From: Coleofasciculus sp. FACHB-1120
GTDB taxonomy: Bacteria > Cyanobacteriota > Cyanobacteriia > Cyanobacteriales > FACHB-T130
Direction: 5' to 3'
DNA: 64,000 bases
Assembly: GCF_014698845.1 (NCBI RefSeq)
Contig: NZ_JACJTV010000006.1
Span: 62,001-126,000, forward strand
This document shows, in pieces, positions 1 to 64,000 of the stretch. The notes under the pieces are model-generated. The model saw only the letters and a program-made list of their open reading frames with translations. It had not been told where the DNA came from and made no database searches. Both the position numbers and the translations under genes were made by a program. The stretch's first letter is position 1. Each line of letters begins with the position of its first letter.

Positions 1-2
1 AT

Positions 3-344
3 AATTCCAAATTAATTGGTAGTGCCCAAATGAGGCGGGGCAATACCATTTTGCAGCACGGATCGATGCGTTTGTCACCAGACGCCACGCTGTTTGAACA
101 GGTGTTTGGCGAGGCTGTGACGCCGGTCAAACTACCGATTAACCAAAGGGGAGAGGCGCTGGTTTCCACAGTTGTAGAAGCCTTGACGGTAGCAGCTAGG
201 GATTGTTTTGGTGTTGAGATGGCGGTGCAGCCATTTTCTGAAAGTGAGTGGCACGAAATTTTGGCGCAGCCAGAATTAGAGATTCCCTCACCGAATCAAG
301 TCTTACAGAATCTAGCCTTACAGAATCAAGATGGACAATGCTAA
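3..344 (+). CDS. Lipoate/biotin-protein ligase family protein, 3' part
   Basis: The reading frame is open from the left edge of the window, so the gene starts outside it and only the C-terminal part (about 113 codons) is seen. The residues GSAQMRRGNTILQHGS match the substrate-binding loop of the LplA/BPL (BPL_LplA_LipB) family, where a G-S-A-Q segment is followed by a basic run and LQHGS. Such proteins transfer lipoate or octanoate to carrier proteins, or are uncharacterised relatives. The downstream part (residues about 45-113) is the usual helical tail. The ATG at position 30 falls inside the conserved loop, so it is not the start. Family assignment is good; the exact substrate cannot be told from this fragment. 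Confidence 0.75.
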   Translation, partial: NSKLIGSAQMRRGNTILQHGSMRLSPDATLFEQVFGEAVTPVKLPINQRGEALVSTVVEALTVAARDCFGVEMAVQPFSESEWHEILAQPELEIPSPNQVLQNLALQNQDGQC

Positions 345-355
345 CGCTAGTAACT

Positions 356-847
356 CTAAGGTCGGATAACTCGGTGCATATCTAGAACTGGTGGGGCAAT
401 TTCAGTCTGCGTTAACAGATCGTGAACTTGTCCCCGGTGGTGTGTCTGGTGATTAAAAAAGTGTGCGATCAACAAATCAACCGGATCGATATAAATATTT
501 CCTTGGTTATTGCGGTATTTAATCGTACTACTCAAGAATTCGTCGTTTAAACTAGCCGCGAAGGCTTCGATCCGCTCATCTTCTGATATACGCGCTTTAG
601 TTAGCCCGTCGAAATCCTCATAGAGAATCGCATCGAGTCCAGTGGACGGCACTTCTTTGCCCTCAAACCGCGACAACCAGATGCGATCGCCTACCATGAT
701 GTGATTTAGCGTCCCATGAATACTTTTGAAAAAGGCGGGTCTGACACGCTTACGTTCTACATCGTCCAAGCGAGTGCAAACTTCATAAAGTCTGCGATTT
801 GCCAGCGTGTTGTAGCGTGCAAGCATCTGGAAGTGCTGTATGAGCAT
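356..847 (-). CDS. DinB-family (DfrA/DinB-like four-helix) protein
   Basis: A 163-residue protein with the features of the DinB/YfiT-like metalloenzyme superfamily: an N-terminal helix with YNTLANRRLY, a central NHIMVGDRIWL segment and a C-terminal HFFNHQTHHRGQVHDLL segment. The His of NHI and the two His of the HQTHHRGQ region are the usual metal ligands. Members are damage-induced or thiol-dependent S-transferase-like proteins of mostly unknown substrate. The length is normal for the family. It ends 11 bases from the end of the convergent ligase-family gene. The start ATG at 847 gives the conserved N-terminus. Function beyond the fold is not inferable. Confidence 0.85.
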   Translation of the reverse strand: MLIQHFQMLARYNTLANRRLYEVCTRLDDVERKRVRPAFFKSIHGTLNHIMVGDRIWLSRFEGKEVPSTGLDAILYEDFDGLTKARISEDERIEAFAASLNDEFLSSTIKYRNNQGNIYIDPVDLLIAHFFNHQTHHRGQVHDLLTQTEIAPPVLDMHRVIRP

Positions 848-878
848 ATTCAGACTCGTTTATCGCGTGTCAATTAAT

Positions 879-2096
879 CTAATCAGTGTCAGTGGCTGAT
901 TTTGCGATCGCTTGTAGCTGCAAACTCGGCGGATAGGTGGCCTCTGCCTTGACCCGCTTGATTTCTGCTTCCGTAATCAGCATATTCAGCTTTGATGCAA
1001 CAGCGCGGACAATATCGCCCCGGTCGATAATCCCGGCGACTGTCCCAGCGGGTGAGAGGACAGTAATCCAATTTAACTGCTTGGATTCCATGCAGTTAAT
1101 CACTTCTACCAAAGAGATTTTCTCTTCAACCGTAGCAATTTCCGTCAGGGGATGCACAATACTATGCAGATTTTGAGTTTCCCATAGGCTGCGCTCTACA
1201 AAATGCAAATTTTCAACAGAAACTAAACCGCGATAGCGACCTTCACTCGCCGCAAAGTAAACCGGAAAGTGAGAGGCTTCCCTAGCCGCTTCCAAGATGT
1301 ACTCGTCGGCAAACTGGCGCAAGGTCTTATTGGCATCCACAACCCGGAATTCTTGGGTCATGGCGTCTTTCGCCACTATCTGAAGCAAGGATTCTTGGAG
1401 GGTGGTCATCCGGTCGTAGGAACGGGCGTTGCGAATCCCAAACCAGCCGAGTAAGGCAATCCAGAAGCCACTGAACCACTGATCTTTGAACGTAATAATC
1501 GCCACTCCCACAGCGATCGCGCCCCAACCTAAAATTAAACCGCTTTTGGCTGCCCAACGGACGCCCTGAAAGCGGTCTCCGGTGAACTTCCACACGGCTG
1601 CTTTCACAACTTGTCCGCCATCTAAGGGGAGACCGGGAATCAGGTTGAATAATGCCAAGACTAGGTTAATCTTTGCCAAGTCTAATGCCATAACCTGTAC
1701 GATACCGGAGATTGGCAGTCCATGAGCCAGTAGGTAAAATAGCAAATACAGCACTAAGCTAACCGCAGGACCAGCGATCGCCACTTGAAAGGCTGCGCCT
1801 GGGGTTTTGGATTCCCGGTCAATCGCTGCAATCCCGCCAAATAAAAATAAAGTAATCGAATTCACTTCGATCCCTTGCGATCGCGCGACTAAACTATGAC
1901 CCAGTTCGTGCAGTAAAACTGAACCAAACAGCAATAAAGCCAACAATAATCCCGCACCCCCGCCTAGCACTGGCCCCAAAACGGGTGAGAAATCCAGGGC
2001 ATTCGCAAAGGCGATCAAAGCTAAAATAAAAAACCACGAATAATCTATAAATAGCGGAATTCCAAATAGAGAGCCAACTCGCCAAGCTGCCTGCAT
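879..2096 (-). CDS. Site-2 protease family protein (M50) with CBS domains
   Basis: An integral membrane zinc protease of the rhomboid-independent S2P/M50 class. The catalytic HELGH lies in a transmembrane helix (LLHELGHSLVARSQG) and the second motif NLIPGLPLDGGQ supplies the third metal ligand Asp. About six hydrophobic segments fill the first 230 residues; the last 130 residues carry two CBS-like modules, as in the cyanobacterial group with CBS regulatory domains. Such enzymes cleave membrane-bound anti-sigma factors or other substrates inside the bilayer. The frame is open 50 codons further upstream, but the family N-terminus (MQAAWRVGSLFGIPLFID) begins at the ATG at 2096, so that start is chosen. 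Confidence 0.88.
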   Translation of the reverse strand: MQAAWRVGSLFGIPLFIDYSWFFILALIAFANALDFSPVLGPVLGGGAGLLLALLLFGSVLLHELGHSLVARSQGIEVNSITLFLFGGIAAIDRESKTPGAAFQVAIAGPAVSLVLYLLFYLLAHGLPISGIVQVMALDLAKINLVLALFNLIPGLPLDGGQVVKAAVWKFTGDRFQGVRWAAKSGLILGWGAIAVGVAIITFKDQWFSGFWIALLGWFGIRNARSYDRMTTLQESLLQIVAKDAMTQEFRVVDANKTLRQFADEYILEAAREASHFPVYFAASEGRYRGLVSVENLHFVERSLWETQNLHSIVHPLTEIATVEEKISLVEVINCMESKQLNWITVLSPAGTVAGIIDRGDIVRAVASKLNMLITEAEIKRVKAEATYPPSLQLQAIAKSATDTD

Positions 2097-2277
2097 CAAA
2101 CTTTCCCATCTAATCGCTGCACTTACCAGGATATACGACGGCTCTTGTAGAAGCATGAATGATGGAAAATGAAGCGTGAAGTAGGAGAGTGAGCCTTCCC
2201 GACCTTTAGGGTAATTGGTGAGCAGTGCCCACCCTGCCAACTTCACTGAAAAGACAGTTATTATCGAGCGATGGCTT

Positions 2278-2568
2278 CTAAAGGAGACCTGTATTGGTCA
2301 GTCCCAAGATGGCACCCGTTCCCAGGATGTGTCCAAAACTCAAACCCGCAATAAATTGAGCGACGCTAAAATTCTTACCAAAACCGGGCAGTGGGAAAGG
2401 CAGTTTAGGGCCAACTCCTGGCTTTTGGACAGCGTTGCGGGCAAGAAAAAGACCCAAAATGTTGAAAGCAGTCATGACAATGAATACAGAGGGACTCATT
2501 GCTGGTGTTGGAGGAACCGTCGGCTGCAATGCTGCAAGTGAACTTGCAAGTAAACTTAAGTCAATCAA
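2278..2568 (-). CDS. psaK: Photosystem I reaction centre subunit PsaK, copy 1
   Basis: A 96-residue PsaK protein: two transmembrane helices joined by a positively charged stromal loop, a peripheral PSI subunit that binds antenna chlorophyll. Visible family marks are QKPGVGPKLP after helix 1 and the C-terminal FGHILGTGAILGLTN. The start is a TTG at 2568, preceded 8 bases upstream by GGAG; no ATG would give the family N-terminus. The neighbouring gene is a second psaK with the same leader (see 2576-2588). Cyanobacteria often carry several psaK genes, one of which is induced in high light; which is which cannot be told here. Confidence 0.93.
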   Translation of the reverse strand: MIDLSLLASSLAALQPTVPPTPAMSPSVFIVMTAFNILGLFLARNAVQKPGVGPKLPFPLPGFGKNFSVAQFIAGLSFGHILGTGAILGLTNTGLL

Positions 2569-2575
2569 TTTCTTT

Positions 2576-2588
2576 TCTCCTGCTTTGA
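2576..2588 (-). promoter_or_regulatory. Shine-Dalgarno leader of psaK copy 1, shared with copy 2
   Basis: On the minus strand this reads TCAAAGCAGGAGA, followed 7 bases later by the TTG start. Exactly the same 13 bases precede the TTG start of the second psaK at 2978-2990. The GGAG core and the spacing support TTG as the real start of both genes. Confidence 0.75.
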
Positions 2589-2691
2589 TAAAATCAGCAA
2601 CGAAGGGATTATAAAACGTGGAGGCAACGGTTTATTCTTTCTGATGGATGAGCTAAATTTTTAAGTCATCCAAAGCAGAAACAATCGCCTT

Positions 2692-2970
2692 TTAAAGGGC
2701 ACCCGCGTTCGTTAATCCTAGGATGACGCCTGTTCCAATAATATGACCGAAGCTCATTGTCGCTAAGAGTTCAGGCACTGTAAAATTGCGGAACAAAGCG
2801 GGCTTAGCGAGAGGCAGGTCTGGCCCTACTCCTGGCTTCTGGATAGCGAAGCGACCGATGACGATCGCCAACAGGTTGCACAGAATCATCACCAATCCGA
2901 CCATTGGAGTCCACGATGGGGTCGCGGGAACGGTAGATTGTACGGCGGCGAGTATTGTCAAGTGAATCAA
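2692..2970 (-). CDS. psaK: Photosystem I reaction centre subunit PsaK, copy 2
   Basis: A 92-residue second PsaK, clearly paralogous to the one at 2278-2568 (QKPGVGPDLP loop; FGHIIGTGVILGLTN end) but diverged in both helices. The frame is open to an ATG-like start at 3009, but the TTG at 2970 has GGAGA at the right distance and a leader identical to that of copy 1, so TTG is taken as the start. The two copies are 124 bases apart in the same direction, which suggests tandem duplication of a monocistronic unit together with its leader. Confidence 0.92.
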   Translation of the reverse strand: MIHLTILAAVQSTVPATPSWTPMVGLVMILCNLLAIVIGRFAIQKPGVGPDLPLAKPALFRNFTVPELLATMSFGHIIGTGVILGLTNAGAL

Positions 2971-2977
2971 GTTCTTG

Positions 2978-2990
2978 TCTCCTGCTTTGA
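2978..2990 (-). promoter_or_regulatory. Shine-Dalgarno leader of psaK copy 2
   Basis: Minus-strand TCAAAGCAGGAGA, identical to the leader of copy 1. It places GGAGA 7 bases before the TTG at 2970 and rules against the longer reading frame as the natural product. Confidence 0.75.
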
Positions 2991-3099
2991 CACAAATATC
3001 AAAACCCAAAGTATTATAGAAACCTCTTAGTAAAAAGTCGGAATTTGTTTTAACAGTTAACAGTTATATTAATTTTTGATACAAATCGAAAAAAATTTA

Positions 3100-3741
3100 A
3101 TGCGAGTCAAGATTTGCGGGATTACCAAACCAGATCAAGGGCAAGCGATCGCGCAACTGGGAGCAACCGCCCTAGGATTTATTTGCGTATCCTCCTCCCC
3201 GCGCTACGTGAGTGCAGTTCAAATCCGCGCCGTGATGGAACGGCTACCTCCTGACGTTGAGCGGATTGGCGTCTTTGCCAACACGACGCTAGAAGAAATC
3301 TGTCACTATGTCACCATCGCCAACTTGACAGGCGTACAGTTACATGGTCGAGAAACACTAGAATTTTGCCGTCAGTTGCGCCAATTGCTGCCCAGCGTGG
3401 AAATCATCAAAGCACTAAGAGTGAAAACTCCAGAGGATTTAACTCAGGCAGATGTCTATGCAGAGTGTGTGAATACTTTGTTGCTGGACGCCTATCATCC
3501 CCAAATGTTGGGAGGTACTGGAAAAACGCTGGACTGGAAGAGCCTCCGACAGTTCAATCCTAGCTGCCCCTGGTTGCTTGCCGGTGGTTTGACACCTGAC
3601 AATATTTTGGATGCGATCGCGCAACTGCATCCTAGCGGGATTGATTTATCGAGTGGCGTCGAGCGATCGCCTGGGGATAAAGATTTAAATCGAGTTGCAG
3701 ATTTGTTTGACAAACTGCGGGAAACCCGGTTTAAGTTGTAG
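3100..3741 (+). CDS. trpF: Phosphoribosylanthranilate isomerase
   Basis: TrpF catalyses the Amadori rearrangement of phosphoribosylanthranilate to CdRP in tryptophan synthesis; it is a cytosolic (beta-alpha)8 barrel. The N-terminus [13 protein letters not shown] carries the catalytic Cys (KICGIT); the catalytic Asp lies in LLLDAYHP, and the phosphate loops are seen in LAGGLTPDN and GIDLSSGVE. 213 residues is normal. The frame extends upstream to a TTG at 3076, but the conserved protein begins at the ATG at 3100. It stands alone, divergent from psaK; in cyanobacteria trp genes are usually scattered. Confidence 0.95.
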
Positions 3742-3911
3742 GGTCGCTTTATGCGATGGCAACCGAGCGATCCACCTCCTGCTAATGGGTGAACAGCTAG
3801 AACGATATCAAACCGATCCAGTTAGTTTACCCGACTGTGCGAAGTAGCAGGCACTTCCTTAAAAGTACTTTGGAGATGTAGAACACCAACAAATCCAAAG
3901 GACTCCCCATC

Positions 3912-4406
3912 ATGCTTGTTAACGAATCAAATCAAACTTTCACGAATCAAGCTCAGCTGAATAAGCCCATTCTGAGATTAGGTAATTCTGGATTTGCAGT
4001 TAGAGAATTACAACAAATATTAGCTGAAAGGGGCGCTTATTTCGGAGCGATTCACGGAACTTTTAATGAAGAAGTAGAATATGCCGTTATTCTTTTTCAG
4101 AACTGGCTTTTCCTCAGGGAAGATGGCATTGTCGGGTCATTAACTTGGCAAGCGCTTTATACAGGCGCTCCGGTTAATATGCCAATGCTGAAACGCGGCG
4201 CAAAAGGTGAAGTGGTCATGACACTTCAGCAAGTGCTACTTGTAACGGGTGATTTTAATGATGAAATTAACGGTGTCTTTGGGCCACATACCGATGCTGC
4301 TGTTAGATTCTTCCAAAAACGCAACGGTTTATTAGTAGACGGAATTGTTGGTAAAAATACTTGGTATGCTCTTTCTCAAGTGCGCCAGCAAACGGGGGGA
4401 TGCTGA
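3912..4406 (+). CDS. Peptidoglycan-binding domain protein (two PG_binding_1 repeats)
   Basis: A 164-residue protein made almost wholly of two PG_binding_1 modules, about residues 20-85 (RLGNSGFAVRELQQILAERG ... DGIVGSLTWQAL) and 93-160 (KRGAKGEVVMTLQQVL ... VDGIVGKNTWYAL). These three-helix domains bind peptidoglycan, usually as an appendage to a hydrolase; no catalytic domain is present. No signal peptide is seen, so export is unexplained. The start ATG at 3912 follows a weak purine-rich site. It stands between trpF and a hairpin repeat and shows no operon link. Confidence 0.88.
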   Translation: MLVNESNQTFTNQAQLNKPILRLGNSGFAVRELQQILAERGAYFGAIHGTFNEEVEYAVILFQNWLFLREDGIVGSLTWQALYTGAPVNMPMLKRGAKGEVVMTLQQVLLVTGDFNDEINGVFGPHTDAAVRFFQKRNGLLVDGIVGKNTWYALSQVRQQTGGC

Positions 4407-4536
4407 GTGTAAAACCATTTGGTTTTTTATTTGCAACATCTAAACTTCTTAGCCCCGAATTTATCGGGGGCGGGGGAATTGTTAATGTAGCGCTGCATAA
4501 CCCAAATGGTATAAAAACGCGATTCATTATACGTTT

Positions 4537-4563
4537 TAGGGACACGGCATTGCCGTGTCCCTA
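4537..4563. repeat. Hairpin repeat with GGCATTGCC-type core
   Basis: A perfect 13-base inverted repeat (TAGGGACACGGCA and its complement) around a single T, in the gap between two convergent genes. Related hairpins occur at 37588-37613 and 54183-54211. It could serve as a transcription end for both genes, but there is no T-run directly after it. Confidence 0.8.
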
Positions 4564-4632
4564 CTGTGGAGCAATTAGGAGTTTATCTTGTTAGTCGGAG
4601 CGAAGTCTCCCTACTGTTACTACCAACAACAC

Positions 4633-5337
4633 TTAAAAGAAAGCGGGTTGGTGGCGAATTAAATTAAGGAACTCTTCACGAGTTTTTTGCTCGTCCTGAA
4701 ACACGCCGACCATCGCACTGGTAACAGTCCAAGAACCGGGCTTCTGGACGCCTCGCATTACCATACACATATGGGTAGCTTCCATGACAACGGCGACTCC
4801 CTTTGGCTCAAGAATCGTCTGCACCGCTTCAGCAATCTGGCGCGTCAGCCGTTCCTGTACCTGCAAGCGGCGAGAATACATCTCCACAATTCGGGCAAGC
4901 TTGCTAAGACCTACCACTTTTTGGTTAGGGATATAGGCGACGTGCGCTTTACCCATAAATGGCAGCATATGGTGTTCGCAGAGGCTAAAGACATTGATAT
5001 CCCGGACGAGAACCATCTCGTTGTGACCCTCATCAAAGATAGCTCCGTTGACAAGGTCTTCTAGCGACTGAGTATAGCCACTGGTGAGAAAGCGCATTGC
5101 TTCTGCTACTCGCTTAGGCGTCTTGAGCAAGCCTTCCCGTTCCGGGTCTTCGCCCACTCCTAGTAGCAGCGTTCTTACAGCACTCATCATCTCATCATTG
5201 AGTTCTTCCGAAGGCGGCTGCAAATTAGGTTCTCTACCATTCATTGTGTTGCGGTCAGGTCGCGGCGGAGCAATTTTGGCGCTCAAATCGCCTGATGGGT
5301 TAGAGCCATTAGAACCGTGGGAAGAAGCAGTAGTCAT
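4633..5337 (-). CDS. folE: GTP cyclohydrolase I
   Basis: FolE converts GTP to 7,8-dihydroneopterin triphosphate, the first step of tetrahydrofolate (and pterin) synthesis. 234 residues. Residues about 1-45 are a variable, low-complexity extension; the catalytic domain follows, with the zinc ligands in [10 protein letters not shown] and HMCMVMRGV, and the GTP-binding [11 protein letters not shown] segment. It is the last gene of the minus-strand series ado-rSAM-aar-accA-SDR-folE. A folE next to aar/accA/SDR genes is, as far as I recall, a recurrent arrangement in alkane-producing cyanobacteria. Confidence 0.95.
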
Positions 5338-5452
5338 GATTCAGTCTTTGTTAGGGTTTGGAGTGGTTAACGGAGTGATGAGTTCGTTAGGGATTTTTTG
5401 AGACTGTTGAGTGATGAATTTAGGTTTTAACTCATTATTCAAAACTTACAAC

Positions 5453-6181
5453 TCATAAAACGCCAGCGTTTGGCATTAAGGTTAATTCCTCAATCGTTGC
5501 CTGTTCTGGCACTAGAGCCATATGCAGAATCGACTGAGCAACGATTTCTGGCGTTAACATGGCTGAACGATTCAGATCGGCTTGAACCGTTTCTGTGTCC
5601 CAAATTGGGGTATTTACAGCACCAGGAGAGATCGTCACAACACGAATGCCTTTGGCACGTTCCTCTGCTGCGAGGGTTTTCGATAAGGCAATCAGAGCCG
5701 CTTTGCTAACGTTGTAGGCACCCCAGCCAGGAAAAGGTTGCTGACCGGCAATGGATGCCACATTAATAATTATCCCAGAGCCGCGATCGCGCATGGAGGG
5801 CAAAATTCCCTGGATACACTGAAACGCGCTAGTGAGATTCAGGTCAATCACTTGCTGCCATTCGGATAAAGGTGTTGACATAATCTCGCCGGTGTAGCCC
5901 ATCCCGGCATTGTTCACCAGAACATCAATCGGGCCAAAGGAGTCAGCGATCGCGGCGACCTTTTCTCTTACCTGCTCAATATCGGCCAGATCCAGGGCAT
6001 ATGCTTTCGCTGTCACCCCGGTCTTCCGGGCAGCTTCAGCGACAGCCTCTAATTTAGACTCAGAGCGGCTGACTAAAGCCACATGGAATCCTGCTTTCGC
6101 AAATGCCAAAGCTGTCGCCTTGCCAATCCCACTACTGGCCCCGGTAATCAAGGCACGCCGTTCGATTGGAGAAGTCATCAA
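5453..6181 (-). CDS. Short-chain dehydrogenase/reductase
   Basis: A classical SDR oxidoreductase of 242 residues. The cofactor motif TGASSGIG is near the N-terminus, NNAGMGYTG follows in the middle, and the catalytic Ser/Tyr/Lys are in NVASIAGQQ and AYNVSKAAL. Arg in VSRSESK after strand beta-2 suggests NADP(H). The substrate is unknown. It lies downstream of accA in the alkane cluster, so a role in lipid or fatty-aldehyde metabolism is possible, but that is inferred only from position. A second ATG one codon downstream is an equal start candidate. Confidence 0.92.
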   Translation of the reverse strand: MMTSPIERRALITGASSGIGKATALAFAKAGFHVALVSRSESKLEAVAEAARKTGVTAKAYALDLADIEQVREKVAAIADSFGPIDVLVNNAGMGYTGEIMSTPLSEWQQVIDLNLTSAFQCIQGILPSMRDRGSGIIINVASIAGQQPFPGWGAYNVSKAALIALSKTLAAEERAKGIRVVTISPGAVNTPIWDTETVQADLNRSAMLTPEIVAQSILHMALVPEQATIEELTLMPNAGVL

Positions 6182-6475
6182 TTCTTCCCATATTTTTTGA
6201 TTAGGTAGCCATCAGTGTGCTTACCGTTCCTACTTGGTTTGGCTACCCTGTAGGAAAGCAAAATAAGCTCAAGCGATCGCCTAGGGGAACGGTTACTACG
6301 TACAGTTCTCATTTTTAGATGTCGTTGTCTACGATCAATTCGCTGTCGCCGTTAATTGCTTGCCAGCTCATCGCTAATTTCTTAGAAGACAACTCCTCTC
6401 AACTGAGAACTTGTAATAATTCGTTACCTTATTAATTATACCACTCGTCACAGCGTCTTCTAAGGTCAACCCCCG

Positions 6476-7459
6476 CTAGGCGGAGATTTCCGTATAAACG
6501 CCGATACTACGAAACTTTTGATAACGTAGCTCCCGCCGCTGTTGAGCGGTCATCTGGGAGAGTTCTTCTAAGTTTTGCAACAGAGCATCTTTTAGAATGG
6601 CAGCTGCCTTTAGCGGCTCGCCATGAGCGCCGCCAACAGGTTCGGGCAACAGAACATCGAGAATGCCTAAGTTTTTCAAATCCCAAGCTGTAATTTTTAG
6701 CGCTGCGGCTGCTTGGGGAGCTTTGGAAGCATCTTTCCACAAAATCGCTGCACAAGCTTCGGGAGTCGCAACGGTATAAACGGCGTGTTCAAACATTAAT
6801 AGTCGGTCGCCGACGCCAATTCCCAACGCACCGCCGGAACCGCCTTCCCCGATGACCGTGCAGAGGATTGGAACATCCAGGCGAAACATCTCCCGCAAAT
6901 TATAGGCGATCGCTTCTCCCTGTCCCCGTTTCTCGGCTTCCACACCCGCCCAAGCTCCCGGCGTATCAATAAACGTGAGAATCGGCATTCCGAAGTGATT
7001 GGCGTGTTCCATTAACCGTAACGCCTTACGGTAGCCACCGGGAGCAGGCATCCCAAAATTCCGGGCGACATTATCCTTGGTATCGCGGCCTTTTTGATGA
7101 CCCAGCATCACGACGGGACGCCCACCCAGACGAGCCACACCCCCGACTAACGCCGGGTCGTCATTCCCACCGCGATCGCCGTGTAGTTCCATCCATTCAT
7201 CGCTCATTGCCTGGATGTAGTCTAATGTACTGGGACGCCGAGGATGCCGAGCCAGTTGCAGTCTCTGGGACGGGGATAAACTATTGAAAATCTCCTCACG
7301 AAGTTGCACTGCTCGTGCCTCCAACTGACGAATCTGATCGGAGACATCGACGTCCTGATCTTCTGCAAGTTCGCGAATTTGGTCAATTCGTGCCTCTAAT
7401 TCGGACAGAGGCTTTTCAAAATCTAGAAGTAACGGCTTGCGCTCAGAAGAAGTTGACAT
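6476..7459 (-). CDS. accA: Acetyl-CoA carboxylase carboxyltransferase subunit alpha
   Basis: AccA pairs with AccD to transfer the carboxyl group from biotin to acetyl-CoA, making malonyl-CoA for fatty acid synthesis. 327 residues with the N-terminal coiled region (about 10-60), the carboxyltransferase core with [10 protein letters not shown], a [15 protein letters not shown] segment, DTPGAWAG and [14 protein letters not shown] oxyanion-hole glycines. The gene follows aar on the same strand after a 197-base gap carrying a 14-base tandem repeat. Its place next to aar and ado links fatty-acid supply and alkane synthesis. Confidence 0.96.
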
Positions 7460-7520
7460 AGTTTCTAGTCAGCGATCGGTGGTCAGTAGTGCAGGGGCGA
7501 ACACAGGGTAGCGCCCCTAA

Positions 7521-7576
7521 AGTGGTCACAAGTCAGTGGTCACAAGTCAGTGGTCACAAATCAGCCGTCACAAGTC
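7521..7576. repeat. 14-base tandem repeat between aar and accA
   Basis: Four head-to-tail copies of AGTGGTCACAAGTC (the third has one change, the fourth two), followed by a partial fifth. The unit is a dimer of related heptamers, like the short tandem heptanucleotide repeats known in cyanobacterial gaps. Confidence 0.85.
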
Positions 7577-7656
7577 AGTAGTCAAAGAAACAAGTAACAA
7601 CAGATGAAAAATACCAGCCTTCTTCAATCAACTGACAACGGACAACTGACTCGTAA

Positions 7657-8682
7657 CTAATAAGTTAACAGTGGTCGGAATCCATGCCTCACGGACGATT
7701 CACCAATTAGCTCCATCTTCTCTACAGTAATTTGATTGCGTCCCCAAGAAAAATTGGTGTGCCACTTTTCAAATTCCAATAGCATCGATTCCGCAAAACA
7801 GGCAAATAACTGGCGTCCTGGCGCTTCCATCAAATTGACGATTTTCATAATCCGCCAGTCAATCTCCAGGGAATGCTCCACAATTCCCCCATTGACGACA
7901 TAGACGCCCGGATGCTGAATTTTGGTAGACAGGTTTTTCGGATAGCCCCCATCAATCAGCAAACAAGGTTTTTTCAAAACCGTGGGGTCAATTTCCATCC
8001 CTTTGGGCATACTGGCTACCCAAACTACAATATCAGCCAAAGGCAGCGCCTCTTCCAATCCCATGATTTTGCCCCTGCCGAGTTCCGCCTGCAAAGCTTG
8101 CAATCGCTCTTGCTTCCGGGCAATCAGCAACAGTTCTGGCACCTCAGTTCGAGCATCTAGCCAGCGACAGACAGCGCTGCCAATATCGCCGGTGGCTCCA
8201 CAAACCGCCACAGTCGCTTTACTGAGATCGATGCCCAATTCTTTCGACACTTCTTCCAATTGGCGACAGATAATGTAAGCCGTATGGGTATTGCCGGTGG
8301 TAAACCGCTCAAATTCCAGTTTGATATTGCGAACCTGCTTACTTTCATGCAGGTTGAATTCTTCAAAAATAATCGAGGAAAAGCCGCCCAGCGCACTAAT
8401 GTTAATGCCATGTTTTTGAGCATGAGCCATTGCGTTGAGAACTTTCCGGACTGCTGTCTTACCTCTCCCACTGGCCAGCATTTCTGGTACAAAGCAAGAT
8501 TCCACATACCGACCTTCGATTTTTTGCCCGGTAATGCTGGTGACAGTGATGTGATCGACGATTTGAGGCGGAGCGCTACACCAGAAATCTAGCCCTTGAT
8601 CGGCATAGTCTGGATAGCCAAGCTCTCTAGCCACAGATTGAGCGTGTTGCAAATTAGTAAGGTGACCGATTAAACCAAACAT
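7657..8682 (-). CDS. aar: Long-chain acyl-[acyl carrier protein] reductase (alkane synthesis)
   Basis: AAR reduces fatty acyl-ACP or acyl-CoA to the aldehyde with NADPH, the first committed step to cyanobacterial alkanes. 341 residues, the standard length. The sequence begins [15 protein letters not shown] as in other AARs; a Rossmann loop is at [16 protein letters not shown], and the conserved Cys lies in [13 protein letters not shown] near residue 290, which in the family is the thioester-forming residue. Its partner ado is two genes upstream on the same strand, separated by a radical SAM gene. Confidence 0.96.
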
Positions 8683-8847
8683 GAATGGTTCTAACTACGC
8701 CTCTGGATAGGAAAGGAAGGTGGAAGGGGAAAAAATAGGTAAATACTCTTAACAATAGTACAAAAAATTGCCGCTCTTCTGAGCGGCAGGTTGATTTGCA
8801 TTTAAAAATGGCTGTTTTCTTGCCTTCTAGCGACCGAAAAGCTTGGA

Positions 8848-10434
8848 TCAGACGTTTACAAGCGTGGGTTTTTGTTCGGGTGATGCTGGCGCAGTAATCG
8901 GATCGTAGCCGAGCTGTTGGGTAATCCGTTCTCTAGCTAAAAGACGGTACTCCCAGAAATGCTCTCCAGCTGCACACAAGCCAAGATACATATTCAGGAA
9001 TTGCGGCTTCTTGCGTAAAATCAGCCAAAGCTGTCGCCAAAATTGACCTCGAATTTCAGGTCGCCGAATGCCTTGATGCCAAATTAACTGGGCGACTAGC
9101 CGCAGTCCTTTGCCAGCGGGGAAGTACATATTTTGCGTTCTTCCTGACGGCGGAACAATGTTGAGGCATTGGTTAAAACAGCGTCTGAGATAGTTCTGGG
9201 GTTCGTACATTGTCCAGAAGCCTTCTACATACTCTCTGGCAATTTCTGCCAGAGGTCGGCTGGGCGTAAAATTCATCAAGGAATTCTGATCGCCTACATC
9301 GGTAACGCCAACTCCTTCTAATAAACGCTGCTCTTTTTGGAGTCGGGTCCACAGAGCCGTATTCGGCAAGGCTTGCAGAATGCCCAGCATGGGTTGAGGA
9401 ATACTGGTTTCTTCGACAAAGGCTTGAATGCGATCGCCAGCACCAGCGCGTTCTCCATCGAAGCCGAGAATAAATCCTGCATAAATTAGCATTCCGGCTT
9501 CGTTGATCTTGCGACACGCTTCTAAAAGCGGGTTGCGGGTATTTTGAAACTTTCGAGTGACTTGCAGGCTGTCTTGATCGGGGGTTTCAATACCGAGAAA
9601 GACGGCGTAAAAACCGGCTTCCCGCATCAGCTGTAGCAGTTCATCATCTTCTGCTAAATTTACAGAAGCTTCGGTTATGAAGGTGAAGGGATAGTTGCGT
9701 TCCTGCATCCAAGGAATCAATTCTCGTAGCAGGCGCTTGACGTTGCGCTGATTCCCAATAAAGTTGTCATCGACGATAAACAGGGAACCCCGCCAGCCTA
9801 AGTCATAAAGGCTTTGCAACTCTGCCAATACTTGATTCGGTTCTTTGGTGCGCGGTTTGCGACCGTAGAGGCTGATAATGTCGCAGAATTCGCAGTTAAA
9901 CGGGCAACCGCGAGAAAACTGAATTGCCATCATCAAGTAGGCATCTCGCTTCAGTAAGTCGAAGCGAGGAAGGGGGCTTAGGGTGACATCCGGCTTTTCG
10001 ATGGAGCGAAAAACACCCGTTTCTTGACCCTGAGCGATCGCTTGCAGAAAGTCCGGTACGGTTAATTCCCCTTCATCCAAAATTAGGTAATGCGCTCCAG
10101 AGGCGAGGGCGTCTTCAGGCACTGACGTTGGATAAGGGCCTCCAACCGCCACCTTTTTCCCCAACTGGACGGCTTTTTTGATCAGGGAGTGGAAATCTTC
10201 TCGTTGTGCCAGCATCGCCGATAGAATAACGATGTCGCACCACTCCCAATCTGCATCCGTCTCAGCCTTCACATTGCGGTCGTAAAACTTGATCTCCCAA
10301 TCTTTCGGCAACAGTGCTGCCACTGTAATAATTCCCAAGGGAGGGATGACCGCTTTTAGTCCAGCGATTTCCATAAAACGGTCATAAGACCAGAAAGACT
10401 GGGGAAAAGTGGGGGAGAGTAAAAGTGCCTTCAT
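8848..10434 (-). CDS. B12-binding-type radical SAM protein between aar and ado
   Basis: A 528-residue protein with an N-terminal B12-binding-like Rossmann domain (about 1-140), a radical SAM core with the cluster motif C177-x3-C181-x2-C184 (RGCPFNCEFC) and GGPYPT/ILDEGE segments typical of the BchE/HpnJ-like class, and a C-terminal DUF4070-like part (about 380-528). Such enzymes cleave S-adenosylmethionine and often methylate or rearrange unactivated carbons; the substrate here is unknown. The frame extends 13 codons upstream, but ATG at 10434, preceded by GAGGA, opens the conserved domain. It is 99 bases from ado and 165 bases from aar, all on one strand. Confidence 0.9.
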   Translation of the reverse strand: MKALLLSPTFPQSFWSYDRFMEIAGLKAVIPPLGIITVAALLPKDWEIKFYDRNVKAETDADWEWCDIVILSAMLAQREDFHSLIKKAVQLGKKVAVGGPYPTSVPEDALASGAHYLILDEGELTVPDFLQAIAQGQETGVFRSIEKPDVTLSPLPRFDLLKRDAYLMMAIQFSRGCPFNCEFCDIISLYGRKPRTKEPNQVLAELQSLYDLGWRGSLFIVDDNFIGNQRNVKRLLRELIPWMQERNYPFTFITEASVNLAEDDELLQLMREAGFYAVFLGIETPDQDSLQVTRKFQNTRNPLLEACRKINEAGMLIYAGFILGFDGERAGAGDRIQAFVEETSIPQPMLGILQALPNTALWTRLQKEQRLLEGVGVTDVGDQNSLMNFTPSRPLAEIAREYVEGFWTMYEPQNYLRRCFNQCLNIVPPSGRTQNMYFPAGKGLRLVAQLIWHQGIRRPEIRGQFWRQLWLILRKKPQFLNMYLGLCAAGEHFWEYRLLARERITQQLGYDPITAPASPEQKPTLVNV

Positions 10435-10533
10435 TGACTCTGTCCTCAAACTAGATGACTTGCCTTCAGGCAATTCCCCACTCTTACTATTGCACTAACT
10501 GTCTTGACATCCCCCGCAAGCTATACTATGCAA

Positions 10534-11229
10534 CTATGCAGCAGCAAGCCCGTAGGCCGACATCCGCATAATGTCGCGGGTCGTAAAGCCAATATTGCTT
10601 AGCGCTTCGCCGTATTGAATCATGAAGTCTTCAACTAGGGATTCTTTTTCCATTCCCAGAACACTGGCATCCTTCTCGACTTCGTTGAGCATCCGCCAGA
10701 CGATGGGAAGATTCTGACGATTGGCTTCTTCAAATTCTGCTTTGGATTCCTCGAAATGGTTTTTTAGCCAAACTTCACCGTAGTTGAGATGGCTGTATTC
10801 ATCTTTCACAACACCCTCAGTAATTTTACGGGCGAAGTCATCGGCAACGGGGATATAGATGTTGTAAGCAGCGATCGCAAAGCATTCGATAATTAATGCT
10901 TGAATCAGCAAACAGGTCACAATCCCGCCTTCTGCTGCCGCATCTTGGAAATTTTGGTGCAATCCGGAGAAGAACTTGCGAGCAAATTCTAAATCTGGCG
11001 TCACTTCGAGATTCCGCCCGCAGGCTTCAAATCCTTTCTTGTGACGACTCTCCATTTTAGATAAACGGATTAACTGCTCCTTATCTTCTGGCAGCAATTC
11101 TGCTAGCTTGATGTAATTTTCATGAGCCTCTTGTTCGCCTTCAATCACAATCGCATTGATGCGGCTGTAAGCGTCCTTGTAGGTTTCACTGTGGAAGTCA
11201 ATTTCTAGGCTGGTTTCAAGCGACGGCAT
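10534..11229 (-). CDS. ado: Aldehyde-deformylating oxygenase (alkane-producing)
   Basis: ADO turns the Cn fatty aldehyde made by AAR into a Cn-1 alkane plus formate, using O2 and a di-iron centre. 231 residues, the exact usual length. The iron ligands are all visible: E32 ([10 protein letters not shown]), E60 and H63 ([10 protein letters not shown]), E115 ([11 protein letters not shown]), E144 and H147 ([11 protein letters not shown]). The protein is a ferritin-like helical bundle. It is the first gene of the minus-strand block and is divergent from an ABC permease 138 bases away, so its promoter should lie in 11230-11366. Confidence 0.97.
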
Positions 11230-11366
11230 AAATCTCCTGGCTGCTCCTCACGAATAGGTCTGAGATCGACCTAAAGTTTCTGTGGAAAAGTAATGGAACT
11301 TAATCTAATAATTGTACTGTACCTATCCTGGAGCCAAACGGGATCAGTCAATTTAAGTAAGTATTC

Positions 11367-12212
11367 ATGCCTAACAAAAATCCAGAAGGTCGATTGCCAG
11401 TCACTCAGCCTTCCCATCTGGCGAACCCGCTATTGCTGTTGCTGGGCGCTTGTGTCGTGCTATTACCGCTTGGAATCGTCTTCCTCACCTCTTTTGACAA
11501 AGCGGGGACGACACCTGGAGGAAACTTCTTTCCATCTAACCCCAGCTTTGCCAACTACCGCGAAGCTTGGAGGCGCGGCAACTTTCTGTTAGCGTTTGCC
11601 AATTCAACCCTCGTGGCGCTAGCTGTAACTGGGTTTCAGACGATCACCGCTGCACTCGCCGGTTATGCGCTGGCGCGGCTGAAATTTCAGGGGCGTCAGG
11701 CAATTCTGTTGATTGTCTTGGCTACGCTGGTAATTCCCTTTCAATTGTTGGTGATTCCAATTTTTTTGGTTTTAAAGTGGGGACACTTAATCAACACTTA
11801 CTGGGCGCTAATTTTACCCACAGCGGCGAATGGATTTGGGATTTTTCTGTTGCGGCAGTATTTTCAAACCATTCCAGTGGAGTTGGAGGAAGCGGCGGCG
11901 TTGGATGGGGCAAACCGCCTGCAAATTCTGTGGCGGGTGATGCTACCGTTGTCGCGTCCGGCATTAGTAACGCTGTTTCTATTCACTTTTATTGGGGAAT
12001 GGAACGATTTATTTAAACCGTTGATCTTTACAACGCGACCAGAATTGAGGACAGTGCAGCTAGCGTTGGCAGAGTTTCAGGAGCAATTTACGAATAATTG
12101 GCCTTTGCTGATGGCGGCTGTCGCGATCGCTACCGTACCTGTCGTGTTACTGTTTCTCGTCGGGCAGCGTCAGTTCATTCGGGGGATTGCGGCGACGGGT
12201 ATTAAGAATTAA
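11367..12212 (+). CDS. Carbohydrate ABC transporter permease (MalG type)
   Basis: A 281-residue inner-membrane permease with about six transmembrane helices. The EAA loop that contacts the ATPase is at VELEEAAALDGANRLQILW ... PLSRPAL, which places it in the CUT1 sugar-transporter group (MalG-like second permease). No binding protein, first permease or ATPase gene is next to it, so its partners must be encoded elsewhere or have been lost; a decayed IS begins about 65 bases after the stop. Start ATG at 11367 gives the expected short cytoplasmic N-terminus before helix 1. Confidence 0.88.
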   Translation: MPNKNPEGRLPVTQPSHLANPLLLLLGACVVLLPLGIVFLTSFDKAGTTPGGNFFPSNPSFANYREAWRRGNFLLAFANSTLVALAVTGFQTITAALAGYALARLKFQGRQAILLIVLATLVIPFQLLVIPIFLVLKWGHLINTYWALILPTAANGFGIFLLRQYFQTIPVELEEAAALDGANRLQILWRVMLPLSRPALVTLFLFTFIGEWNDLFKPLIFTTRPELRTVQLALAEFQEQFTNNWPLLMAAVAIATVPVVLLFLVGQRQFIRGIAATGIKN

Positions 12213-12277
12213 TCTGACGCTTGCAGGGGATGTCTTATAGAACCCATTTGACATCTTTTTAGGCTGTGGCTAAGCGC

Positions 12278-12564
12278 TTAAGCATTAGAGGGTTTTGGGG
12301 AGCGATCAAACCAAATTTTGGTCATGATCTGGGGATAAAGTCCTTGAAGCGATTGGCTGATGGTCTCGGGATGATAACCGTGATCTACCAGAATTGCGCT
12401 CTTCGGAATAATTTACGGGTAGGCGATTGAAATAGTCGATATTTTGCGAGAGCATCTTAATCAATCCCTGGTCATCAGTGAGATTGGCTCGTGTTTGAGT
12501 GGGTTAAAGAAGGGAAACCGTAGTGTATCAACAGCCACATGCCGTTTGATGCTATTTGTTGCCT
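12278..12564 (-). pseudogene. IS5-family transposase relic
   Basis: On the minus strand, three frame pieces in order read like the DDE part of a cyanobacterial IS5-group transposase: KKSKATNSIKRHVAVDTL, then DDQGLIKMLSQNIDYFNRLP after one frameshift, then ILVDHGYHPETISQSL and YPQIMTKIWFD after another. The invariant D of VDHGYHPE is still visible. Both ends are missing, so it cannot move itself. The upstream edge abuts a 50-base hairpin and a separate IS630 relic in the opposite orientation. Confidence 0.7.
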
Positions 12565-12614
12565 TAGACTTCTTGCAAAAATCCCAGATGCGTGGGACTT
12601 TTGCAAGAAGTCTA
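12565..12614. repeat. 50-base hairpin at the junction of two IS relics
   Basis: A perfect 16-base inverted repeat (TAGACTTCTTGCAAAA and its complement) with an inner CCCA/TGGG stem. It looks like two IS terminal inverted repeats brought head to head, or a tiny MITE. It separates the IS5 relic from the IS630 relic. Confidence 0.75.
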
Positions 12615-12639
12615 TTGTTCACCAGAAGTGAGAGAGTAC

Positions 12640-12887
12640 CTGAGTCAGTCAATCAAGGACTTGATGAGTCCAACTGTAAAATCACTTGTATTCGCTTTGT
12701 TCCCAATGATCCCAAGCAAAATCCGATTGAAGATATTTGGTTGCAAGCAAAGCGATTCATTCGAGAGTACTACCACTTGTGTACATCCTTTAATGTCGTT
12801 AAGTTCCTATTCGAGTTGGTGACTCACCACCAAATCTTTGATTTTCCAAAGCTTTTTACCTATAGCTGTTTCTCACGAATGATTTAA
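12640..12887 (+). pseudogene. IS630-family transposase C-terminal relic
   Basis: The frame ending at 12887 reads ITCIRFVPNDPKQNPIEDIW followed by LQAKRFIREYY, which is the C-terminal DDE segment of IS630/Tc1-mariner-like transposases (PxxNPIExIWxxxK), including the final catalytic Glu/Asp of the NPIED motif. Everything upstream of the last 80 codons is absent, so this is a dead fragment. It directly abuts the hairpin at 12565-12614. Confidence 0.75.
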
Positions 12888-12987
12888 GAGCGTTATATCA
12901 ATTTTGTTTCTGCTATTTGGATTAGCTATTTTTAGCATTTTTACATAACAAGTTCGGTAAAGCCGATTATTTTCGGTAATTCAGTTA

Positions 12988-14301
12988 TTAAACATCGTCG
13001 AATGGCATCCCAAAGTTGGGTTTACCAGTCCTAGATTTAAGAACCCATCGATATATCTCAAGGGTTTGCCGAGCTTTAGCATCCCAAGTGAAATGAGTTA
13101 AAACACGATCGCGGGCGCGTTGTCCTATTTCAGTGATAATACTGGGATCGGCAATTAAACGGCTAAGGATTTCACGGAAACGCGCCACAATTTCCGCTCT
13201 CGAACCCAATGGCACGGCATAGCCTGTGGATGTAGTAACAAGTTCGCCAGGACCACCATAGTCCACTACAATCGGCACCAGCCCCATCATCATTGCCTCA
13301 ACTACCACAGCACCACCGAACTCACGAATGCTGGGGAAACCCAATAAGTCAGCATTAGCGAGTCGTTCTTGGACGCGGGTGTGTTCCACGTGTCCAGCGA
13401 GTTCTACACCACTTTCAATTTTCTCCTGCTTGAGGAGCGCCTTGAGTTTGGGCATATCCGGACCGTCACCAACAATCTCGACTGTCAACTCACCCGCTCG
13501 AATTAATGGTGCCGCTGCTTCGAGGAGCATATCAGCTCCTTTGTACGGTACAAGACGACCGACAAAGATTGCCTTGAGCGGGCGAGACGCTTGGCGAGTC
13601 CGTTGCAGGGTGAACCGTTCCGGAGCGATCGCGTTTTCCGGAATATACACGCACTTGTCCCGGTACTGGGCAGGAATCTGGTTCCAGGTGGCGCGGGAGC
13701 CAATAGCGATCGCAGTAGCGTATTGTCGAGTAGAGCCGTATCCAGGCAGCAACTTGTACGTCCATCTGATATAAGAAAGCCACTCCTTCTCCTCGCGTCG
13801 CGTTGTCTCAAACTCCTTGGGCCAAGGCAAACCGCCGTTCAGCGGCCCCAGCACGAACGGCACTCCTACCCGATGACACTTTTGCGCCAGCAGACTTGGG
13901 ATGGTTGGACTCAGCGGCGTGAGGCGGTGAACAATGTCGAACGTCCCATCAGTAATCTGTTGACCAAACTCGCGCCAGATTAAATGTTCAAAGTAGTAAT
14001 AGGTGAAAGTAGACAAGGCTGTTACCATAGTCCAGCCTTTATCGTGACCACCGCGCAGCAAGGAACTGAGGCGCTTTATCGGCTCATGCACCTGTCCGGT
14101 GTCAATGGCTGTGAAGTCCTTTCCTTCGACGCATCCCGCACGGACAAATGCCTCGCGGTTGTAGCTTTGGGTAACTATATGAGCGTCACTCAGCTTAGCA
14201 ATGGCTCGGCTGTGCAGCCAGCCTACAAGCGGCACACTTATCCACTCAGGGTTTGCAGATTCCGCAATTAGCAATACACGGGGGCGGCTCAAAGTCTCCA
14301 T
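12988..14301 (-). CDS. Glycosyltransferase, GT4 type
   Basis: A 437-residue retaining glycosyltransferase of the GT-B fold. The C-terminal domain is typical of GT4: KAIFVGRLVPYKGADMLLEA, IVGDGPDMPKL, ELAGHVEHTRVQE, and the EFGGAVVVEAMMMGLVPIV nucleotide-sugar segment with its E-x7-E pair. The N-terminal acceptor domain includes HRLTPLSPTIPS and VLGPLNGGLPWP. Likely builds a cell-surface polysaccharide or glycolipid; donor and acceptor are not known. It is monocistronic between IS debris on both sides, which suggests an accessory locus. Confidence 0.9.
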   Translation of the reverse strand: METLSRPRVLLIAESANPEWISVPLVGWLHSRAIAKLSDAHIVTQSYNREAFVRAGCVEGKDFTAIDTGQVHEPIKRLSSLLRGGHDKGWTMVTALSTFTYYYFEHLIWREFGQQITDGTFDIVHRLTPLSPTIPSLLAQKCHRVGVPFVLGPLNGGLPWPKEFETTRREEKEWLSYIRWTYKLLPGYGSTRQYATAIAIGSRATWNQIPAQYRDKCVYIPENAIAPERFTLQRTRQASRPLKAIFVGRLVPYKGADMLLEAAAPLIRAGELTVEIVGDGPDMPKLKALLKQEKIESGVELAGHVEHTRVQERLANADLLGFPSIREFGGAVVVEAMMMGLVPIVVDYGGPGELVTTSTGYAVPLGSRAEIVARFREILSRLIADPSIITEIGQRARDRVLTHFTWDAKARQTLEIYRWVLKSRTGKPNFGMPFDDV

Positions 14302-14756
14302 TACTTGGTACTACCTATCTGGGGGGAATCAACTTATAAAGCGTTTATAGAGTTTTGCTGCTCTGAGAGAGGCACCCAAGTGAGCAATGAATTTGTTATG
14401 ACAAGTTACATCTGGTTCCCTAGCCTACACTAGCTTGAGTCGTAACCTATGTCTTATTTATCTGCAACATATTACAGTGTTTTTACATAGAATGCCTAAC
14501 TCTCTACAAAATCTTTATATATTACTTTATAAAATTTCTAGAATATTGCTAAAAATAGTACAATAAATAGTCGGCAATGGTTACTGTCAATAATGTTGCT
14601 ATAAAAAATGAATTTATCAAACAAGGATTGGAGACAATTTCAAAAGAATTAGCTGCGTTGATTCATTTAAAAAAAATTCAAGGTTTAAAACAAATAAGAA
14701 TAAAAAAATGCCTCAATAAAAGGCCAGGAAAATTATTTTCTAGTGTTAATACACTT
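14302..14756. other. AT-rich gap upstream of the glycosyltransferase
   Basis: 455 bases, clearly more AT-rich than the flanking genes. A short open frame at 14577-14834 runs into the ISL3 relic and has no recognisable product; I treat it as chance. The promoter of the glycosyltransferase must lie in the first part. Confidence 0.5.
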
Positions 14757-15431
14757 AGAGAAAAAAGCGATGGTAGGAATGGTGGCAAAAAGGACGACGG
14801 CTGCGACAGAGCAATATACGTCAAGTTGGGATGAAGAGGTTTTGAGCCATGTTTAAGAAGCCAGTATCGGCTTGCGGAAACTCTACAAGAAGGTAATTGA
14901 AAAACTCATGACCCAAGCCGAAATAGTAACCGACATATTTTATGTGATTAAATAAACTAATTAATAATTAGATACAGAAAAAAGAAGTGCGAAACCAAAA
15001 AAAAACCGAAAAAAAGGCGTAATATTGGCACTCAAAAAAGTAACCATGCGTTAGTTTAAACTAAAGCAAATTCAAAATAAGAAAGATAAAGAGAACTCGA
15101 ATCAATCAGGAACCTGATATCAAAATTAGCAAAACCACACAGGCTTAAAAAAGCATTTAGAAACGTCTTTTAAAAAAGTAAATATTGGGTAGAGGGACTA
15201 TTTAATTTAAGTAATTGGTTAAGGAAAGGCCAAATTTATTTTGCAGCTAGCTGTGCCACAATAAAAAGATGGATTAGAGAAATTATTGCTTATTCTGCTC
15301 CAATAACTACTCAAGGAGTTGTGGAAGGAATCAATAACAAGCTCAAATTAATCAAACGAAGAGGTTATGAGTTTAGAAAATTTAACAATTTTGAATTAAG
15401 AATTTTTCTGACTTGGCATTTCGCCAGCTAG
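14757..15431 (+). pseudogene. ISL3-family transposase relic
   Basis: A heavily decayed ISL3 transposase can be read in pieces on the plus strand: MVGMVAKRTTAATEQYTSSW, DEEVLSHV (stop) EASIGLRKLYKKVIEKLM, AEIVTDIFYVIK (stop), and at the end IKRWIREIIAYSAPITTQG with VVEGINNKLKLIKRRGYEF, which is the hallmark C-terminal DDE segment of ISL3 elements. At least three in-frame stops and several frameshifts separate the pieces. No terminal inverted repeats were identified. Confidence 0.75.
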
Positions 15432-15522
15432 TTTCAGTTTTTTTAATACCATGTTCAGTAGAACCCGATTTTGCCGCCTCTGAGAATCGTCAGGTGAGAA
15501 ATATGGTAAAAAAATCATAAGC

Positions 15523-15864
15523 TTGCCAAGTCAATCAGTGACGCAGCTTGTCGAATGGTTGCAGTATTTAGGGAAGGTTTATTGGAAAGCAGTAATTGCT
15601 GTTGCTCCTGAATACAATTCCCAAGATTGCTCTACTTGTGCTGCTACGGTCAAGAAAACACTTTCGGATAGAACTCATGTGTGCATTTATGGAACTGTTT
15701 TAGACCGTGACCACAATGCAACACTGAATATTTTGGCGAAAGGGTTGAGGCAAGCAGGAATGGATCTAAATACGGTGGGGCACGCCGGAATCAACGCGTG
15801 GGGACAGCTCGATCTCTATCTCTACTCTTTGATGGTGACATCAAAGGGCAAGGCGATTGATTGA
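15523..15864 (+). pseudogene. tnpB: IS200/IS605-type TnpB, C-terminal relic
   Basis: About 113 codons matching the C-terminal zinc-ribbon/RuvC-III part of TnpB: YNSQDCSTCAATVKKTLSD, then THVCIYGTVLDRDHNATLNI. The usual order is CxxC ... CxxC followed by DRDxNAxxNI with the last catalytic Asp; here the fourth Cys is missing (VCIYG where VCPxCG is expected). The N-terminal three quarters and any tnpA are absent. It directly follows the ISL3 relic, so this spot has taken several insertions. Not a working nuclease. Confidence 0.8.
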
Positions 15865-15957
15865 ACTAAAAATCCCCATACCTTGATTGTCGGGGAGTGT
15901 CAAAAGATATTGTGCATTATCCTGTCAATCTTGTTACGATTTGTCACAATTAGGAGT

Positions 15958-16221
15958 ATGCAGAAACTCGGTATATTTTTAATTGTTTTCTCTTTCCTGC
16001 CTTGGGTGGTAATCCTCTTAGTGGTGCCCTTGCTACCGCTAGCGATCGCCCAAAAAGCCATATTGGTTCCGATTCTTGCGGTTGTGGCAGAAATTGCTTT
16101 TTGGGTAGGTTTGGTGCTAGTCGGAAAAGAAGCCGCAACCAAATATCGGCGTTACTTAAATCTGGGCGCGATCTGGAAGAGTGTAAAAAAATTGATCCGC
16201 CCAAAGAAGAGATCGAATTGA
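15958..16221 (+). CDS. Small membrane protein (transporter-suffix-like)
   Basis: An 87-residue protein with two or three hydrophobic helices (LGIFLIVFSFLPWVVILLVV; AILVPILAVVAEIAFWVGLV), then GKEAATKYRRY and a strongly basic tail (KKLIRPKKRSN). It resembles the small transporter suffix domain proteins found in cyanobacteria; no mechanism is known. ATG at 15958, preceded closely by AGGAG, fits the hydrophobic start better than the TTG at 15883. It lies just past the TnpB relic. Confidence 0.7.
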   Translation: MQKLGIFLIVFSFLPWVVILLVVPLLPLAIAQKAILVPILAVVAEIAFWVGLVLVGKEAATKYRRYLNLGAIWKSVKKLIRPKKRSN

Positions 16222-16276
16222 CCTCTTTGGCGGTATCTATTTAGAGATGCAATGAATCGCCTCTGGAGAAAGCGTT

Positions 16277-17314
16277 TTAGGCGTTATCCGTGAGAACTTT
16301 GAGGCGAATCGTGCGATCGCCTTCATCATCCAAACTCACCTCCACAACTTCACCCGCAAGGCGTTCCAAACAAGAAAGGAGCGATCGCAAATGAGGGCTA
16401 CTTGCGCCAGTATCTACATACAGCCTATCTGTCAGACTGCCTAGCCGCTTCCAGGTCATGTAAAATTTGGCGATCGTCTGTTCCAGTTGAGCCGCCTGCT
16501 TCACCATATCGGCGGCGGTATTTAAACAACCCAAACGCAAAGCTTCCTCTAGCGCCATTTCCACGTCAATGGAGGTGCGCTCAATTGCCTGGACTTGGGC
16601 CGCGGCGTCTAGGTATTTAGATAAATTCCGGGCATCTGATGTCACCTGTTTAACCGTATCGACATCAGGATTCCCGGCGACTTCCTCTTTCAGGGCGCTG
16701 ATGTGAGATTCTGGTAATTTCTCCATTTCCCGCACCAGAGGAGACAGAAATCGAGGGGGAAGAGAACCCGCAGCTGCCTTTTCCTTGACTTCATCTGGCA
16801 GCAACTCTGAATTCATCGCTGTCCATTCGTCAGAGAGTTGCCGCACTTCGCGCCTGGTAATGCGATCGCCTTTATTCGCCGCATCTGTCACCAGTTGTTG
16901 GATTTCTGGAGAAGCCTTAGAGGTTTCGATGAAGGCGCGTTTGCTGAAGCTACGAATCGCATCCGGGTCAAGATGTCCCTCCTCTAAGAGGGTATCAGCA
17001 CTATTTGCCAGTTGAATTAAGGAATATGCCTGACTTTTACTAATTTCCCGTTCTTTCAGCCAATTGAGAAATCCGGTACCGCGTCCGTCACCGCCTTGTT
17101 TCTCTCTATCTCGCACGATTCGCAAAATCCGCCCCCGCCAGATTTCTGTCTGCAAGTCGAAGCGATCGCACACCAGCCAAGCATTCTCTACCAGCTTCTG
17201 AAACTCAAACTCCGGAATCTGCTCATCCTCTGGATCGGGCAGATCGAAATTTAGATCGACTGGGTTCTGAAGGGCAGCAGCAAGTTCGCTGGGAGATTCG
17301 GGTGATTGCACCAT
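16277..17314 (-). CDS. Conserved hypothetical protein with possible HTH
   Basis: A soluble, acidic 345-residue protein. I do not recognise a named family. The segment about residues 80-110 (FLNWLKEREISKSQAYSLIQ) resembles the helix-turn-helix region seen in ParB-like or DUF3102-like DNA-binding proteins. The middle is helical and charged, and the C-terminus ends in a small beta-rich part (VVEVSLDDEGDRTIRLKVL). The frame extends to a TTG at 17356, but ATG at 17314 is preferred. It stands alone; a role in DNA handling is a guess from the HTH-like stretch only. Confidence 0.65.
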   Translation of the reverse strand: MVQSPESPSELAAALQNPVDLNFDLPDPEDEQIPEFEFQKLVENAWLVCDRFDLQTEIWRGRILRIVRDREKQGGDGRGTGFLNWLKEREISKSQAYSLIQLANSADTLLEEGHLDPDAIRSFSKRAFIETSKASPEIQQLVTDAANKGDRITRREVRQLSDEWTAMNSELLPDEVKEKAAAGSLPPRFLSPLVREMEKLPESHISALKEEVAGNPDVDTVKQVTSDARNLSKYLDAAAQVQAIERTSIDVEMALEEALRLGCLNTAADMVKQAAQLEQTIAKFYMTWKRLGSLTDRLYVDTGASSPHLRSLLSCLERLAGEVVEVSLDDEGDRTIRLKVLTDNA

Positions 17315-17435
17315 TAGTAGCGCTCTATGGGGGTCGATCGCCTTATTATGACACAACCCGTAGCCGCAGACTCTCTAACACAAAAGCGCGATCGCTGCAA
17401 CGTTAAAATACGAGCCAAATCTTATAGAGGGAAAT

Positions 17436-17727
17436 ATGTCAACAATTACCGACATCGGGAAATTAATTGTGCGGACTCCAGAAACCTGCGAAGGTCGTCC
17501 GCGAATTGCAGAAAGGAGAGTTCTGTGCAGTAAATGGCAGTTTTGTTTAAGCAGGGAGTAGCGCAGAAGAAATAGTCAATGAGTACGGATTTCTGACTTT
17601 AGCACAGGTTTATGCGGCATTAGCTTATTATCACGCTAATAAAGAATGAAATAGAAGCGATTTGGTAGAGGAAGAGGCGGATTATGACCGCTTAGAAGCG
17701 GAATACAAGGCGGGCAAGCTATGGTGA
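17436..17727 (+). pseudogene. DUF433 antitoxin, frameshifted
   Basis: Starts MSTITDIGKLIVRTPETCEG then RPRIA, the conserved opening of DUF433 proteins, then loses frame near codon 26. The rest is found in another frame: SSAEEIVNEYGFLTLAQVYA, ALAYYHANKE, one stop, then EEEADYDRLEAEYKAGKLW. So the whole original protein (about 95 residues) is still recognisable but broken by at least one frameshift and one stop. DUF433 proteins are the antitoxin half of pairs with DUF5615 PIN-like toxins, and the next gene is exactly that. Confidence 0.75.
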
Positions 17728-17846
17728 GTCAGATTCGCTTATATTTGGATGAAGATTTGAAAAGTATTCGGAGCGATCGCTTCCAGCAAAATTCGCTCAA
17801 TGGTTGGCATTGCAATCTGTGGCTAAGATGCTGGCGTTTGTTTTGA
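17721..17846 (+). pseudogene. DUF5615 PIN-like toxin, 5' remnant
   Basis: The ATG at 17721 overlaps the DUF433 stop by the usual 7 bases. It reads MVSQIRLYLDEDLKS, the conserved first strand and acidic pair of DUF5615 (PIN-like) toxins, then loses similarity after about 15 codons and ends at 17846 inside the 3' end of the convergent DUF4278 gene. Most of the toxin domain is gone. With the broken DUF433 gene it forms a dead toxin-antitoxin module. Confidence 0.65.
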
Positions 17847-18347
17847 TTCTTCAACCGGAGGTATGGGGGAAGCTTGAGAAATAACGGTAGCACCTCGATA
17901 TTTTAATCCCGATGTCGGTTGAGACACCGGAATATTTTCTGTTTTACGGACTTTACAAACCTGACCCCGGTATTTTCCTGTAACTTCAACTTCTGCTACT
18001 TCAACAGTTGGAGAGGTGGATTCGTAGTTAATCCCGCGATAGCTGAGTTGAGTCGTGTTGTCTTCCTGAAACTCAGATTGAGGCTCAATCTTAGGCTCAG
18101 ATTGAGACTCAATCTGAGCCTCGACTACAGGCTGACATTGCTGCAAAAGTCGTCTCGCGCTTAGCAGTACAAGCCATAGCAGCAGTATCTGAATTTGCCA
18201 CGGTGCTACAACCAAACTTACAAATAAACCGACAATAGAAATTGCAGCAGCGAGATAGTAAATTTCGTCAGCAGAATTTTGAAGGATATAAACAGCTAGC
18301 AGGGTAATCGCTAGCGGCATGATGAAAGACATGGACATATTTATCAC
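17823..18347 (-). CDS. DUF4278 domain protein with N-terminal membrane segments
   Basis: A 174-residue protein. Residues about 1-65 form two hydrophobic segments (IMPLAITLLAVYILQ; AAAISIVGLFVSLVVAPWQI). The tail carries three Y-R-G motifs (LSYRGINYE, GKYRGQVCKVRK, LKYRGATVI), the mark of cyanobacterial DUF4278 repeats. Between them lies an acidic, repetitive stretch (about 90-115) encoded by palindromic DNA (see 18076-18120). The function of DUF4278 is unknown. Its 3' end overlaps the DUF5615 remnant on the other strand. Confidence 0.75.
   Translation of the reverse strand: MINMSMSFIMPLAITLLAVYILQNSADEIYYLAAAISIVGLFVSLVVAPWQIQILLLWLVLLSARRLLQQCQPVVEAQIESQSEPKIEPQSEFQEDNTTQLSYRGINYESTSPTVEVAEVEVTGKYRGQVCKVRKTENIPVSQPTSGLKYRGATVISQASPIPPVEESKQTPAS
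18076..18120. repeat. Palindromic repeat inside the DUF4278 gene
   Basis: Bases 18094-18120 form a perfect 27-base palindrome with arms GGCTCAGATTGAG around one A. A second, shorter copy (GATTGAGGCTCAATC) is at 18076-18090. Together they encode the repetitive IESQSEPKIEPQSE stretch. Confidence 0.8.
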
Positions 18348-18694
18348 TTCTGAAGTTACCTCTGAAACTAGAGTGCGAAGTGTTTTTAAAAATATAAGGG
18401 AATTGGTGCTAATCAGCCTACTACTCGTGGATTAACCTGCCTCATCCTTTTGGTTGAACAGTTGAATCCTACAATAGCTCGTATTCAAAAACTGGCTGAG
18501 GTTCCAAGCTAGAGAAGAAACTATCATAACTGACGGGAATGCGATCGCAACCTAACAAGGCGGCGACACATCTCTCTCATCGCTTGCCATTTGGTGACGA
18601 CGCGGACTTTGTTTATATAGCCAGTAGAGGTGGGATCTTTCCGCCTCTACTGGGATTTGGCATCAAATGAACAATACTTAGGGAATTTTTACTG
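18348..18694. other. Intergenic region
   Basis: 347 bases with no open frame of note. It holds the promoter region of the DUF4278 gene, one HIP1-like octamer near 18540 and an AGTAGAGG/CCTCTACT inverted pair near 18625-18655 that could end transcription of the minus-strand hydrolase region. Nothing else is visible. Confidence 0.5.
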
Positions 18695-19657
18695 CTAAAA
18701 ACGATACAAAGATTCTGACTTTAGAAAATCCGTATCGTCCATAAACTCAAGAATCTCTGATGCGATCGCATCTGCGTGACTTCCTGCCGCATCATGACCA
18801 CAGTTGGGGATAATCTTAAACTTAGAACTGGGCATACAGGCATGAAGTTTTTCGCCATCAGCAACCGGGAACCATTGATCTTGATCGCCCCAGAGAATTA
18901 GAGTCGGACAGGCGATCGCCTTCAAGTTATCTTGGACGTTGCGAATTAAATTCGGTTCATTCTTTACCAATCGTTCGAGTTCTTGCGCCGCGTGTTGTAA
19001 ATCCTCGGCAGTTTTCGTCAAAGCATTCGGAAATTCAACATACGGATAAGTAATCCAGTAAACTTCTTCCGGTGTAATTCGTGTCCAATCAACTACAACT
19101 TCCCGACGCCCGAAGGCTACAATTTGCCACAATAACGGTGCAAACAGTTGAGTCACGCGCAACCGATCCGCTATCTTAACTAAATCTAACGGCAAATCTG
19201 CTAATAATTGCATCCCCCAAAATGGCAATCGTTTGAGGAAAATCGGAACATTGATTACGACTAATCTGGCGAACAAATCTGGATGCGCTTGTGCAGTAGC
19301 GAGTGTCACTAATGCACCCAAAGATTGGGCTACCACAATAGCCGGTTCATTACATAATGCTCGTACAATCTGCTCTAGTTCGAGTGATTGATGACCGAGT
19401 ATTTCCGGGTGTGATGGCATCTCGGAAAAACCGTGTCCTTTCGCATCGAAACAGATGACGCGAAAATGCTTTGACAGCGGCTCAATTGCATAACGCCAGT
19501 TGTAGCTCCAGCTCGCCACTCCATGCACTAAAAATAGCGGCGTACCTGTACCTTTTTCGCCATAAGCAATTTTTACAGGATTGCCGTTAGCATCTGAAAT
19601 GGTTATCGTTTGACGCCCGTTTGGAAATGTAGCTTCCCACCAGTCTTTCTTACTCAT
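18695..19657 (-). CDS. Alpha/beta hydrolase
   Basis: A 320-residue alpha/beta-fold hydrolase. The oxyanion HG is in LFLVHGVASWSYNWRYAI, the nucleophile elbow is VVAQSLGALVTL (G/A-x-S-x-G), the acidic residue lies in LILWGDQDQWFPV and the catalytic His in IIPNCGHDAAGSHAD. The order and spacing are those of haloalkane dehalogenase/esterase-like enzymes; the substrate is not inferable. The ATG at 19657 (MSKKDWWEATF) is preferred over a TTG 11 codons upstream. Confidence 0.88.
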   Translation of the reverse strand: MSKKDWWEATFPNGRQTITISDANGNPVKIAYGEKGTGTPLFLVHGVASWSYNWRYAIEPLSKHFRVICFDAKGHGFSEMPSHPEILGHQSLELEQIVRALCNEPAIVVAQSLGALVTLATAQAHPDLFARLVVINVPIFLKRLPFWGMQLLADLPLDLVKIADRLRVTQLFAPLLWQIVAFGRREVVVDWTRITPEEVYWITYPYVEFPNALTKTAEDLQHAAQELERLVKNEPNLIRNVQDNLKAIACPTLILWGDQDQWFPVADGEKLHACMPSSKFKIIPNCGHDAAGSHADAIASEILEFMDDTDFLKSESLYRF

Positions 19658-19776
19658 CTGTTGTACAATTCCCTTGAGAATCGAATTCAAGGGTTAGCCA
19701 ATAAACTTTGCTTGCAAGGAATTAAAAATATCAGATTGAAAAGGAGAAACGAATTAAAGTTTTTAATTTTTAATTT

Positions 19777-20280
19777 TTATTTGGTTATCGCTTGCCATAG
19801 CAGATTCAGGATAAAAAGACTGAAAGCAGCAATGAAAATCACAAAAAGCATTAACCCACCCAACAACAGAATGATAAACCACCAATCTGCCCTTTGACTC
19901 TGCCGAGGAGAAGCGAGATGAGCTTCTAGAAGCATCATGTTTTTAGCATTCGCTTTCCAGGTAGCGTCAAAGAAATCCCCCAACACCGGCACAGTGCCAA
20001 CTAAAGTTTCAAAAATAATATTTAGCACCATCCGCACCAAAGCTTCTCGTGGTAGCCCCAGCAGCGCTGCCTCCAGCACGATATAGCCTGACAAGGCACT
20101 TCCTAGGATATCTCCGCCTCCAGGGAGCAGTCCAAGTAGAGGATCGATGCCCACGCGGTAGGAAGTTCCCGGAATCGCGATCGCATTATCCAGGATATAA
20201 GTCAGCGATCGCAGGCGCTTAATTCTCGCTGAGTTGGCGTCCGCCGATCTTATGGGAGGCTTGGGAGGAGGCTGAGACAT
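19777..20280 (-). CDS. DUF4112 membrane protein
   Basis: A 167-residue protein with the DUF4112 pattern: ILDNAIAIPGTSYRVGIDPL, GLLPGGGDILGSALSGYIV, GTVPVLGDFFDATWKANAKN, then two C-terminal hydrophobic segments (WFIILLLGGLMLFVIFIAAF). The family is widespread and small, with no known function. The start ATG at 20280 is followed by a proline-rich N-terminus. It may be co-transcribed with the hydrolase downstream (86-base gap). Confidence 0.88.
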   Translation of the reverse strand: MSQPPPKPPIRSADANSARIKRLRSLTYILDNAIAIPGTSYRVGIDPLLGLLPGGGDILGSALSGYIVLEAALLGLPREALVRMVLNIIFETLVGTVPVLGDFFDATWKANAKNMMLLEAHLASPRQSQRADWWFIILLLGGLMLFVIFIAAFSLFILNLLWQAITK

Positions 20281-20381
20281 CAGAATCGATAATGGGGTAG
20301 TGGCTAGCGGCGAGTGAAAAAATCGTTACCCCCTACTCCTGACGGACAAGCAAGAAAGCTTCTTGCTGTTGGAATCAGTAT

Positions 20382-20579
20382 TCAGCACCTCAAACCCATG
20401 TCTTCGGGGGGTACAGAAGACATTTGTTGTTCTACAGATGTTAGAGTCGTCAGCGTTGAGTCAGGAGTGGGAACCTGTTCGATTTGAGCCAACAGGGTTT
20501 GCGCTTGTGTGTCTCCCTTGTCAGCCAGATTATTTAGGTAGAGCTTGAGTTCGTCGGCAAGGGTCGTGGGAATGTACAT
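20382..20579 (-). CDS. Small hypothetical protein
   Basis: A 65-residue soluble protein starting MYIPTTLADELKLYLNNLAD with a Thr/Ser/Gln-rich tail. ATG at 20579 has GGAG nine bases upstream. No family recognised; the short helical N-terminus resembles many small cyanobacterial conserved proteins. Moderate confidence that it is real, based on the ribosome site and codon use. Confidence 0.5.
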   Translation of the reverse strand: MYIPTTLADELKLYLNNLADKGDTQAQTLLAQIEQVPTPDSTLTTLTSVEQQMSSVPPEDMGLRC

Positions 20580-20588
20580 GGCTACCAC

Positions 20589-20913
20589 TCCGACTTCTGG
20601 TGTGAGCTTCTTTTATGCATCATAGCCTCGTCAGGCGCTAGATTTAGGCCCGGCTCGTTGTAATTTAATCAAGTTGCAAGTTCAATATCTAAACTAACCT
20701 TAAACTTTTCCCGCTTCAAGCGTGGCTCTGGTATTTCTAAAGACAGTTGACATTCATCAGCGACTTTGATAGCACCTATCTACAGGTTGAGATTGTTTAA
20801 TAGACGACAGACAGCCTAGAAGAACTCGCTAGAATTAAGACAGAGAGGAGTTTCAAAATTTCTTCTCTTTTCACTGTTTCATTTGATCGTGTTGAGTTTG
20901 CAATTATCTTTTT
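20589..20913. other. Intergenic region
   Basis: 325 bases between divergent small genes. No open frame, repeat or RNA structure could be supported; it should hold promoters for both sides. Confidence 0.5.
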
Positions 20914-21105
20914 ATGGAATTAAGTAGCCAGTCTTCCACCTCTTCTGACCAACCTCCTCCGCAAAGGTGGGCAGAGTTTCTGGGAACTGCAATTGCTTTG
21001 TTGACTTTGACCTTACCTGTGTTTGCGATCGCTCACTACTCCCCAAGCCGCGCTGAAAGCTTGCAGCAGCAAACCAGCTATTCAATCCCGATACCCGAAG
21101 ACTGA
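20914..21105 (+). CDS. Small single-pass membrane protein
   Basis: A 63-residue protein: a Ser/Pro/Gln-rich front, one transmembrane helix (FLGTAIALLTLTLPVFAIAH) and a polar C-terminus ending in YSIPIPED. No named family is recognised; small one-helix proteins of this pattern are common in cyanobacteria. It precedes ppa by about 260 bases. Confidence 0.6.
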   Translation: MELSSQSSTSSDQPPPQRWAEFLGTAIALLTLTLPVFAIAHYSPSRAESLQQQTSYSIPIPED

Positions 21106-21367
21106 CCTTCAGGATGCAATAAATGGATATTGTCTAATCCTTGAATCTGGGCTGCCAAAGATTCCGTATTGACCTTCTTCCCGTAGAATGCTCACAAGGG
21201 CTATCTGAAAGGATGAAGGATGAAGGAGGAATCTTTGGATTTCTCCTTCAACAATGGGTGCGATTCGTAGTCGCTGTCAAGTAACTACGTTAAGGCTCTA
21301 CAGCCTTCAGCCTGACATCAGCGCACCCCCAATACTTTGTGTTGCTTGGAGAAACTGGAGAAACGTT

Positions 21368-21883
21368 TTGGATTTAACACGCATTCCTGCTCAACCCAAA
21401 CCAGGTCTAATTAACGTCCTGGTTGAAATTACTGCTGGTAGCAAAAATAAGTACGAATACGATAAGGACTTACAAGCCTTTGCCCTAGACCGGGTGCTTT
21501 ATTCTTCGGTGCAATACCCTTATGACTACGGCTTTGTCCCCAACACCCTAGCAGATGATGGCGATCCCCTGGATGGGATGGTGTTGATGGAAGAGCCAAC
21601 ATTTCCGGGGTGTGTTATTCTAGCGCGACCTATCGGAATGTTAGAGATGATTGACGGGGGAGATCGGGACGAAAAAATTCTGTGCGTTCCCGAAAAAGAT
21701 CCGCGCTACGCTCACGTCAAATCTCTCAAAGACCTTGCACCGCACCGACTAGACGAAATCGCAGAATTTTTCAAGACCTACAAGAATTTAGAGAAAAAGG
21801 TCACAGAAATTCTGGGTTGGCAAGATGTCGATAAAGTGATGCCGCTGGTGGAGCAATGCATTAAAGCTGGTAGCCAAAAGTAG
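21368..21883 (+). CDS. ppa: Inorganic pyrophosphatase
   Basis: Family I pyrophosphatase, which hydrolyses PPi to two phosphates and drives biosynthetic reactions. 171 residues from the TTG start at 21368, preceded by GGAG at 21357-21360; the protein then begins [20 protein letters not shown] as in other cyanobacteria. The frame is open further upstream but without family similarity. Metal ligands are seen in [11 protein letters not shown] and [17 protein letters not shown]. The usual lysine and tyrosine residues ([18 protein letters not shown]) are present. Confidence 0.95.
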
Positions 21884-22084
21884 GGCTACCAACGCTACGT
21901 GAGCGTACTAGGGAAAAATTGAGGGATGAAGTGGTTTGAGAACGTTAGAATCAGCTTTAGCTGAGAAAACTTTTCATGCGCCGAACCCTAGTGCTGATAG
22001 ATACAACATGAGGAAAGTGCAGGCATGGCAAGAGAAGCAATCAGCGCCTTGCACTTTCTCAACGGTGTTAATAACCTTTCTTGT

Positions 22085-22477
22085 ATGCAGCGATCGCTTC
22101 TTCTATCAAAAATTCATAGTTGCACCCTTACCCGGGCAAATCTAGACTATGTAGGGAGTATCAGTATTGATAGAACCCTGTTGGATGCCGCCGGTATACT
22201 ACCCTATGAACAGGTACAAGTTGTTAATGTCTCAAATGGAGCGCGCTTGATTACCTATGCAATCGCCGCACCGGCAAATTCAGGGGCAGTGGAACTCAAT
22301 GGTGCAGCGGCTCGTTTAGGAATGAAGGGCGATCGCTTAATTATCATGACCTACGGGCAATTTAGCCCCGAAGAATTGAAAACTTATCATCCTAAAGTTG
22401 TTCTCGTAGACGGGCAAAATCGGTTAACAGAAGTTCGTCGCTACGACGATCTGCTAAGCGTGCAGCTAACTTCTTGA
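22085..22477 (+). CDS. panD: Aspartate 1-decarboxylase
   Basis: PanD makes beta-alanine for pantothenate and coenzyme A. It is a pyruvoyl enzyme made by self-cleavage between G24 and S25 (DYVGSISID); K9 (LLLSKIH) and the later [14 protein letters not shown] segment are also in place. 130 residues from ATG 22085, the family N-terminus ([13 protein letters not shown]); a longer upstream frame is ignored. Its stop overlaps or nearly touches the start of the following MBL-fold gene, so the two are probably translated together. Confidence 0.94.
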
Positions 22478-22485
22478 GTGAATAT

Positions 22486-23421
22486 ATGTCTTCAAAAGAA
22501 CCAGCGGCACCAAATCCTCAAATGTCCAATCCCACAGCGAGTCAGTCAACCCAAGCTGACGCCGAGTTTGTGGTGCAGTTTTGGGGTGTGCGGGGCAAAA
22601 TAGCCGCCGCTGGGAAGGAGACGCTTCGCTACGGCGGTAATACCCCCTGTGTGGAAATGCGGGTAGGCTCTAAACGATTAATCTTTGATGGCGGCACCGG
22701 CTTGCGTTTATTGGGTAATCAATTACTGCGCCAAATGCCGGTGGAAGCTTACATCTTCTTTACCGATTCCCAAAGCGATCGCATTCAAGGCGTTCCTTTT
22801 TTCGTTCCTGGCTTTATTAAGGGCAATTGTTTTCATATTTATGGGGCAGCAGGATCTGACGGAGCATCAATCAAACAAAGTCTCAGCGACCAGATGACGC
22901 CTCCGAATTTTCCAGTCCCCATACAGGTGATGCAATCAGAACTACAGTTCTATGACCTGACTCCCGGCGAGACGGTCGCGCTAGACGATATCACGATTGA
23001 AACCTGTTTAACCAACAATACCCTGCGGACAGTAGGCTACCGAGTCACCTGGAAGGGATACACGGCTGTCTACGCGACGGGTGCAGACAACAATCCCGAC
23101 GCCCTAGATGAAAACTTGCTCCACTTAGCCCGGAAAGCCGATTTACTCATTTGCAATGCGACTTCCCCGGCACTAGACGAAGTTTTAGGGATGGACGGCA
23201 AGTCTTTTAACCCGGCTGACTTTGCTGTTAAACTCTGCGAAAATCCCTTCTGGCAAACCTGTGTCAAAGCGGCTGATACGGCTAACGTCGAAAAATTGGC
23301 GATCTTTAGCTACGAACCAGACTACGACGATGATTTCCTCGACCAAGTGGAAGCGCAAATCCAATCAGTGTTTCCGAATGGATTACTCGCCCGCGAAGGA
23401 ATGATTTTGCCCGTAAGGTAA
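22486..23421 (+). CDS. MBL-fold protein with degenerate metal site
   Basis: A 311-residue protein whose scaffold is that of PhnP/RNase Z-like metallo-beta-lactamases: VVQFWGVRGKIAAAGKETLR, YGGNTPCVEMRVG, LIFDGGTGLRLLG, and the later YRVTWKGYTAVYATGAD and ADLLICNATSP. In active members the metal motif reads THxHxDHIQGxPFF; here the aligned residues are TDSQSDRIQGVPFF, so three of the four key His/Asp ligands are replaced. It is therefore likely catalytically dead or reliant on another site. It starts 8 bases after the panD stop (a TTG even overlaps it). Confidence 0.8.
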   Translation: MSSKEPAAPNPQMSNPTASQSTQADAEFVVQFWGVRGKIAAAGKETLRYGGNTPCVEMRVGSKRLIFDGGTGLRLLGNQLLRQMPVEAYIFFTDSQSDRIQGVPFFVPGFIKGNCFHIYGAAGSDGASIKQSLSDQMTPPNFPVPIQVMQSELQFYDLTPGETVALDDITIETCLTNNTLRTVGYRVTWKGYTAVYATGADNNPDALDENLLHLARKADLLICNATSPALDEVLGMDGKSFNPADFAVKLCENPFWQTCVKAADTANVEKLAIFSYEPDYDDDFLDQVEAQIQSVFPNGLLAREGMILPVR

Positions 23422-23482
23422 CGGTCATCAGAGTTTTGAGCCAGAAAAAAGTTCTTCGATTCAAAACTCTTCCTAATCCCTC

Positions 23483-24556
23483 CTACCAACTATTAACAAC
23501 CGAAGAACTCAAAGAAGAAATTACCCGACTAATTTCTTGTAGTTTCTGAGTAACTTGACCGCTGTTCAATAGCATTTCTGCCTGAGCCAAACCAGAGGAT
23601 AAATCTGAGGCGAGACCGCAATGCCACAGGTAAAAACCACCGTTCCAGATGGCTGCTTGCATAAGTTCGCTTTTGTTACCTTTCAGAATTGCTTGCATTT
23701 CTTCTAACAGCTCAGTTGTAGAGTTTAGGGCGACTTCCTTTCCCTCAAAGCCGTAGTCACGGGGATGAAGCAGGAGGCGTTCCGGAGACGAACCGGGTTG
23801 CCAAGTTCCAATAATCGCCGTGCGATCGCGCGGTAAATCGCAGCTACCTTCTAATCCCTTCACTGCTGTGAAATACTGGGGATTGCCTCGTAATGCCGAA
23901 GCGTCTTGAAACATCCCTTCAGTGGGAGGATGCACAAACCCCGTCACAACGTGAGCTTCCCCCGCGTAAGGACACCACATTAACTCCATCGTTGCAAAGG
24001 GAGGGCGTTTGCCAATTTGGTCGCGGTAGGGAACCAATCCCGCCGCCTGGGGGAAATGCCTGGGCAAATACACAAAGCCTAGCTGAGTCGCCTCAAACAC
24101 CTGCTGGACGAGAGATAGGGATAACTCAGCCCAATTGATGCCCAATCCCTGCCAAATCTCAATCAGTGGCAAGCCTTCCTTTGTGGGCATTCGGTCGCCC
24201 CCGTGCATCACCACTGCCTGTCCAGCCGTTGCTAGGATTAACGCTGTCAATGGCGTCACAGGAGCCGTGCGCGATCGCCCATCATAGGGCGTTCCCAGAA
24301 CGATAACCGGGCGTTCTGAGTCAATAGGTTGCAGTTTTGGCCCTAGTCCGTCGTAAGCGTCTAACATCCCTGCCAACTCTTCGCCGGTGGGACGCTTAAT
24401 CCGATGGGCGATCATAAATGCCCCAATCTGGGCTGGTGTTGCTTCCTCTAAGAGCATCATCCGTGTCGCTTCCTCGGCTTCAGCGCGACTTATATTTTCG
24501 CCCGTGTGGACGCCACTACCCACTTTTCGGAGAATTTCTCTGAACTCATTACTCAT
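23483..24556 (-). CDS. Anthranilate phosphoribosyltransferase family (TrpD2-like) protein
   Basis: A 357-residue member of the TrpD/thymidine phosphorylase fold (nucleoside phosphorylase class III). The helical N-domain (GENISRAEAEEATRMMLLEE ... KRPTGEELAGMLDAY) is followed by GTPYDGRSRTAPVTPLTALI and VVMHGGDRMPTKEG, the positions of the PRPP-binding loops. It lacks the exact trpD motifs (GTGGD), like the TrpD2 group, which binds nucleic acid and has no anthranilate activity in some species. So it probably is not the tryptophan enzyme. Confidence 0.85.
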   Translation of the reverse strand: MSNEFREILRKVGSGVHTGENISRAEAEEATRMMLLEEATPAQIGAFMIAHRIKRPTGEELAGMLDAYDGLGPKLQPIDSERPVIVLGTPYDGRSRTAPVTPLTALILATAGQAVVMHGGDRMPTKEGLPLIEIWQGLGINWAELSLSLVQQVFEATQLGFVYLPRHFPQAAGLVPYRDQIGKRPPFATMELMWCPYAGEAHVVTGFVHPPTEGMFQDASALRGNPQYFTAVKGLEGSCDLPRDRTAIIGTWQPGSSPERLLLHPRDYGFEGKEVALNSTTELLEEMQAILKGNKSELMQAAIWNGGFYLWHCGLASDLSSGLAQAEMLLNSGQVTQKLQEISRVISSLSSSVVNSW

Positions 24557-24640
24557 AGTATTTTGTTGTAGTCAATAGTCATCAATTTTTTGCCAATGGC
24601 TAATTATTAGAAAACTTTTTCTGCCATTAGCCATCAACCA

Positions 24641-25642
24641 TTAGTTAACAGTTATAGAAGCATCCGAGCCAATTTCAGTGTTGTTGCCAATTGCTCCTTC
24701 AAATTGCATCGGGACTAACTCGCGTACCATCTTGCAAAAGTGCTGAATGGGGGGAATCAGCAAGCGATCGCGCGTTGTCACCATCACCACCTGACGAGAC
24801 AAGCTGGGATCTCCTAGCGCGTCGGCTAAGTTTGGCGTCCCCGGCGCGGGTGTGGAATCAATGCCTCGAATCGCCAGCGTTGCATCCTGGCGAGCATCTA
24901 CCAAAGCTGACTGGGGCAAGAGGGCAATCAATTCTCCCTGGCGCACGACACCGCGAAAGGCATCAAGTGTATTTAACTCCATCACCGCCTGAAGATTAGC
25001 GCCTTGCCGCAAAAATCGTTCTTGTACCAGGCGTTGCATCCCGTAGCCATCCTTAAATACCACTTGCGGGTAGTGAACGAGTTCTGACCAGGGCACCTGT
25101 TTGTACTTAGTCAGGGGATGATTTGCAGCCATCAAGATTTCGATGCGTTCATTGTATAAGACATCGACCACCATATCCGGGCTAGCTGTTAAAAAGCGGT
25201 TATTCATCACGATCGCGACATCAACCATTCCGTCTCGCAAGACTTTGAGAGCGCGATCGCTTCCTAGGGAAGTTACCCGCAGCTGTACCGCCGGGTAATC
25301 TCGGCAAAACTGCTGTAACACGGAGGGCAAGTATTGGGCGCAAACTGAGTGAATCGCTGCCACACAGAGTTCTGGTTGCTTTCCTGCCAACAAGTCTGCT
25401 AATTCTTGTGTGGCTTGTTGCCACTCTTGGCAAATTTTCCGGGCGCGGGGCAAAAAGCGTTCGCCCCCGACTGTTAGCTTTGCCTGAGCTGTGCGATGAA
25501 ACAGAGAAATACCAAGGTCTGTTTCCAGAGACTGGATTTGCCTGCTAATCGTGGACTGAGTGAACCCACACTTTCGCGCCGCTTGCTGAAAGCTGCCGGT
25601 TTCAGCAACTGCCAGAAAGGCTTGCAACTGCTCTAGTCGCAT
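24641..25642 (-). CDS. LysR-type transcriptional regulator
   Basis: A 333-residue LysR regulator. The winged helix-turn-helix is at residues 1-60 (MRLEQLQAFLAVAETGSFQQ, AARKCGFTQSTISRQIQSL), followed by the effector-binding domain (periplasmic-binding fold, about 90-300) with the LRDGMVDVAIV and VRQGELIALLPQSALV segments. Target genes are unknown; LysR proteins commonly act on an adjacent divergent gene, and the diguanylate cyclase starts 248 bases away on the other strand. The TrpD-like gene follows it after 84 bases. Confidence 0.92.
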   Translation of the reverse strand: MRLEQLQAFLAVAETGSFQQAARKCGFTQSTISRQIQSLETDLGISLFHRTAQAKLTVGGERFLPRARKICQEWQQATQELADLLAGKQPELCVAAIHSVCAQYLPSVLQQFCRDYPAVQLRVTSLGSDRALKVLRDGMVDVAIVMNNRFLTASPDMVVDVLYNERIEILMAANHPLTKYKQVPWSELVHYPQVVFKDGYGMQRLVQERFLRQGANLQAVMELNTLDAFRGVVRQGELIALLPQSALVDARQDATLAIRGIDSTPAPGTPNLADALGDPSLSRQVVMVTTRDRLLIPPIQHFCKMVRELVPMQFEGAIGNNTEIGSDASITVN

Positions 25643-25890
25643 GATATGTAGCCTAAATTACATTTAAAGCCGATGAAATGAATTTAGCGGATTTGCTTAA
25701 CTGTTTTGGTAGGGCTTGATACAGCAGCTTATTCAGGGTGGCACACGCGGGTTTTACCATAGCAGGAACGGGAAAACCATTGGAAATAAATACCCTGTCC
25801 GCCAACCGTATACTCAGCAATGCGATGCTGTAAGCGATCGCATCAAAATGAGTGATGAAAATATCCCTTAACAGTCTCTGATGAATCAGC

Positions 25891-26856
25891 ATGAAGAAAC
25901 AACCGTCGCTCCTAGTAGCCAGCCGAAACCAACACAACTTGCAACTATTAGCACAATTCCTGATTCAGGAAGGATACCCGATTCTCACCGCTGACAGTTT
26001 AGAGGAGTTTGAGCAAGCTTTGAGACATTCGGCGCAAATCAGTCTCGCCTTAGTCGATATCTCTAGCATCGACAGTCGGATTTGCGAATGGCTGCGACAG
26101 GAAGCAATCCCCATTCTGATGCTTTCTAATCAGGCTGACTCAATCGACTGGCAGTTTGCACTGATCGCTGGCGCTGCTGACTATCGCATCAAACCCATCG
26201 GTAAAGCAGAACTGTTGACGCGAGTGAGTTCAATTTTGAAACACAAATCTAAGCATGAGCTTGGCAAAGCCGACGAGAAGAAGCAGCGAAAAGTGACGCT
26301 TCTCCGACCTGAGTCTCCCCAAATGTTCGATGATTTGGCTTTTAGAGACGCCCTGACAGGAATTGCCAACCGCCATCATTTTGAAGAAATTCTGGAACGG
26401 GAATGGAGACGTGCTGCCAGAGAGGCAAGGTTTCTGTCGATGATTATCATTAATCTGGATTTTTTCAAGGTTTTTAAAGAGACCTACGGACTTCAGCGAG
26501 GCGATTATTGTCTCAGAGAAGTCGCAAAATCTCTCAGCGCTGCTGTGAAAAGATGTGGAGATGTTGTCGCTCGATATGGAGGTGAAGAATTTGTGACACT
26601 TCTCCCTGATACCAATCGCTCTGGGGCGATTGTCGTAGCCGAGGCAATGCGTTTAAATGTGACAGCTTTAAATATTTCCTACGCAAATTCCCCGATTGGG
26701 GATCGAGTGACTATCAGTTTAGGCGTTGCTACGTTGATTCCTGAGAGAAATTCCACACCGCAAGCTTTGATTGCTGAAGCGCAAAGGATGCTATCTGTAG
26801 CCAAAGAAGAAGGACGCGATCGCTTTAAAATCCATCCGATTGCAGGGAATCCGTAG
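25891..26856 (+). CDS. Response-regulator diguanylate cyclase (REC-GGDEF)
   Basis: A 321-residue protein: a receiver-like domain (about 5-117) and a GGDEF domain (about 150-315). The active loop is RYGGEEF (residues 228-234), intact for making cyclic-di-GMP, and the inhibitory I-site RCGD sits five residues before it. The receiver keeps the phospho-acceptor Asp (LALVDIS, D56) and the Lys of IKPIG but lacks the usual N-terminal acidic pair (ASRNQHN), so phosphorylation may be weak or absent. Probably regulates motility or biofilm through c-di-GMP. Start ATG at 25891. Confidence 0.9.
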   Translation: MKKQPSLLVASRNQHNLQLLAQFLIQEGYPILTADSLEEFEQALRHSAQISLALVDISSIDSRICEWLRQEAIPILMLSNQADSIDWQFALIAGAADYRIKPIGKAELLTRVSSILKHKSKHELGKADEKKQRKVTLLRPESPQMFDDLAFRDALTGIANRHHFEEILEREWRRAAREARFLSMIIINLDFFKVFKETYGLQRGDYCLREVAKSLSAAVKRCGDVVARYGGEEFVTLLPDTNRSGAIVVAEAMRLNVTALNISYANSPIGDRVTISLGVATLIPERNSTPQALIAEAQRMLSVAKEEGRDRFKIHPIAGNP

Positions 26857-27326
26857 GATATAAACACCTAATATTCTGTCATTGTCCACGAGAATATGGC
26901 AATTTTGCCTGAATTACGCTAGCAATATAGAGAAACCAAAATAAAAGGGGAAATTTAAAGAAGCCACTGTAGATTTTAGCGGCACGAAACCCACACTACC
27001 TGGGAATTCTGGCTTAATTCCTCTGCAAAGAAGGGAGTTTTGTCAAAAGTGCTAACCGTTTAGAATCGCTCGATTTAGCCCCGATCCAGCCAAAAGCAAT
27101 AGGTCTGGCGCTGATCGACAAGGACGTTTTTTACCAACGTGTTGAGAATGCTGCAAACGAATTCGGAATCGGCAAATACCCTTTCTCTCTGGCTCTAAGC
27201 AAAGCGCCGTTATTGAGCAGCTAAGTCTACCTCACGGAATGCAGAGTACATTAGTTAAACCGCTAGTAAACTGCTAGTTGTCAGAAAGTTCCTAGGGATC
27301 GTTCGCAATCTACTAAGAGATTAAGT
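26857..27326. other. Intergenic region before the histidine kinase
   Basis: 470 bases. A stretch of about 60 open codons near 27040-27224 reads SANRLESLDLAPIQPKAIGL and onward without a clear start; it may be a gene remnant, but no family is recognised. Otherwise only short AT-rich segments are visible. Confidence 0.4.
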
Positions 27327-29150
27327 ATGAGCCGGATTTTGTTGCTTGTAGAGCAAAAAGAAAACCGCCGCCTGCTCTCAGAGTGGCTTGCTGGGCATCA
27401 CGAAGTATTGCTACCCGATGAAAAAGAGAACAGAAGAGAGGGAGCCGAGGAGTCAGGGAGCCGGGAAGAAATATTATTCAGCCCTCAGCCTCGTAGAGAC
27501 GCGCTCAATCGGCATCTCCTCAGTTCTCAGCCTTCTCAGCCGGAATGGGGTCTCCCCGCCCTAGCGGCGCTCAGCACTCAGCACGGGCAGGGTACTGTTC
27601 TGCCCCTTCCGCTCAGTCCTCAATCCTTAATCCTCAACATTCCTTTTGATCTATGCATTTTAGATAGCTTGGCTCTACAACAGCTTTGGGAACAGGTACA
27701 AGCTAGAAAAGCATCTGAATTACCAGTTTTTCTGCCATTTCTGTTGATTGTTCCTCGTCAGGATGTGGGGTTGATGACTCGACACTTGTGGAAAAGTGTT
27801 GATGAGTTAGTCACCATCCCCATTGAGAAGATGGAATTGCAGGTGCGAGTGGAGATGTTGTTGCGGACGCGACAACTCTCGTGGGATCTCAAACAGTGCC
27901 ATGCTGAGTTAAAGGAGACAAACGAGCGATCGCAACAGGAAATTGTCAAGCATCAGCAAGCAGAAGCCCAACTCCGACAAAGCGAAGAAAAATTCCGGCA
28001 GTTTCTCGAAGCAGCACCAGACGCGATCGCAATTGTTGGCGCAAGCGATCGCATCGTTCTCGTTAACACTCAAACTGAGAAAATGTTTGGCTATGAACGC
28101 GATGAATTGCTTGGCAATACCTTGGAGATGTTGCTACCCGATTACATCCGGCGCGTACACGATAAAGAACGCACCGACTCTTGTTGTGAACCTCAAGTCC
28201 CACCAATGGGAGTGGGTTTTGAGCTATTTGCCCGACGCAAGGATGGCAGTGAGTTCCCCGTAGATGTCAGCCTCAGCCACATTGAAACCCCGCAAGGATT
28301 TCTCGTCACTAGCATTATCCGCAACATCACCGTTCGCAAGCAAGCAGAAGAAGAAATTCACAAGGCGTTAGAACAAGAGCGACAATTAGGTGAATTGAAA
28401 TCTCGCTTTGTGTCAATGGTTTCTCACGAGTTTCGCAATCCGCTGACCTCGATTTCTCTTTCTGCCCATATGTTAGAACATTGCTCTAATGAATGGTCTC
28501 AGGAGAAAAAAAGCAAATATTTACTGCGGATTAAAGACATCGTGAGAAATATGACAGATTTGTTAGAAGATGTGCTTTTAATCGGCAGAGCAGATGCTGG
28601 AAAATCAGAATTCAACCCAGTCTCCCTCGACCTAACAGAATTCTGCCGTAATTTAGTAGAAGAAATCCAAATGAGTGCTAGCAATCAGCACCAGATAAAT
28701 TTTGTTAGCAATCAAACCCAACTCAATCCTGAAAGTTTAAATAGTGAAGTTTCCTCTCTTCAATGTTCTCATCTAGAAGTTTTAACCAGTTATGAAAATG
28801 AATCCGACACCATCGTTTTTATGGATGAAAAATTGCTGCGACAAATACTTAATAATTTGTTGTCCAATGCCATTAAATATTCCCCCCAAGGCGGTATCGT
28901 GCATTTTGCATTGACTTATGAGAATAGAGAGGCAACTTTTCAAATTAGAGATGAAGGAATCGGCATTCCTCCAGCAGATTTATCCCGGCTCTTTGAAACA
29001 TTTCATCGAGCCAAAAATGTTGGTAAAATTCCTGGAACTGGCTTAGGGCTGGCAATTGTCAAAAGATGCGTAGAAATACATGGAGGCAAAATAGCAGTGG
29101 ATAGCCAAGTTGGGGTAGGCACGACTTTTTCCGTGACACTTCCTTGTTAA
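27327..29150 (+). CDS. Sensor histidine kinase with interrupted receiver-like, PAS and kinase domains
   Basis: A 607-residue kinase. Residues 1-32 and about 104-185 together look like one receiver-like domain (SRILLLVEQKENRRLL; FDLCILDSLALQ; IPIEKMELQVRVEMLL), split by a 71-residue low-complexity insert (see 27423-27636). A coiled coil (about 190-222) leads to a PAS domain (225-340), then HisKA with H368 (MVSHEFRNPL), and the HATPase with NLLSNAIKYS, DEGIGIP and GTGLGLAIVK. It likely autophosphorylates H368; its partner regulator is unknown. The preceding diguanylate cyclase may be related in function. Confidence 0.88.
   Translation: MSRILLLVEQKENRRLLSEWLAGHHEVLLPDEKENRREGAEESGSREEILFSPQPRRDALNRHLLSSQPSQPEWGLPALAALSTQHGQGTVLPLPLSPQSLILNIPFDLCILDSLALQQLWEQVQARKASELPVFLPFLLIVPRQDVGLMTRHLWKSVDELVTIPIEKMELQVRVEMLLRTRQLSWDLKQCHAELKETNERSQQEIVKHQQAEAQLRQSEEKFRQFLEAAPDAIAIVGASDRIVLVNTQTEKMFGYERDELLGNTLEMLLPDYIRRVHDKERTDSCCEPQVPPMGVGFELFARRKDGSEFPVDVSLSHIETPQGFLVTSIIRNITVRKQAEEEIHKALEQERQLGELKSRFVSMVSHEFRNPLTSISLSAHMLEHCSNEWSQEKKSKYLLRIKDIVRNMTDLLEDVLLIGRADAGKSEFNPVSLDLTEFCRNLVEEIQMSASNQHQINFVSNQTQLNPESLNSEVSSLQCSHLEVLTSYENESDTIVFMDEKLLRQILNNLLSNAIKYSPQGGIVHFALTYENREATFQIRDEGIGIPPADLSRLFETFHRAKNVGKIPGTGLGLAIVKRCVEIHGGKIAVDSQVGVGTTFSVTLPC
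27423..27636. repeat. Heptamer-type repeat inserted in frame in the kinase gene
   Basis: Within the first domain, about 214 bases are rich in CTCAGCN heptamers (CTCAGCCCTCAGCC; CTCAGTTCTCAGCC; CTCAGCACTCAGCA; CTCAGTCCTCAATC). This is the look of cyanobacterial intergenic repeats, not of a receiver domain. The insert is translated as a Ser/Pro/Gln/Leu-rich run with no break in the frame. Confidence 0.7.
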
Positions 29151-29207
29151 CTTGCTTGTTAATAGTCATTGGTTACGGGTGATTCGCTAGTGACTAATGA
29201 TGATTAA

Positions 29208-30527
29208 CTAATCACGATTAACTGTCCATTCTTTTAAAGCGATCGCTATCCCTTGTTTTAATTCGGGGGTGAGATTTTCGTTGTTAGCGAGTTGTTTTAA
29301 TTGCTGGTAAGCGACGGGAAATTTTTTGAGGGCAGCAATCGCGTGCAGTTTTACCCCCGCATCGGGATCTGCCAACAGCTCAATTAACTGGTTGATCGCG
29401 ATGGCATCGCCTAGCTGTCCCCATGCCATTGCTACCGCTTGTTTAACCTTGGGATCTTGAGCAGTTGAGCTTTCTGATTCAAGTGCTGTCACCAGGATTT
29501 TAGCGGCGGTTGGGACTAATCTTGGAGAATCCACTCGCCCTAAAACGGTGACAATTTCCTGCCATAACACCGGAGACTCAACAGAAAGAGCTTGTTGCAA
29601 ATACTCCAAGGCGGCTGCTGTTTGGGGGAGCGATCGCACGATGTCTACTTGCAAGCTAAGCGGCGTATTCGGGGACGCGAGTACCTGAAACAAGGCAGCG
29701 GCGGCTTCATCTGTCCCCAGCCGTCCTAATGCGATCGCACTATGCTGGCAAACTTCCAAATTAAAGTCAAATAGCAGCGGTTGCAGCTGAGTTACCAGAT
29801 CCAATTCTTCTAATAAATCGGAACGCATCCCCAAGCCAATTACGGCTTCTTTTCTCACCTGTGCCGCTGGATCTTGCAAGGCATCCATCAATACTGGCGG
29901 AATCCGGCTGTCGTGAAAACTACCCAGTGCTTCAATCGCCGCGGCTCGAATCGAAGATTGGGGATCTTGAACCACGTTCAGGAGAGGCGCAATCGTTTCG
30001 GAACGGCGGATCTGGGCAAGCGATCGCACGGCTAACAGTCGTGTCTCTGGTTCTGCTAATAATTCGGTCAATGCCTCCACAGCAGGGGAGCCGATATGCG
30101 CTAAAGCAGCCGCTGCTGCCACGGTGAGTTCTTCATCCTCAGATGTTTTCAGCAGCTCTACTAAGGCGGTGATGACGGCAGGATTGTCAAATTCTCCCAA
30201 GATGCGACCAGCGAACCAACGCTCCTCCAAGTCTGCGTCTTCGTCTTTCAGGATGGAAATCAAAGGTGCGATCGCGCCTTCCCCTAGCTTGGGTAACACC
30301 TTCGCCACTTCCCACCGTTCCTGAAAATCCCCGGCGTCAAGTACATCTAAAGCCAGGTTCAGTAATTGCTCTAAGTAAAGCGAGTTAGAATCTTCTCCTC
30401 TTTCCGACTCCCCCTGCCTTCCCTCTTCTTTGCTAAGTGGCAGTTGCTGCAAGCATTGGTTTAACAATGACCAGTTTTTTTGCTGTGCCGCAATAGTAGC
30501 CTGCTCTAAAACACTTAATAACATCAT
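29208..30527 (-). CDS. HEAT-repeat protein
   Basis: A 439-residue protein built from about ten HEAT/PBS-lyase-like helical repeats (for example VITALVELLKTSEDEELTVA, IAPLLNVVQDPQSSIRAAAI, AAALFQVLASPN), with a short acidic, charged N-terminal part. Related cyanobacterial proteins include phycobilisome lyases (CpcE/F) and the degradation factor NblB, but the HEAT pattern alone does not say which. It likely serves as a protein-binding scaffold. It is convergent with the histidine kinase. Confidence 0.85.
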   Translation of the reverse strand: MMLLSVLEQATIAAQQKNWSLLNQCLQQLPLSKEEGRQGESERGEDSNSLYLEQLLNLALDVLDAGDFQERWEVAKVLPKLGEGAIAPLISILKDEDADLEERWFAGRILGEFDNPAVITALVELLKTSEDEELTVAAAAALAHIGSPAVEALTELLAEPETRLLAVRSLAQIRRSETIAPLLNVVQDPQSSIRAAAIEALGSFHDSRIPPVLMDALQDPAAQVRKEAVIGLGMRSDLLEELDLVTQLQPLLFDFNLEVCQHSAIALGRLGTDEAAAALFQVLASPNTPLSLQVDIVRSLPQTAAALEYLQQALSVESPVLWQEIVTVLGRVDSPRLVPTAAKILVTALESESSTAQDPKVKQAVAMAWGQLGDAIAINQLIELLADPDAGVKLHAIAALKKFPVAYQQLKQLANNENLTPELKQGIAIALKEWTVNRD

Positions 30528-30997
30528 TTAAATCACTTTTACTCAATTTTAACCCGACACGCTTGACGTAAACTAACGACCCTTGTTTCCTGAACCTGGA
30601 TGCCTTTGAGTTTCACAAGCTAGTTTACCTAGAATCTTGGTGGAGATACTAGATTTGCCGATATTGCCGATAAATTAGTATAGAGGCTGCGCTTGCTTGA
30701 TTTTGACGAATAGAAACCTTTCTCAATCAACTCCTGCTCCGTCTGCAAATGTAAAACAAGCATTGATTTAATGCATTAATTTTATTGTTAAATAATTGTA
30801 TAATTAAAAGAACTAAATTGCAGCCTTTCTCTTTTATAACTAATTTTTTAAATCAATATTGACTAACCGTATAGGCTTATTGAAGGTAGATAGTTTTATA
30901 AAATTGTTGCCGCTCTCTACAATTAATATGGCAATCGATTTCTTCCTGTCACGCAGCCTCAAAGTCGGCAATTGAACATTTTGGGTAGGAAAAACTG
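30528..30997. other. AT-rich intergenic region
   Basis: 470 bases, strongly AT-rich around 30760-30900. No gene, hairpin or repeat could be supported. It includes promoter sequence for the HEAT gene and for the gene at 30998. Confidence 0.5.
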
Positions 30998-31567
30998 ATG
31001 CTAGTAACGATGGAACTGCGCTGGTTTTATCACGGCATAATCCCCACACAGATTGAACATTGGTTTAATCAAGAGAGCCTCAGTGGACAGATGGAATCGC
31101 CAGAAAATAGAGAAGACTGGTATTTATACTTACCTAACTGTGATTACCTGGGTATCAAACTGCGGCAAGGAAAGCTGGAAATCAAGTGGCGTCAAGCCGA
31201 ATTAAAAGTGCTGCGTTTTGGGGATTTGGTGGAGGGGAAAGCAGAGAAATGGGCGAAGTGGACGTGTGAAGATCCCACCTCAAAATGCTTTATTCCCGCA
31301 GAGGTGGCGGGAAAAGAGTCGTGGATGAGTGTGAAGAAGGAGCGATCGCAGCGTGTTTACCAAGACTGTGCTGTTGAACTCACTCAGCTAAATATTAATG
31401 GCAAGGATTCGTGGAGTCTGGCTTTTGAAGCTACAGGCGAAGATGACAAGCTCATGGATAACCTTGGAACAGTAGCCAGCCAAGTATTTCAAACTTACCA
31501 AGGTTCAAAGTTGCAAGGTAAGGATTCTTTTGCTTATCCTAACTGGCTGTCTGTAGTTGGGGAGTGA
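30998..31567 (+). CDS. Conserved hypothetical protein (possible CYTH-like fold)
   Basis: A 189-residue soluble protein starting MLVTMELRWFYHG. Alternating basic and acidic strands (DWYLYLPNCDYLGIKLRQGK, LEIKWRQAELKVLRFGDLVE, RVYQDCAVELTQLNINGKDS, WSLAFEATGED) suggest a beta-barrel of the CYTH type, which binds phosphorylated substrates, but I see no full ExExK signature, so this is only a guess. The first ATG (30998) has AGGA upstream. The next gene is dapL. Confidence 0.6.
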   Translation: MLVTMELRWFYHGIIPTQIEHWFNQESLSGQMESPENREDWYLYLPNCDYLGIKLRQGKLEIKWRQAELKVLRFGDLVEGKAEKWAKWTCEDPTSKCFIPAEVAGKESWMSVKKERSQRVYQDCAVELTQLNINGKDSWSLAFEATGEDDKLMDNLGTVASQVFQTYQGSKLQGKDSFAYPNWLSVVGE

Positions 31568-31679
31568 CGCTAGCGCACTGACCCAATCTATAATCTTTAT
31601 TCACTCAACAGTATTAACCGTGGAATCGTAACGCGACGATTGGCAGTAAGCTATTTTACGGCGTTCGTGGCGATTCAAC

Positions 31680-32915
<1,236 letters not shown>

Positions 32916-33020
32916 AAGGTTGCGGTGGGCAATGCCCACCCACGCTACCACTACGTCAACTTGCTGTACAGTTTTTACTAAAGAGAGACAGAATTTCGGT
33001 AGTTGAGCTTCGAGCCTGGG

Positions 33021-33380
33021 ATGAGCGACCAAGAAGAACCCGTAATCATGGAAAGAATTTCCGATGAAGCTTTGGTGGTTCGAGGAGGTGCTAACCGTCC
33101 GGTAGACATTCAGCGAGGGATTGGGATTCATCCAAGTCCAAGTGGTGTAAGTGGAGTATCGGTACAGAGTGCAGCAGGCGTATCTCTAGCAGAACTAGCA
33201 GCAGCAATTCCTCATACACAAGTCGGTGTTACAACTGTAGAAGAGGTTCGTCAAGCAGGTGGTGATGTAATTCGCACTTCTGGAAGAAGTCCATATCATG
33301 CAACCTTAACTGGACTATTTCCTGAACAGATGAGCGCTCTTTTAACTCCAACAATCGCTAACCCAGCACGAGAAACTTAG
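33021..33380 (+). CDS. Hypothetical protein, first gene of a small unknown module
   Basis: 119 residues from the ATG at 33021 (MSDQEEPVIMERISDEALVV); a TTG lies 6 codons further up. The sequence has a conserved-looking RISDEALVVRGGANRPVDIQ opening, a middle GVSGVSVQSAAGVSLAELAA and an end DVIRTSGRSPYHATLTGLFP. I cannot name its family, although the look is of a conserved accessory protein. It is followed after 16 bases by another small gene in the same direction, suggesting a pair. Confidence 0.6.
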   Translation: MSDQEEPVIMERISDEALVVRGGANRPVDIQRGIGIHPSPSGVSGVSVQSAAGVSLAELAAAIPHTQVGVTTVEEVRQAGGDVIRTSGRSPYHATLTGLFPEQMSALLTPTIANPARET

Positions 33381-33396
33381 ACATTAGAGAAAAGAT

Positions 33397-33654
33397 ATGG
33401 AAAAGCTGAGAGTTTTTGCAGACTTTCATAATGCAGATGTTGAAGATCGGCTGCGTTTAAACTGTATTGGAACTATGGAAGACCTAGCTCATCAGCAAAT
33501 CTCATTGCAAGATGGTCAAGTTCTTACACTTTACAGTGAGGAGTTGGAAGTTGATGGTGTAATCCAGTATTCGACAGAAGAAAACTTGTGGGTTGCTGTA
33601 ATTGATTGGAATGCAATTCGGGAAAGAGAGTTGATTGTCCAGACTGAAAACTAG
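33397..33654 (+). CDS. Hypothetical protein, second gene of the unknown module
   Basis: An 85-residue acidic protein (MEKLRVFADFHNADVEDRLR ... ENLWVAVIDWNAIRE). No family is recognised. It lies 16 bases after the gene at 33021-33380 with a plausible GAGAAAAG ribosome site and 20 bases before the Uma2 pseudogene. The small size, acidity and tight pairing are what one would see in an antitoxin or immunity partner, but that is inference only. Confidence 0.6.
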   Translation: MEKLRVFADFHNADVEDRLRLNCIGTMEDLAHQQISLQDGQVLTLYSEELEVDGVIQYSTEENLWVAVIDWNAIRERELIVQTEN

Positions 33655-33674
33655 CATTAATAGAGCGAATCTTG

Positions 33675-34199
33675 ATGGCTAGCACTACTCAACGGCTCAC
33701 CCTGCAAGAGTTCCTGAAGCTGCCAAATATTGAGGAGTCGCCAGCTTGGGAGTTAGTAGACGGACAAATAAATCAAAAATCTATGCCCATAGCTTTCCAC
33801 AGCATCTTGCAGAAACGGCTGATGGCTACAATTGACCAAGTGGATTCACCCTATGAAGCTTTTCCAGAGCTACGCTGCATCTTAAGTAGTAATTCTGTCG
33901 TTCCTGATATTACAGTTATTCACCAAGACCGAGTCCCTTCTGAGAATATCGCTGTTGAAGGTGCCCCTGATTGGATGATTGAGATCCTTTCACCCGACCA
34001 AAGCACCACTAAATTGATTGCTAAAATTCAAACTTGCCTGCAAGAAGGAACTTAATTAGGGTGGCTTATCGATCCGACAGAAGGAGTGATTATTGTGCTG
34101 TGGTCAGATACTCGGATGGCATTGCTGAGAGATAGCGATCGCTTGCCTGTACCCCAAGATATCCCATTAGAACTGACAGTTGAGCGAGTATTTAGCTAG
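33675..34199 (+). pseudogene. Uma2-family (DUF820) endonuclease-like gene with an in-frame stop
   Basis: Uma2 proteins are PD-(D/E)XK nuclease-like and very abundant in cyanobacteria. The frame reads MASTTQRLTLQEFLKLPNIE ... WELVDGQINQKSM ... VVPDITVIHQDR ... PDWMIEILSPDQSTTKLIAK. At codon 127 a TAA (34053-34055) interrupts it; the same frame then goes on as LGWLIDPTEGVIIVLWSDT to a TAG at 34197-34199. The family reads GTQLGWLIDP at this point, so a single C to T change (CAA to TAA) explains the break. The first part keeps the catalytic Asp/Glu positions but loses the last strand. Confidence 0.85.
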
Positions 34200-34402
34200 T
34201 TACGGCGGGCAAGTTGAGGATATATAATAATAAGTCTCAATGGTTTTGGTAGGTAAGGCTCACCCTGCGAACAGCCAAAGGTGTTTGACGAACCAGAACA
34301 GCAGCTTCCCGTCCCTTTATTTGCTAGCGAACTACATCTGACTGTAGGGGTTGTATTTGGTATATTTACCTTTTAGGCAAGCAAGAATAGGTTTAAAAAT
34401 AA

Positions 34403-34891
34403 ATGCAACTAAATAACCCTGTGCTTATTGGTGTATTTATTACTTCTATTACTGCTATTGCTAGTGTGATTACTACTTTGCTTACTTCTCTCATTTCTAC
34501 TGATTCTCAAACCAGGCGAGAGAATAAAATTTGGCTTAGAAGTGAACTAAGAAATATATATGGGGGAGCTATTCAAAGCTTGGCAACTCTTCTAACTCTT
34601 TCAAGTATTGAAAGCAACATGGATATTATAGAGGGAGCTATAGTTGACGCAAAAAAATGGTTGGCTCTTTCATTAATATATTTTGAACCTAAACAAAAGA
34701 AAGCATCTAAATTATTTGAAGAGGAAATATATTTATTTATTTCAGGACAATACAAGCAATTTTTGATTAACGCTAAGATGAAAGGATTCCAACCATCAGA
34801 AAAATATCAAGGTGTAAATGATGTTTATGGAGCAGCAGATGTAATGCTTAAAAGAATTATGGAAGTTGCATATCAAGACAAAAGATTATAG
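34403..34891 (+). CDS. Hypothetical membrane-anchored protein
   Basis: 162 residues. An N-terminal hydrophobic segment (VLIGVFITSITAIASVITTL) is followed by a charged helical domain (NKIWLRSELRNIYGGAIQSL; AKKWLALSLIYFEPKQKKAS). The base composition is more AT-rich than the neighbours, which suggests an acquired gene. No family is recognised. Confidence 0.55.
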   Translation: MQLNNPVLIGVFITSITAIASVITTLLTSLISTDSQTRRENKIWLRSELRNIYGGAIQSLATLLTLSSIESNMDIIEGAIVDAKKWLALSLIYFEPKQKKASKLFEEEIYLFISGQYKQFLINAKMKGFQPSEKYQGVNDVYGAADVMLKRIMEVAYQDKRL

Positions 34892-34988
34892 TGAGTGGAA
34901 AATGGACTTCAGTCAAGGAGATATCTACAGTTTTCAAGCTCACTTAGCTCATCTGATAAGTGTGAGGAGCGATCGCATCTTTACTGTG

Positions 34989-35040
34989 ATCGCTCCCATA
35001 AATTCAAGTCAAGGCGCGATCGCTCCCATTAATTGACGGA
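34989..35040. repeat. Two copies of a GATCGCTCCCAT-AATT repeat
   Basis: Two neighbouring copies of GATCGCTCCCATAAATT / GATCGCTCCCATTAATTGACGG. A third, GATCGCTTCCATAAATTGACGG, lies at about 36400-36421. It has a HIP1-type start and a conserved tail and is found only between genes. Confidence 0.65.
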
Positions 35041-35065
35041 AAAAGGCGAACGAAGATTGTCTGAA

Positions 35066-35260
35066 TCAGACCTTGACAACTTTCCACAAGATGAAACCAA
35101 CTACTGCAACTCCAATTCCACCTACTTGCAGTATGTTATGCAACATCGCGCCTGAAACCCCCAGGAATACCAGGACAATTGACACTGCGATCATTCCTAA
35201 TCCAATAGTGACAAGGATTTTGCCCCATTGAGGAGCTTTGGTATTTTTCGGTTCGTTCAT
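35066..35260 (-). CDS. Small two-helix membrane protein
   Basis: A 64-residue protein with two transmembrane helices (ILVTIGLGMIAVSIVLVFLG; ILQVGGIGVAVVGFILWKVV) and a polar N-terminus (MNEPKNTKAPQWGK). No family is recognised. It sits alone between accessory genes. Confidence 0.55.
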   Translation of the reverse strand: MNEPKNTKAPQWGKILVTIGLGMIAVSIVLVFLGVSGAMLHNILQVGGIGVAVVGFILWKVVKV

Positions 35261-35403
35261 AAGTTAGGAGTCTATGAATATTTGCTTAGCCAAGAGGGTC
35301 TAAAAGTCTTGTAAACCTCTGAAACTATTGTATGAGAAAGTGATGATACTGCTACCGATGAATTCGTTACCTCTACTATTGAGCGCGGTGCGATCGCGCT
35401 CAT

Positions 35404-35886
35404 CTAATCCTCAAAGATGGCATCAAACAGCGATCGCTTAACCCTGAAATTTATCCCTACCAGGTCTTGATACAATTGCTCTAAGCTATCAATGGTAATT
35501 TTGCTATCTGCTTGAAGTGTCCTAATAATTGCCAACGTTCCCTTAACATTCAGTCCCAAGCGAGTTGCTTCCTTCCTGGCTGCAAAATCATCCAAAATAA
35601 TGTAGTCTGTTTGCAATTCAATACCAAGCGCGATCGCTTCCGCCTCTCCTCTCCCTAGCCGCATATTTATACTGTTAGCTAAGGAAGTTAATTTAATTGT
35701 CTTGGCTGAAACTTTACCGGAATCAATCAAAGCTTTCACTTGCAGACAAGCTTCGTCAGATTTAGCACTGATTTCCTCTGCAACAAATATTGGTAGATAG
35801 AATTTATCGGTAGAGTCAACAAAACTATCCAAAAATTGCAGCCGTGATAAAAAAATTAATGGGGAGGAGTTAAAAATGACCTTCAA
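35404..35886 (-). CDS. DUF3368 PIN-like toxin
   Basis: A 160-residue DUF3368 (VapC-like) protein. The N-terminus MKVIFNSSPLIFLSRLQFLD carries the first strand; the D-G/E-R-G-E-A-E-A motif (LGRGEAEAIALG) and the YIILDDFAARKEATRLGLNV motif supply the acidic ribonuclease residues. It lies 6 bases after the UPF0175 gene, the usual order of such pairs. The first acidic residue of PIN domains is Asn/Ser here (NSSP), as in most DUF3368 proteins. Confidence 0.85.
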   Translation of the reverse strand: MKVIFNSSPLIFLSRLQFLDSFVDSTDKFYLPIFVAEEISAKSDEACLQVKALIDSGKVSAKTIKLTSLANSINMRLGRGEAEAIALGIELQTDYIILDDFAARKEATRLGLNVKGTLAIIRTLQADSKITIDSLEQLYQDLVGINFRVKRSLFDAIFED

Positions 35887-35892
35887 GAGAGC

Positions 35893-36132
35893 TTACCAAT
35901 TCTTCTCAAGTGGAATATCTTGTGGAGTTAAATAGGAAAACTCAAGCCCCATCAAGTCTAATAACGTAAGAAATGCATCCGGCTCTACTCCCATAATTTC
36001 TGCTGCTTTTTTCAAGCTAATAAGTTTAGAAAACAAAGCTCCCAACACAAACAGAAATATTTCTTTCTGCTCAATATCGTCGAATAGTTGTATTTCTGAA
36101 GCAACGCTTCTTAGCACTTCCTTGCTAGTCAT
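35893..36132 (-). CDS. UPF0175-type antitoxin
   Basis: A 79-residue protein with the UPF0175/COG2886 pattern: an N-terminal acidic stretch (LFDDIEQKEIFLFVLGALFS) then a helix-turn-helix-like part (KLISLKKAAEIMGVEPDAFL) and an end SYLTPQDIPLEKNW. It precedes the DUF3368 gene by 6 bases and presumably neutralises it and represses the operon. Confidence 0.75.
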   Translation of the reverse strand: MTSKEVLRSVASEIQLFDDIEQKEIFLFVLGALFSKLISLKKAAEIMGVEPDAFLTLLDLMGLEFSYLTPQDIPLEKNW

Positions 36133-36572
36133 GGGGCTTTTAGACTAATGGCAGGATACGCTTTAAGCATAGACTATTTACCTTGACATAAATACTATTG
36201 ACTAAAAAACTTCTCACCAGTAGCACTTAAGCCATATCAACTCGCTTTAAGGAGTCTTGACTCTACTGTTAGATTGCAAGCAAAGATACATTCACGGTAT
36301 TCGAGTGGATACCGATGCTGTCTAGTGAGTTTTGAAATTGAAGCAGCCGCAAAGAGCCGAATAGACAAGCTTTACTAGAGGAGTCAGAATAAGCGAACGA
36401 TCGCTTCCATAAATTGACGGGGTTAATTAATTGACAGAAATGTGCGATCGCAAACTATATCAGTGGGTAGAGCTTAGTGTGGCGGGGTGATCTATCTTAA
36501 GGTTCTACCTAGTCCTTGAGAAATTTTCTAGCGTGAAGGTATAGCTCACTCAAGCATAGAAAAAAGATTTTT
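36133..36572. other. Intergenic region
   Basis: 440 bases. It holds the third copy of the GATCGCTNCCAT repeat (about 36400) and one HIP1 octamer at about 36444, and it should contain promoters for the antitoxin gene and the HdeD-like gene. No gene is seen. Confidence 0.5.
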
Positions 36573-37142
36573 ATGACAACCGACGTTTCTACTGATATCA
36601 ACAAGAACAAAGGTATTAATGGATCGCTTTTGACTGGCGCTCTTTTGATTGTTTTGGGGATAGTTGCGATCGCTGTACCGAATGTCTCGACAATTGTCGC
36701 TGAGACTTGGATTGCTTTGATCCTAGCTAGTGCGGGAGCGACTAAGGCAGTCTATGCCTTTCAAACTCGCGAGCAAGGCGGTTTCATTTGGAAACTCCTG
36801 TTGAGCGCCCTCTACATTGCCACAGGCGTAATGCTTTTCTTTTACCCCTTAACAGGTGTCCTGACGCTGACTCTGTTGCTAGGTAGCTTTTTGCTGACAG
36901 AAGGTGTATTCAACCTGATCCTGGCATTCCGGGTGCGTCCGCAACAGAATTGGACATGGGTACTGACAGACGGCATCATTACGCTAGTGTTGGGCGCAAT
37001 GATTTGGTTCCAGTGGCCCTTCAATGCGCCTTGGTTGATTGGGACGCTAGTAGGTGTCAGCGTTCTGTTTACGGGAGTTTCCCGCCTGATGCTGTCACTG
37101 AATAAGCGTTCTGCCTTGAATGAATCTAACCAAGCTGCTTAA
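36573..37142 (+). CDS. HdeD/DUF308 family membrane protein
   Basis: A 189-residue protein with six predicted transmembrane helices, in the paired pattern of the HdeD/DUF308 family (LLTGALLIVLGIVAIAVPN; GVLTLTLLLGSFLLTEGVFN; WVLTDGIITLVLGAMIWFQW; APWLIGTLVGVSVLFTGVSR). In E. coli HdeD is linked to acid resistance; the cyanobacterial function is unknown. The start ATG at 36573 follows AAAAAAG only, a weak site. Confidence 0.88.
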   Translation: MTTDVSTDINKNKGINGSLLTGALLIVLGIVAIAVPNVSTIVAETWIALILASAGATKAVYAFQTREQGGFIWKLLLSALYIATGVMLFFYPLTGVLTLTLLLGSFLLTEGVFNLILAFRVRPQQNWTWVLTDGIITLVLGAMIWFQWPFNAPWLIGTLVGVSVLFTGVSRLMLSLNKRSALNESNQAA

Positions 37143-37212
37143 GTTTCAAGCGCTGTGGTCTGGTGTAAGGCGGGTAATCTCTTAAGAAAATTGCCCGCAA
37201 GTTCCATAGAGG

Positions 37213-37262
37213 CGATCGCATCCTAATAGCGATCGCTTTTATCTCAGGAAAAGTGCGATCGC
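37213..37262. repeat. Cluster of three HIP1 octamers
   Basis: GCGATCGC occurs three times in 50 bases (about 37213, 37230 and 37256) in the gap after the HdeD-like gene. HIP1 is abundant across the whole window, but such a tight cluster in non-coding DNA stands out. Confidence 0.7.
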
Positions 37263-37279
37263 GTTCTCAGGTTAAATGA

Positions 37280-37498
37280 TTACTGAAGCGAGTCCTGATA
37301 CAAAGTTTGCAATAAATTTTCTAACTTTTCTTCAGGACAGCACTCAATCAACGCTTCAAAAACTTCTAACAATTTTGCAGCACTTTCTCCTAAAGTAGGA
37401 CTCAATCCCCAAACATCTTGTACCCAGTCTTGAGGACGTTCAGCTTCAAAAATCAAGCGTTCTAAGAGTTGCTTTGCTTCTGTCTTGGAGGTAGGCAT
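37280..37498 (-). CDS. Small hypothetical protein
   Basis: A 72-residue acidic, helical protein (MPTSKTEAKQLLERLIFEAE; GESAAKLLEVFEALIECCPE). No family is recognised. It is separated from larB by a hairpin repeat, so it is probably not in that transcript. Confidence 0.5.
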   Translation of the reverse strand: MPTSKTEAKQLLERLIFEAERPQDWVQDVWGLSPTLGESAAKLLEVFEALIECCPEEKLENLLQTLYQDSLQ

Positions 37499-37587
37499 CG
37501 GGTTTAGTTGATGGGTAAAAATTTAATTTTTAGCTGTCCATCTTTAAATAGCATATATAGCCATTCCAGGGTTGGGTGCGATACATC

Positions 37588-37613
37588 AGTAGGGGTATGG
37601 CAATACCCCTACT
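37588..37613. repeat. Hairpin repeat with GGCA loop
   Basis: A perfect 11-base stem (AGTAGGGGTAT and its complement) around GGCA. It is a variant of the hairpins at 4537-4563 and 54183-54211, keeping the stem while changing several paired bases. It lies downstream of larB. Confidence 0.8.
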
Positions 37614-37644
37614 CGCCGTCATGGCATGAGTGGGCAATACTACT

Positions 37645-38427
37645 CTACTGCCCAGATAATTTCAGTTTGTGCGCCGTCCTCAAGATTTGTCCAGCTAAGA
37701 TAGCTGCACCGAAGCCATTGTCAATATTCACCACGCCCACGCCTGCTGCACAAGAATTTAGCATTGTCAGGAGTGGCGCAAGTCCGCCGAAACTCGCACC
37801 ATAGCCAACACTGGTGGGAACTGCAATCACGGGACAATCAGCCAAACCAGCAACGACGCTGGGTAAAGCACCTTCCATCCCGGCAACGACAATTAGCACA
37901 TTCGCCGATTCAATGACGTGACGGTTACTTAACAGGCGGTGGATACCCGCGACGCCGACATCCCAGAGGCGCTGCACCTGGAAGCCACACAGTTCTGCTG
38001 TAACTGCTGCTTCCTCCGCGACGGATAAGTCTGCTGTACCGGCACAGAGGATGCCAATGGTGCCCGAATACTGGGGTTCTATGGTCGCAGGGGAAATGGC
38101 ACAGATTCGGGCAGACGGGTAATATTGGAGACCAGCTACTTTTTCCTGCAACTGGGCATAAACTGCCGGTTCAATCCGCGTTGCCATGACGACAGGGTTG
38201 CGCGATCGCATCGCCTCCATAATCCCCGCAATCTGTTCGGGTGTTTTTCCTGGCCCCCAAATCACCTCTGGAAAACCCGTTCGCAAGGTGCGGTGATGGT
38301 CAATTTTGGCAAAATCGCCCACGGGTTCAAAGGCAAAATGCTTGAGTTTTTCTAACGCTGCTTCTGGGCTAACGTCACCAGCGGCAACCGCTGCTAATAA
38401 GGATTGCAAAGCTTCAGGTTGAGTCAC
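37645..38427 (-). CDS. larB: Nickel pincer cofactor biosynthesis protein LarB
   Basis: LarB is the hydrolase/carboxylase that makes pyridinium-3,5-biscarboxylic acid mononucleotide, the first step of the nickel pincer cofactor of lactate racemase. 260 residues with an N-terminal helical region and an AIR-carboxylase-like C-terminal fold: PEVIWGPGKTPEQIAGIM, ILCAGTADLSVAEEAAVT, VVAGMEGALPSVVAGL, VPTSVGYGASFGG and NIDNGFGAA. No larA, larC or larE gene is next to it in the window. Many cyanobacteria carry larB away from the others. Confidence 0.93.
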   Translation of the reverse strand: MTQPEALQSLLAAVAAGDVSPEAALEKLKHFAFEPVGDFAKIDHHRTLRTGFPEVIWGPGKTPEQIAGIMEAMRSRNPVVMATRIEPAVYAQLQEKVAGLQYYPSARICAISPATIEPQYSGTIGILCAGTADLSVAEEAAVTAELCGFQVQRLWDVGVAGIHRLLSNRHVIESANVLIVVAGMEGALPSVVAGLADCPVIAVPTSVGYGASFGGLAPLLTMLNSCAAGVGVVNIDNGFGAAILAGQILRTAHKLKLSGQ

Positions 38428-38485
38428 GACTTCAAATTAAGGATAGAAAATGCAAAAACAAGAATTGGCGATGTAAATTTTGCCG

Positions 38486-40354
38486 TTAATCGGTCACTTT
38501 CAGCTCATAAACATTCCAGAGGGCACCGCCAAGAGAAGAGTATTTGATGCCGGTAACGCGATCGCGCACGGCTGACATTGACAGCGGGTTGACTAGATAA
38601 ATCATCGGCAAATATTCCTGCGTAATCCGTTGAGTTTGGGCATAGATTTCTTTGCGCTTGACCTCATCTAATTCTTGGGCAGCTTTAATGTACAGACGCC
38701 CAATTTCCGCCTCCCAAGCAGCCACCTCTCGACCCTGAATCGGCTTTGACCCCGATACGGCATCCTGATTGAAGCTGTGTAATCCGCCATCTGGCAACCA
38801 GACATTCGCACCATTATGGGGTTCAATGCCCCCGGTAAAGCCGAGCAAATAACATTCCCAATCTAAAGTGTTTGCGAGTTTATCTACAAGCGTGTTGAAG
38901 GCAATTGGGGTAAAATCTACTTGAATGCCAATTTGGCTCAAACTTTGCTTAATTTGCGCTCCCAGTGACACGCGGGTTTGATTTTCAGCATTCGTTATTA
39001 ATGTAAACTGCACCCGATTTCCATCAGCGTCTAACAACTGACCTTGATTATTATATTTAAACCCTGCGCTTAATAGTAATTTCTTAGATTTTTCGGGATT
39101 ATATTCGTATACTTTCAGACCTTCTGCCGAAGTTATATAGTAAGAGCTTTGTACAGAAATTGGTGAATTTTGCATTTCACCCAGACCGCGCAAAGTGTTG
39201 TTAATCATCGCTTGCCGATCGATGGCATAAGCAACCGCTTGTCTGAATGATAGATTATTGAACCAGCGAGATTTAACTGGATCGAGCAAAGGGCGTCCGT
39301 TCCGGCGTCCTTTATTTAGATTAAAAGAAATAAAAGTCGTGCCCGATCGCGGTCCACCTGTATAAACTGTAAATTTTCCGCGCTTTTCTTCTTGCTTTAA
39401 AAGTGGAAAATCTTCAGGACGCAATCGCCCCCACCCGTCAGTCGTATCTAAACCATTAGAGCGGAACTGAAGCAGCTGAGTATCCATATTTTCCGTAATT
39501 TGCCACACGATCCGATCGATGTAAGGCAACTGATTGCCTTGTACATCTCGTCGCCAGTAATACGGGTTACGCCGAAATACGACCCGTTCGCTAGTGGTGT
39601 AACTTTCTATTTTATAAGGGCCATTAACAATTATTTCCGCTGGATTGGTATCCACTCCCCAGATAGACATCAACCTGGGTTTTCCCTCTGAGTTTTTCGA
39701 CTTTACCGCGTCCTCAAGGGCGTGTTTTGGCAAAATCACGATCGCATCGTTTTTTGAGCCAGTTGTAGTTCGCAAAAAAGGAGCAAACGGTTCTGGCAGA
39801 ATAAATTCAACCCGCCGTGCATCTAGCTTTCTGACTTGCGGAAAAGCACCAGATGTGCCAATTTTTAGGCTATCTCTGGCATCGGTAAGAATCTCTTTAT
39901 TAAGAACCACATCTTCATACGTGAAGACAACATCATCCGCTGTCAGTGGCTGACCATCCGACCATTTCAATCCTTCTCGGAGGGTAAAAACGATTCGCCG
40001 TTTATCCTCTGATATTTCCCAAGATTCAGCTAATGCAGGCTCAATTTCACCCGTAACGCTATTTTCAGACGTTAATCCTTCGTAAGTGAATAGAAAAACA
40101 TGGGGAAATTCTTGATTAAGTACCCAATTAAAAGTTTTGGGATCGCTTAATGTAGCTGTCACCAACTGGGATACTTTCTCAGATGCCTGCGTTTTGAGTA
40201 AAGTCGGGTGACAGCCGAATAAAGCAAAAGGAAAAAGCAAAAAGTAAAAAGATAGAAAAAGAGGAAGCAGGAAATTACTCTTTTCCTTCCCTTTACCTAA
40301 TTGTTTTTTGCCTTGTTTACGGAATGTTTTTGTTTTCTGCGACTTTGAGTTCAT
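38486..40354 (-). CDS. ABC transporter solute-binding protein, family 5 (copy 2)
   Basis: A 622-residue peptide/nickel-type (SBP_bac_5) binding protein, probably a lipoprotein: a basic stretch is followed by FLLPLFLSFYFLLFPFALFG and a Cys in LFGCHP. The domain holds AESWEISEDKRRIVFTLREG, LKWSDGQPLTADDVVFTYED, FRQAVAYAIDRQAMINNTLR and EYLPMIYLVNP. It follows a paralogue whose 3' end overlaps this gene's start by 38 bases. The ATG at 40354 is preferred to 40378. No permease or ATPase gene is near. The ligand is unknown, likely an oligopeptide. Confidence 0.88.
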   Translation of the reverse strand: MNSKSQKTKTFRKQGKKQLGKGKEKSNFLLPLFLSFYFLLFPFALFGCHPTLLKTQASEKVSQLVTATLSDPKTFNWVLNQEFPHVFLFTYEGLTSENSVTGEIEPALAESWEISEDKRRIVFTLREGLKWSDGQPLTADDVVFTYEDVVLNKEILTDARDSLKIGTSGAFPQVRKLDARRVEFILPEPFAPFLRTTTGSKNDAIVILPKHALEDAVKSKNSEGKPRLMSIWGVDTNPAEIIVNGPYKIESYTTSERVVFRRNPYYWRRDVQGNQLPYIDRIVWQITENMDTQLLQFRSNGLDTTDGWGRLRPEDFPLLKQEEKRGKFTVYTGGPRSGTTFISFNLNKGRRNGRPLLDPVKSRWFNNLSFRQAVAYAIDRQAMINNTLRGLGEMQNSPISVQSSYYITSAEGLKVYEYNPEKSKKLLLSAGFKYNNQGQLLDADGNRVQFTLITNAENQTRVSLGAQIKQSLSQIGIQVDFTPIAFNTLVDKLANTLDWECYLLGFTGGIEPHNGANVWLPDGGLHSFNQDAVSGSKPIQGREVAAWEAEIGRLYIKAAQELDEVKRKEIYAQTQRITQEYLPMIYLVNPLSMSAVRDRVTGIKYSSLGGALWNVYELKVTD

Positions 40355-42116
40355 AAAGATTCCAGAAGGCTCCACCAAGGGCAGAGAATTTAACGCCCTG
40401 AACGCGATCGCGCACTGCCTCCATTGAAAACGGATTTACCAGATAAATAAAGGGTAAATTTTCCTGGGTGATGCGCTGGCTTTCGACATATATCTCGCGC
40501 CGCTTACTTTCATCAAGTTCGCTGGCACCTTTAATGTAAAGGTTTTCAATTGCCAATTCCCAGTCATCAACTTCCCAACCCTTCAGCGGAGGTTCTCCAG
40601 CTTGCGGTCCTAGGTTAAAAGTGTGTAAACCCCCTTTCGTTGTCCAAGTGTTTGCGCCACCATTTGGCTCAATGCCGCCACCGGCAATTTTGCCAATATA
40701 ACTATCCCATTTCCGTTGGGTATAAACTTTTTCAATCAACGTATTGAAGTTAATCGCATTAAAGTCTACCTGAATCCCAACTGCGCCAAGGTCTTGTTTA
40801 ATCTGAGCGCCAATAGCTTCCCGCAGCTTATTTCCTGAATTGGTGAGCATACTAAAGCGCACCCGATTGCCATCTGCGTCGAAAAGTTGACCCTGTGGGT
40901 TGTATTTAAATCCAGCTTTTCGCAGCAATTCTTTAGCTTTTTCTGGATCGTAATCGTAGACTTTGAGACCTTGCTCTGGGGATAAATAGTAAGGACTTTG
41001 CTTGTAAATCGGGGAGTTCTGCGGTTCTCCGAGTCCTCGATAGAGATTGTTCAGCATTTTCTGACGATCGATGGCGTGAGCAACCGCTTGGCGAAACTCA
41101 AGCTTATTGAACCAACGAGACTTAATTGGGTCTACAAGAGGCTGATTTTGAGAATTTTTGGCTTTATTCAAATTAAAAACCAAAAAAGTTGTACTGAGTT
41201 CTGGGCCACCCGTGTAAATCTTAAATTTGCCCCGGTTTTCTTCTTGTTTAAGGAGAGAATAATATTCCGGCGTGATTCCCAGCGTATCCAAACCGCCAGA
41301 ACGATATTGGATAAAAGAAGTATCAGTATTTTCAACAATTTGCCAGACGATACGCTCGATGTATGGCTGTTGATTACCCTGAGCATCCTTGCGCCAGTAA
41401 TGAGGATTTCGTCTAAATATCACCCGTTCGCTAGTTTGATAGCTTTCTATCTGATACTGCCCATTGACAATAATTTTTTTGGGATCGGTGCCGATTCCCC
41501 AGCTAGACAGAAACTTGGGTTTTCCATCTGAATCTTTTGTGACAATGGATTCTCTCAGGGCATGGGCGGGTAAAATTGCGAGTCCCGTGTAGCGCAAAAA
41601 TGGGGCGAAAGGTTCTGGAACTGTAAATTCAACCCGTCGTTCATCAAGTTTGCGGACAGTGGGCAGCAGGCGAGCTTTGCCAATCTTTAAAATGTCTCTA
41701 ATATCAGTGGGAATCTTTTCATTGAAATAAACTTCATTATAGGTAAAAACGACATCATCAACGGTCAGTGGTTGACCATCAGACCATTTCAACCCCTCTC
41801 GCATGGTAAAAACAATTCGCTTTTTATCTGGGGCGACTTCCCAAGATTCGGCTAAAGCGCCTTCAAGTTCGCCATCGCCGTTTTCAGTAATTAACCCCTC
41901 GTAAATTAAGCCAAAAACGTTAGGCGATTCTTGACTCAGGGCATAGTTAAAAGTTTTGGGATCTTGCAGAATACTGTTCACCAGCTGAGGCACCTGAGCA
42001 GCTTTTGTATTGAATTGATTCAGGCTACAGCTGTGGAGCGCGATCGCGCTAACCATCGCCAGCATGGCAGCTAACAAACGACGCCAGATTAGGGGAATAG
42101 TAGCAGAGAATTTCAT
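40317..42116 (-). CDS. ABC transporter solute-binding protein, family 5 (copy 1)
   Basis: A 599-residue paralogue of the following gene, with the same SBP_bac_5 pattern (AESWEVAPDKKRIVFTMREG, LKWSDGQPLTVDDVVFTYNE, FRQAVAHAIDRQKMLNNLYR). Its signal is LLAAMLAMVSAIALHSC with the Cys of a lipobox. The protein continues six residues past the end of its paralogue (YELKVAENKNIP), running into the start of the next gene; so this looks like a tandem duplication with a shifted junction. Likely binds peptides or related ligands outside the cytoplasm. Confidence 0.88.
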   Translation of the reverse strand: MKFSATIPLIWRRLLAAMLAMVSAIALHSCSLNQFNTKAAQVPQLVNSILQDPKTFNYALSQESPNVFGLIYEGLITENGDGELEGALAESWEVAPDKKRIVFTMREGLKWSDGQPLTVDDVVFTYNEVYFNEKIPTDIRDILKIGKARLLPTVRKLDERRVEFTVPEPFAPFLRYTGLAILPAHALRESIVTKDSDGKPKFLSSWGIGTDPKKIIVNGQYQIESYQTSERVIFRRNPHYWRKDAQGNQQPYIERIVWQIVENTDTSFIQYRSGGLDTLGITPEYYSLLKQEENRGKFKIYTGGPELSTTFLVFNLNKAKNSQNQPLVDPIKSRWFNKLEFRQAVAHAIDRQKMLNNLYRGLGEPQNSPIYKQSPYYLSPEQGLKVYDYDPEKAKELLRKAGFKYNPQGQLFDADGNRVRFSMLTNSGNKLREAIGAQIKQDLGAVGIQVDFNAINFNTLIEKVYTQRKWDSYIGKIAGGGIEPNGGANTWTTKGGLHTFNLGPQAGEPPLKGWEVDDWELAIENLYIKGASELDESKRREIYVESQRITQENLPFIYLVNPFSMEAVRDRVQGVKFSALGGAFWNLYELKVAENKNIP

Positions 42117-42147
42117 AATGATTGTCTGTACGAGTATTAATTAAAAC

Positions 42148-42450
42148 TTACTGAGACTCTAACCAACCGAGGAAATCTTGTGTGCGGACTAAATACTTAA
42201 CCACGCTAGCATCATGCAAAGCAGCTTGTACTTCTGGTGTATTAAATTCTTTAACATTGGCGCTGAGGAATACTTTCCTATCTGTGGGATGCAGGCGTGC
42301 ATGATTAAGAATGCAATGCAAAATCAAGTTATCTGTAGGATCTTTTTCGAGCAAACGTGTATCCAAGCTTTGTTGAAGAATATCGCCTTGGGAGTCACGT
42401 CCTGTGGCAATGCTCATCAGGAAGTTAGTTTCAACATAAAGTATCACCAA
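42148..42450 (-). CDS. Shortened PIN-domain-like protein
   Basis: A 100-residue protein starting MVILYVETNFLMSIATGRDS, as in cyanobacterial PIN-domain proteins of about 200 residues, then jumping to a C-terminal part (DPTDNLILHCILNHARLHPT, DRKVFLSANVKEFNTPEV, LVRTQDFLGWLESQ). By memory of the family, roughly the middle half seems to be missing, so an internal in-frame deletion is likely. The acidic residues of the ends remain. Its start overlaps the end of the upstream nuclease-like gene by 7 bases. Confidence 0.55.
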   Translation of the reverse strand: MVILYVETNFLMSIATGRDSQGDILQQSLDTRLLEKDPTDNLILHCILNHARLHPTDRKVFLSANVKEFNTPEVQAALHDASVVKYLVRTQDFLGWLESQ

Positions 42451-42938
42451 GAAGCGCCACCTTCAAAGTAAGTCTCTGCATCTTCCAGCGCCTGCAACAA
42501 ACCGATAGCTGCCAATTCCTCTGATGCTGGCGGCTTTGCCGATTTCCAGTGATAGGCTAAATCGCGCACCCAAGCTTGCACGAGCGTCGCCAAGTATCGC
42601 TCAAATATCCGTTTGCTGCTAAATTCGGGGTCGTAATGATTAAGTATGGCTGCCGTTTTCAGTTCGCTAATGGGTTCCGATAAATTAGCACCGTCCCATT
42701 GAAAAATCTCAATGTTTTCAAGGTCAGCCAGCATAGCGAAGGGAATTTTCACGTTTGCAGCTTGCAATTGAGATTTGAGTTGTGCAAGCGCCGATGGATT
42801 AGCCTTACTACTTTTGCTTTGAGTAGCTTTGACTTCAACTACTAGAACGGTTTGCCCTTCACGATTGCGGGCAATAATATCAGGACGATAATGTAAAGTG
42901 CGATCGCCCTGAGTCAGTTCCAATCTTCCAGCTTCCAT
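42444..42938 (-). CDS. PD-(D/E)XK nuclease-like hypothetical protein
   Basis: A 164-residue protein with the core of a PD-(D/E)XK nuclease fold near the N-terminus: YRPDIIARNREGQTVLVVEV then KAT, which supplies an Asp and an E-V-K triad. The C-terminal half is helical (HYDPEFSSKRIFERYLATLV; KSAKPPASEELAAIGLLQAL). I know no function. It overlaps the PIN-like gene by 7 bases on the same strand, so the two form a tight pair. Confidence 0.65.
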   Translation of the reverse strand: MEAGRLELTQGDRTLHYRPDIIARNREGQTVLVVEVKATQSKSSKANPSALAQLKSQLQAANVKIPFAMLADLENIEIFQWDGANLSEPISELKTAAILNHYDPEFSSKRIFERYLATLVQAWVRDLAYHWKSAKPPASEELAAIGLLQALEDAETYFEGGASW

Positions 42939-43047
42939 TACCTTGCCCTAATTCTCCCGGCGCGTTGCGAGTCTCTACCTTATCCGTTTTCAGTTCATTC
43001 CTATCCTAAACATTTTCAACCTTTTAACTCGATAGGTTTGAGCCAAG

Positions 43048-43533
43048 TTAATCAGAAGCTACCAGTAAGGCTACAGCATAAGCTGCAATTCCCTCTTCGC
43101 GCCCAACTGAGTCTAATTTTTCATTTGTAGTGGCTTTGATGCCTACTTGGTCGGGTTTTAATTCTAGGACATCGGATAAGCGATCGCGCATCTTCTCAAT
43201 ATGCGGCTTCAGCTTCGGACGTTCCGCCACCACCACCGAGTCAATATTCTCGATTTGCCAACCTCGCGCCCGAATTAGCTGATACACCTGCTTGAGCAGT
43301 ACCAGACTATCAGCCCCCGCCCACTGGGGATCTGTCGGGGGAAAATAATGACCAATATCCCCTAAACTCAAGGCACCGAGCATCGCATCCATAATCGCGT
43401 GAGTCAGCACATCGGCGTCGCTGTGCCCCAGCAACCCCAATTCATGCTCAATCTTCACTCCTCCCAGAATTAAAGGACGCCCTGTAACTAAGCGGTGAAT
43501 ATCGTAACCGTTTCCGATGCGAATCTTAGCCAT
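43048..43533 (-). CDS. ispF: 2-C-methyl-D-erythritol 2,4-cyclodiphosphate synthase
   Basis: IspF closes the cyclic diphosphate in the MEP isoprenoid pathway, which feeds carotenoids, chlorophyll tails and quinones. 161 residues. The metal ligands are in [13 protein letters not shown] (Asp and His) and [20 protein letters not shown] (His). The usual [13 protein letters not shown] and [20 protein letters not shown] segments are present. It stands alone. Confidence 0.96.
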
Positions 43534-43591
43534 TTATCCGTTTTCAGCAAAACTTCAGCAAAAATACTTGGCTTGGCGACTCGAAGCCGCA

Positions 43592-43675
43592 GCTACACAA
43601 ACGAAGTCCGCGCAACGCGAGACTATAAAATTATTTCGGCTTGAAGCCTGGATCGGCAGGCTTCGTTTGTATAGC
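43592..43675. repeat. Inverted repeat of the TACACAAACGAAG type
   Basis: Arms of 15 bases (GCTACACAAACGAAG at 43592-43606; its complement with one wobble at 43661-43675) enclose about 54 bases. It lies in the 204-base gap between ispF and the DUF1517 gene and looks like a cyanobacterial intergenic repeat. Confidence 0.65.
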
Positions 43676-43737
43676 CCCAAACTTCCAGTCTGAGGGCATC
43701 GAAAGACTTTTGCAAGCGGTAGGACTAAACGCTGCGG

Positions 43738-44979
43738 CTAAATCTGCACCATATCGGTGTATTCAGTTAATAGCTCATCGTAGGTAAGGCTATCGGTTTC
43801 CGCTTGAGGACTCCACAGCAATTCAAACACCATTAGATAGTCAGGGGAGATGGACGCTACTTTCTCTAAAGCTGACTTTAAGGCTTCGGCGGTACGAATT
43901 TCTTCAAATAACGGCTTATCATCCGCTGTCCCGACGAGCAACGTGACCACAATATAAGCTGCTGGGTCATCATCCAAGCTAGGCATCACGGGTTTTTGCT
44001 GTCTAACTCTTCCACCCACATTTGTAAGGGTTTCCGCACTAAATTTGCTGCGTTCTTGTATAGAAACTTGGTTGAAAATTGCCTCGGCGTCCTCTCGACT
44101 TTTCACCGTCTGCGAACTCGCTAAAACATGAGTCCAATTTTCAGGCGATCGCAATAATGCTAAAGCTGATTCTTGTAGCAGCTGCATCAACCCCTCAGAA
44201 GTATCTGTATCTACATTCAGGCTCAGTTCCGTCAGATGAGATTGAATGCTTCGAGCTTGAGCCAGCAATGCCACCTGTATCTTGCTGACCGTAACCGTAT
44301 CATTCTCTAGTTCTTGAGCCGCACTCCCGCCCTTTTTCTTCAAAAAGATGAAATAAGCCCAAAGTCCAATACTTCCAACTGCCAACAACATCAATAAGAA
44401 AAGCCAAGGAAAATCACTCGATGAGTTACTAGCGTTGGAAGAATAGCCAGAATTGGTTGGTACTTGAGCGGGAACAGAATTTGAGGCTCCTGGTAGGGTT
44501 TGAGGATACGTTGATTGATTTGCAGGAACGCTGTTGGGATAGGTATAGACGGGCGGCGGTGCAACAGGAACCGGCACGATGACAGTGCTTCCCGGTTGTC
44601 TATAGTAAGGGTCATTCCAGGACGAGTTCGGGCGCGTCGGTTGAGTTCTGATTGAGGACGGCAGGGGAATGGTTCTTTGAAAAGAGCCGCCGCCTGCTCG
44701 CCCACCTGTACTGCCCCTACTGGACTGCGATGGTGTAGAGTTTCTGGGAGAGGAGCTACTACCGCTACTAGAGCGACTGGGACTGGAACTAGAACGCGAC
44801 GGTGAAGAGCGAAAAGAGCCGCCACCACTCCGTCCGCCACTACTTCTAGCGTGGGCTTCATTGCCAATCTTTAGCCCGGTTTCTTGATTGCCGATGGGCA
44901 GATGAATATTCACACTGTTGACTACCGTGAAACTCAGGACTGTCGCCCAAAGCAACTGAAGTTTTACGTTTCGTAGCAT
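43738..44979 (-). CDS. DUF1517 membrane protein
   Basis: 413 residues. A signal/anchor (QLLWATVLSFTVVNSVNI) is followed by a long Ser/Gly/Arg-rich segment (SSGGRSGGGSFRSSPSRSSS and on, to about 110), a Pro/Asn-rich stretch, one transmembrane helix (FPWLFLLMLLAVGSIGLWAY) and the cytosolic DUF1517 domain (about 226-413). DUF1517 proteins are common in cyanobacteria and chloroplasts and of unknown function. The last 190 residues closely match those at the end of the TrmD fusion at 48608-49906, so the two are paralogous domains. Confidence 0.88.
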   Translation of the reverse strand: MLRNVKLQLLWATVLSFTVVNSVNIHLPIGNQETGLKIGNEAHARSSGGRSGGGSFRSSPSRSSSSPSRSSSGSSSSPRNSTPSQSSRGSTGGRAGGGSFQRTIPLPSSIRTQPTRPNSSWNDPYYRQPGSTVIVPVPVAPPPVYTYPNSVPANQSTYPQTLPGASNSVPAQVPTNSGYSSNASNSSSDFPWLFLLMLLAVGSIGLWAYFIFLKKKGGSAAQELENDTVTVSKIQVALLAQARSIQSHLTELSLNVDTDTSEGLMQLLQESALALLRSPENWTHVLASSQTVKSREDAEAIFNQVSIQERSKFSAETLTNVGGRVRQQKPVMPSLDDDPAAYIVVTLLVGTADDKPLFEEIRTAEALKSALEKVASISPDYLMVFELLWSPQAETDSLTYDELLTEYTDMVQI

Positions 44980-45406
44980 TTTCGCCGTTCCATTCTTCTC
45001 CTCTACGCTAGCTTTTCCTTACCACTATTGTCGAGGTGATAAGGTTGCAGTCAATCTGCGGATATCTTTACATTAATTAATTAATTACAGGAAAATTTTA
45101 GAATTAATTTAAGTTGGGAGTGCTAAATTAATCGCTAGATATCAGCATTTTGGATCAGCAAATACTTACAATCGAGCGGAATATTTGTAGGTCAACAAAA
45201 CTCGCCGGCAAAATTTTTCATGAGTCCGAAACAGGCTTGAGCTTAGCAAAAGTAACTTGTTTTTTCAGCTTAGTTTATGAAAGCCGGAAATTAGTTAATA
45301 ATCAATTTAGTCTATATGTCGAAATTTCTTGATGCCTTTTTGTATGAGCAATACCTGAATTTTTATTGATAATTGGATTGGAGCCAGTAAAAATTAAAAA
45401 ATAATT
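44980..45406. other. Intergenic region
   Basis: 427 bases between divergent genes. It is AT-rich in 45040-45130 and 45340-45400. A 60-codon open stretch at 45150-45332 has no clear family and starts with TTG; I do not call it a gene. Confidence 0.5.
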
Positions 45407-46582
45407 ATGATTTTAAAAATCAAGCAACCTCGGAAAATTCTTATTCTCTCTATTCTTGGTTTGGGTCTAGCGGTAGGAGCTTACCATACCTGGTTTTTTT
45501 GGCGAGACTACCAGACCTTATCGCAGGTGAAAGCAGATCAACAAAAGATTGCTATCTATCGCCAAAAGACTCAAGTGACGCCTACCGATCCTCAAGCCTT
45601 TCTCAAACTTGGTGATGCCTACATGACGTTCTGGAAAAGTTCAGGTAAAGGCATTCGGATCGCTAGCCAGTTACAACAACAATCTTTGGCATGGGATTGG
45701 CTATTCACCAAACCGAAGATGCTCAGCGAAGCTGTATTAGCTTATAACAAAGCTCTGCAACTTGACCCAACGTTGGTCGATGCCCACTTTGGTCTGTGTT
45801 TTGCGTTAGTGGAACAAAGAGAAAGTGCAAAAGCGATCGCCCATTGTCGCACAGCAGCTGAACAGCAACCCAAAAAAGCGAAGAATCATCTATGGTTGGG
45901 GCTTGCCTTATCTCACGAACGTCAATGGGACGAAGCAGAGGTAAGTTTTCGCAAAACTCTTGAGATAGAACCGAAGAATGACGATGCATACTACCACTTA
46001 GGAAACGCCTTGCTGGGGAAAGAAAAAACTAATGAGGCGATAGCAGCTTATCGTCAATCGATTGAGTTAGACCCAAAGGCCAACCTGACATACCTGCGTT
46101 TAGGGGATGCTTTGACTATACAGAAAAAACCAGAAGAAGCTATTGCTGCCTACCAAAAGTCGATTCAGGTTGTACCTAATTACCATCCACCTTACGAAGG
46201 GTTGGGGTGGATACTGGCTGAACAAAACCGATTAGATGAGGCGATCGCGGCTTACCGCAAAGCGATTGAACTCTATCCTGCCTATACAGATGCTTATCAA
46301 GGGTTGGGACAGGTTCTAGTTAAACAAAACAAATTAGATGAGGCAGTTGCTACCTACCGTAAAGGGATTCTACTGAAATCTGAAAAGAAAGATGAAAATG
46401 GTGACATCTATTACTTTTTGGGAACAGCTTTGATGAAACAGAGAAAGTTACCAGAAGCGATCGCAGCTTTTAAGCAATATCTCAAACTCAACCCTAAGGA
46501 TGCAGATGCCCGCCAGAAACTGCAACAAGCGGAAAGAGCCAGAAAGTCTCAGCTCGATAAACAGGAAGGGAGTAGACAATAA
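45407..46582 (+). CDS. TPR-repeat protein
   Basis: A 391-residue protein with an N-terminal transmembrane anchor (ILILSILGLGLAVGAYHTWF) and about seven tetratricopeptide repeats, from about residue 100 (AVLAYNKALQLDPTLVDAHF; AEVSFRKTLEIEPKNDDAYY; AIAAYRQSIELDPKANLTYL; EAIAAYQKSIQVVPNYHPPY; AIAAYRKAIELYPAYTDAYQ). TPRs bind other proteins; the partner is unknown. A Lys/Gln-rich tail ends the protein. A membrane protein follows 89 bases later on the same strand. Confidence 0.9.
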   Translation: MILKIKQPRKILILSILGLGLAVGAYHTWFFWRDYQTLSQVKADQQKIAIYRQKTQVTPTDPQAFLKLGDAYMTFWKSSGKGIRIASQLQQQSLAWDWLFTKPKMLSEAVLAYNKALQLDPTLVDAHFGLCFALVEQRESAKAIAHCRTAAEQQPKKAKNHLWLGLALSHERQWDEAEVSFRKTLEIEPKNDDAYYHLGNALLGKEKTNEAIAAYRQSIELDPKANLTYLRLGDALTIQKKPEEAIAAYQKSIQVVPNYHPPYEGLGWILAEQNRLDEAIAAYRKAIELYPAYTDAYQGLGQVLVKQNKLDEAVATYRKGILLKSEKKDENGDIYYFLGTALMKQRKLPEAIAAFKQYLKLNPKDADARQKLQQAERARKSQLDKQEGSRQ

Positions 46583-46671
46583 CTATTGTGTTGTTTATTG
46601 AGGTACAACTGATTTATTGCATAAAACTCCCGAACAAATATAATTTTGACATTCTAAAAGTGGTTTAAATA

Positions 46672-47034
46672 ATGAGTAGATTTTGGTGGAAAGTCCTGGG
46701 AACACTCTGTGTCATTGCCGGGATACATCTCCTAACGGAGATGTCCCGTATCATTCCTGGTTTGCCTCCTGAAAGGCGATCGGAATCCTTGTTTTTGGCA
46801 AGCGCAATTATAGTGATATGCTTCCTCAGTGCAATCTTATGTTTTTTCCCACGTAGCCAATGGATAACTTTGCGAATTTTGGGTGCCTATGGTGTCGCAG
46901 CATGCATATTTAATATTGTTGAAGGATTTCGTACCCGTAACTATGCCAACATAGGAATAACTTTATTGTTTTGGCTACCAGGTTCGATTTACTTGATCTG
47001 GAGTGGCAAGATGAATAACTCAGAGAGTGATTAA
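46672..47034 (+). CDS. Hypothetical membrane protein
   Basis: A 120-residue protein with about four transmembrane helices (VLGTLCVIAGIHLLTEMSRI; FLASAIIVICFLSAILCFFP; LGAYGVAACIFNIVEG; IGITLLFWLPGSIYLIWSG). No family is recognised. It may be co-transcribed with the TPR gene upstream. Confidence 0.55.
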   Translation: MSRFWWKVLGTLCVIAGIHLLTEMSRIIPGLPPERRSESLFLASAIIVICFLSAILCFFPRSQWITLRILGAYGVAACIFNIVEGFRTRNYANIGITLLFWLPGSIYLIWSGKMNNSESD

Positions 47035-47120
47035 TAATCGCGATTATTAATTCTCTAGGACGGCAGAGATGTTTGTGGCAATATAGCAATCCTTTTTGAG
47101 TTCTGAGATGCTAGCCGTTT

Positions 47121-47153
47121 AGATACCTGACTTCTTAGAAAAGTCGGGTATCT
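47121..47153. repeat. Hairpin repeat (AGATACCTGACTT type)
   Basis: A 13-base stem with one G-T pair (AGATACCTGACTT and AAGTCGGGTATCT) around CTTAGAA. It lies in the gap after the membrane-protein gene and before the convergent PQQ-type gene. It may end transcription from either side. Confidence 0.75.
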
Positions 47154-47234
47154 CACGTTTAGAAATTATTTAGGATTGCTATAAACTTATCCACAAATTA
47201 ACCTAAAAGCTATTCTTTAGGGCAATGGCTAGTT

Positions 47235-48476
47235 CTAGCGAGTGGCAAAGGACTGCACAACACTCTTGACATCATTTCCCACAGCGTTACTGCTTAAGAA
47301 TAGGCGAGCGCCATTGAGAACGAATCGATAGATGTGGCTTTCACGGAAGAGCGGAGTGTGCCAAACCAGTTGTCCGCTTGTAGCATCAAATGCATTTACC
47401 CGGCTATGGTTCTTAGCTGAGCCATAGAAACCGAGAGCGCTAAAACCTTCGATCTCCATATCACCTGTATAAATAATATTGTCTGCCAGAGCGATGGGTC
47501 TGGGTTCTCGATCATCCTGGCGGGATAAAGTAAATTGCCGACGCATCGCCCCAGTCTGCCGATCCAGAACGACAAAGCGCGTACTCGTCTTAGCATCACC
47601 GTCCCAGATAAACACTTCGCGATCGCTAGCTATTTTGGCTTCACCACCCCGCATGGTATGAGTCCAGCGTTCCTTGCCCGTTTTTAAATCGAGTGCCTTG
47701 ACCCAACCAGGTTCCTTTCCTGTACGGTCTTTGCTATACACTGCCGGATATACAGTGTCTCCTAAAACTGTGACATCCGTTAGCTCAGATGAGGTGTTCC
47801 AAGTCCAGAGGACTTTGCCTGTAGCGGCATCTAATCCGGTGAGTTGGTATCCTCTTTGGGGTGTACTGGGATTAACTAACACGGGCAAAAATACTACTCC
47901 ATTCTGAACCACAGGTAATTTTTCAGAGGAGGTAGAAACCATACTGTCTTTAGGGGTGACAAACTTCCAGAGCAGTTTATCTGGAGTACGGGCAGAAATT
48001 TCGTTGTGATCGCTTTCTACTCCCTGTTTGACATCACTATTGAGAATGAAGGCTCCCTGAAATACTCCGATCGCTCCCTCAAAGTCTGGATTGTCCAGTG
48101 GCAATACTGCTTTTGTTTTCCCTGTGTTGGCATCAAGCGTCACTAGATTTTTGGGATCGTCAACCAGCGGCAGTGACCCAAAATCGCTGGCATAGATAGT
48201 ATTACCATCTACAGCAAACACCCTGCCAATCGGCTGCTGGCTCTGCCATTGCACCTTCCCAGTGGCAGGATCAAGTGACTGAAGGGCTGAAGGCTTTGTA
48301 GTCCCCGTTGGCACGAGCAATCGGTTTTCTGTAGCGATTAGTGCCGTACTCGCGTGTAGGTTTACTGACCACACAGGCTGACGAGTCGATGCTGCACTAA
48401 TGGCAGACGCGATCGCGTGGTAGCCCAGCACCAGCACTACACCTACCAGTACATATTTGAAAAGCTTTTTAAACAC
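47235..48476 (-). CDS. PQQ-like beta-propeller protein
   Basis: A 413-residue protein with an N-terminal membrane anchor (YVLVGVVLVLGYHAIASAIS) and a beta-propeller built from W-x-x-L-type repeats (SLDPATGKVQWQSQQ; TLDANTGKTKAVLPLD; GLDAATGKVLWTWNTSSELT; ALDLKTGKERWTHTM; AFDATSGQLVWHTPLF). These repeats resemble those of PQQ-dependent dehydrogenases and BamB, but no catalytic residues are obvious. Possibly a periplasmic scaffold or membrane-assembly factor. Confidence 0.88.
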   Translation of the reverse strand: MFKKLFKYVLVGVVLVLGYHAIASAISAASTRQPVWSVNLHASTALIATENRLLVPTGTTKPSALQSLDPATGKVQWQSQQPIGRVFAVDGNTIYASDFGSLPLVDDPKNLVTLDANTGKTKAVLPLDNPDFEGAIGVFQGAFILNSDVKQGVESDHNEISARTPDKLLWKFVTPKDSMVSTSSEKLPVVQNGVVFLPVLVNPSTPQRGYQLTGLDAATGKVLWTWNTSSELTDVTVLGDTVYPAVYSKDRTGKEPGWVKALDLKTGKERWTHTMRGGEAKIASDREVFIWDGDAKTSTRFVVLDRQTGAMRRQFTLSRQDDREPRPIALADNIIYTGDMEIEGFSALGFYGSAKNHSRVNAFDATSGQLVWHTPLFRESHIYRFVLNGARLFLSSNAVGNDVKSVVQSFATR

Positions 48477-48607
48477 CGGGACGACTCCACTTCAACCTGA
48501 GAAAATCATAATTTGGAACCAAACCAAACCCGGCTGATTTTCCCCATAATTTAAGCTTTTTGAATCTATCCCTCAGCCTGCGAGCAAAACAGTTACAGAA
48601 CTTGAGA

Positions 48608-49906
48608 TTAAGCGATCGCTACCAGGTCACGGTACTCACTCAAAAGTTCCTCTTGAGTGAGCGCATCGGTTTCTGTTTGTGGACTCCAGAGTAGTTCAAA
48701 CACCATTAGATAGTCGAGGCTGATGGCTGTAACTTTCTCTAAAGCTTGCTTGACATCTTGTGCAGAAGTGAGGTTTTTAAATAACGGCTGGTCGTCAGCA
48801 GTGCCGATGAGCAATGTTACTACGATATATGCTGGTAGTTCTTCATCTGGATCGAGTTCGACTTGTTGCTGGCTAATTTTGCCATCTACGTTAGAGAGGG
48901 TTTCAGCCGTAAATTTGCTGCGTTCTTGTAACGAAAGTTTGTTGAAAACTGTTTCGGCTTCCTCTCGACTGGAAACTGTCTGCGAACTGCCCAAAATATG
49001 AGTCCAGGATTCAGAATTTTCTAGCAATGCTTGAACAGATGCTTTTAATAGCTGCATCAACCCTTCCTGGGTTTGGGTATTCGCCGTGAGACTTAATTGA
49101 GACAATTTTGATTGAATCGCACCTGCCTGGGCTGTTAGCGCAATTTGTAGTTGGCTAATGGTGACGATATCATTTTCAAGCTCATTCTGATTCATGGTTT
49201 TGGGTTTTGGGTTGGAACTAGAATCTTTTAACCAAGCCGCAAATAAATCGGGACGGCGATCGCGCGTTCGCTCAATTTGTCTATCTCTTCGCCAGCGTTC
49301 AATCTCCCCATGATTCCCCGATAGCAAAACATCCGGCACCTTCCACCCGCGAAAGTCAGCCGGACGGGTGTATTGAGGATAATCTAACAATCCCGCCTCG
49401 AAACTTTCTGCTTTTAAAGACTCTTCTTTCCCCACCGTTCCCGGTAGTAGGCGGATGGTGCCGTTGAGCAGTGCCAATGCCGGAATTTCTCCACAAGTCA
49501 AGACAAAATCTCCTAAAGATACCTCCCGTGTCACCAAATTCAGCACCCGCTCATCGACACCTTCATAATGACCGCAAATAATTACCAATTGGTCATAATT
49601 GGCTGCCAATTCTCGAAACAGCGGTTGTTTCATCGGTTCTCCCTGCGGCGTCATCAGGATCGTCTCGCGTCTGGGTAGAACTGGTAGCGACTCCACCGCC
49701 CCAAATATCGGCTCTGGCTTCATCAACATCCCCACACCGCCGCCGTAAGGCTCATCATCCACGCGGCGGTGTTTATCGGTGGCAAAGTTGCGGGGATCGA
49801 TCAGATGCACGGAAGCAATCTGTTTGGCTAAAGCTTTCGCCAACAGTCCCGAACTCAGGGGAGAGGAGAAAAAATCTGGAAAAAGAGTAACAATATCAAA
49901 TCGCAC
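48608..49906 (-). CDS. trmD: TrmD tRNA (guanine-N1)-methyltransferase fused to a DUF1517-like domain
   Basis: 432 residues in one open frame. Residues 1 to about 228 are TrmD, which makes m1G37 in tRNA: MRFDIVTLFPDFFSSPLSSG, VDDEPYGGGVGMLMKPEP, and the SAM-binding knot at IICGHYEGVDERVLNL, VSLGDFVLTCGEIPALALL and LLDYPQYTRPADFRGW. A short linker SSSNPKPKT then leads to MNQNELENDIVTISQLQIAL and a domain that matches the C-terminal DUF1517 part of the protein at 43738-44979. An ATG at 49195 could start a separate protein, but there is no ribosome site before it and no stop codon between the parts. Confidence 0.88.
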   Translation of the reverse strand: MRFDIVTLFPDFFSSPLSSGLLAKALAKQIASVHLIDPRNFATDKHRRVDDEPYGGGVGMLMKPEPIFGAVESLPVLPRRETILMTPQGEPMKQPLFRELAANYDQLVIICGHYEGVDERVLNLVTREVSLGDFVLTCGEIPALALLNGTIRLLPGTVGKEESLKAESFEAGLLDYPQYTRPADFRGWKVPDVLLSGNHGEIERWRRDRQIERTRDRRPDLFAAWLKDSSSNPKPKTMNQNELENDIVTISQLQIALTAQAGAIQSKLSQLSLTANTQTQEGLMQLLKASVQALLENSESWTHILGSSQTVSSREEAETVFNKLSLQERSKFTAETLSNVDGKISQQQVELDPDEELPAYIVVTLLIGTADDQPLFKNLTSAQDVKQALEKVTAISLDYLMVFELLWSPQTETDALTQEELLSEYRDLVAIA

Positions 49907-50316
49907 AGCAGAAGTCGGTGATAGTGAGTGGTAGGTTGATTTTAGCCATTACCTACGACCCTCTACCGATTACAGACTACTCAGTATCCCCAATCTCAAG
50001 CTAATGTTAAATATTTTGTAAAAAAAGTTGACTCAATCTGGCATTATGCATATAGGATTAAGCCGACAAGCAAGCAAGCAAGTGGCGATCTGTAACGTTT
50101 GTTACTCAACAACCTAGAAAAACAATTAAATTGTTTGGTGATGTTGGTGGAACGCCTGCCAGAGAGATTGATCAGGAAATTGAGACGATTGACAAGCGTG
50201 AAAATAGGGATTTTCCTGGTGAGCAAGGGGGTTAGCAAGAGTTGAACAAGAACCATGCATCAGGATAAATTGGCATTCCTATCAACTGGCAGAACGATAG
50301 TATTCGATATCACCCT
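49907..50316. other. Intergenic region before the cyanophycin genes
   Basis: 410 bases between trmD and cphB, which are divergent. A 70-codon frame at 50044-50256 on the minus strand has no family and is not called. AT-rich stretches near 50000-50040 could hold promoters. Confidence 0.5.
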
Positions 50317-51186
50317 ATGCTCAAGAGCCACATGATGTTGCAGTTAGAACCTCAATCCTTAGTACAGAGGATGCCCCAATCAACGAAAACCGCCATCATG
50401 GTGATCGGCGGTGCGGAAGACAAAGTTCACGGACGAGAGATATTACAAACCTTTTTTAATCGTGCTGGCTCAACGGATGCTTGCATTGCGATTATTCCGT
50501 CAGCATCCAGAGAACCTGCGGTGATTGGCGATCGCTACCTCACCATCTTTCAAGAGATGGGTGCGAAAGTAGTGAAAGTGTTAGATATCCGCGAACGCGA
50601 ACAGAGTTACGATCCCTTGATGCAGGAGTACATTGAAGAGTGTACAGGGGTTTTTATGACTGGAGGCGACCAACTTCGACTCTGTGGACTGCTTGGCGAG
50701 ACGCCATTTATGGAAAGAATCCGATACCGAGCGCAACTGGGAGAGATCACGCTGGCAGGAACCAGTGCAGGCGCGGCGGTGATGGGTCATCATATGATTG
50801 CGGGAGGCGGTAGCGGCGAGTCTCCCAATCGTTCCCTAGTCGATATGGCACTAGGGTTAGGAATTTTACCGGATGTGATCGTGGATCAACACTTTCACAA
50901 TCGCAATCGCATGGCGCGTCTGATTAGTGCGATTTCGGCTCATCCAGACAAATTAGGGATTGGGATTGACGAAGATACCTGCGCCTTAGTGGAAGCGGAT
51001 GGTCTTTTGCAGGTAGTCGGCAAAGGCACCGTGTCTATCGTCGATCCTGGGGAGATATCTCACACCAATCAATCTTTAGTCGGAGCAACCGATCCGATTA
51101 GTATTTTCAATCTACGATTGCACATTCTCAGTTATGGCGATCGCTACCATTTACACCAGCGAGTCATCCTGCTACCCGATGGCTGA
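50317..51186 (+). CDS. cphB: Cyanophycinase
   Basis: CphB is a serine peptidase that degrades cyanophycin to beta-Asp-Arg dipeptides, releasing stored nitrogen. 289 residues. The nucleophile is in LAGTSAGAAVMG; the VIGGAEDKVHGREIL opening, GVFMTGGDQLRL and VVDQHFHNRNRMARL segments are typical. The first ATG (50317) gives a slightly longer N-terminus than usual; a later ATG (50332 or 50335) is also possible. cphA follows on the same strand, so they probably form one transcript. Confidence 0.95.
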   Translation: MLKSHMMLQLEPQSLVQRMPQSTKTAIMVIGGAEDKVHGREILQTFFNRAGSTDACIAIIPSASREPAVIGDRYLTIFQEMGAKVVKVLDIREREQSYDPLMQEYIEECTGVFMTGGDQLRLCGLLGETPFMERIRYRAQLGEITLAGTSAGAAVMGHHMIAGGGSGESPNRSLVDMALGLGILPDVIVDQHFHNRNRMARLISAISAHPDKLGIGIDEDTCALVEADGLLQVVGKGTVSIVDPGEISHTNQSLVGATDPISIFNLRLHILSYGDRYHLHQRVILLPDG

Positions 51187-51464
51187 TGAGTGAAGATGAG
51201 TGAATATTACCAGCGGTACTTCAATTCCAAATTTGAAACTTGTCATGATTGCCCTTTTGGCAAAAAACTGTTCGTGGAGAACAGTTTAGTGACTTTTTAA
51301 AGCTGGAAACTAGGGAATTGCTTAAAGTAGCAGCGGATTCAGTAAGGGCGAAGCCTTTATGGCAAAATTTCCTCTTAAAAGCAGCAGATGTTAAATTGCT
51401 TGCATCTTCGTCCCTATCCGCCATTCGACAGCTCACATCCTCTGAATCACCCGCAAAAGTAGCC

Positions 51465-54161
51465 ATGAGAATTTTAAAAATCCAGACATTACGGGGTCCC
51501 AACTACTGGAGTATTCGACGGCAAAAATTGGTCGTCATGCGCCTAGATTTAGAAGAACTTGCAGAAAAGCCATCTAATCAGATTCCTGGCTTCTACGAGG
51601 GATTAATCCAGGTGCTACCAAGTCTGGAAGAACACTTCTGTTCCCCTGGCTGTCGAGGTGGTTTCTTGAGCCGAGTCAAAGAAGGCACGATGATGGGACA
51701 TATCATCGAACACGTTGCCCTAGAACTCCAGGAACTCGCTGGGATGCCAGCTGGCTTTGGTCGCACCCGCGAAACAGCCACCCCAGGCATTTACCAGGTG
51801 GTCATTGAGTACCACGATGAACAAGCTGGTCGCTATGCCGCCAGAGCAGCCGTGCGCCTCTGTCAGAGCATTGTAGACACCGGCACCTACTCCGCTCAAG
51901 AGTTAGCACAGGATCTCAAAGACCTGAGAGATTTCGCACGGGATGCTGCCCTCGGCCCCAGCACCGAAACCATTGTCAAAGAAGCCGAAGCCAGGGGAAT
52001 TCCCTGGATGCCTTTAAGCGTTCGCGCCATGATTCAGATAGGGTATGGCGTCTATCAGAAGCGAATGCAGGCAACTTTGAGCAACCACTCCAGCATTTTG
52101 GGCGTCGAGCTTGCCTCAGACAAAGAAGGCACCAAAAAAATGTTGCGCGAAGCCGGGGTGCCGGTTCCACGCGGCACAGTGATTCACTACCTGGACGAAC
52201 TTGAAGACGCCATTGACGAGGTGGGTGGCTACCCAATCGTCCTCAAGCCCCTCGATGGCAACCACGGGCGGGGCATTACTATCAACATCACCGACTTCAA
52301 ACAAGCAGAAGAAGCCTATGATGCTGCCAGTACAGCTTCTAAAACTCGCTCGGTGATTATTGAACGCTACTATAGCGGACGCGACCACCGAGTATTAGTC
52401 GTCAACGGCAAATTGGTGGCAGTTGCGGAACGAGTCCCCGCCCATGTTGTGGGAGATGGCAGATCCACGATTGAGCAATTGATTGAGCTAACCAATAGCG
52501 ATCCCCATCGAGGTGAAGGGCACGATAACATCCTCACCAAAATTGAAGTAGACCGCACCACCTTCTCGCTGTTGCAACGGCAGGGGTATACCCTAGAAAC
52601 CGTGCTATCCGCTGGAGAGATTTTTTACCTGCGGGCAACAGCCAACCTCAGCACCGGCGGGATTGCAGTTGACCGGACTGACGAAATCCATCCCGAAAAT
52701 ATCTGGCTTTGCGAACGAGTCGCCAAGATTATCGGGTTGGATATTGCTGGAATTGATGTGGTGACATCTGATATCAGCAAACCCTTGCGAGAAGTGGATG
52801 GGGTGATTGTTGAGGTGAACGCCGCCCCCGGATTCCGGATGCACGTTTGTCCTAGCCAGGGTTTGCCGCGAAATGTGGCTGCCCCCGTGCTAGATATGCT
52901 CTTTCCGCCAGGAACCCCCACTCGCGTTCCGATCATTTCCATCACTGGCACCAACGGCAAAACGACAACAACTCGTCTGATTGCTCACATTTTCAAGCAG
53001 ACGGGGAAAACAATTGGCTACACCACCACCGATGGCACCTACATTGGGGATTATATGGTGGAACCGGGGGATAACACCGGCCCTCAAAGTGCCCAGCTGA
53101 TTCTTTCAGATCCCACAGTAGAAGTGGCGGTGCTAGAAACGGCGCGGGGGGGGATTCTCCGCTCTGGTTTAGCCTTCAGCGCCTCTGATGTGGGCGTGGT
53201 CTTAAATGTGGCTGCCGACCACCTGGGAATTGGCGATATTGAAACGATCGAAGATATGGCTCATCTCAAGAGCGTAGTCGTGGAATCAGTGATGCCAGAA
53301 GGCTATGCCGTCCTGAACGCCGACGATCCCCTCGTGGCAGCGATGGCGCGGCGGGTGCAAGGACAAGTCGCTTATTTCACCATGAATCCAGAAAATGAGC
53401 TGGTGCGAGAACATACCCGCCGGGGCGGTTTGGCAGCAGCTTATGAAAATGGCTATCTGTCGATTTTGAAGGGAGATTGGGTACTACGGATTGAACAAGC
53501 GGTGAATGTGCCACTGACGATGGAGGCACGGGCACCTTTTCAAATTGCCAATGCGCTAGCAGCGAGTTTGGCGGCTTTTGCGGAAGGGGTGAAGATTGAG
53601 GAAATTCGTCAGGGCTTAAATACATTCCGCGCCTCGGCTTCTCAGACACCAGGACGAATGAATATGTTCGAGATGGGCAACTATAATGCTCTGATCGATT
53701 ATGCTCACAATGCAGCCAGCTATGAGGCGTTGGGTGGTTTTGTCCGCAACTGGCCTGGTGAGAGAATTGGTGTGGTAGGTGGTCCTGGCGATCGCCGCGA
53801 TGAAGATTTCGTGACTCTGGGCACACTCTCGGCAAATATGTTTGACCGCATCATTATCAAGGAAGATGATGATACGCGCGGGCGTCCTCGCGGCGAGGCA
53901 GCTGCCTTAATCTCTCAGGGAATTCAGCAAGAAAAGCCAGATTCCCGCTATGAAACCATTCTGGATGAGACGACCGCTATAAATACGGCGCTGGGGCAAG
54001 CACCAGAAGGCAGTTTAGTGGTCATTTTGCCAGAAAGCGTCACTCGTGCGATTAGCTTAATTGAGGCGCGTCGCCCTCAAACGGAGAACGGACATCAGCC
54101 GATTGCGCCGTCGGTGGAAAATCAAAATAGCTTGAAGGCGTCTGTAGCACAGACCCTTTAA
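51465..54161 (+). CDS. cphA: Cyanophycin synthetase
   Basis: CphA polymerises aspartate and arginine into cyanophycin, the cyanobacterial nitrogen store. 898 residues in three parts: an N-terminal domain (about 1-160), an ATP-grasp domain (about 190-480; EAGVPVPRGTVIHYLDELED, GYPIVLKPLDGNHGRGITIN, VVEVNAAPGFRMH) and a Mur-ligase-like domain (about 490-890) with the P-loop ITGTNGKTTTTRLI and later NYNALIDYAHNAASYEALG. Though the frame is open from 51249, the conserved protein starts MRILKIQTLRGPNYWSIRR at 51465, so that start is used. cphB lies 278 bases upstream. Confidence 0.96.
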   Translation: MRILKIQTLRGPNYWSIRRQKLVVMRLDLEELAEKPSNQIPGFYEGLIQVLPSLEEHFCSPGCRGGFLSRVKEGTMMGHIIEHVALELQELAGMPAGFGRTRETATPGIYQVVIEYHDEQAGRYAARAAVRLCQSIVDTGTYSAQELAQDLKDLRDFARDAALGPSTETIVKEAEARGIPWMPLSVRAMIQIGYGVYQKRMQATLSNHSSILGVELASDKEGTKKMLREAGVPVPRGTVIHYLDELEDAIDEVGGYPIVLKPLDGNHGRGITINITDFKQAEEAYDAASTASKTRSVIIERYYSGRDHRVLVVNGKLVAVAERVPAHVVGDGRSTIEQLIELTNSDPHRGEGHDNILTKIEVDRTTFSLLQRQGYTLETVLSAGEIFYLRATANLSTGGIAVDRTDEIHPENIWLCERVAKIIGLDIAGIDVVTSDISKPLREVDGVIVEVNAAPGFRMHVCPSQGLPRNVAAPVLDMLFPPGTPTRVPIISITGTNGKTTTTRLIAHIFKQTGKTIGYTTTDGTYIGDYMVEPGDNTGPQSAQLILSDPTVEVAVLETARGGILRSGLAFSASDVGVVLNVAADHLGIGDIETIEDMAHLKSVVVESVMPEGYAVLNADDPLVAAMARRVQGQVAYFTMNPENELVREHTRRGGLAAAYENGYLSILKGDWVLRIEQAVNVPLTMEARAPFQIANALAASLAAFAEGVKIEEIRQGLNTFRASASQTPGRMNMFEMGNYNALIDYAHNAASYEALGGFVRNWPGERIGVVGGPGDRRDEDFVTLGTLSANMFDRIIIKEDDDTRGRPRGEAAALISQGIQQEKPDSRYETILDETTAINTALGQAPEGSLVVILPESVTRAISLIEARRPQTENGHQPIAPSVENQNSLKASVAQTL

Positions 54162-54182
54162 AGGCTCATCGGTTAGATATTT

Positions 54183-54211
54183 GTAGGGACGCGGCAATGC
54201 CGTGTCCCTAC
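54183..54211. repeat. Hairpin repeat between cphA and tatA
   Basis: A 13-base stem (GTAGGGACGCGGC / GCCGTGTCCCTAC, with one G-T pair) around AAT, close to the hairpin at 4537-4563. It lies between the ends of cphA and tatA, which are convergent, and so could end transcription from both sides. Confidence 0.8.
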
Positions 54212-54214
54212 ACG

Positions 54215-54391
54215 TTATTTGAGGTCTTGATCTTCATCTGCTGGTTCATCGTCCACGCCCCTTACTCCGTCCTTGAACCCGCGTAAAGTCTTACCCAGCG
54301 AGCTTCCCAGTTCGGGAATCTTCTTGGGGCCGAAAATTAAAATCGCTGCGATCGCGATTACTCCCACTTCAGGCCATCCTAAACCAAACAT
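54215..54391 (-). CDS. tatA: Sec-independent protein translocase TatA/E
   Basis: A 58-residue TatA-family pore protein of the twin-arginine export system. One N-terminal transmembrane helix (FGLGWPEVGVIAIAAILIF) is followed by the FGPKKIPELG hinge and an amphipathic helix (SSLGKTLRGFKDGVRG) with an acidic tail. ATG at 54391 has AGGAG upstream; a GTG eight codons further up is also open but less likely. A truncated copy of its 5' end lies at 55957-56000. Confidence 0.92.
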   Translation of the reverse strand: MFGLGWPEVGVIAIAAILIFGPKKIPELGSSLGKTLRGFKDGVRGVDDEPADEDQDLK

Positions 54392-54431
54392 ACCCGTCTC
54401 CTGCGAACTATCCACAATTAACTATAGGAGA

Positions 54432-55856
54432 CTATCTATCATTTGGAGGAAGCTGTTCAGTTGTTATCGGTCTTGTAATCGGCAATCTCAACCATTGGCT
54501 CAATTCATAAGCGATCCAATCGAGTTCCGGTTCAGTCACCAACTCACCAGATGCCAACTCATAGTTCTGCGTTCCCGCCCAAATAATAACGCGGGGTTTG
54601 ACCTCAACTTGCCTACCCCTTGCACCAGTGGTCAAGTATTTTCTGGTGTGTTCCAGCATACTGATGTCTTGTCTTTGTGCCAACCTAGAAAAATTGAATT
54701 TCAATCCCAATAGCTCATAGGCTAAGGAAATTTGCTGCCGGTCGATACGCAGGTAAACTCGTCCAAACAACGCAAAGAGAATCTGCCAGATCATACTCAC
54801 GCCAGCATACCAAAAGGGTAGTGAAAACAACACCATAAATAAGTTGAAGCCGGACGCTGCAAATAGGACAGAACTTGTCCACACAAAGATGAATGAATTC
54901 CAAGCGATCGCAAAAAAGCACAATTGTCTAATTTCCGAAGTAAATCCCTTGGGAGGAATCTGAATTCCAATAAAATCGGCATTATTGATAAGCAGAACTT
55001 TGCTACCCGTTGGTTTCCTAACAGCTACAGCGGCACTATCTACTGTTAAGTATTCTTCTTCCAAAGCTAGCAGTGCTTCTTGGGCTGAAGCCAAGCGTCG
55101 CTCTAAGCTGGGTTCTGTCATCCACCTTAACCAGCTACTCAATGTTGGGCTAAGATTAGCCGCTTGCTCAAATTGAATTCGTCCATCCTTATGCGGTAAA
55201 TCTGCTGGATGAGTGCCCGTTACCAAAGTAATCAACGTTGCGCCTAAGCTATACAAGTCGGATGATGGAACTGCGCGATCGCCAAATTGTTCCGGTGGCA
55301 TATAGCCATAAGTTCCCACTACAGTAATCGTCCCACCTTCTTTGGCAGCTAGCGTTTGCACCGAACCGAAATCTACCAGATAAACCTCTCCGATACTATT
55401 ACCAGTACGATTAGTTAATAAAATATTGCTCGGTTTGATATCGCGGTGGATGACAGCAGGTTGACGCCCATGTAGGTAAATTAGAATTTCTAAAATTGAT
55501 GTTGCCAGTTGTTTGATTTCGGCTTCGCTAAAACTACGTCCACCTTTAAGATGTTCTTCTAGAGATTTTGCTTCTATATAAGTTTGTACGAGAGCAAATC
55601 CTTTGCTGTTGGGTGAATTAACTTCAAAAAAGTCAAGGTAGCGCGGAATAGCCGGATGTGCTAAGGATTTTAAAGTTTCGGCTTCGCGTTCAAATAACTT
55701 AAGATGCTCCCACTCAAAATCACCGCCAAAAGTCAATACTTTGATTATTACTAATTGTTGCGTTTCTTCGTCACGCGCGAGTAGCGTCCGGCGTCCAGCG
55801 CGTTTCCCAAGCTGTTGTTCGATTTGGTAGCGATCGCCTAAGACTTCACCATTCAT
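54432..55856 (-). CDS. Serine/threonine protein kinase, copy 1
   Basis: A 474-residue kinase with an intact catalytic domain (about 8-270): glycine-rich loop QLGKRAGRRTLLARD, K39 in VIIKVL, catalytic VIHRDIKPSNILL, LVDFGSVQ and the VGTYGYMPPEQFGDRAVPSS activation region. The C-terminal part (about 330-420) carries hydrophobic segments (FFAIAWNSFIFVWTSSVLF; LFMVLFSLPFWYAGVSMIW) and a soluble tail of unknown role. The start is ATG at 55856. The neighbouring kinase at 56041-57489 is its paralogue. Confidence 0.92.
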   Translation of the reverse strand: MNGEVLGDRYQIEQQLGKRAGRRTLLARDEETQQLVIIKVLTFGGDFEWEHLKLFEREAETLKSLAHPAIPRYLDFFEVNSPNSKGFALVQTYIEAKSLEEHLKGGRSFSEAEIKQLATSILEILIYLHGRQPAVIHRDIKPSNILLTNRTGNSIGEVYLVDFGSVQTLAAKEGGTITVVGTYGYMPPEQFGDRAVPSSDLYSLGATLITLVTGTHPADLPHKDGRIQFEQAANLSPTLSSWLRWMTEPSLERRLASAQEALLALEEEYLTVDSAAVAVRKPTGSKVLLINNADFIGIQIPPKGFTSEIRQLCFFAIAWNSFIFVWTSSVLFAASGFNLFMVLFSLPFWYAGVSMIWQILFALFGRVYLRIDRQQISLAYELLGLKFNFSRLAQRQDISMLEHTRKYLTTGARGRQVEVKPRVIIWAGTQNYELASGELVTEPELDWIAYELSQWLRLPITRPITTEQLPPNDR

Positions 55857-55956
55857 ACTTGTCGGCTGTCCCTAGCTTATACAGGCGGTTATAGCTTCAG
55901 ATTACAGTTTTTGGCAAGCTGGCACATTAAGACACTAGGTGTGGAACATCAATAGT

Positions 55957-56000
55957 GCGATCGCGATTACTCCCACTTCAGGCCATCCTAAACTAAACAT
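55957..56000 (-). pseudogene. Truncated tatA 5' end
   Basis: Minus-strand MFSLGWPEVGVIAIA matches the first 15 residues of tatA (one change), with the same AGGAG leader beyond 56000, then loses similarity after about 45 bases. It is a remnant left when the kinase-plus-tatA-start segment was duplicated; it cannot make a translocase. Confidence 0.75.
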
Positions 56001-56040
56001 ACCCGTCTCCTGCGAACTATCCACAATCAACTATAGGAAA

Positions 56041-57489
56041 CTATTTATCAGATGGAGGAAGATAATCTCTTGTAATTGGTATTTCCAACCATTCGCTGAG
56101 TTCATGAGCTAACCAATCTAGTTCCAATTCGTGGATGCTGCCAATCTCACCGTTAAGTTCATACTGCCTTAATCCTGCCTTAATAATGATTTTGCCTGGA
56201 ACATCAACCCGGTCTCCGTCTATGTCTTTTTTATGGTGTTTTGGGATGTATACCAGCCTGTTAATATCCTGTCTCAATGCTGGACGAGGATGCTGGAATT
56301 TAAATCCAAATATTTCCCATGTCAGTGAAATTTGCTGTTGATTGCAATAAAGCTGCAATCGTCCAAATAATGTAACGAAAATATGCCATATCAGAGTCAC
56401 GCCCCCATACCAAAAAGGTAGCGCAAGCAACAACAGAAAGAAGCCAATAACGGAAGGGTGGAAGAGGATACCGTTTGTCCAAATTATCATGAATGAATTC
56501 CAAGCGATCGCCAAAAGAGACCACCCGATAAAGGTACAAGCAATAGTAGAAGCAGTAAATCCTTTCGGAGGGATACTAATTTTAATAAAATCTGCATTTT
56601 TAGTCAGTGAAATTTTGCTACCAGTTGGTTTTTTAACAATTGGAGTAAAGCTATCTGTTGTTGGATGTTCTTGTTTGAGTGCTTGTAGTGCTTCACTAGC
56701 AGAAGCCAAGCGTCGATTTAAGCTGGGATGTGTCATCCGCTTTAACCAATTGATAAAAGCAGGACTGAGATTGGCAGCTTTTTCAAATTCAATTTGCAGG
56801 TTATCTGTCTGGGGTAAATCAGCGGGATGTTGACCTGTTGCCAGATAAATTAAAGTTGCGCCTAAGCTATAAAGGTCGGATGCTGGAACAGCACGGCCGC
56901 CAAATTGTTCCGGCGGCATATAGCCATAAGTTCCCACAACGGTAATTGTCCCGCCTTCCTTGGCGGCGAGAGTCTGCACCGCTCCAAAATCAACTAAATA
57001 AACTTCACCTACAGTATTACCAGAACGGTTGGTTAATAAAATATTGCTGGGTTTAATATCGCGGTGGATAACTGGAGGTTGACGACTATGCAAATAATTG
57101 AGAATTTCTAAACTTGTAGTGGTAATTTGCTTGATATCTGCTTCGCTGAAAGTTCGTCCTCCTTTGAGATGTTCTTCTAAAGATTTCCCTTCCACGTAGG
57201 TTTGGACGAGGGCAAATCCTTTGTAGTTCGGTGAATTTAGCTCAAAATAATCTAGGTAGCGCGGAATAGCCGGATGTGTTAAAGATTTTAGAGTTTCGGC
57301 TTCGCGTTCAAATAACTTAAGGTCGTCCCACTCAAAGTCATTGCCAAAAGTCAATATCTTGACGACGACTAATTGTTGCGTTTTTTGGTCACGCACCAGG
57401 AGTGTGCGTCTTCCAGCGCGTTTTCCAAGCTCGCGTTTTCCAAGCTGTTGTTCGATTTGGTAGCGATCGCCTAAGACTTCACCCTTCAT
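56041..57489 (-). CDS. Serine/threonine protein kinase, copy 2
   Basis: A 482-residue paralogue of the kinase at 54432-55856 along its whole length. Key motifs are intact (VVVKIL with the ATP Lys; VIHRDIKPSNILL; LVDFGAVQ; VGTYGYMPPEQFGGRAVPAS). The glycine-rich loop reads LGKRELGKRAGRR: five residues (GKREL) are repeated in tandem, a change absent in copy 1, and this could alter ATP binding. C-terminal hydrophobic segments (GWSLLAIAWNSFMIIWTNGI; FFLLLLALPFWYGGVTLIW) repeat the pattern of copy 1. Confidence 0.92.
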   Translation of the reverse strand: MKGEVLGDRYQIEQQLGKRELGKRAGRRTLLVRDQKTQQLVVVKILTFGNDFEWDDLKLFEREAETLKSLTHPAIPRYLDYFELNSPNYKGFALVQTYVEGKSLEEHLKGGRTFSEADIKQITTTSLEILNYLHSRQPPVIHRDIKPSNILLTNRSGNTVGEVYLVDFGAVQTLAAKEGGTITVVGTYGYMPPEQFGGRAVPASDLYSLGATLIYLATGQHPADLPQTDNLQIEFEKAANLSPAFINWLKRMTHPSLNRRLASASEALQALKQEHPTTDSFTPIVKKPTGSKISLTKNADFIKISIPPKGFTASTIACTFIGWSLLAIAWNSFMIIWTNGILFHPSVIGFFLLLLALPFWYGGVTLIWHIFVTLFGRLQLYCNQQQISLTWEIFGFKFQHPRPALRQDINRLVYIPKHHKKDIDGDRVDVPGKIIIKAGLRQYELNGEIGSIHELELDWLAHELSEWLEIPITRDYLPPSDK

Positions 57490-57619
57490 ACTTATCGCCT
57501 GTCCCTAGCTATTAGCTGTTTTATAACTTTGACTCATTGCCGATGGCAAGCTGATATCCTTAACCTACCTGCCTTTATTACTAGATTCCTGTACGCTAAA
57601 GAAAACAAATTTTCAAAAA

Positions 57620-58357
57620 ATGCTCGAAACTTCCAAGCCTTCCCTACGCGAACAACAACACCCTCTGATTCGCAATTTAGCAGACACCATCGAAGCAGTT
57701 TGGCACCGCCATCTCGACCTTTCTCCCTACCACCTGCCAGAAGAGTTGGGGTATGTAGAAGGGCGATTAGAGGGCGAAAAGCTAACGATTGAAAATCGCT
57801 GCTACCAGTCGCCGCAGTTCCGGAAAATGCACTTGGAATTAGCAAAAGTCGGCACAATGCTGGATATTTTGCACTGCGTGATGTTTCCGCGTCCAGAATA
57901 CGCGCTACCCATGTTTGGCTGCGATTTAGTCGGGGGACGAGGGCAGATTAGTGCAGCGATCGCTGACCTTTCTCCCACCAGCAACCTCACCTTACCGGCA
58001 AACTATACTGCCGAACTTCAGGCGTTACCAGCCCTCGACTTCTCGCAACCGCGCGAACTACCCGACTGGGGGGATATTTTTTCTGAATTTTGCATCTTTA
58101 TTCGACCCAGTAATCCAGAGGAAGAAACCCAGTTTCTCTCTCGCGTCGAGGGATTTTTAGAAATTCATTGTGTCAACGCCAAAGCCGCCAAACCCGTTTC
58201 CGCCGAACAGCAAGCTGAAATTTTGCAGGGTCAACACTACTACTGCACCAAACAGCAGCAGAACGATAAAACCCGTCGGGTGCTAGAAAAAGCTTTTGGT
58301 ACGGAGTGGGCAGAAAATTATATGACGACCGTTCTGTTTGACTTACCGAGTGCTTAA
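57620..58357 (+). CDS. pcyA: Phycocyanobilin:ferredoxin oxidoreductase
   Basis: PcyA reduces biliverdin IXa by four electrons to phycocyanobilin, the chromophore of phycobilisomes and phytochromes. 245 residues, the usual size. E73 (HLELAKVG), H85 (DILHCVMFP) and D102 (FGCDLVGG) match the catalytic trio of the Synechocystis enzyme (E76, H88, D105). Start ATG at 57620 gives [19 protein letters not shown], the common N-terminus. Divergent from the kinase gene. Confidence 0.95.
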
Positions 58358-58434
58358 TCTGCTAGTAAGATTCCCTCGCCAGATTGATGCCTACCTCTTA
58401 AGATTAATTAATAAAAATAATTTCCTTAGAGGTT

Positions 58435-59334
58435 ATGGTGCAGGAATCAGGCTCCAAGAATCAACCATTGGTCAAGCCTGTAGGGCGGTGGGCGATCGCA
58501 GTTGTCGTAGCGGGTGCTTTAGCGACCAGCGGCGTTACCGTTGACAACCTCTATGCCCTGCGAGAGGCTGCTCAGCCGGTGCCAATAGCGGAGCCGAGTC
58601 CGCCTGCCATACTTGCAGTGACTGCCTTGGGGCGTCTGGAACCACAAGGCGAAGTGATCAAACTCTCTGCGCCCATGTCAATTCAGGGCGCTGCTCGCGT
58701 GGATCAACTTTTGGTCAGTGAGGGAGATAAGGTCATAAAAGGTCAAGTGGTGGCAATTCTCGACAATCGCAATCGCTTACAAGCAGCTTTGGACAAGGCA
58801 AAACAACAAGTCAAAGTCGCCCAAGCCAACCTCAATAAAGTGAAGGCTGGAGCGCAAGCGGGGGAAATTGGCGCTCAGAAAGCAGCGATCGCTCGCACCC
58901 AAGAAGAGTTACGCGGGAGAATTGCCACTCAACAGGCGACCATAGCCCGCTTAGAAGCCGAACTGCAAGGGGAAAACAATGCATCTGTTGCCAAGATTGC
59001 CCGTCTGACAATGCTGGAGGCGGTAGGTTTAGGCGATCGCGTAAATTACTACCCGGAGAATCTGTCTGGGGGACAAAAACAACGGGTAGCGATCGCGCGT
59101 GCCTTGGTAAGCCATCCTAAATTAGTATTAGCTGACGAACCCACGGCTGCTTTAGATAGTAAATCTGGACGCGATGTCGTCGAGCTGATGCAGCGATTGG
59201 CAAAGGAACAAGGGTGTACGATTTTGATGGTGACTCACGACAATCGAATTTTAGATGTTGCTGACCGAATTATTCACATGGAAGATGGGCGTCTAGTCCG
59301 CGATACAGTTATTTCTGAAAAAACACCTGCATAA
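58435..59334 (+). CDS. Chimaeric DevB-DevA-type ABC exporter fusion
   Basis: 299 residues in one frame. Residues 1 to about 175 are the front of a DevB-like membrane-fusion (HlyD) protein: a TM helix (WAIAVVVAGALATSGVTVDN), LGRLEPQGEVIKLSAP, GARVDQLLVSEGDKVIKGQV and coiled-coil AALDKAKQQVKVAQANLNKV. From about residue 190 it reads like the back of a DevA-like ATPase: MLEAVGLGDRVNYYPENLSG, GQKQRVAIARALVSHPKL, LVLADEPTAALDSKSG and MVTHDNRILDVADRIIHM. The Walker A, the DevB C-terminal half and all of DevC are absent. It cannot hydrolyse ATP alone; likely a deletion product. Confidence 0.85.
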   Translation: MVQESGSKNQPLVKPVGRWAIAVVVAGALATSGVTVDNLYALREAAQPVPIAEPSPPAILAVTALGRLEPQGEVIKLSAPMSIQGAARVDQLLVSEGDKVIKGQVVAILDNRNRLQAALDKAKQQVKVAQANLNKVKAGAQAGEIGAQKAAIARTQEELRGRIATQQATIARLEAELQGENNASVAKIARLTMLEAVGLGDRVNYYPENLSGGQKQRVAIARALVSHPKLVLADEPTAALDSKSGRDVVELMQRLAKEQGCTILMVTHDNRILDVADRIIHMEDGRLVRDTVISEKTPA

Positions 59335-59765
59335 GTCAGAACTTTGAGTGAGAAATTCGATTAAAGTGGGTTAACTTTTCTTAGACCAATTCTCTGTAAA
59401 ATTCCACTTAATCATTGCCCCTTCCCATTGATGCATCTTTAAGAGAGAATTGGTATTAATATATTCCTTTGTTTTTTGCGAATGGCTTATCCAAAAAAAA
59501 AGGCAATCATTTCCTTTGCAATCTACACTTTGAGAAAGTTTTTTGTTTAGAGATTTAACTAAGCTCACATCTTGCACCAAGCCCTCAGAATGAAATCCTG
59601 GGGCTGTTGCAATCCAACTCAGAATAAACGCGAACTGACCGAAAATCCAGGGTTTTGTAACCTGCTCTTGCCAGGTTTCGTTTGTGTCCCTGTGCGGTTT
59701 CAACCGCCCGGTGCAAGATGCAACTAAAGAATAACTGAGTAAAATCCACCCTTTTTTCCAAAATC
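59335..59765. other. Intergenic region with an inverted repeat
   Basis: 431 bases. A perfect 11-base inverted repeat (ACCAATTCTCT at 59385-59395 and its complement at 59444-59454) is present. A 110-codon frame on the minus strand (59371-59703) has no recognised family and overlaps the repeat; I do not call it a gene, though a small unknown protein is possible. Confidence 0.5.
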
Positions 59766-60563
59766 CTAGCGCTTCGTGCGAATGGTGACATTACCGCCTT
59801 CACTTAATTGTTCTAGCACTAACAAAGGTGTCGGCTTCGCTTTTTGATCCCATTGTAGTTTCGCAAGACGACCCTGAATTGTTGGTTGCCAAGTATCGTG
59901 ATCTTCCGCTGGGCTGAGGAAGGTTTCAATACAATCAATAATTTGGCTAATTGTAGCAGAAGTCGCTTGAGTAGGTAATTTCATTAACTTGATTTGAATG
60001 CGAAAAAGCACCCGCTTAGAGCGCTTCGTGCCCTCTCCTGTCTCATAAATGACATCAAAAATTTCGTCAACTTGGCGTCCGGCTGTACTGGCAATTCCTA
60101 CCGATGCTTGCGATGCTTGTGTAGGGCGCAGGGCGATAGTGATTAAGTCTTTTACTCTGACTTTGATTTGATTAACAATGGCAAAGTGAAATACCTCTTC
60201 ATCCATTCGCATTCTGAGGTAATCCAGGTTGAACTCCCGTGAGTTAACTAAGTCAGGATTGCTTTCCATTCTATGAATAGAGTCAAGTGCCAACTTTAAC
60301 TTTTTTTGGAGGTCTTTGACTTTGAAATCCTGGATCTTGGCTCTCTTCATCGTTTCGTCATATTTGATCTTGACAAATACTGCTCCAGCAATGAGAAGTA
60401 ACAGCAGTCCTCCGGAAGTGTACATCCAGATGGGAGCGGGTTGAGCGCTGACGGCGGCGGCTGGTTGGGCGGTTTGAGTTTTTTTGACAGGGGCTTTAGG
60501 TTGAACCTTCTTGGCAGGGGTTTGAGCCAATACCAAGTCAACAAAAAGGATCGGAGTGGACAT
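59766..60563 (-). CDS. Conserved cyanobacterial membrane protein
   Basis: 265 residues. A short N-terminal hydrophobic stretch is followed by a Lys/Pro/Ala/Gln-rich segment, one transmembrane helix (WMYTSGGLLLLLIAGAVFVK), a charged coiled coil (AKIQDFKVKDLQKKLKLALD; IHRMESNPDLVNSREFNLDY) and a folded C-terminal region (VLFRIQIKLMKLPTQATSAT). I recall no function. ATG at 60563 is the only good start. Confidence 0.7.
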   Translation of the reverse strand: MSTPILFVDLVLAQTPAKKVQPKAPVKKTQTAQPAAAVSAQPAPIWMYTSGGLLLLLIAGAVFVKIKYDETMKRAKIQDFKVKDLQKKLKLALDSIHRMESNPDLVNSREFNLDYLRMRMDEEVFHFAIVNQIKVRVKDLITIALRPTQASQASVGIASTAGRQVDEIFDVIYETGEGTKRSKRVLFRIQIKLMKLPTQATSATISQIIDCIETFLSPAEDHDTWQPTIQGRLAKLQWDQKAKPTPLLVLEQLSEGGNVTIRTKR

Positions 60564-60880
60564 AGTCGCTAGCCTAAAAGAAATTGATGTCTATTTTTAG
60601 GATGCCCAAAAAAGGAGCAATTACAAAGTAAAAAGTATGAAAGATAAATAATCAAGTGTGAAATTCTGGCAAATCATTTTTGGGAAAGCGGCTTGACTCT
60701 TAGTTTAGGCTCAAATCAGCCTTCATTAGACCTGACTTGAAAGCGCTGTTAGCCAAGTCTGCGCGATCGCGCAGACTTGACAAAACCAGAGAGACTTTCA
60801 TCGTAGTAGCACGGAAAGATTTGTCAGCCAGTCCGAACCCTTGAAAGGGGAGCTTTTGTGTCCTTCTTGGTTGCCTAATT
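60564..60880. other. Intergenic region with a HIP1-centred palindrome
   Basis: 317 bases between a gene starting at 60563 and the end of the M15 peptidase gene at 60881. It holds the 26-base palindrome at 60754-60779 and one or two purine-rich stretches. No gene is seen. Confidence 0.55.
60754..60779. repeat. Perfect 26-base palindrome around HIP1
   Basis: Bases 60754-60779 equal their own reverse complement. The centre is the HIP1 octamer GCGATCGC, extended by CAAGTCTGC on the left and its complement on the right. It could form a strong hairpin of 11 pairs with a four-base loop. Confidence 0.85.
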
Positions 60881-62542
60881 TTAGTTTCGCCAGCGTGCCC
60901 GGTAGCTTCGCGCATCAATATGACACAGGTTCGGGAAGCTGGTGTAACGACCCAAACCACCAGGCCACCAAGGGTCGAGAGACCAGTAAAGTTGATCGCC
61001 AGAAAGACCTTCACACAGAAAGTCAATCGCATCTCCAACAATATGACGGCTGTATCTTGCGCCGCCAACGGCACGATTGATCGCTGGAGGTCGATACCAG
61101 CTAGTGATGATGAAGGGTCGTCCAATGCGATCGCGTGCCCTTTGCGCCAGTCTTGCGATCCGGATCATGGAATCCAACGTCGCTTGGTTCGGAGGCATCC
61201 GGGTACCGCCGTGGGTGGCTTCCGCCCAGGTAAAGTTACCATCCGGAATGATGGGGGCAGACAGCTGAATATTCCTCAACGTCCACCTATCAGGACGCTT
61301 GGCGACAGCGATGGGGACGGGCTTGGGTGCGGCATCTGGAGAATCTTTCCGAGCCTGATTCATGCGTTTGAGATCGTCAAACAAGGAGCGAATGGCTTGA
61401 TCTCTGGTCGGCAAATTGCGCCAAAGTTGAACCAGGCGGATTAAAGCTTCCCGTTGGTGGTCTAATTCTTTGTACTCGATCGGCAGACGTCGGGCAAAAG
61501 TCAGCAAGTCTCGATCCATCTGGGCGGCAAGATTCGCCAGCCTGGTGCGATCGCTCGTCGTGCCACTTAGCAATAGGGGATCGATTCCCAAGGATGCCAG
61601 CGCGGAAGAGCGAGAGTCCAACTTTCGCCAGATCCGAACTAATTCAGTGAGAGCGTTGCGTTGGTTGCCTGAAGCTTGATAATACTGCGGGATGCGCTGG
61701 ATAAAGGCAATCAGGGCAGGATCGACAATTTTAATCCCTGTATCGGCAGAGGTGTTGTTTTTCAAAGAAGCGATCGCCACTTCCCGCGATTCTAGCTGAC
61801 GCCACAGATGGGCTAGCCGCAGCAGAGCTTCTCGCTGATAGGGATAACCGGAGTAATTGGGAGAAATGCGCTGGATAAATTGCTTGAGGGGAACATCCAA
61901 CTGGGACTCCTCAAAGTTATCTCCAAGCACAGTGCCAGGAGACAGCAAAGACGCGATCGCAGCTTCCTGCGTATCCATCTGACGCCACATCCGCACCGCT
62001 TCCAGGGCAGCATCCCGTTGGTGAGGCAAGCCAGTATAGTATTCCGGAACTCGCTCTACTAGCGTCAGTAGTGCCTTATCCAGGTAGGCAAGATTTTGGG
62101 GCAAGCCTTCCGCACTGAAATCGGTTTCAATATCCTTCAGATAAGCTGGCAGTAATGCTTTGGCATCGCTGGCTTCCAACCGTGCTGCTGTCGGGTCGCT
62201 TGCTGGCGGTACATAACCATCAGCCACCGCTTGAATAAAGCGATCGCTATAGCGCCCTTTTTGGGCGTCCCACAGATCCGCTCCTTTCCACCCCTGAGCG
62301 ACCAGATTGTTGCTTAAACTGCGGATAGTATTCGCAGCATATTGCACTTGTTTGGGAAAAGAATCCACCCCCTGTAAAGGAATGCGGTTAGCCGGGGAGA
62401 TGCCCAGCCCCGTTTCTCCGTCCGAAAGCTGCGGTGAAGATAGCACTTGATAAAGCGCTGCCAGAATCGGCTTGTGAATGCCAGTTCGTTCTGCTTCTAA
62501 GAGGTAGTAGTAATTGCGCTGGTCTGGTGTCAGTGTTGGCAT
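60881..62542 (-). CDS. M15-type peptidase with four internal repeats
   Basis: A 553-residue protein. Residues about 10-110 form a helical domain (AERTGIHKPILAALYQVLSS; NLVAQGWKGADLWDAQKGRY). Four repeats follow at about 159-199, 219-260, 278-318 and 346-387, each like F-I-Q-R-I-P-x-Y-Y ... QREALxxLVRLWRxLxSRExAIASL. A C-terminal peptidase M15A-like domain (about 430-553) has SRHIVGDAIDFL and CHIDARSYRARW, the His/Asp zinc ligands of D-Ala-D-Ala carboxypeptidase-like enzymes. No signal peptide is seen. Probably acts on peptidoglycan. Confidence 0.82.
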   Translation of the reverse strand: MPTLTPDQRNYYYLLEAERTGIHKPILAALYQVLSSPQLSDGETGLGISPANRIPLQGVDSFPKQVQYAANTIRSLSNNLVAQGWKGADLWDAQKGRYSDRFIQAVADGYVPPASDPTAARLEASDAKALLPAYLKDIETDFSAEGLPQNLAYLDKALLTLVERVPEYYTGLPHQRDAALEAVRMWRQMDTQEAAIASLLSPGTVLGDNFEESQLDVPLKQFIQRISPNYSGYPYQREALLRLAHLWRQLESREVAIASLKNNTSADTGIKIVDPALIAFIQRIPQYYQASGNQRNALTELVRIWRKLDSRSSALASLGIDPLLLSGTTSDRTRLANLAAQMDRDLLTFARRLPIEYKELDHQREALIRLVQLWRNLPTRDQAIRSLFDDLKRMNQARKDSPDAAPKPVPIAVAKRPDRWTLRNIQLSAPIIPDGNFTWAEATHGGTRMPPNQATLDSMIRIARLAQRARDRIGRPFIITSWYRPPAINRAVGGARYSRHIVGDAIDFLCEGLSGDQLYWSLDPWWPGGLGRYTSFPNLCHIDARSYRARWRN

Positions 62543-62784
62543 AGCCAGTTTTAATAACCCACTTAACCACTCTATGACTTTGGCACCCGTTCCGAAGCAT
62601 TTTCGGAGTGATTATCTAGAGAAATATCAATCAGTGCGATCGCTATCTACCGAAAGGGTACGTTGATGCCCCAAGCTTTCGCCTTTCGGATACAGAAGCC
62701 AGAAAATCCAGCGCCCTCCCTTGTAGGGGAGGGTTGGGGAGAGGTCAAAATGCGCTGTAACCAATTGAAAAGCGCGATCGCTCT

Positions 62785-63711
62785 TCAGCGCTGGCGACGA
62801 AACTCCACCACATCTTTTTTAATGGTGATGTCATAGCCGTCATAGAAGTCATGTCCTAGCAGCCCAATGTCCAAGTCGGGTTGTCCGATTCCAACTAGCA
62901 CATCTTTGACGAGATTCCCACCCAGTTGAATCGAATTAACAAACCCAAAGTATATCCCAGCCACTCCATTCGCCGTCTTCACGTTCGCCATTCCTACAGG
63001 TTTCACCTTTAGGTCATAAGCCATCTGTCGGGTGATCAACGTTTTACTTGCCCCTGTATCCAGAAACATTTCATATTTCTTTTTGCCATCAAATGTCACG
63101 TCAACAACAGGAATCGTGTCCCCTTGTCGGCGTTTGATGGGAACTGTGAAAAAGGGTTTGTTAACGATTGCAGGCCCAATGGGTTTGGGCTTGGGCGGAG
63201 GAGCCGCTTGTTTCTGAGCCGAGGCTAGAAAGCGCTGGTATTGAGGCAGCTTCTTTTGAGCGATCGCATGGTTGCGGCTAGAGGTTGGCACAGCTTTCAT
63301 TAACCCAATTGCCTCTTGCCATCGGCTGGCAACTAATTGCCAATCATCTCGGCTTTTGGCAGATTCACTAATCGCGATCGCGCCAAGGGCAGTATCAATC
63401 GCTTCGTTATAAGTGTCAGGACCAGTCTTAATCGGTTGGTTAACGGGTGTTTTTTTACTTGCCGTTGATGCTTTTGGCTTAGCTGTTGATGCTTTTGGCT
63501 TAGCTGCTGAGACGGGTTTAGCCGGTTTAGTAACAGCAGCAGAACTGGCAACAGCCGCGACGGGACTTGCGCTAGCAGCAGGAGTCGCTGGGGCTGAGGC
63601 TGCCGGTGGGCTAGGAGGGGTGGCTGGATCGTTATTACAGCCAAGAATCCCAAACGCTAGGGAGCTGGATAGAACAATCAGGGTGGTACGGCTTTGAGAG
63701 AGTTTCCACAT
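62785..63711 (-). CDS. Retropepsin-like aspartic protease
   Basis: A 308-residue exported protein. A lipobox-like signal (VLSSSLAFGILGCNNDPATP, Cys at the end) is followed by a low-complexity Ala/Pro/Lys linker (SAAKPKASTAKPKASTASKK, with a 21-base tandem repeat in the DNA) and a helical part. The last 130 residues form a retropepsin fold: the active site FLDTGASKTLI and the flap-like NGVAGIYFGFVNS; QPDLDIGLLGHDFYDGYDIT at the end. A single D-T-G is present, so it would act as a dimer. Confidence 0.85.
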   Translation of the reverse strand: MWKLSQSRTTLIVLSSSLAFGILGCNNDPATPPSPPAASAPATPAASASPVAAVASSAAVTKPAKPVSAAKPKASTAKPKASTASKKTPVNQPIKTGPDTYNEAIDTALGAIAISESAKSRDDWQLVASRWQEAIGLMKAVPTSSRNHAIAQKKLPQYQRFLASAQKQAAPPPKPKPIGPAIVNKPFFTVPIKRRQGDTIPVVDVTFDGKKKYEMFLDTGASKTLITRQMAYDLKVKPVGMANVKTANGVAGIYFGFVNSIQLGGNLVKDVLVGIGQPDLDIGLLGHDFYDGYDITIKKDVVEFRRQR

Positions 63712-63890
63712 GATTAATCGCCCGATCTTATAAGCAATTTATTTTGGAGAGGACGCAGCTTTTCTGGCAAGACGGCTCTTACTACACCCTAAGGTAAGAT
63801 TTTTCCGCAGATTTTTCCGGATTTAACCAGTTTCTTTTTGTTTAATGATTGTTTAACTTGTCAATTGCGATCGCTTCCTTTAAACTCTTC

Positions 63891-64000
63891 ATGCCGGAGG
63901 GAGCCGATCGGCTGCCCGACCTGCCTGCCCGACAAGTCGTAATTGCTGACCCGTTCAAGCCAGTCCCTCAATCAGTGGCTGAATCCAAGTGTATTTGTTC
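63891..64000 (+). CDS. Possible 5' end of a gene running off the window
   Basis: From the ATG at 63891 the frame MPEGADRLPDLPARQVVIAD stays open to the right edge (36 codons). The start lacks a good ribosome site and the product is unknown. It may be a chance frame; it is listed because it cannot be judged within the window. Confidence 0.3.
   Translation, partial: MPEGADRLPDLPARQVVIADPFKPVPQSVAESKCIC

Follow-up and report, generated by a model that had tools for sequence, protein, structure and literature searches.

An old tatA junction between mosaic kinase genes in Coleofasciculus and a sister genus: a probable tandem arrangement whose scar looks young

How did the first codons of tatA come to lie between two neighbouring kinase genes, and does their near identity to the intact gene date the event that left them there? 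The window analysed, 64,000 nucleotides from Coleofasciculus sp. FACHB-1120 (genome G000), carries on its minus strand, in order, an upstream kinase gene (K2, 57489–56041), a tatA remnant, a downstream kinase gene (K1, 55856–54432) and the intact tatA (54391–54215). The block is flanked by two plus-strand genes, pcyA (57620–58357; NCBIfam NF002760, 376.7 bits), which fixes the synteny, and the cyanophycin synthetase gene cphA (51249–54161; NCBIfam TIGR02068, 1248 bits). The intact tatA encodes 58 amino acids (Pfam TatA_B_E, 1.3e-19; NCBIfam TIGR01411 above its cut-off). K2 (482 aa; Pfam Pkinase, 1.2e-37) adjoins pcyA and K1 (474 aa; Pkinase, 3.8e-37) adjoins tatA; both have the domain and the HRDxKPxN and DFG motifs of Hanks-type Ser/Thr kinases, from which their activity is predicted, as well as hydrophobic stretches C-terminal of the kinase domain. 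The dN/dS values of three between-species pairs of like position (0.17–0.38) suggest that both copies are under constraint. Numerous Nostocales, as well as other cyanobacteria, have a kinase of this family beside tatA and cphA (loci L033–L112), and the kinase–tatA–cphA neighbourhood is one long kept. A promoter and terminator scan gave counts approximately within one standard deviation of shuffled sequence, and among titles and abstract openings of the open papers searched we recognised no account of a kinase–tatA remnant locus.

The remnant (55956–56000, minus strand) consists of an ATG and 14 further codons, reading MFSLGWPEVGVIAIA where the real gene has MFGLGWPEVGVIAIA, and is identical to it at 44 of 45 bases; its frame is open for 21 codons in total. 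With the leader included (56001–56040, from the K2 stop to the ATG, containing GGAGA), the best ungapped match pairs 54347–54429 with 55956–56038 on the minus strand and extends over 83 bp, all but 2 of them identical; it scores 77, and the same 83-bp query scores just 11–13 elsewhere in the window. The sequence-only reading had reported the tatA ribosome site and first 15 codons in this gap, with 55957 for the start at 55956, and had pointed to an alignment with the tatA end as the check; that alignment confirms similarity outside the kinases and places the breakpoint one base beyond the HIP1 palindrome GCGATCGC (55957–55964; 54348–54355 in the real copy), which falls in tatA codons 12–15. 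The 99 bp between the remnant and K1 (55857–55955, minus strand) are homologous by alignment to the pcyA–K2 intergenic region (57490–57619), and 0 of 500 shuffles reached the score for each of four reference regions, as expected for a head-to-tail tandem junction. The fragment between the kinases corresponds to tatA, which comes after the last copy, with order and strand preserved; the sequence 5' of the second copy (K1) matches that 5' of the first, and the join itself lies within ~20–25 bases following the remnant, inside the K1 upstream region. These comparisons support the view that a putative repeat, made up of a kinase upstream region, a kinase and the tatA start, was broken where the remnant now lies.

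Comparison of 120 genomes, five of which (G001–G005) belong to the same family as the window's genome, showed that this structure recurs. G002 and G005, both of one other genus, carry a kinase (Ku), tatA codons 1–15, a second kinase (Kd) and tatA, and their remnants end at the same HIP1. The remnant had been taken as a direct record of the break; it does mark the break, but it is not private to one duplication in the window's lineage. When 243 genomes were searched with the remnant, in a way that could miss more diverged remnants, two matches at this locus were listed only for G000, G002 and G005; additional matches of 22–37 bases each were a second one in G048, G102 and G161 and, in G005, a third. 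Between other tatA-linked tandem kinases (L138, L081 and L108) no remnant was found at E < 1. The 53 bp upstream of Kd in G002 resemble the pcyA–kinase regions weakly (score reached by 2 to 64 of 500 shuffles, depending on the reference), and 3 of 500 shuffles reached the score against the upstream region of Ku. A single kinase lies between pcyA and tatA in G001, which is of the window's genus, and also in G004, G030 and L093.

The single tatA-linked kinase of G004 (L135 8165–9565) is interrupted in frame by a stop at codon 123, which reflects either a decayed gene or a sequencing error, and G003 has ~300 bases and no kinase between pcyA and tatA (L139 8709–9011). In G002 and G005 the gap between Kd and tatA (L131 8313–8573 and L132 7467–7770) holds a run of C-rich and G-rich palindromic repeats, and their tatA leader is unlike the others, whereas their remnant has kept a leader more like the one in the window's genus. 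G001 has another tandem kinase pair at the end of a contig (C50; L134 4657–7557), with ~50% identity to K1. In the window, residues 1–192 and 193–299 of a 299-aa plus-strand frame (58435–59334) match G001 stretches ~2.4 kb apart (L133 7689–7111 and 4663–4343), with Pfam ABC_tran on residues 140–238. This frame looks like an in-frame deletion fusing a membrane-fusion protein to an ABC ATPase, which we take to be devB-like and devA-like, respectively, and an assembly error is possible.

The remnant might be retained because it encodes a membrane micropeptide of 21 codons or serves K1 as a leader; such a function would suit its intact ribosome site and start, its hydrophobic segment and the frame in G005, which by eye extends into the first part of Kd. 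However, the G002 frame closes early, again by eye, and between G002 and G005 the remnant varies at 3 of 45 bases and the tatA start at 0 of 45, small numbers from which the remnant seems free to drift. We find such a role scarcely credible.

The ages suggested by the different parts of the locus do not agree. K1 and K2 share 73% identity (27% of bases differ) with a dS of 0.79, whereas the real and remnant copies of the 83-bp repeat differ at 2 positions (2.4%), so the clocks disagree and the kinases appear, from these distances, to have parted far earlier than the remnant and tatA. For scale, K2 and the G001 kinase are 90% identical (dS 0.22), and the pcyA–kinase intergenic regions of G000 and G001 are 91% identical; the 2 differences in the repeat therefore imply that the remnant was last one with tatA at about the parting of G000 and G001 or later. 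Relatives with one kinase, to which the sequence-only reading had looked for a date, do exist, but the dS values stand against a nearly identical remnant. That reading placed a single duplication in the window's lineage, after which the kinases would have diverged independently from end to end. The single kinase of G001 and the fresh look of the remnant are what such an event would leave; the same remnant in a second genus, the clock mismatch, the mosaic make-up of the kinases described below and the greater closeness of K1 to G002 Ku (82–88% of bases in codon columns 384–480) than to K2 (48–67%) make it very improbable; divergence along the whole length is contradicted, and so is restriction to one lineage, unless the structure in G002 and G005 is unrelated. 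Exchange with the real tatA would be the simplest cause of the remnant's uniformity, given this mismatch.

Site patterns among the four kinases K1, K2, Ku and Kd bear on the age of the pair. In codon columns 72–144, 14 sites pair the copies by position, 4 by genome and 2 crosswise, and in columns 192–264 the corresponding counts are 25, 2 and 1; in both segments K1 groups with Kd (downstream) and K2 with Ku (upstream), and in a tree built on these columns support is 100 for the upstream clade and 85 for K1 plus Kd. This pairing implies that the pair is older than the split of the genera. Own-genome pairing leads in columns 0–24, 24–72, 144–192 and 264–312, and crosswise pairing, K1 with Ku, leads in the three parts of columns 312–493 (crosswise 9, 11 and 10; own-genome 2, 2 and 2; position 1, 3 and 2). 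Segment trees, in which many nodes are poorly supported, shift in the same way as the site counts. The whole-length tree, which took 32 of 33 kinases (that of G004 was omitted), places K1 with the upstream copies and not with Kd (support 90); we read it as an average over conflicting parts and rejected it as the true history, since the segments disagree.

The remnants themselves pattern differently. Over their 45 bases each one pairs with the tatA of its own genome (3, 0, 0 and 4, 0, 0), as expected from independent duplications, and this counts against a single old event. Two duplications, one in each genus and each broken at the tatA HIP1 as a hotspot, would also explain why the sequences after the break are mutually unlike by eye. 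Against this stand the position-wise orthology of columns 72–144 and 192–264, the K1 plus Kd clade and the lack of HIP1 on the partner side, in the pcyA–kinase regions read, and we regard two separate events as improbable.

The kinases are mosaics. The earlier claim of divergence over their full lengths does not hold, as the identity of K1 and K2 is uneven, at 96% across the initial 24 codon columns and ~50% in the tail. Where K1 and K2 have different bases, the kinase of G001 reads K2–K1–K2 along its length, agreeing with K1 and K2 at 9 and 140 sites in columns 72–312, 41 and 11 in columns 312–384, and 9 and 112 in columns 384–493, which suggests that the G001 lineage once encountered a copy resembling K1. 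Third positions in the same segments gave 3 and 81, 16 and 4, and 3 and 44. The Fisher p-values for the two switches were 8e-24 and 7e-21 over all sites and 1.5e-12 and 3.3e-9 at third positions; for G002 Ku, which agrees with K1 and K2 at 36 and 117 sites in columns 24–312 and at 128 and 35 in columns 312–493 (third positions, 19 and 62, then 46 and 18), they were 2e-23 and 6e-9. All of these values are uncorrected for multiple testing and optimistic, because the segment borders were chosen after inspecting identity along the kinases. A permutation test that seeks its own borders gave p = 0.0001 for G001 against K1 over all sites and 0.0019 or 0.020 at third positions, depending on the set, uncorrected for the 10 or 21 pairs. 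For a K1/K2 tract within the coding region the same approach gave, over all sites and at third positions respectively, p = 0.29 and 0.79 with the first set and 0.041 and 0.19 with the second, none of them clearly significant. Taken over triplet and quartet counts, third positions and permutations, the relationships along the kinase are discordant beyond rate variation. As K1 and K2 are just ~73% alike, an assembly artefact is an unlikely source of the G001 mosaic.

Within G002, Ku and Kd share identical runs of 38, 68 and 53 bases inside alignment bases 420–589, and at sites in columns 144–192 where K1 and Ku differ, Kd sides with Ku 22 times and with K1 0 times. These tracts fit exchange between neighbouring copies inside one genome, which we infer for the locus, with relatives as possible donors. 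No donor for the odd middle and tail of K2 was found among the G000 and G001 paralogues compared, where the tatA-linked kinases remained the best matches.

A second kinase could also have arrived already divergent, if the kinase and tatA start of a relative had been placed alongside the resident kinase, through recombination in pcyA at one end and an illegitimate join at HIP1 at the other. The exchange-poor segments fit this account, as they split the upstream copies (K2, the G001 kinase and Ku) and the downstream copies (K1 and Kd) into clades with kinases of other families between them, and the tree of segment D joins the upstream copies with G030 (support 99). However, a single clade of all copies survives the AU test (p = 0.199, neither favoured nor rejected), and the upstream regions of both K1 and K2 are of the local pcyA–kinase type. 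We consider an arrival of this kind unlikely, while allowing it a real share of the probability. The proposal that the duplicated unit was a kinase with the 5' end of tatA is upheld in its outline by the remnant and the upstream-region match, but the AU test does not decide whether K1 and K2 were identical at birth.

HIP1 occurs 103 times in the window, or about once per 620 bases, so by our own estimate a single break within ~1 base of one would be a roughly 1–2% event, noticed post hoc. Among 54 distinct tatA starts at the loci compared, just 7 have HIP1 at that position. On the partner side, the 200 bases that precede K2, the kinase of G001, Ku in two genomes and the G004 and L093 kinases hold none; HIP1 thus borders the junction on the tatA side only, not on both sides as HIP1-mediated rearrangement would have it, and its involvement is a mere lead, although an ancestral partner-side HIP1, since lost, is possible. 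According to Elhai 2015 (PMC4390886), evidence ties HIP1 to site-specific recombination and none ties it to homologous recombination. For HIP1 in smtB and a role suggested for it in rearrangements, PMC6331805 refers to Gupta 1993. The smtB locus of Synechococcus PCC 6301, as relayed there, is alike in having a rearrangement border at GCGATCGC and differs from the present junction, where the upstream regions read have no HIP1 on the partner side. A bolder and rather doubtful proposal is that HIP1 is a preferred end for illegitimate joins, the tatA palindrome serving as the break, perhaps repeatedly, and the resulting direct repeat fuelling recurrent exchange and loss of copies, from which chimeric kinases with swapped C-terminal tails arise. 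If HIP1 is indeed a preferred break point, this would bear on the role of a very common cyanobacterial palindrome.

We favour, at a probability of about 0.62, a tandem arrangement that is old and was broken at the HIP1 of tatA, followed by patchy exchange between the copies and the loss of one copy. An ancestor common to the window's genus and its sister genus would have had pcyA, a kinase, tatA and cphA in that order, and a second set of kinase upstream region, kinase and tatA codons 1–15 would have been set head to tail and joined just past the HIP1; the structure common to the two genera suggests kinase, tatA fragment, kinase and tatA as the outcome. Later ectopic recombination, probably within the same genome, would have swapped pieces between kinase copies in both genera. 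In the window's genus the leader and tatA fragment may have been homogenised with the real tatA, as the clock mismatch suggests, and would look young as a result, and in G001 the pair would have been cut to one kinase with a K1-like middle between K2-like ends. The copies would have stayed constrained Ser/Thr kinases with hydrophobic, probably membrane-bound middles while the remnant drifted. The locus is a small worked case of a misleading duplication scar, which looks young as it was seemingly rewritten, beside genes that are old and patchwork, and kinases with exchanged C-terminal tails offer natural chimeras for probing tail function.

Tandem duplications that arise in bacterial gene amplification can leave a truncated neighbour gene at the junction. 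The present locus resembles them in its head-to-tail unit and in the 5' fragment stranded between the copies, but here the fragment is old, common to two genera and seemingly homogenised with the real gene. Tandem paralogues are likewise known to undergo ectopic gene conversion, and the patchwork of high-identity tracts and the switches in site pattern are alike; here, by contrast, it is deduced from few genomes and the donor may be the own genome or a relative. The event is thus of an ordinary kind, unusually well documented by its relatives, and its twist is that the kinases are mosaics and the scar seems to have been rewritten.
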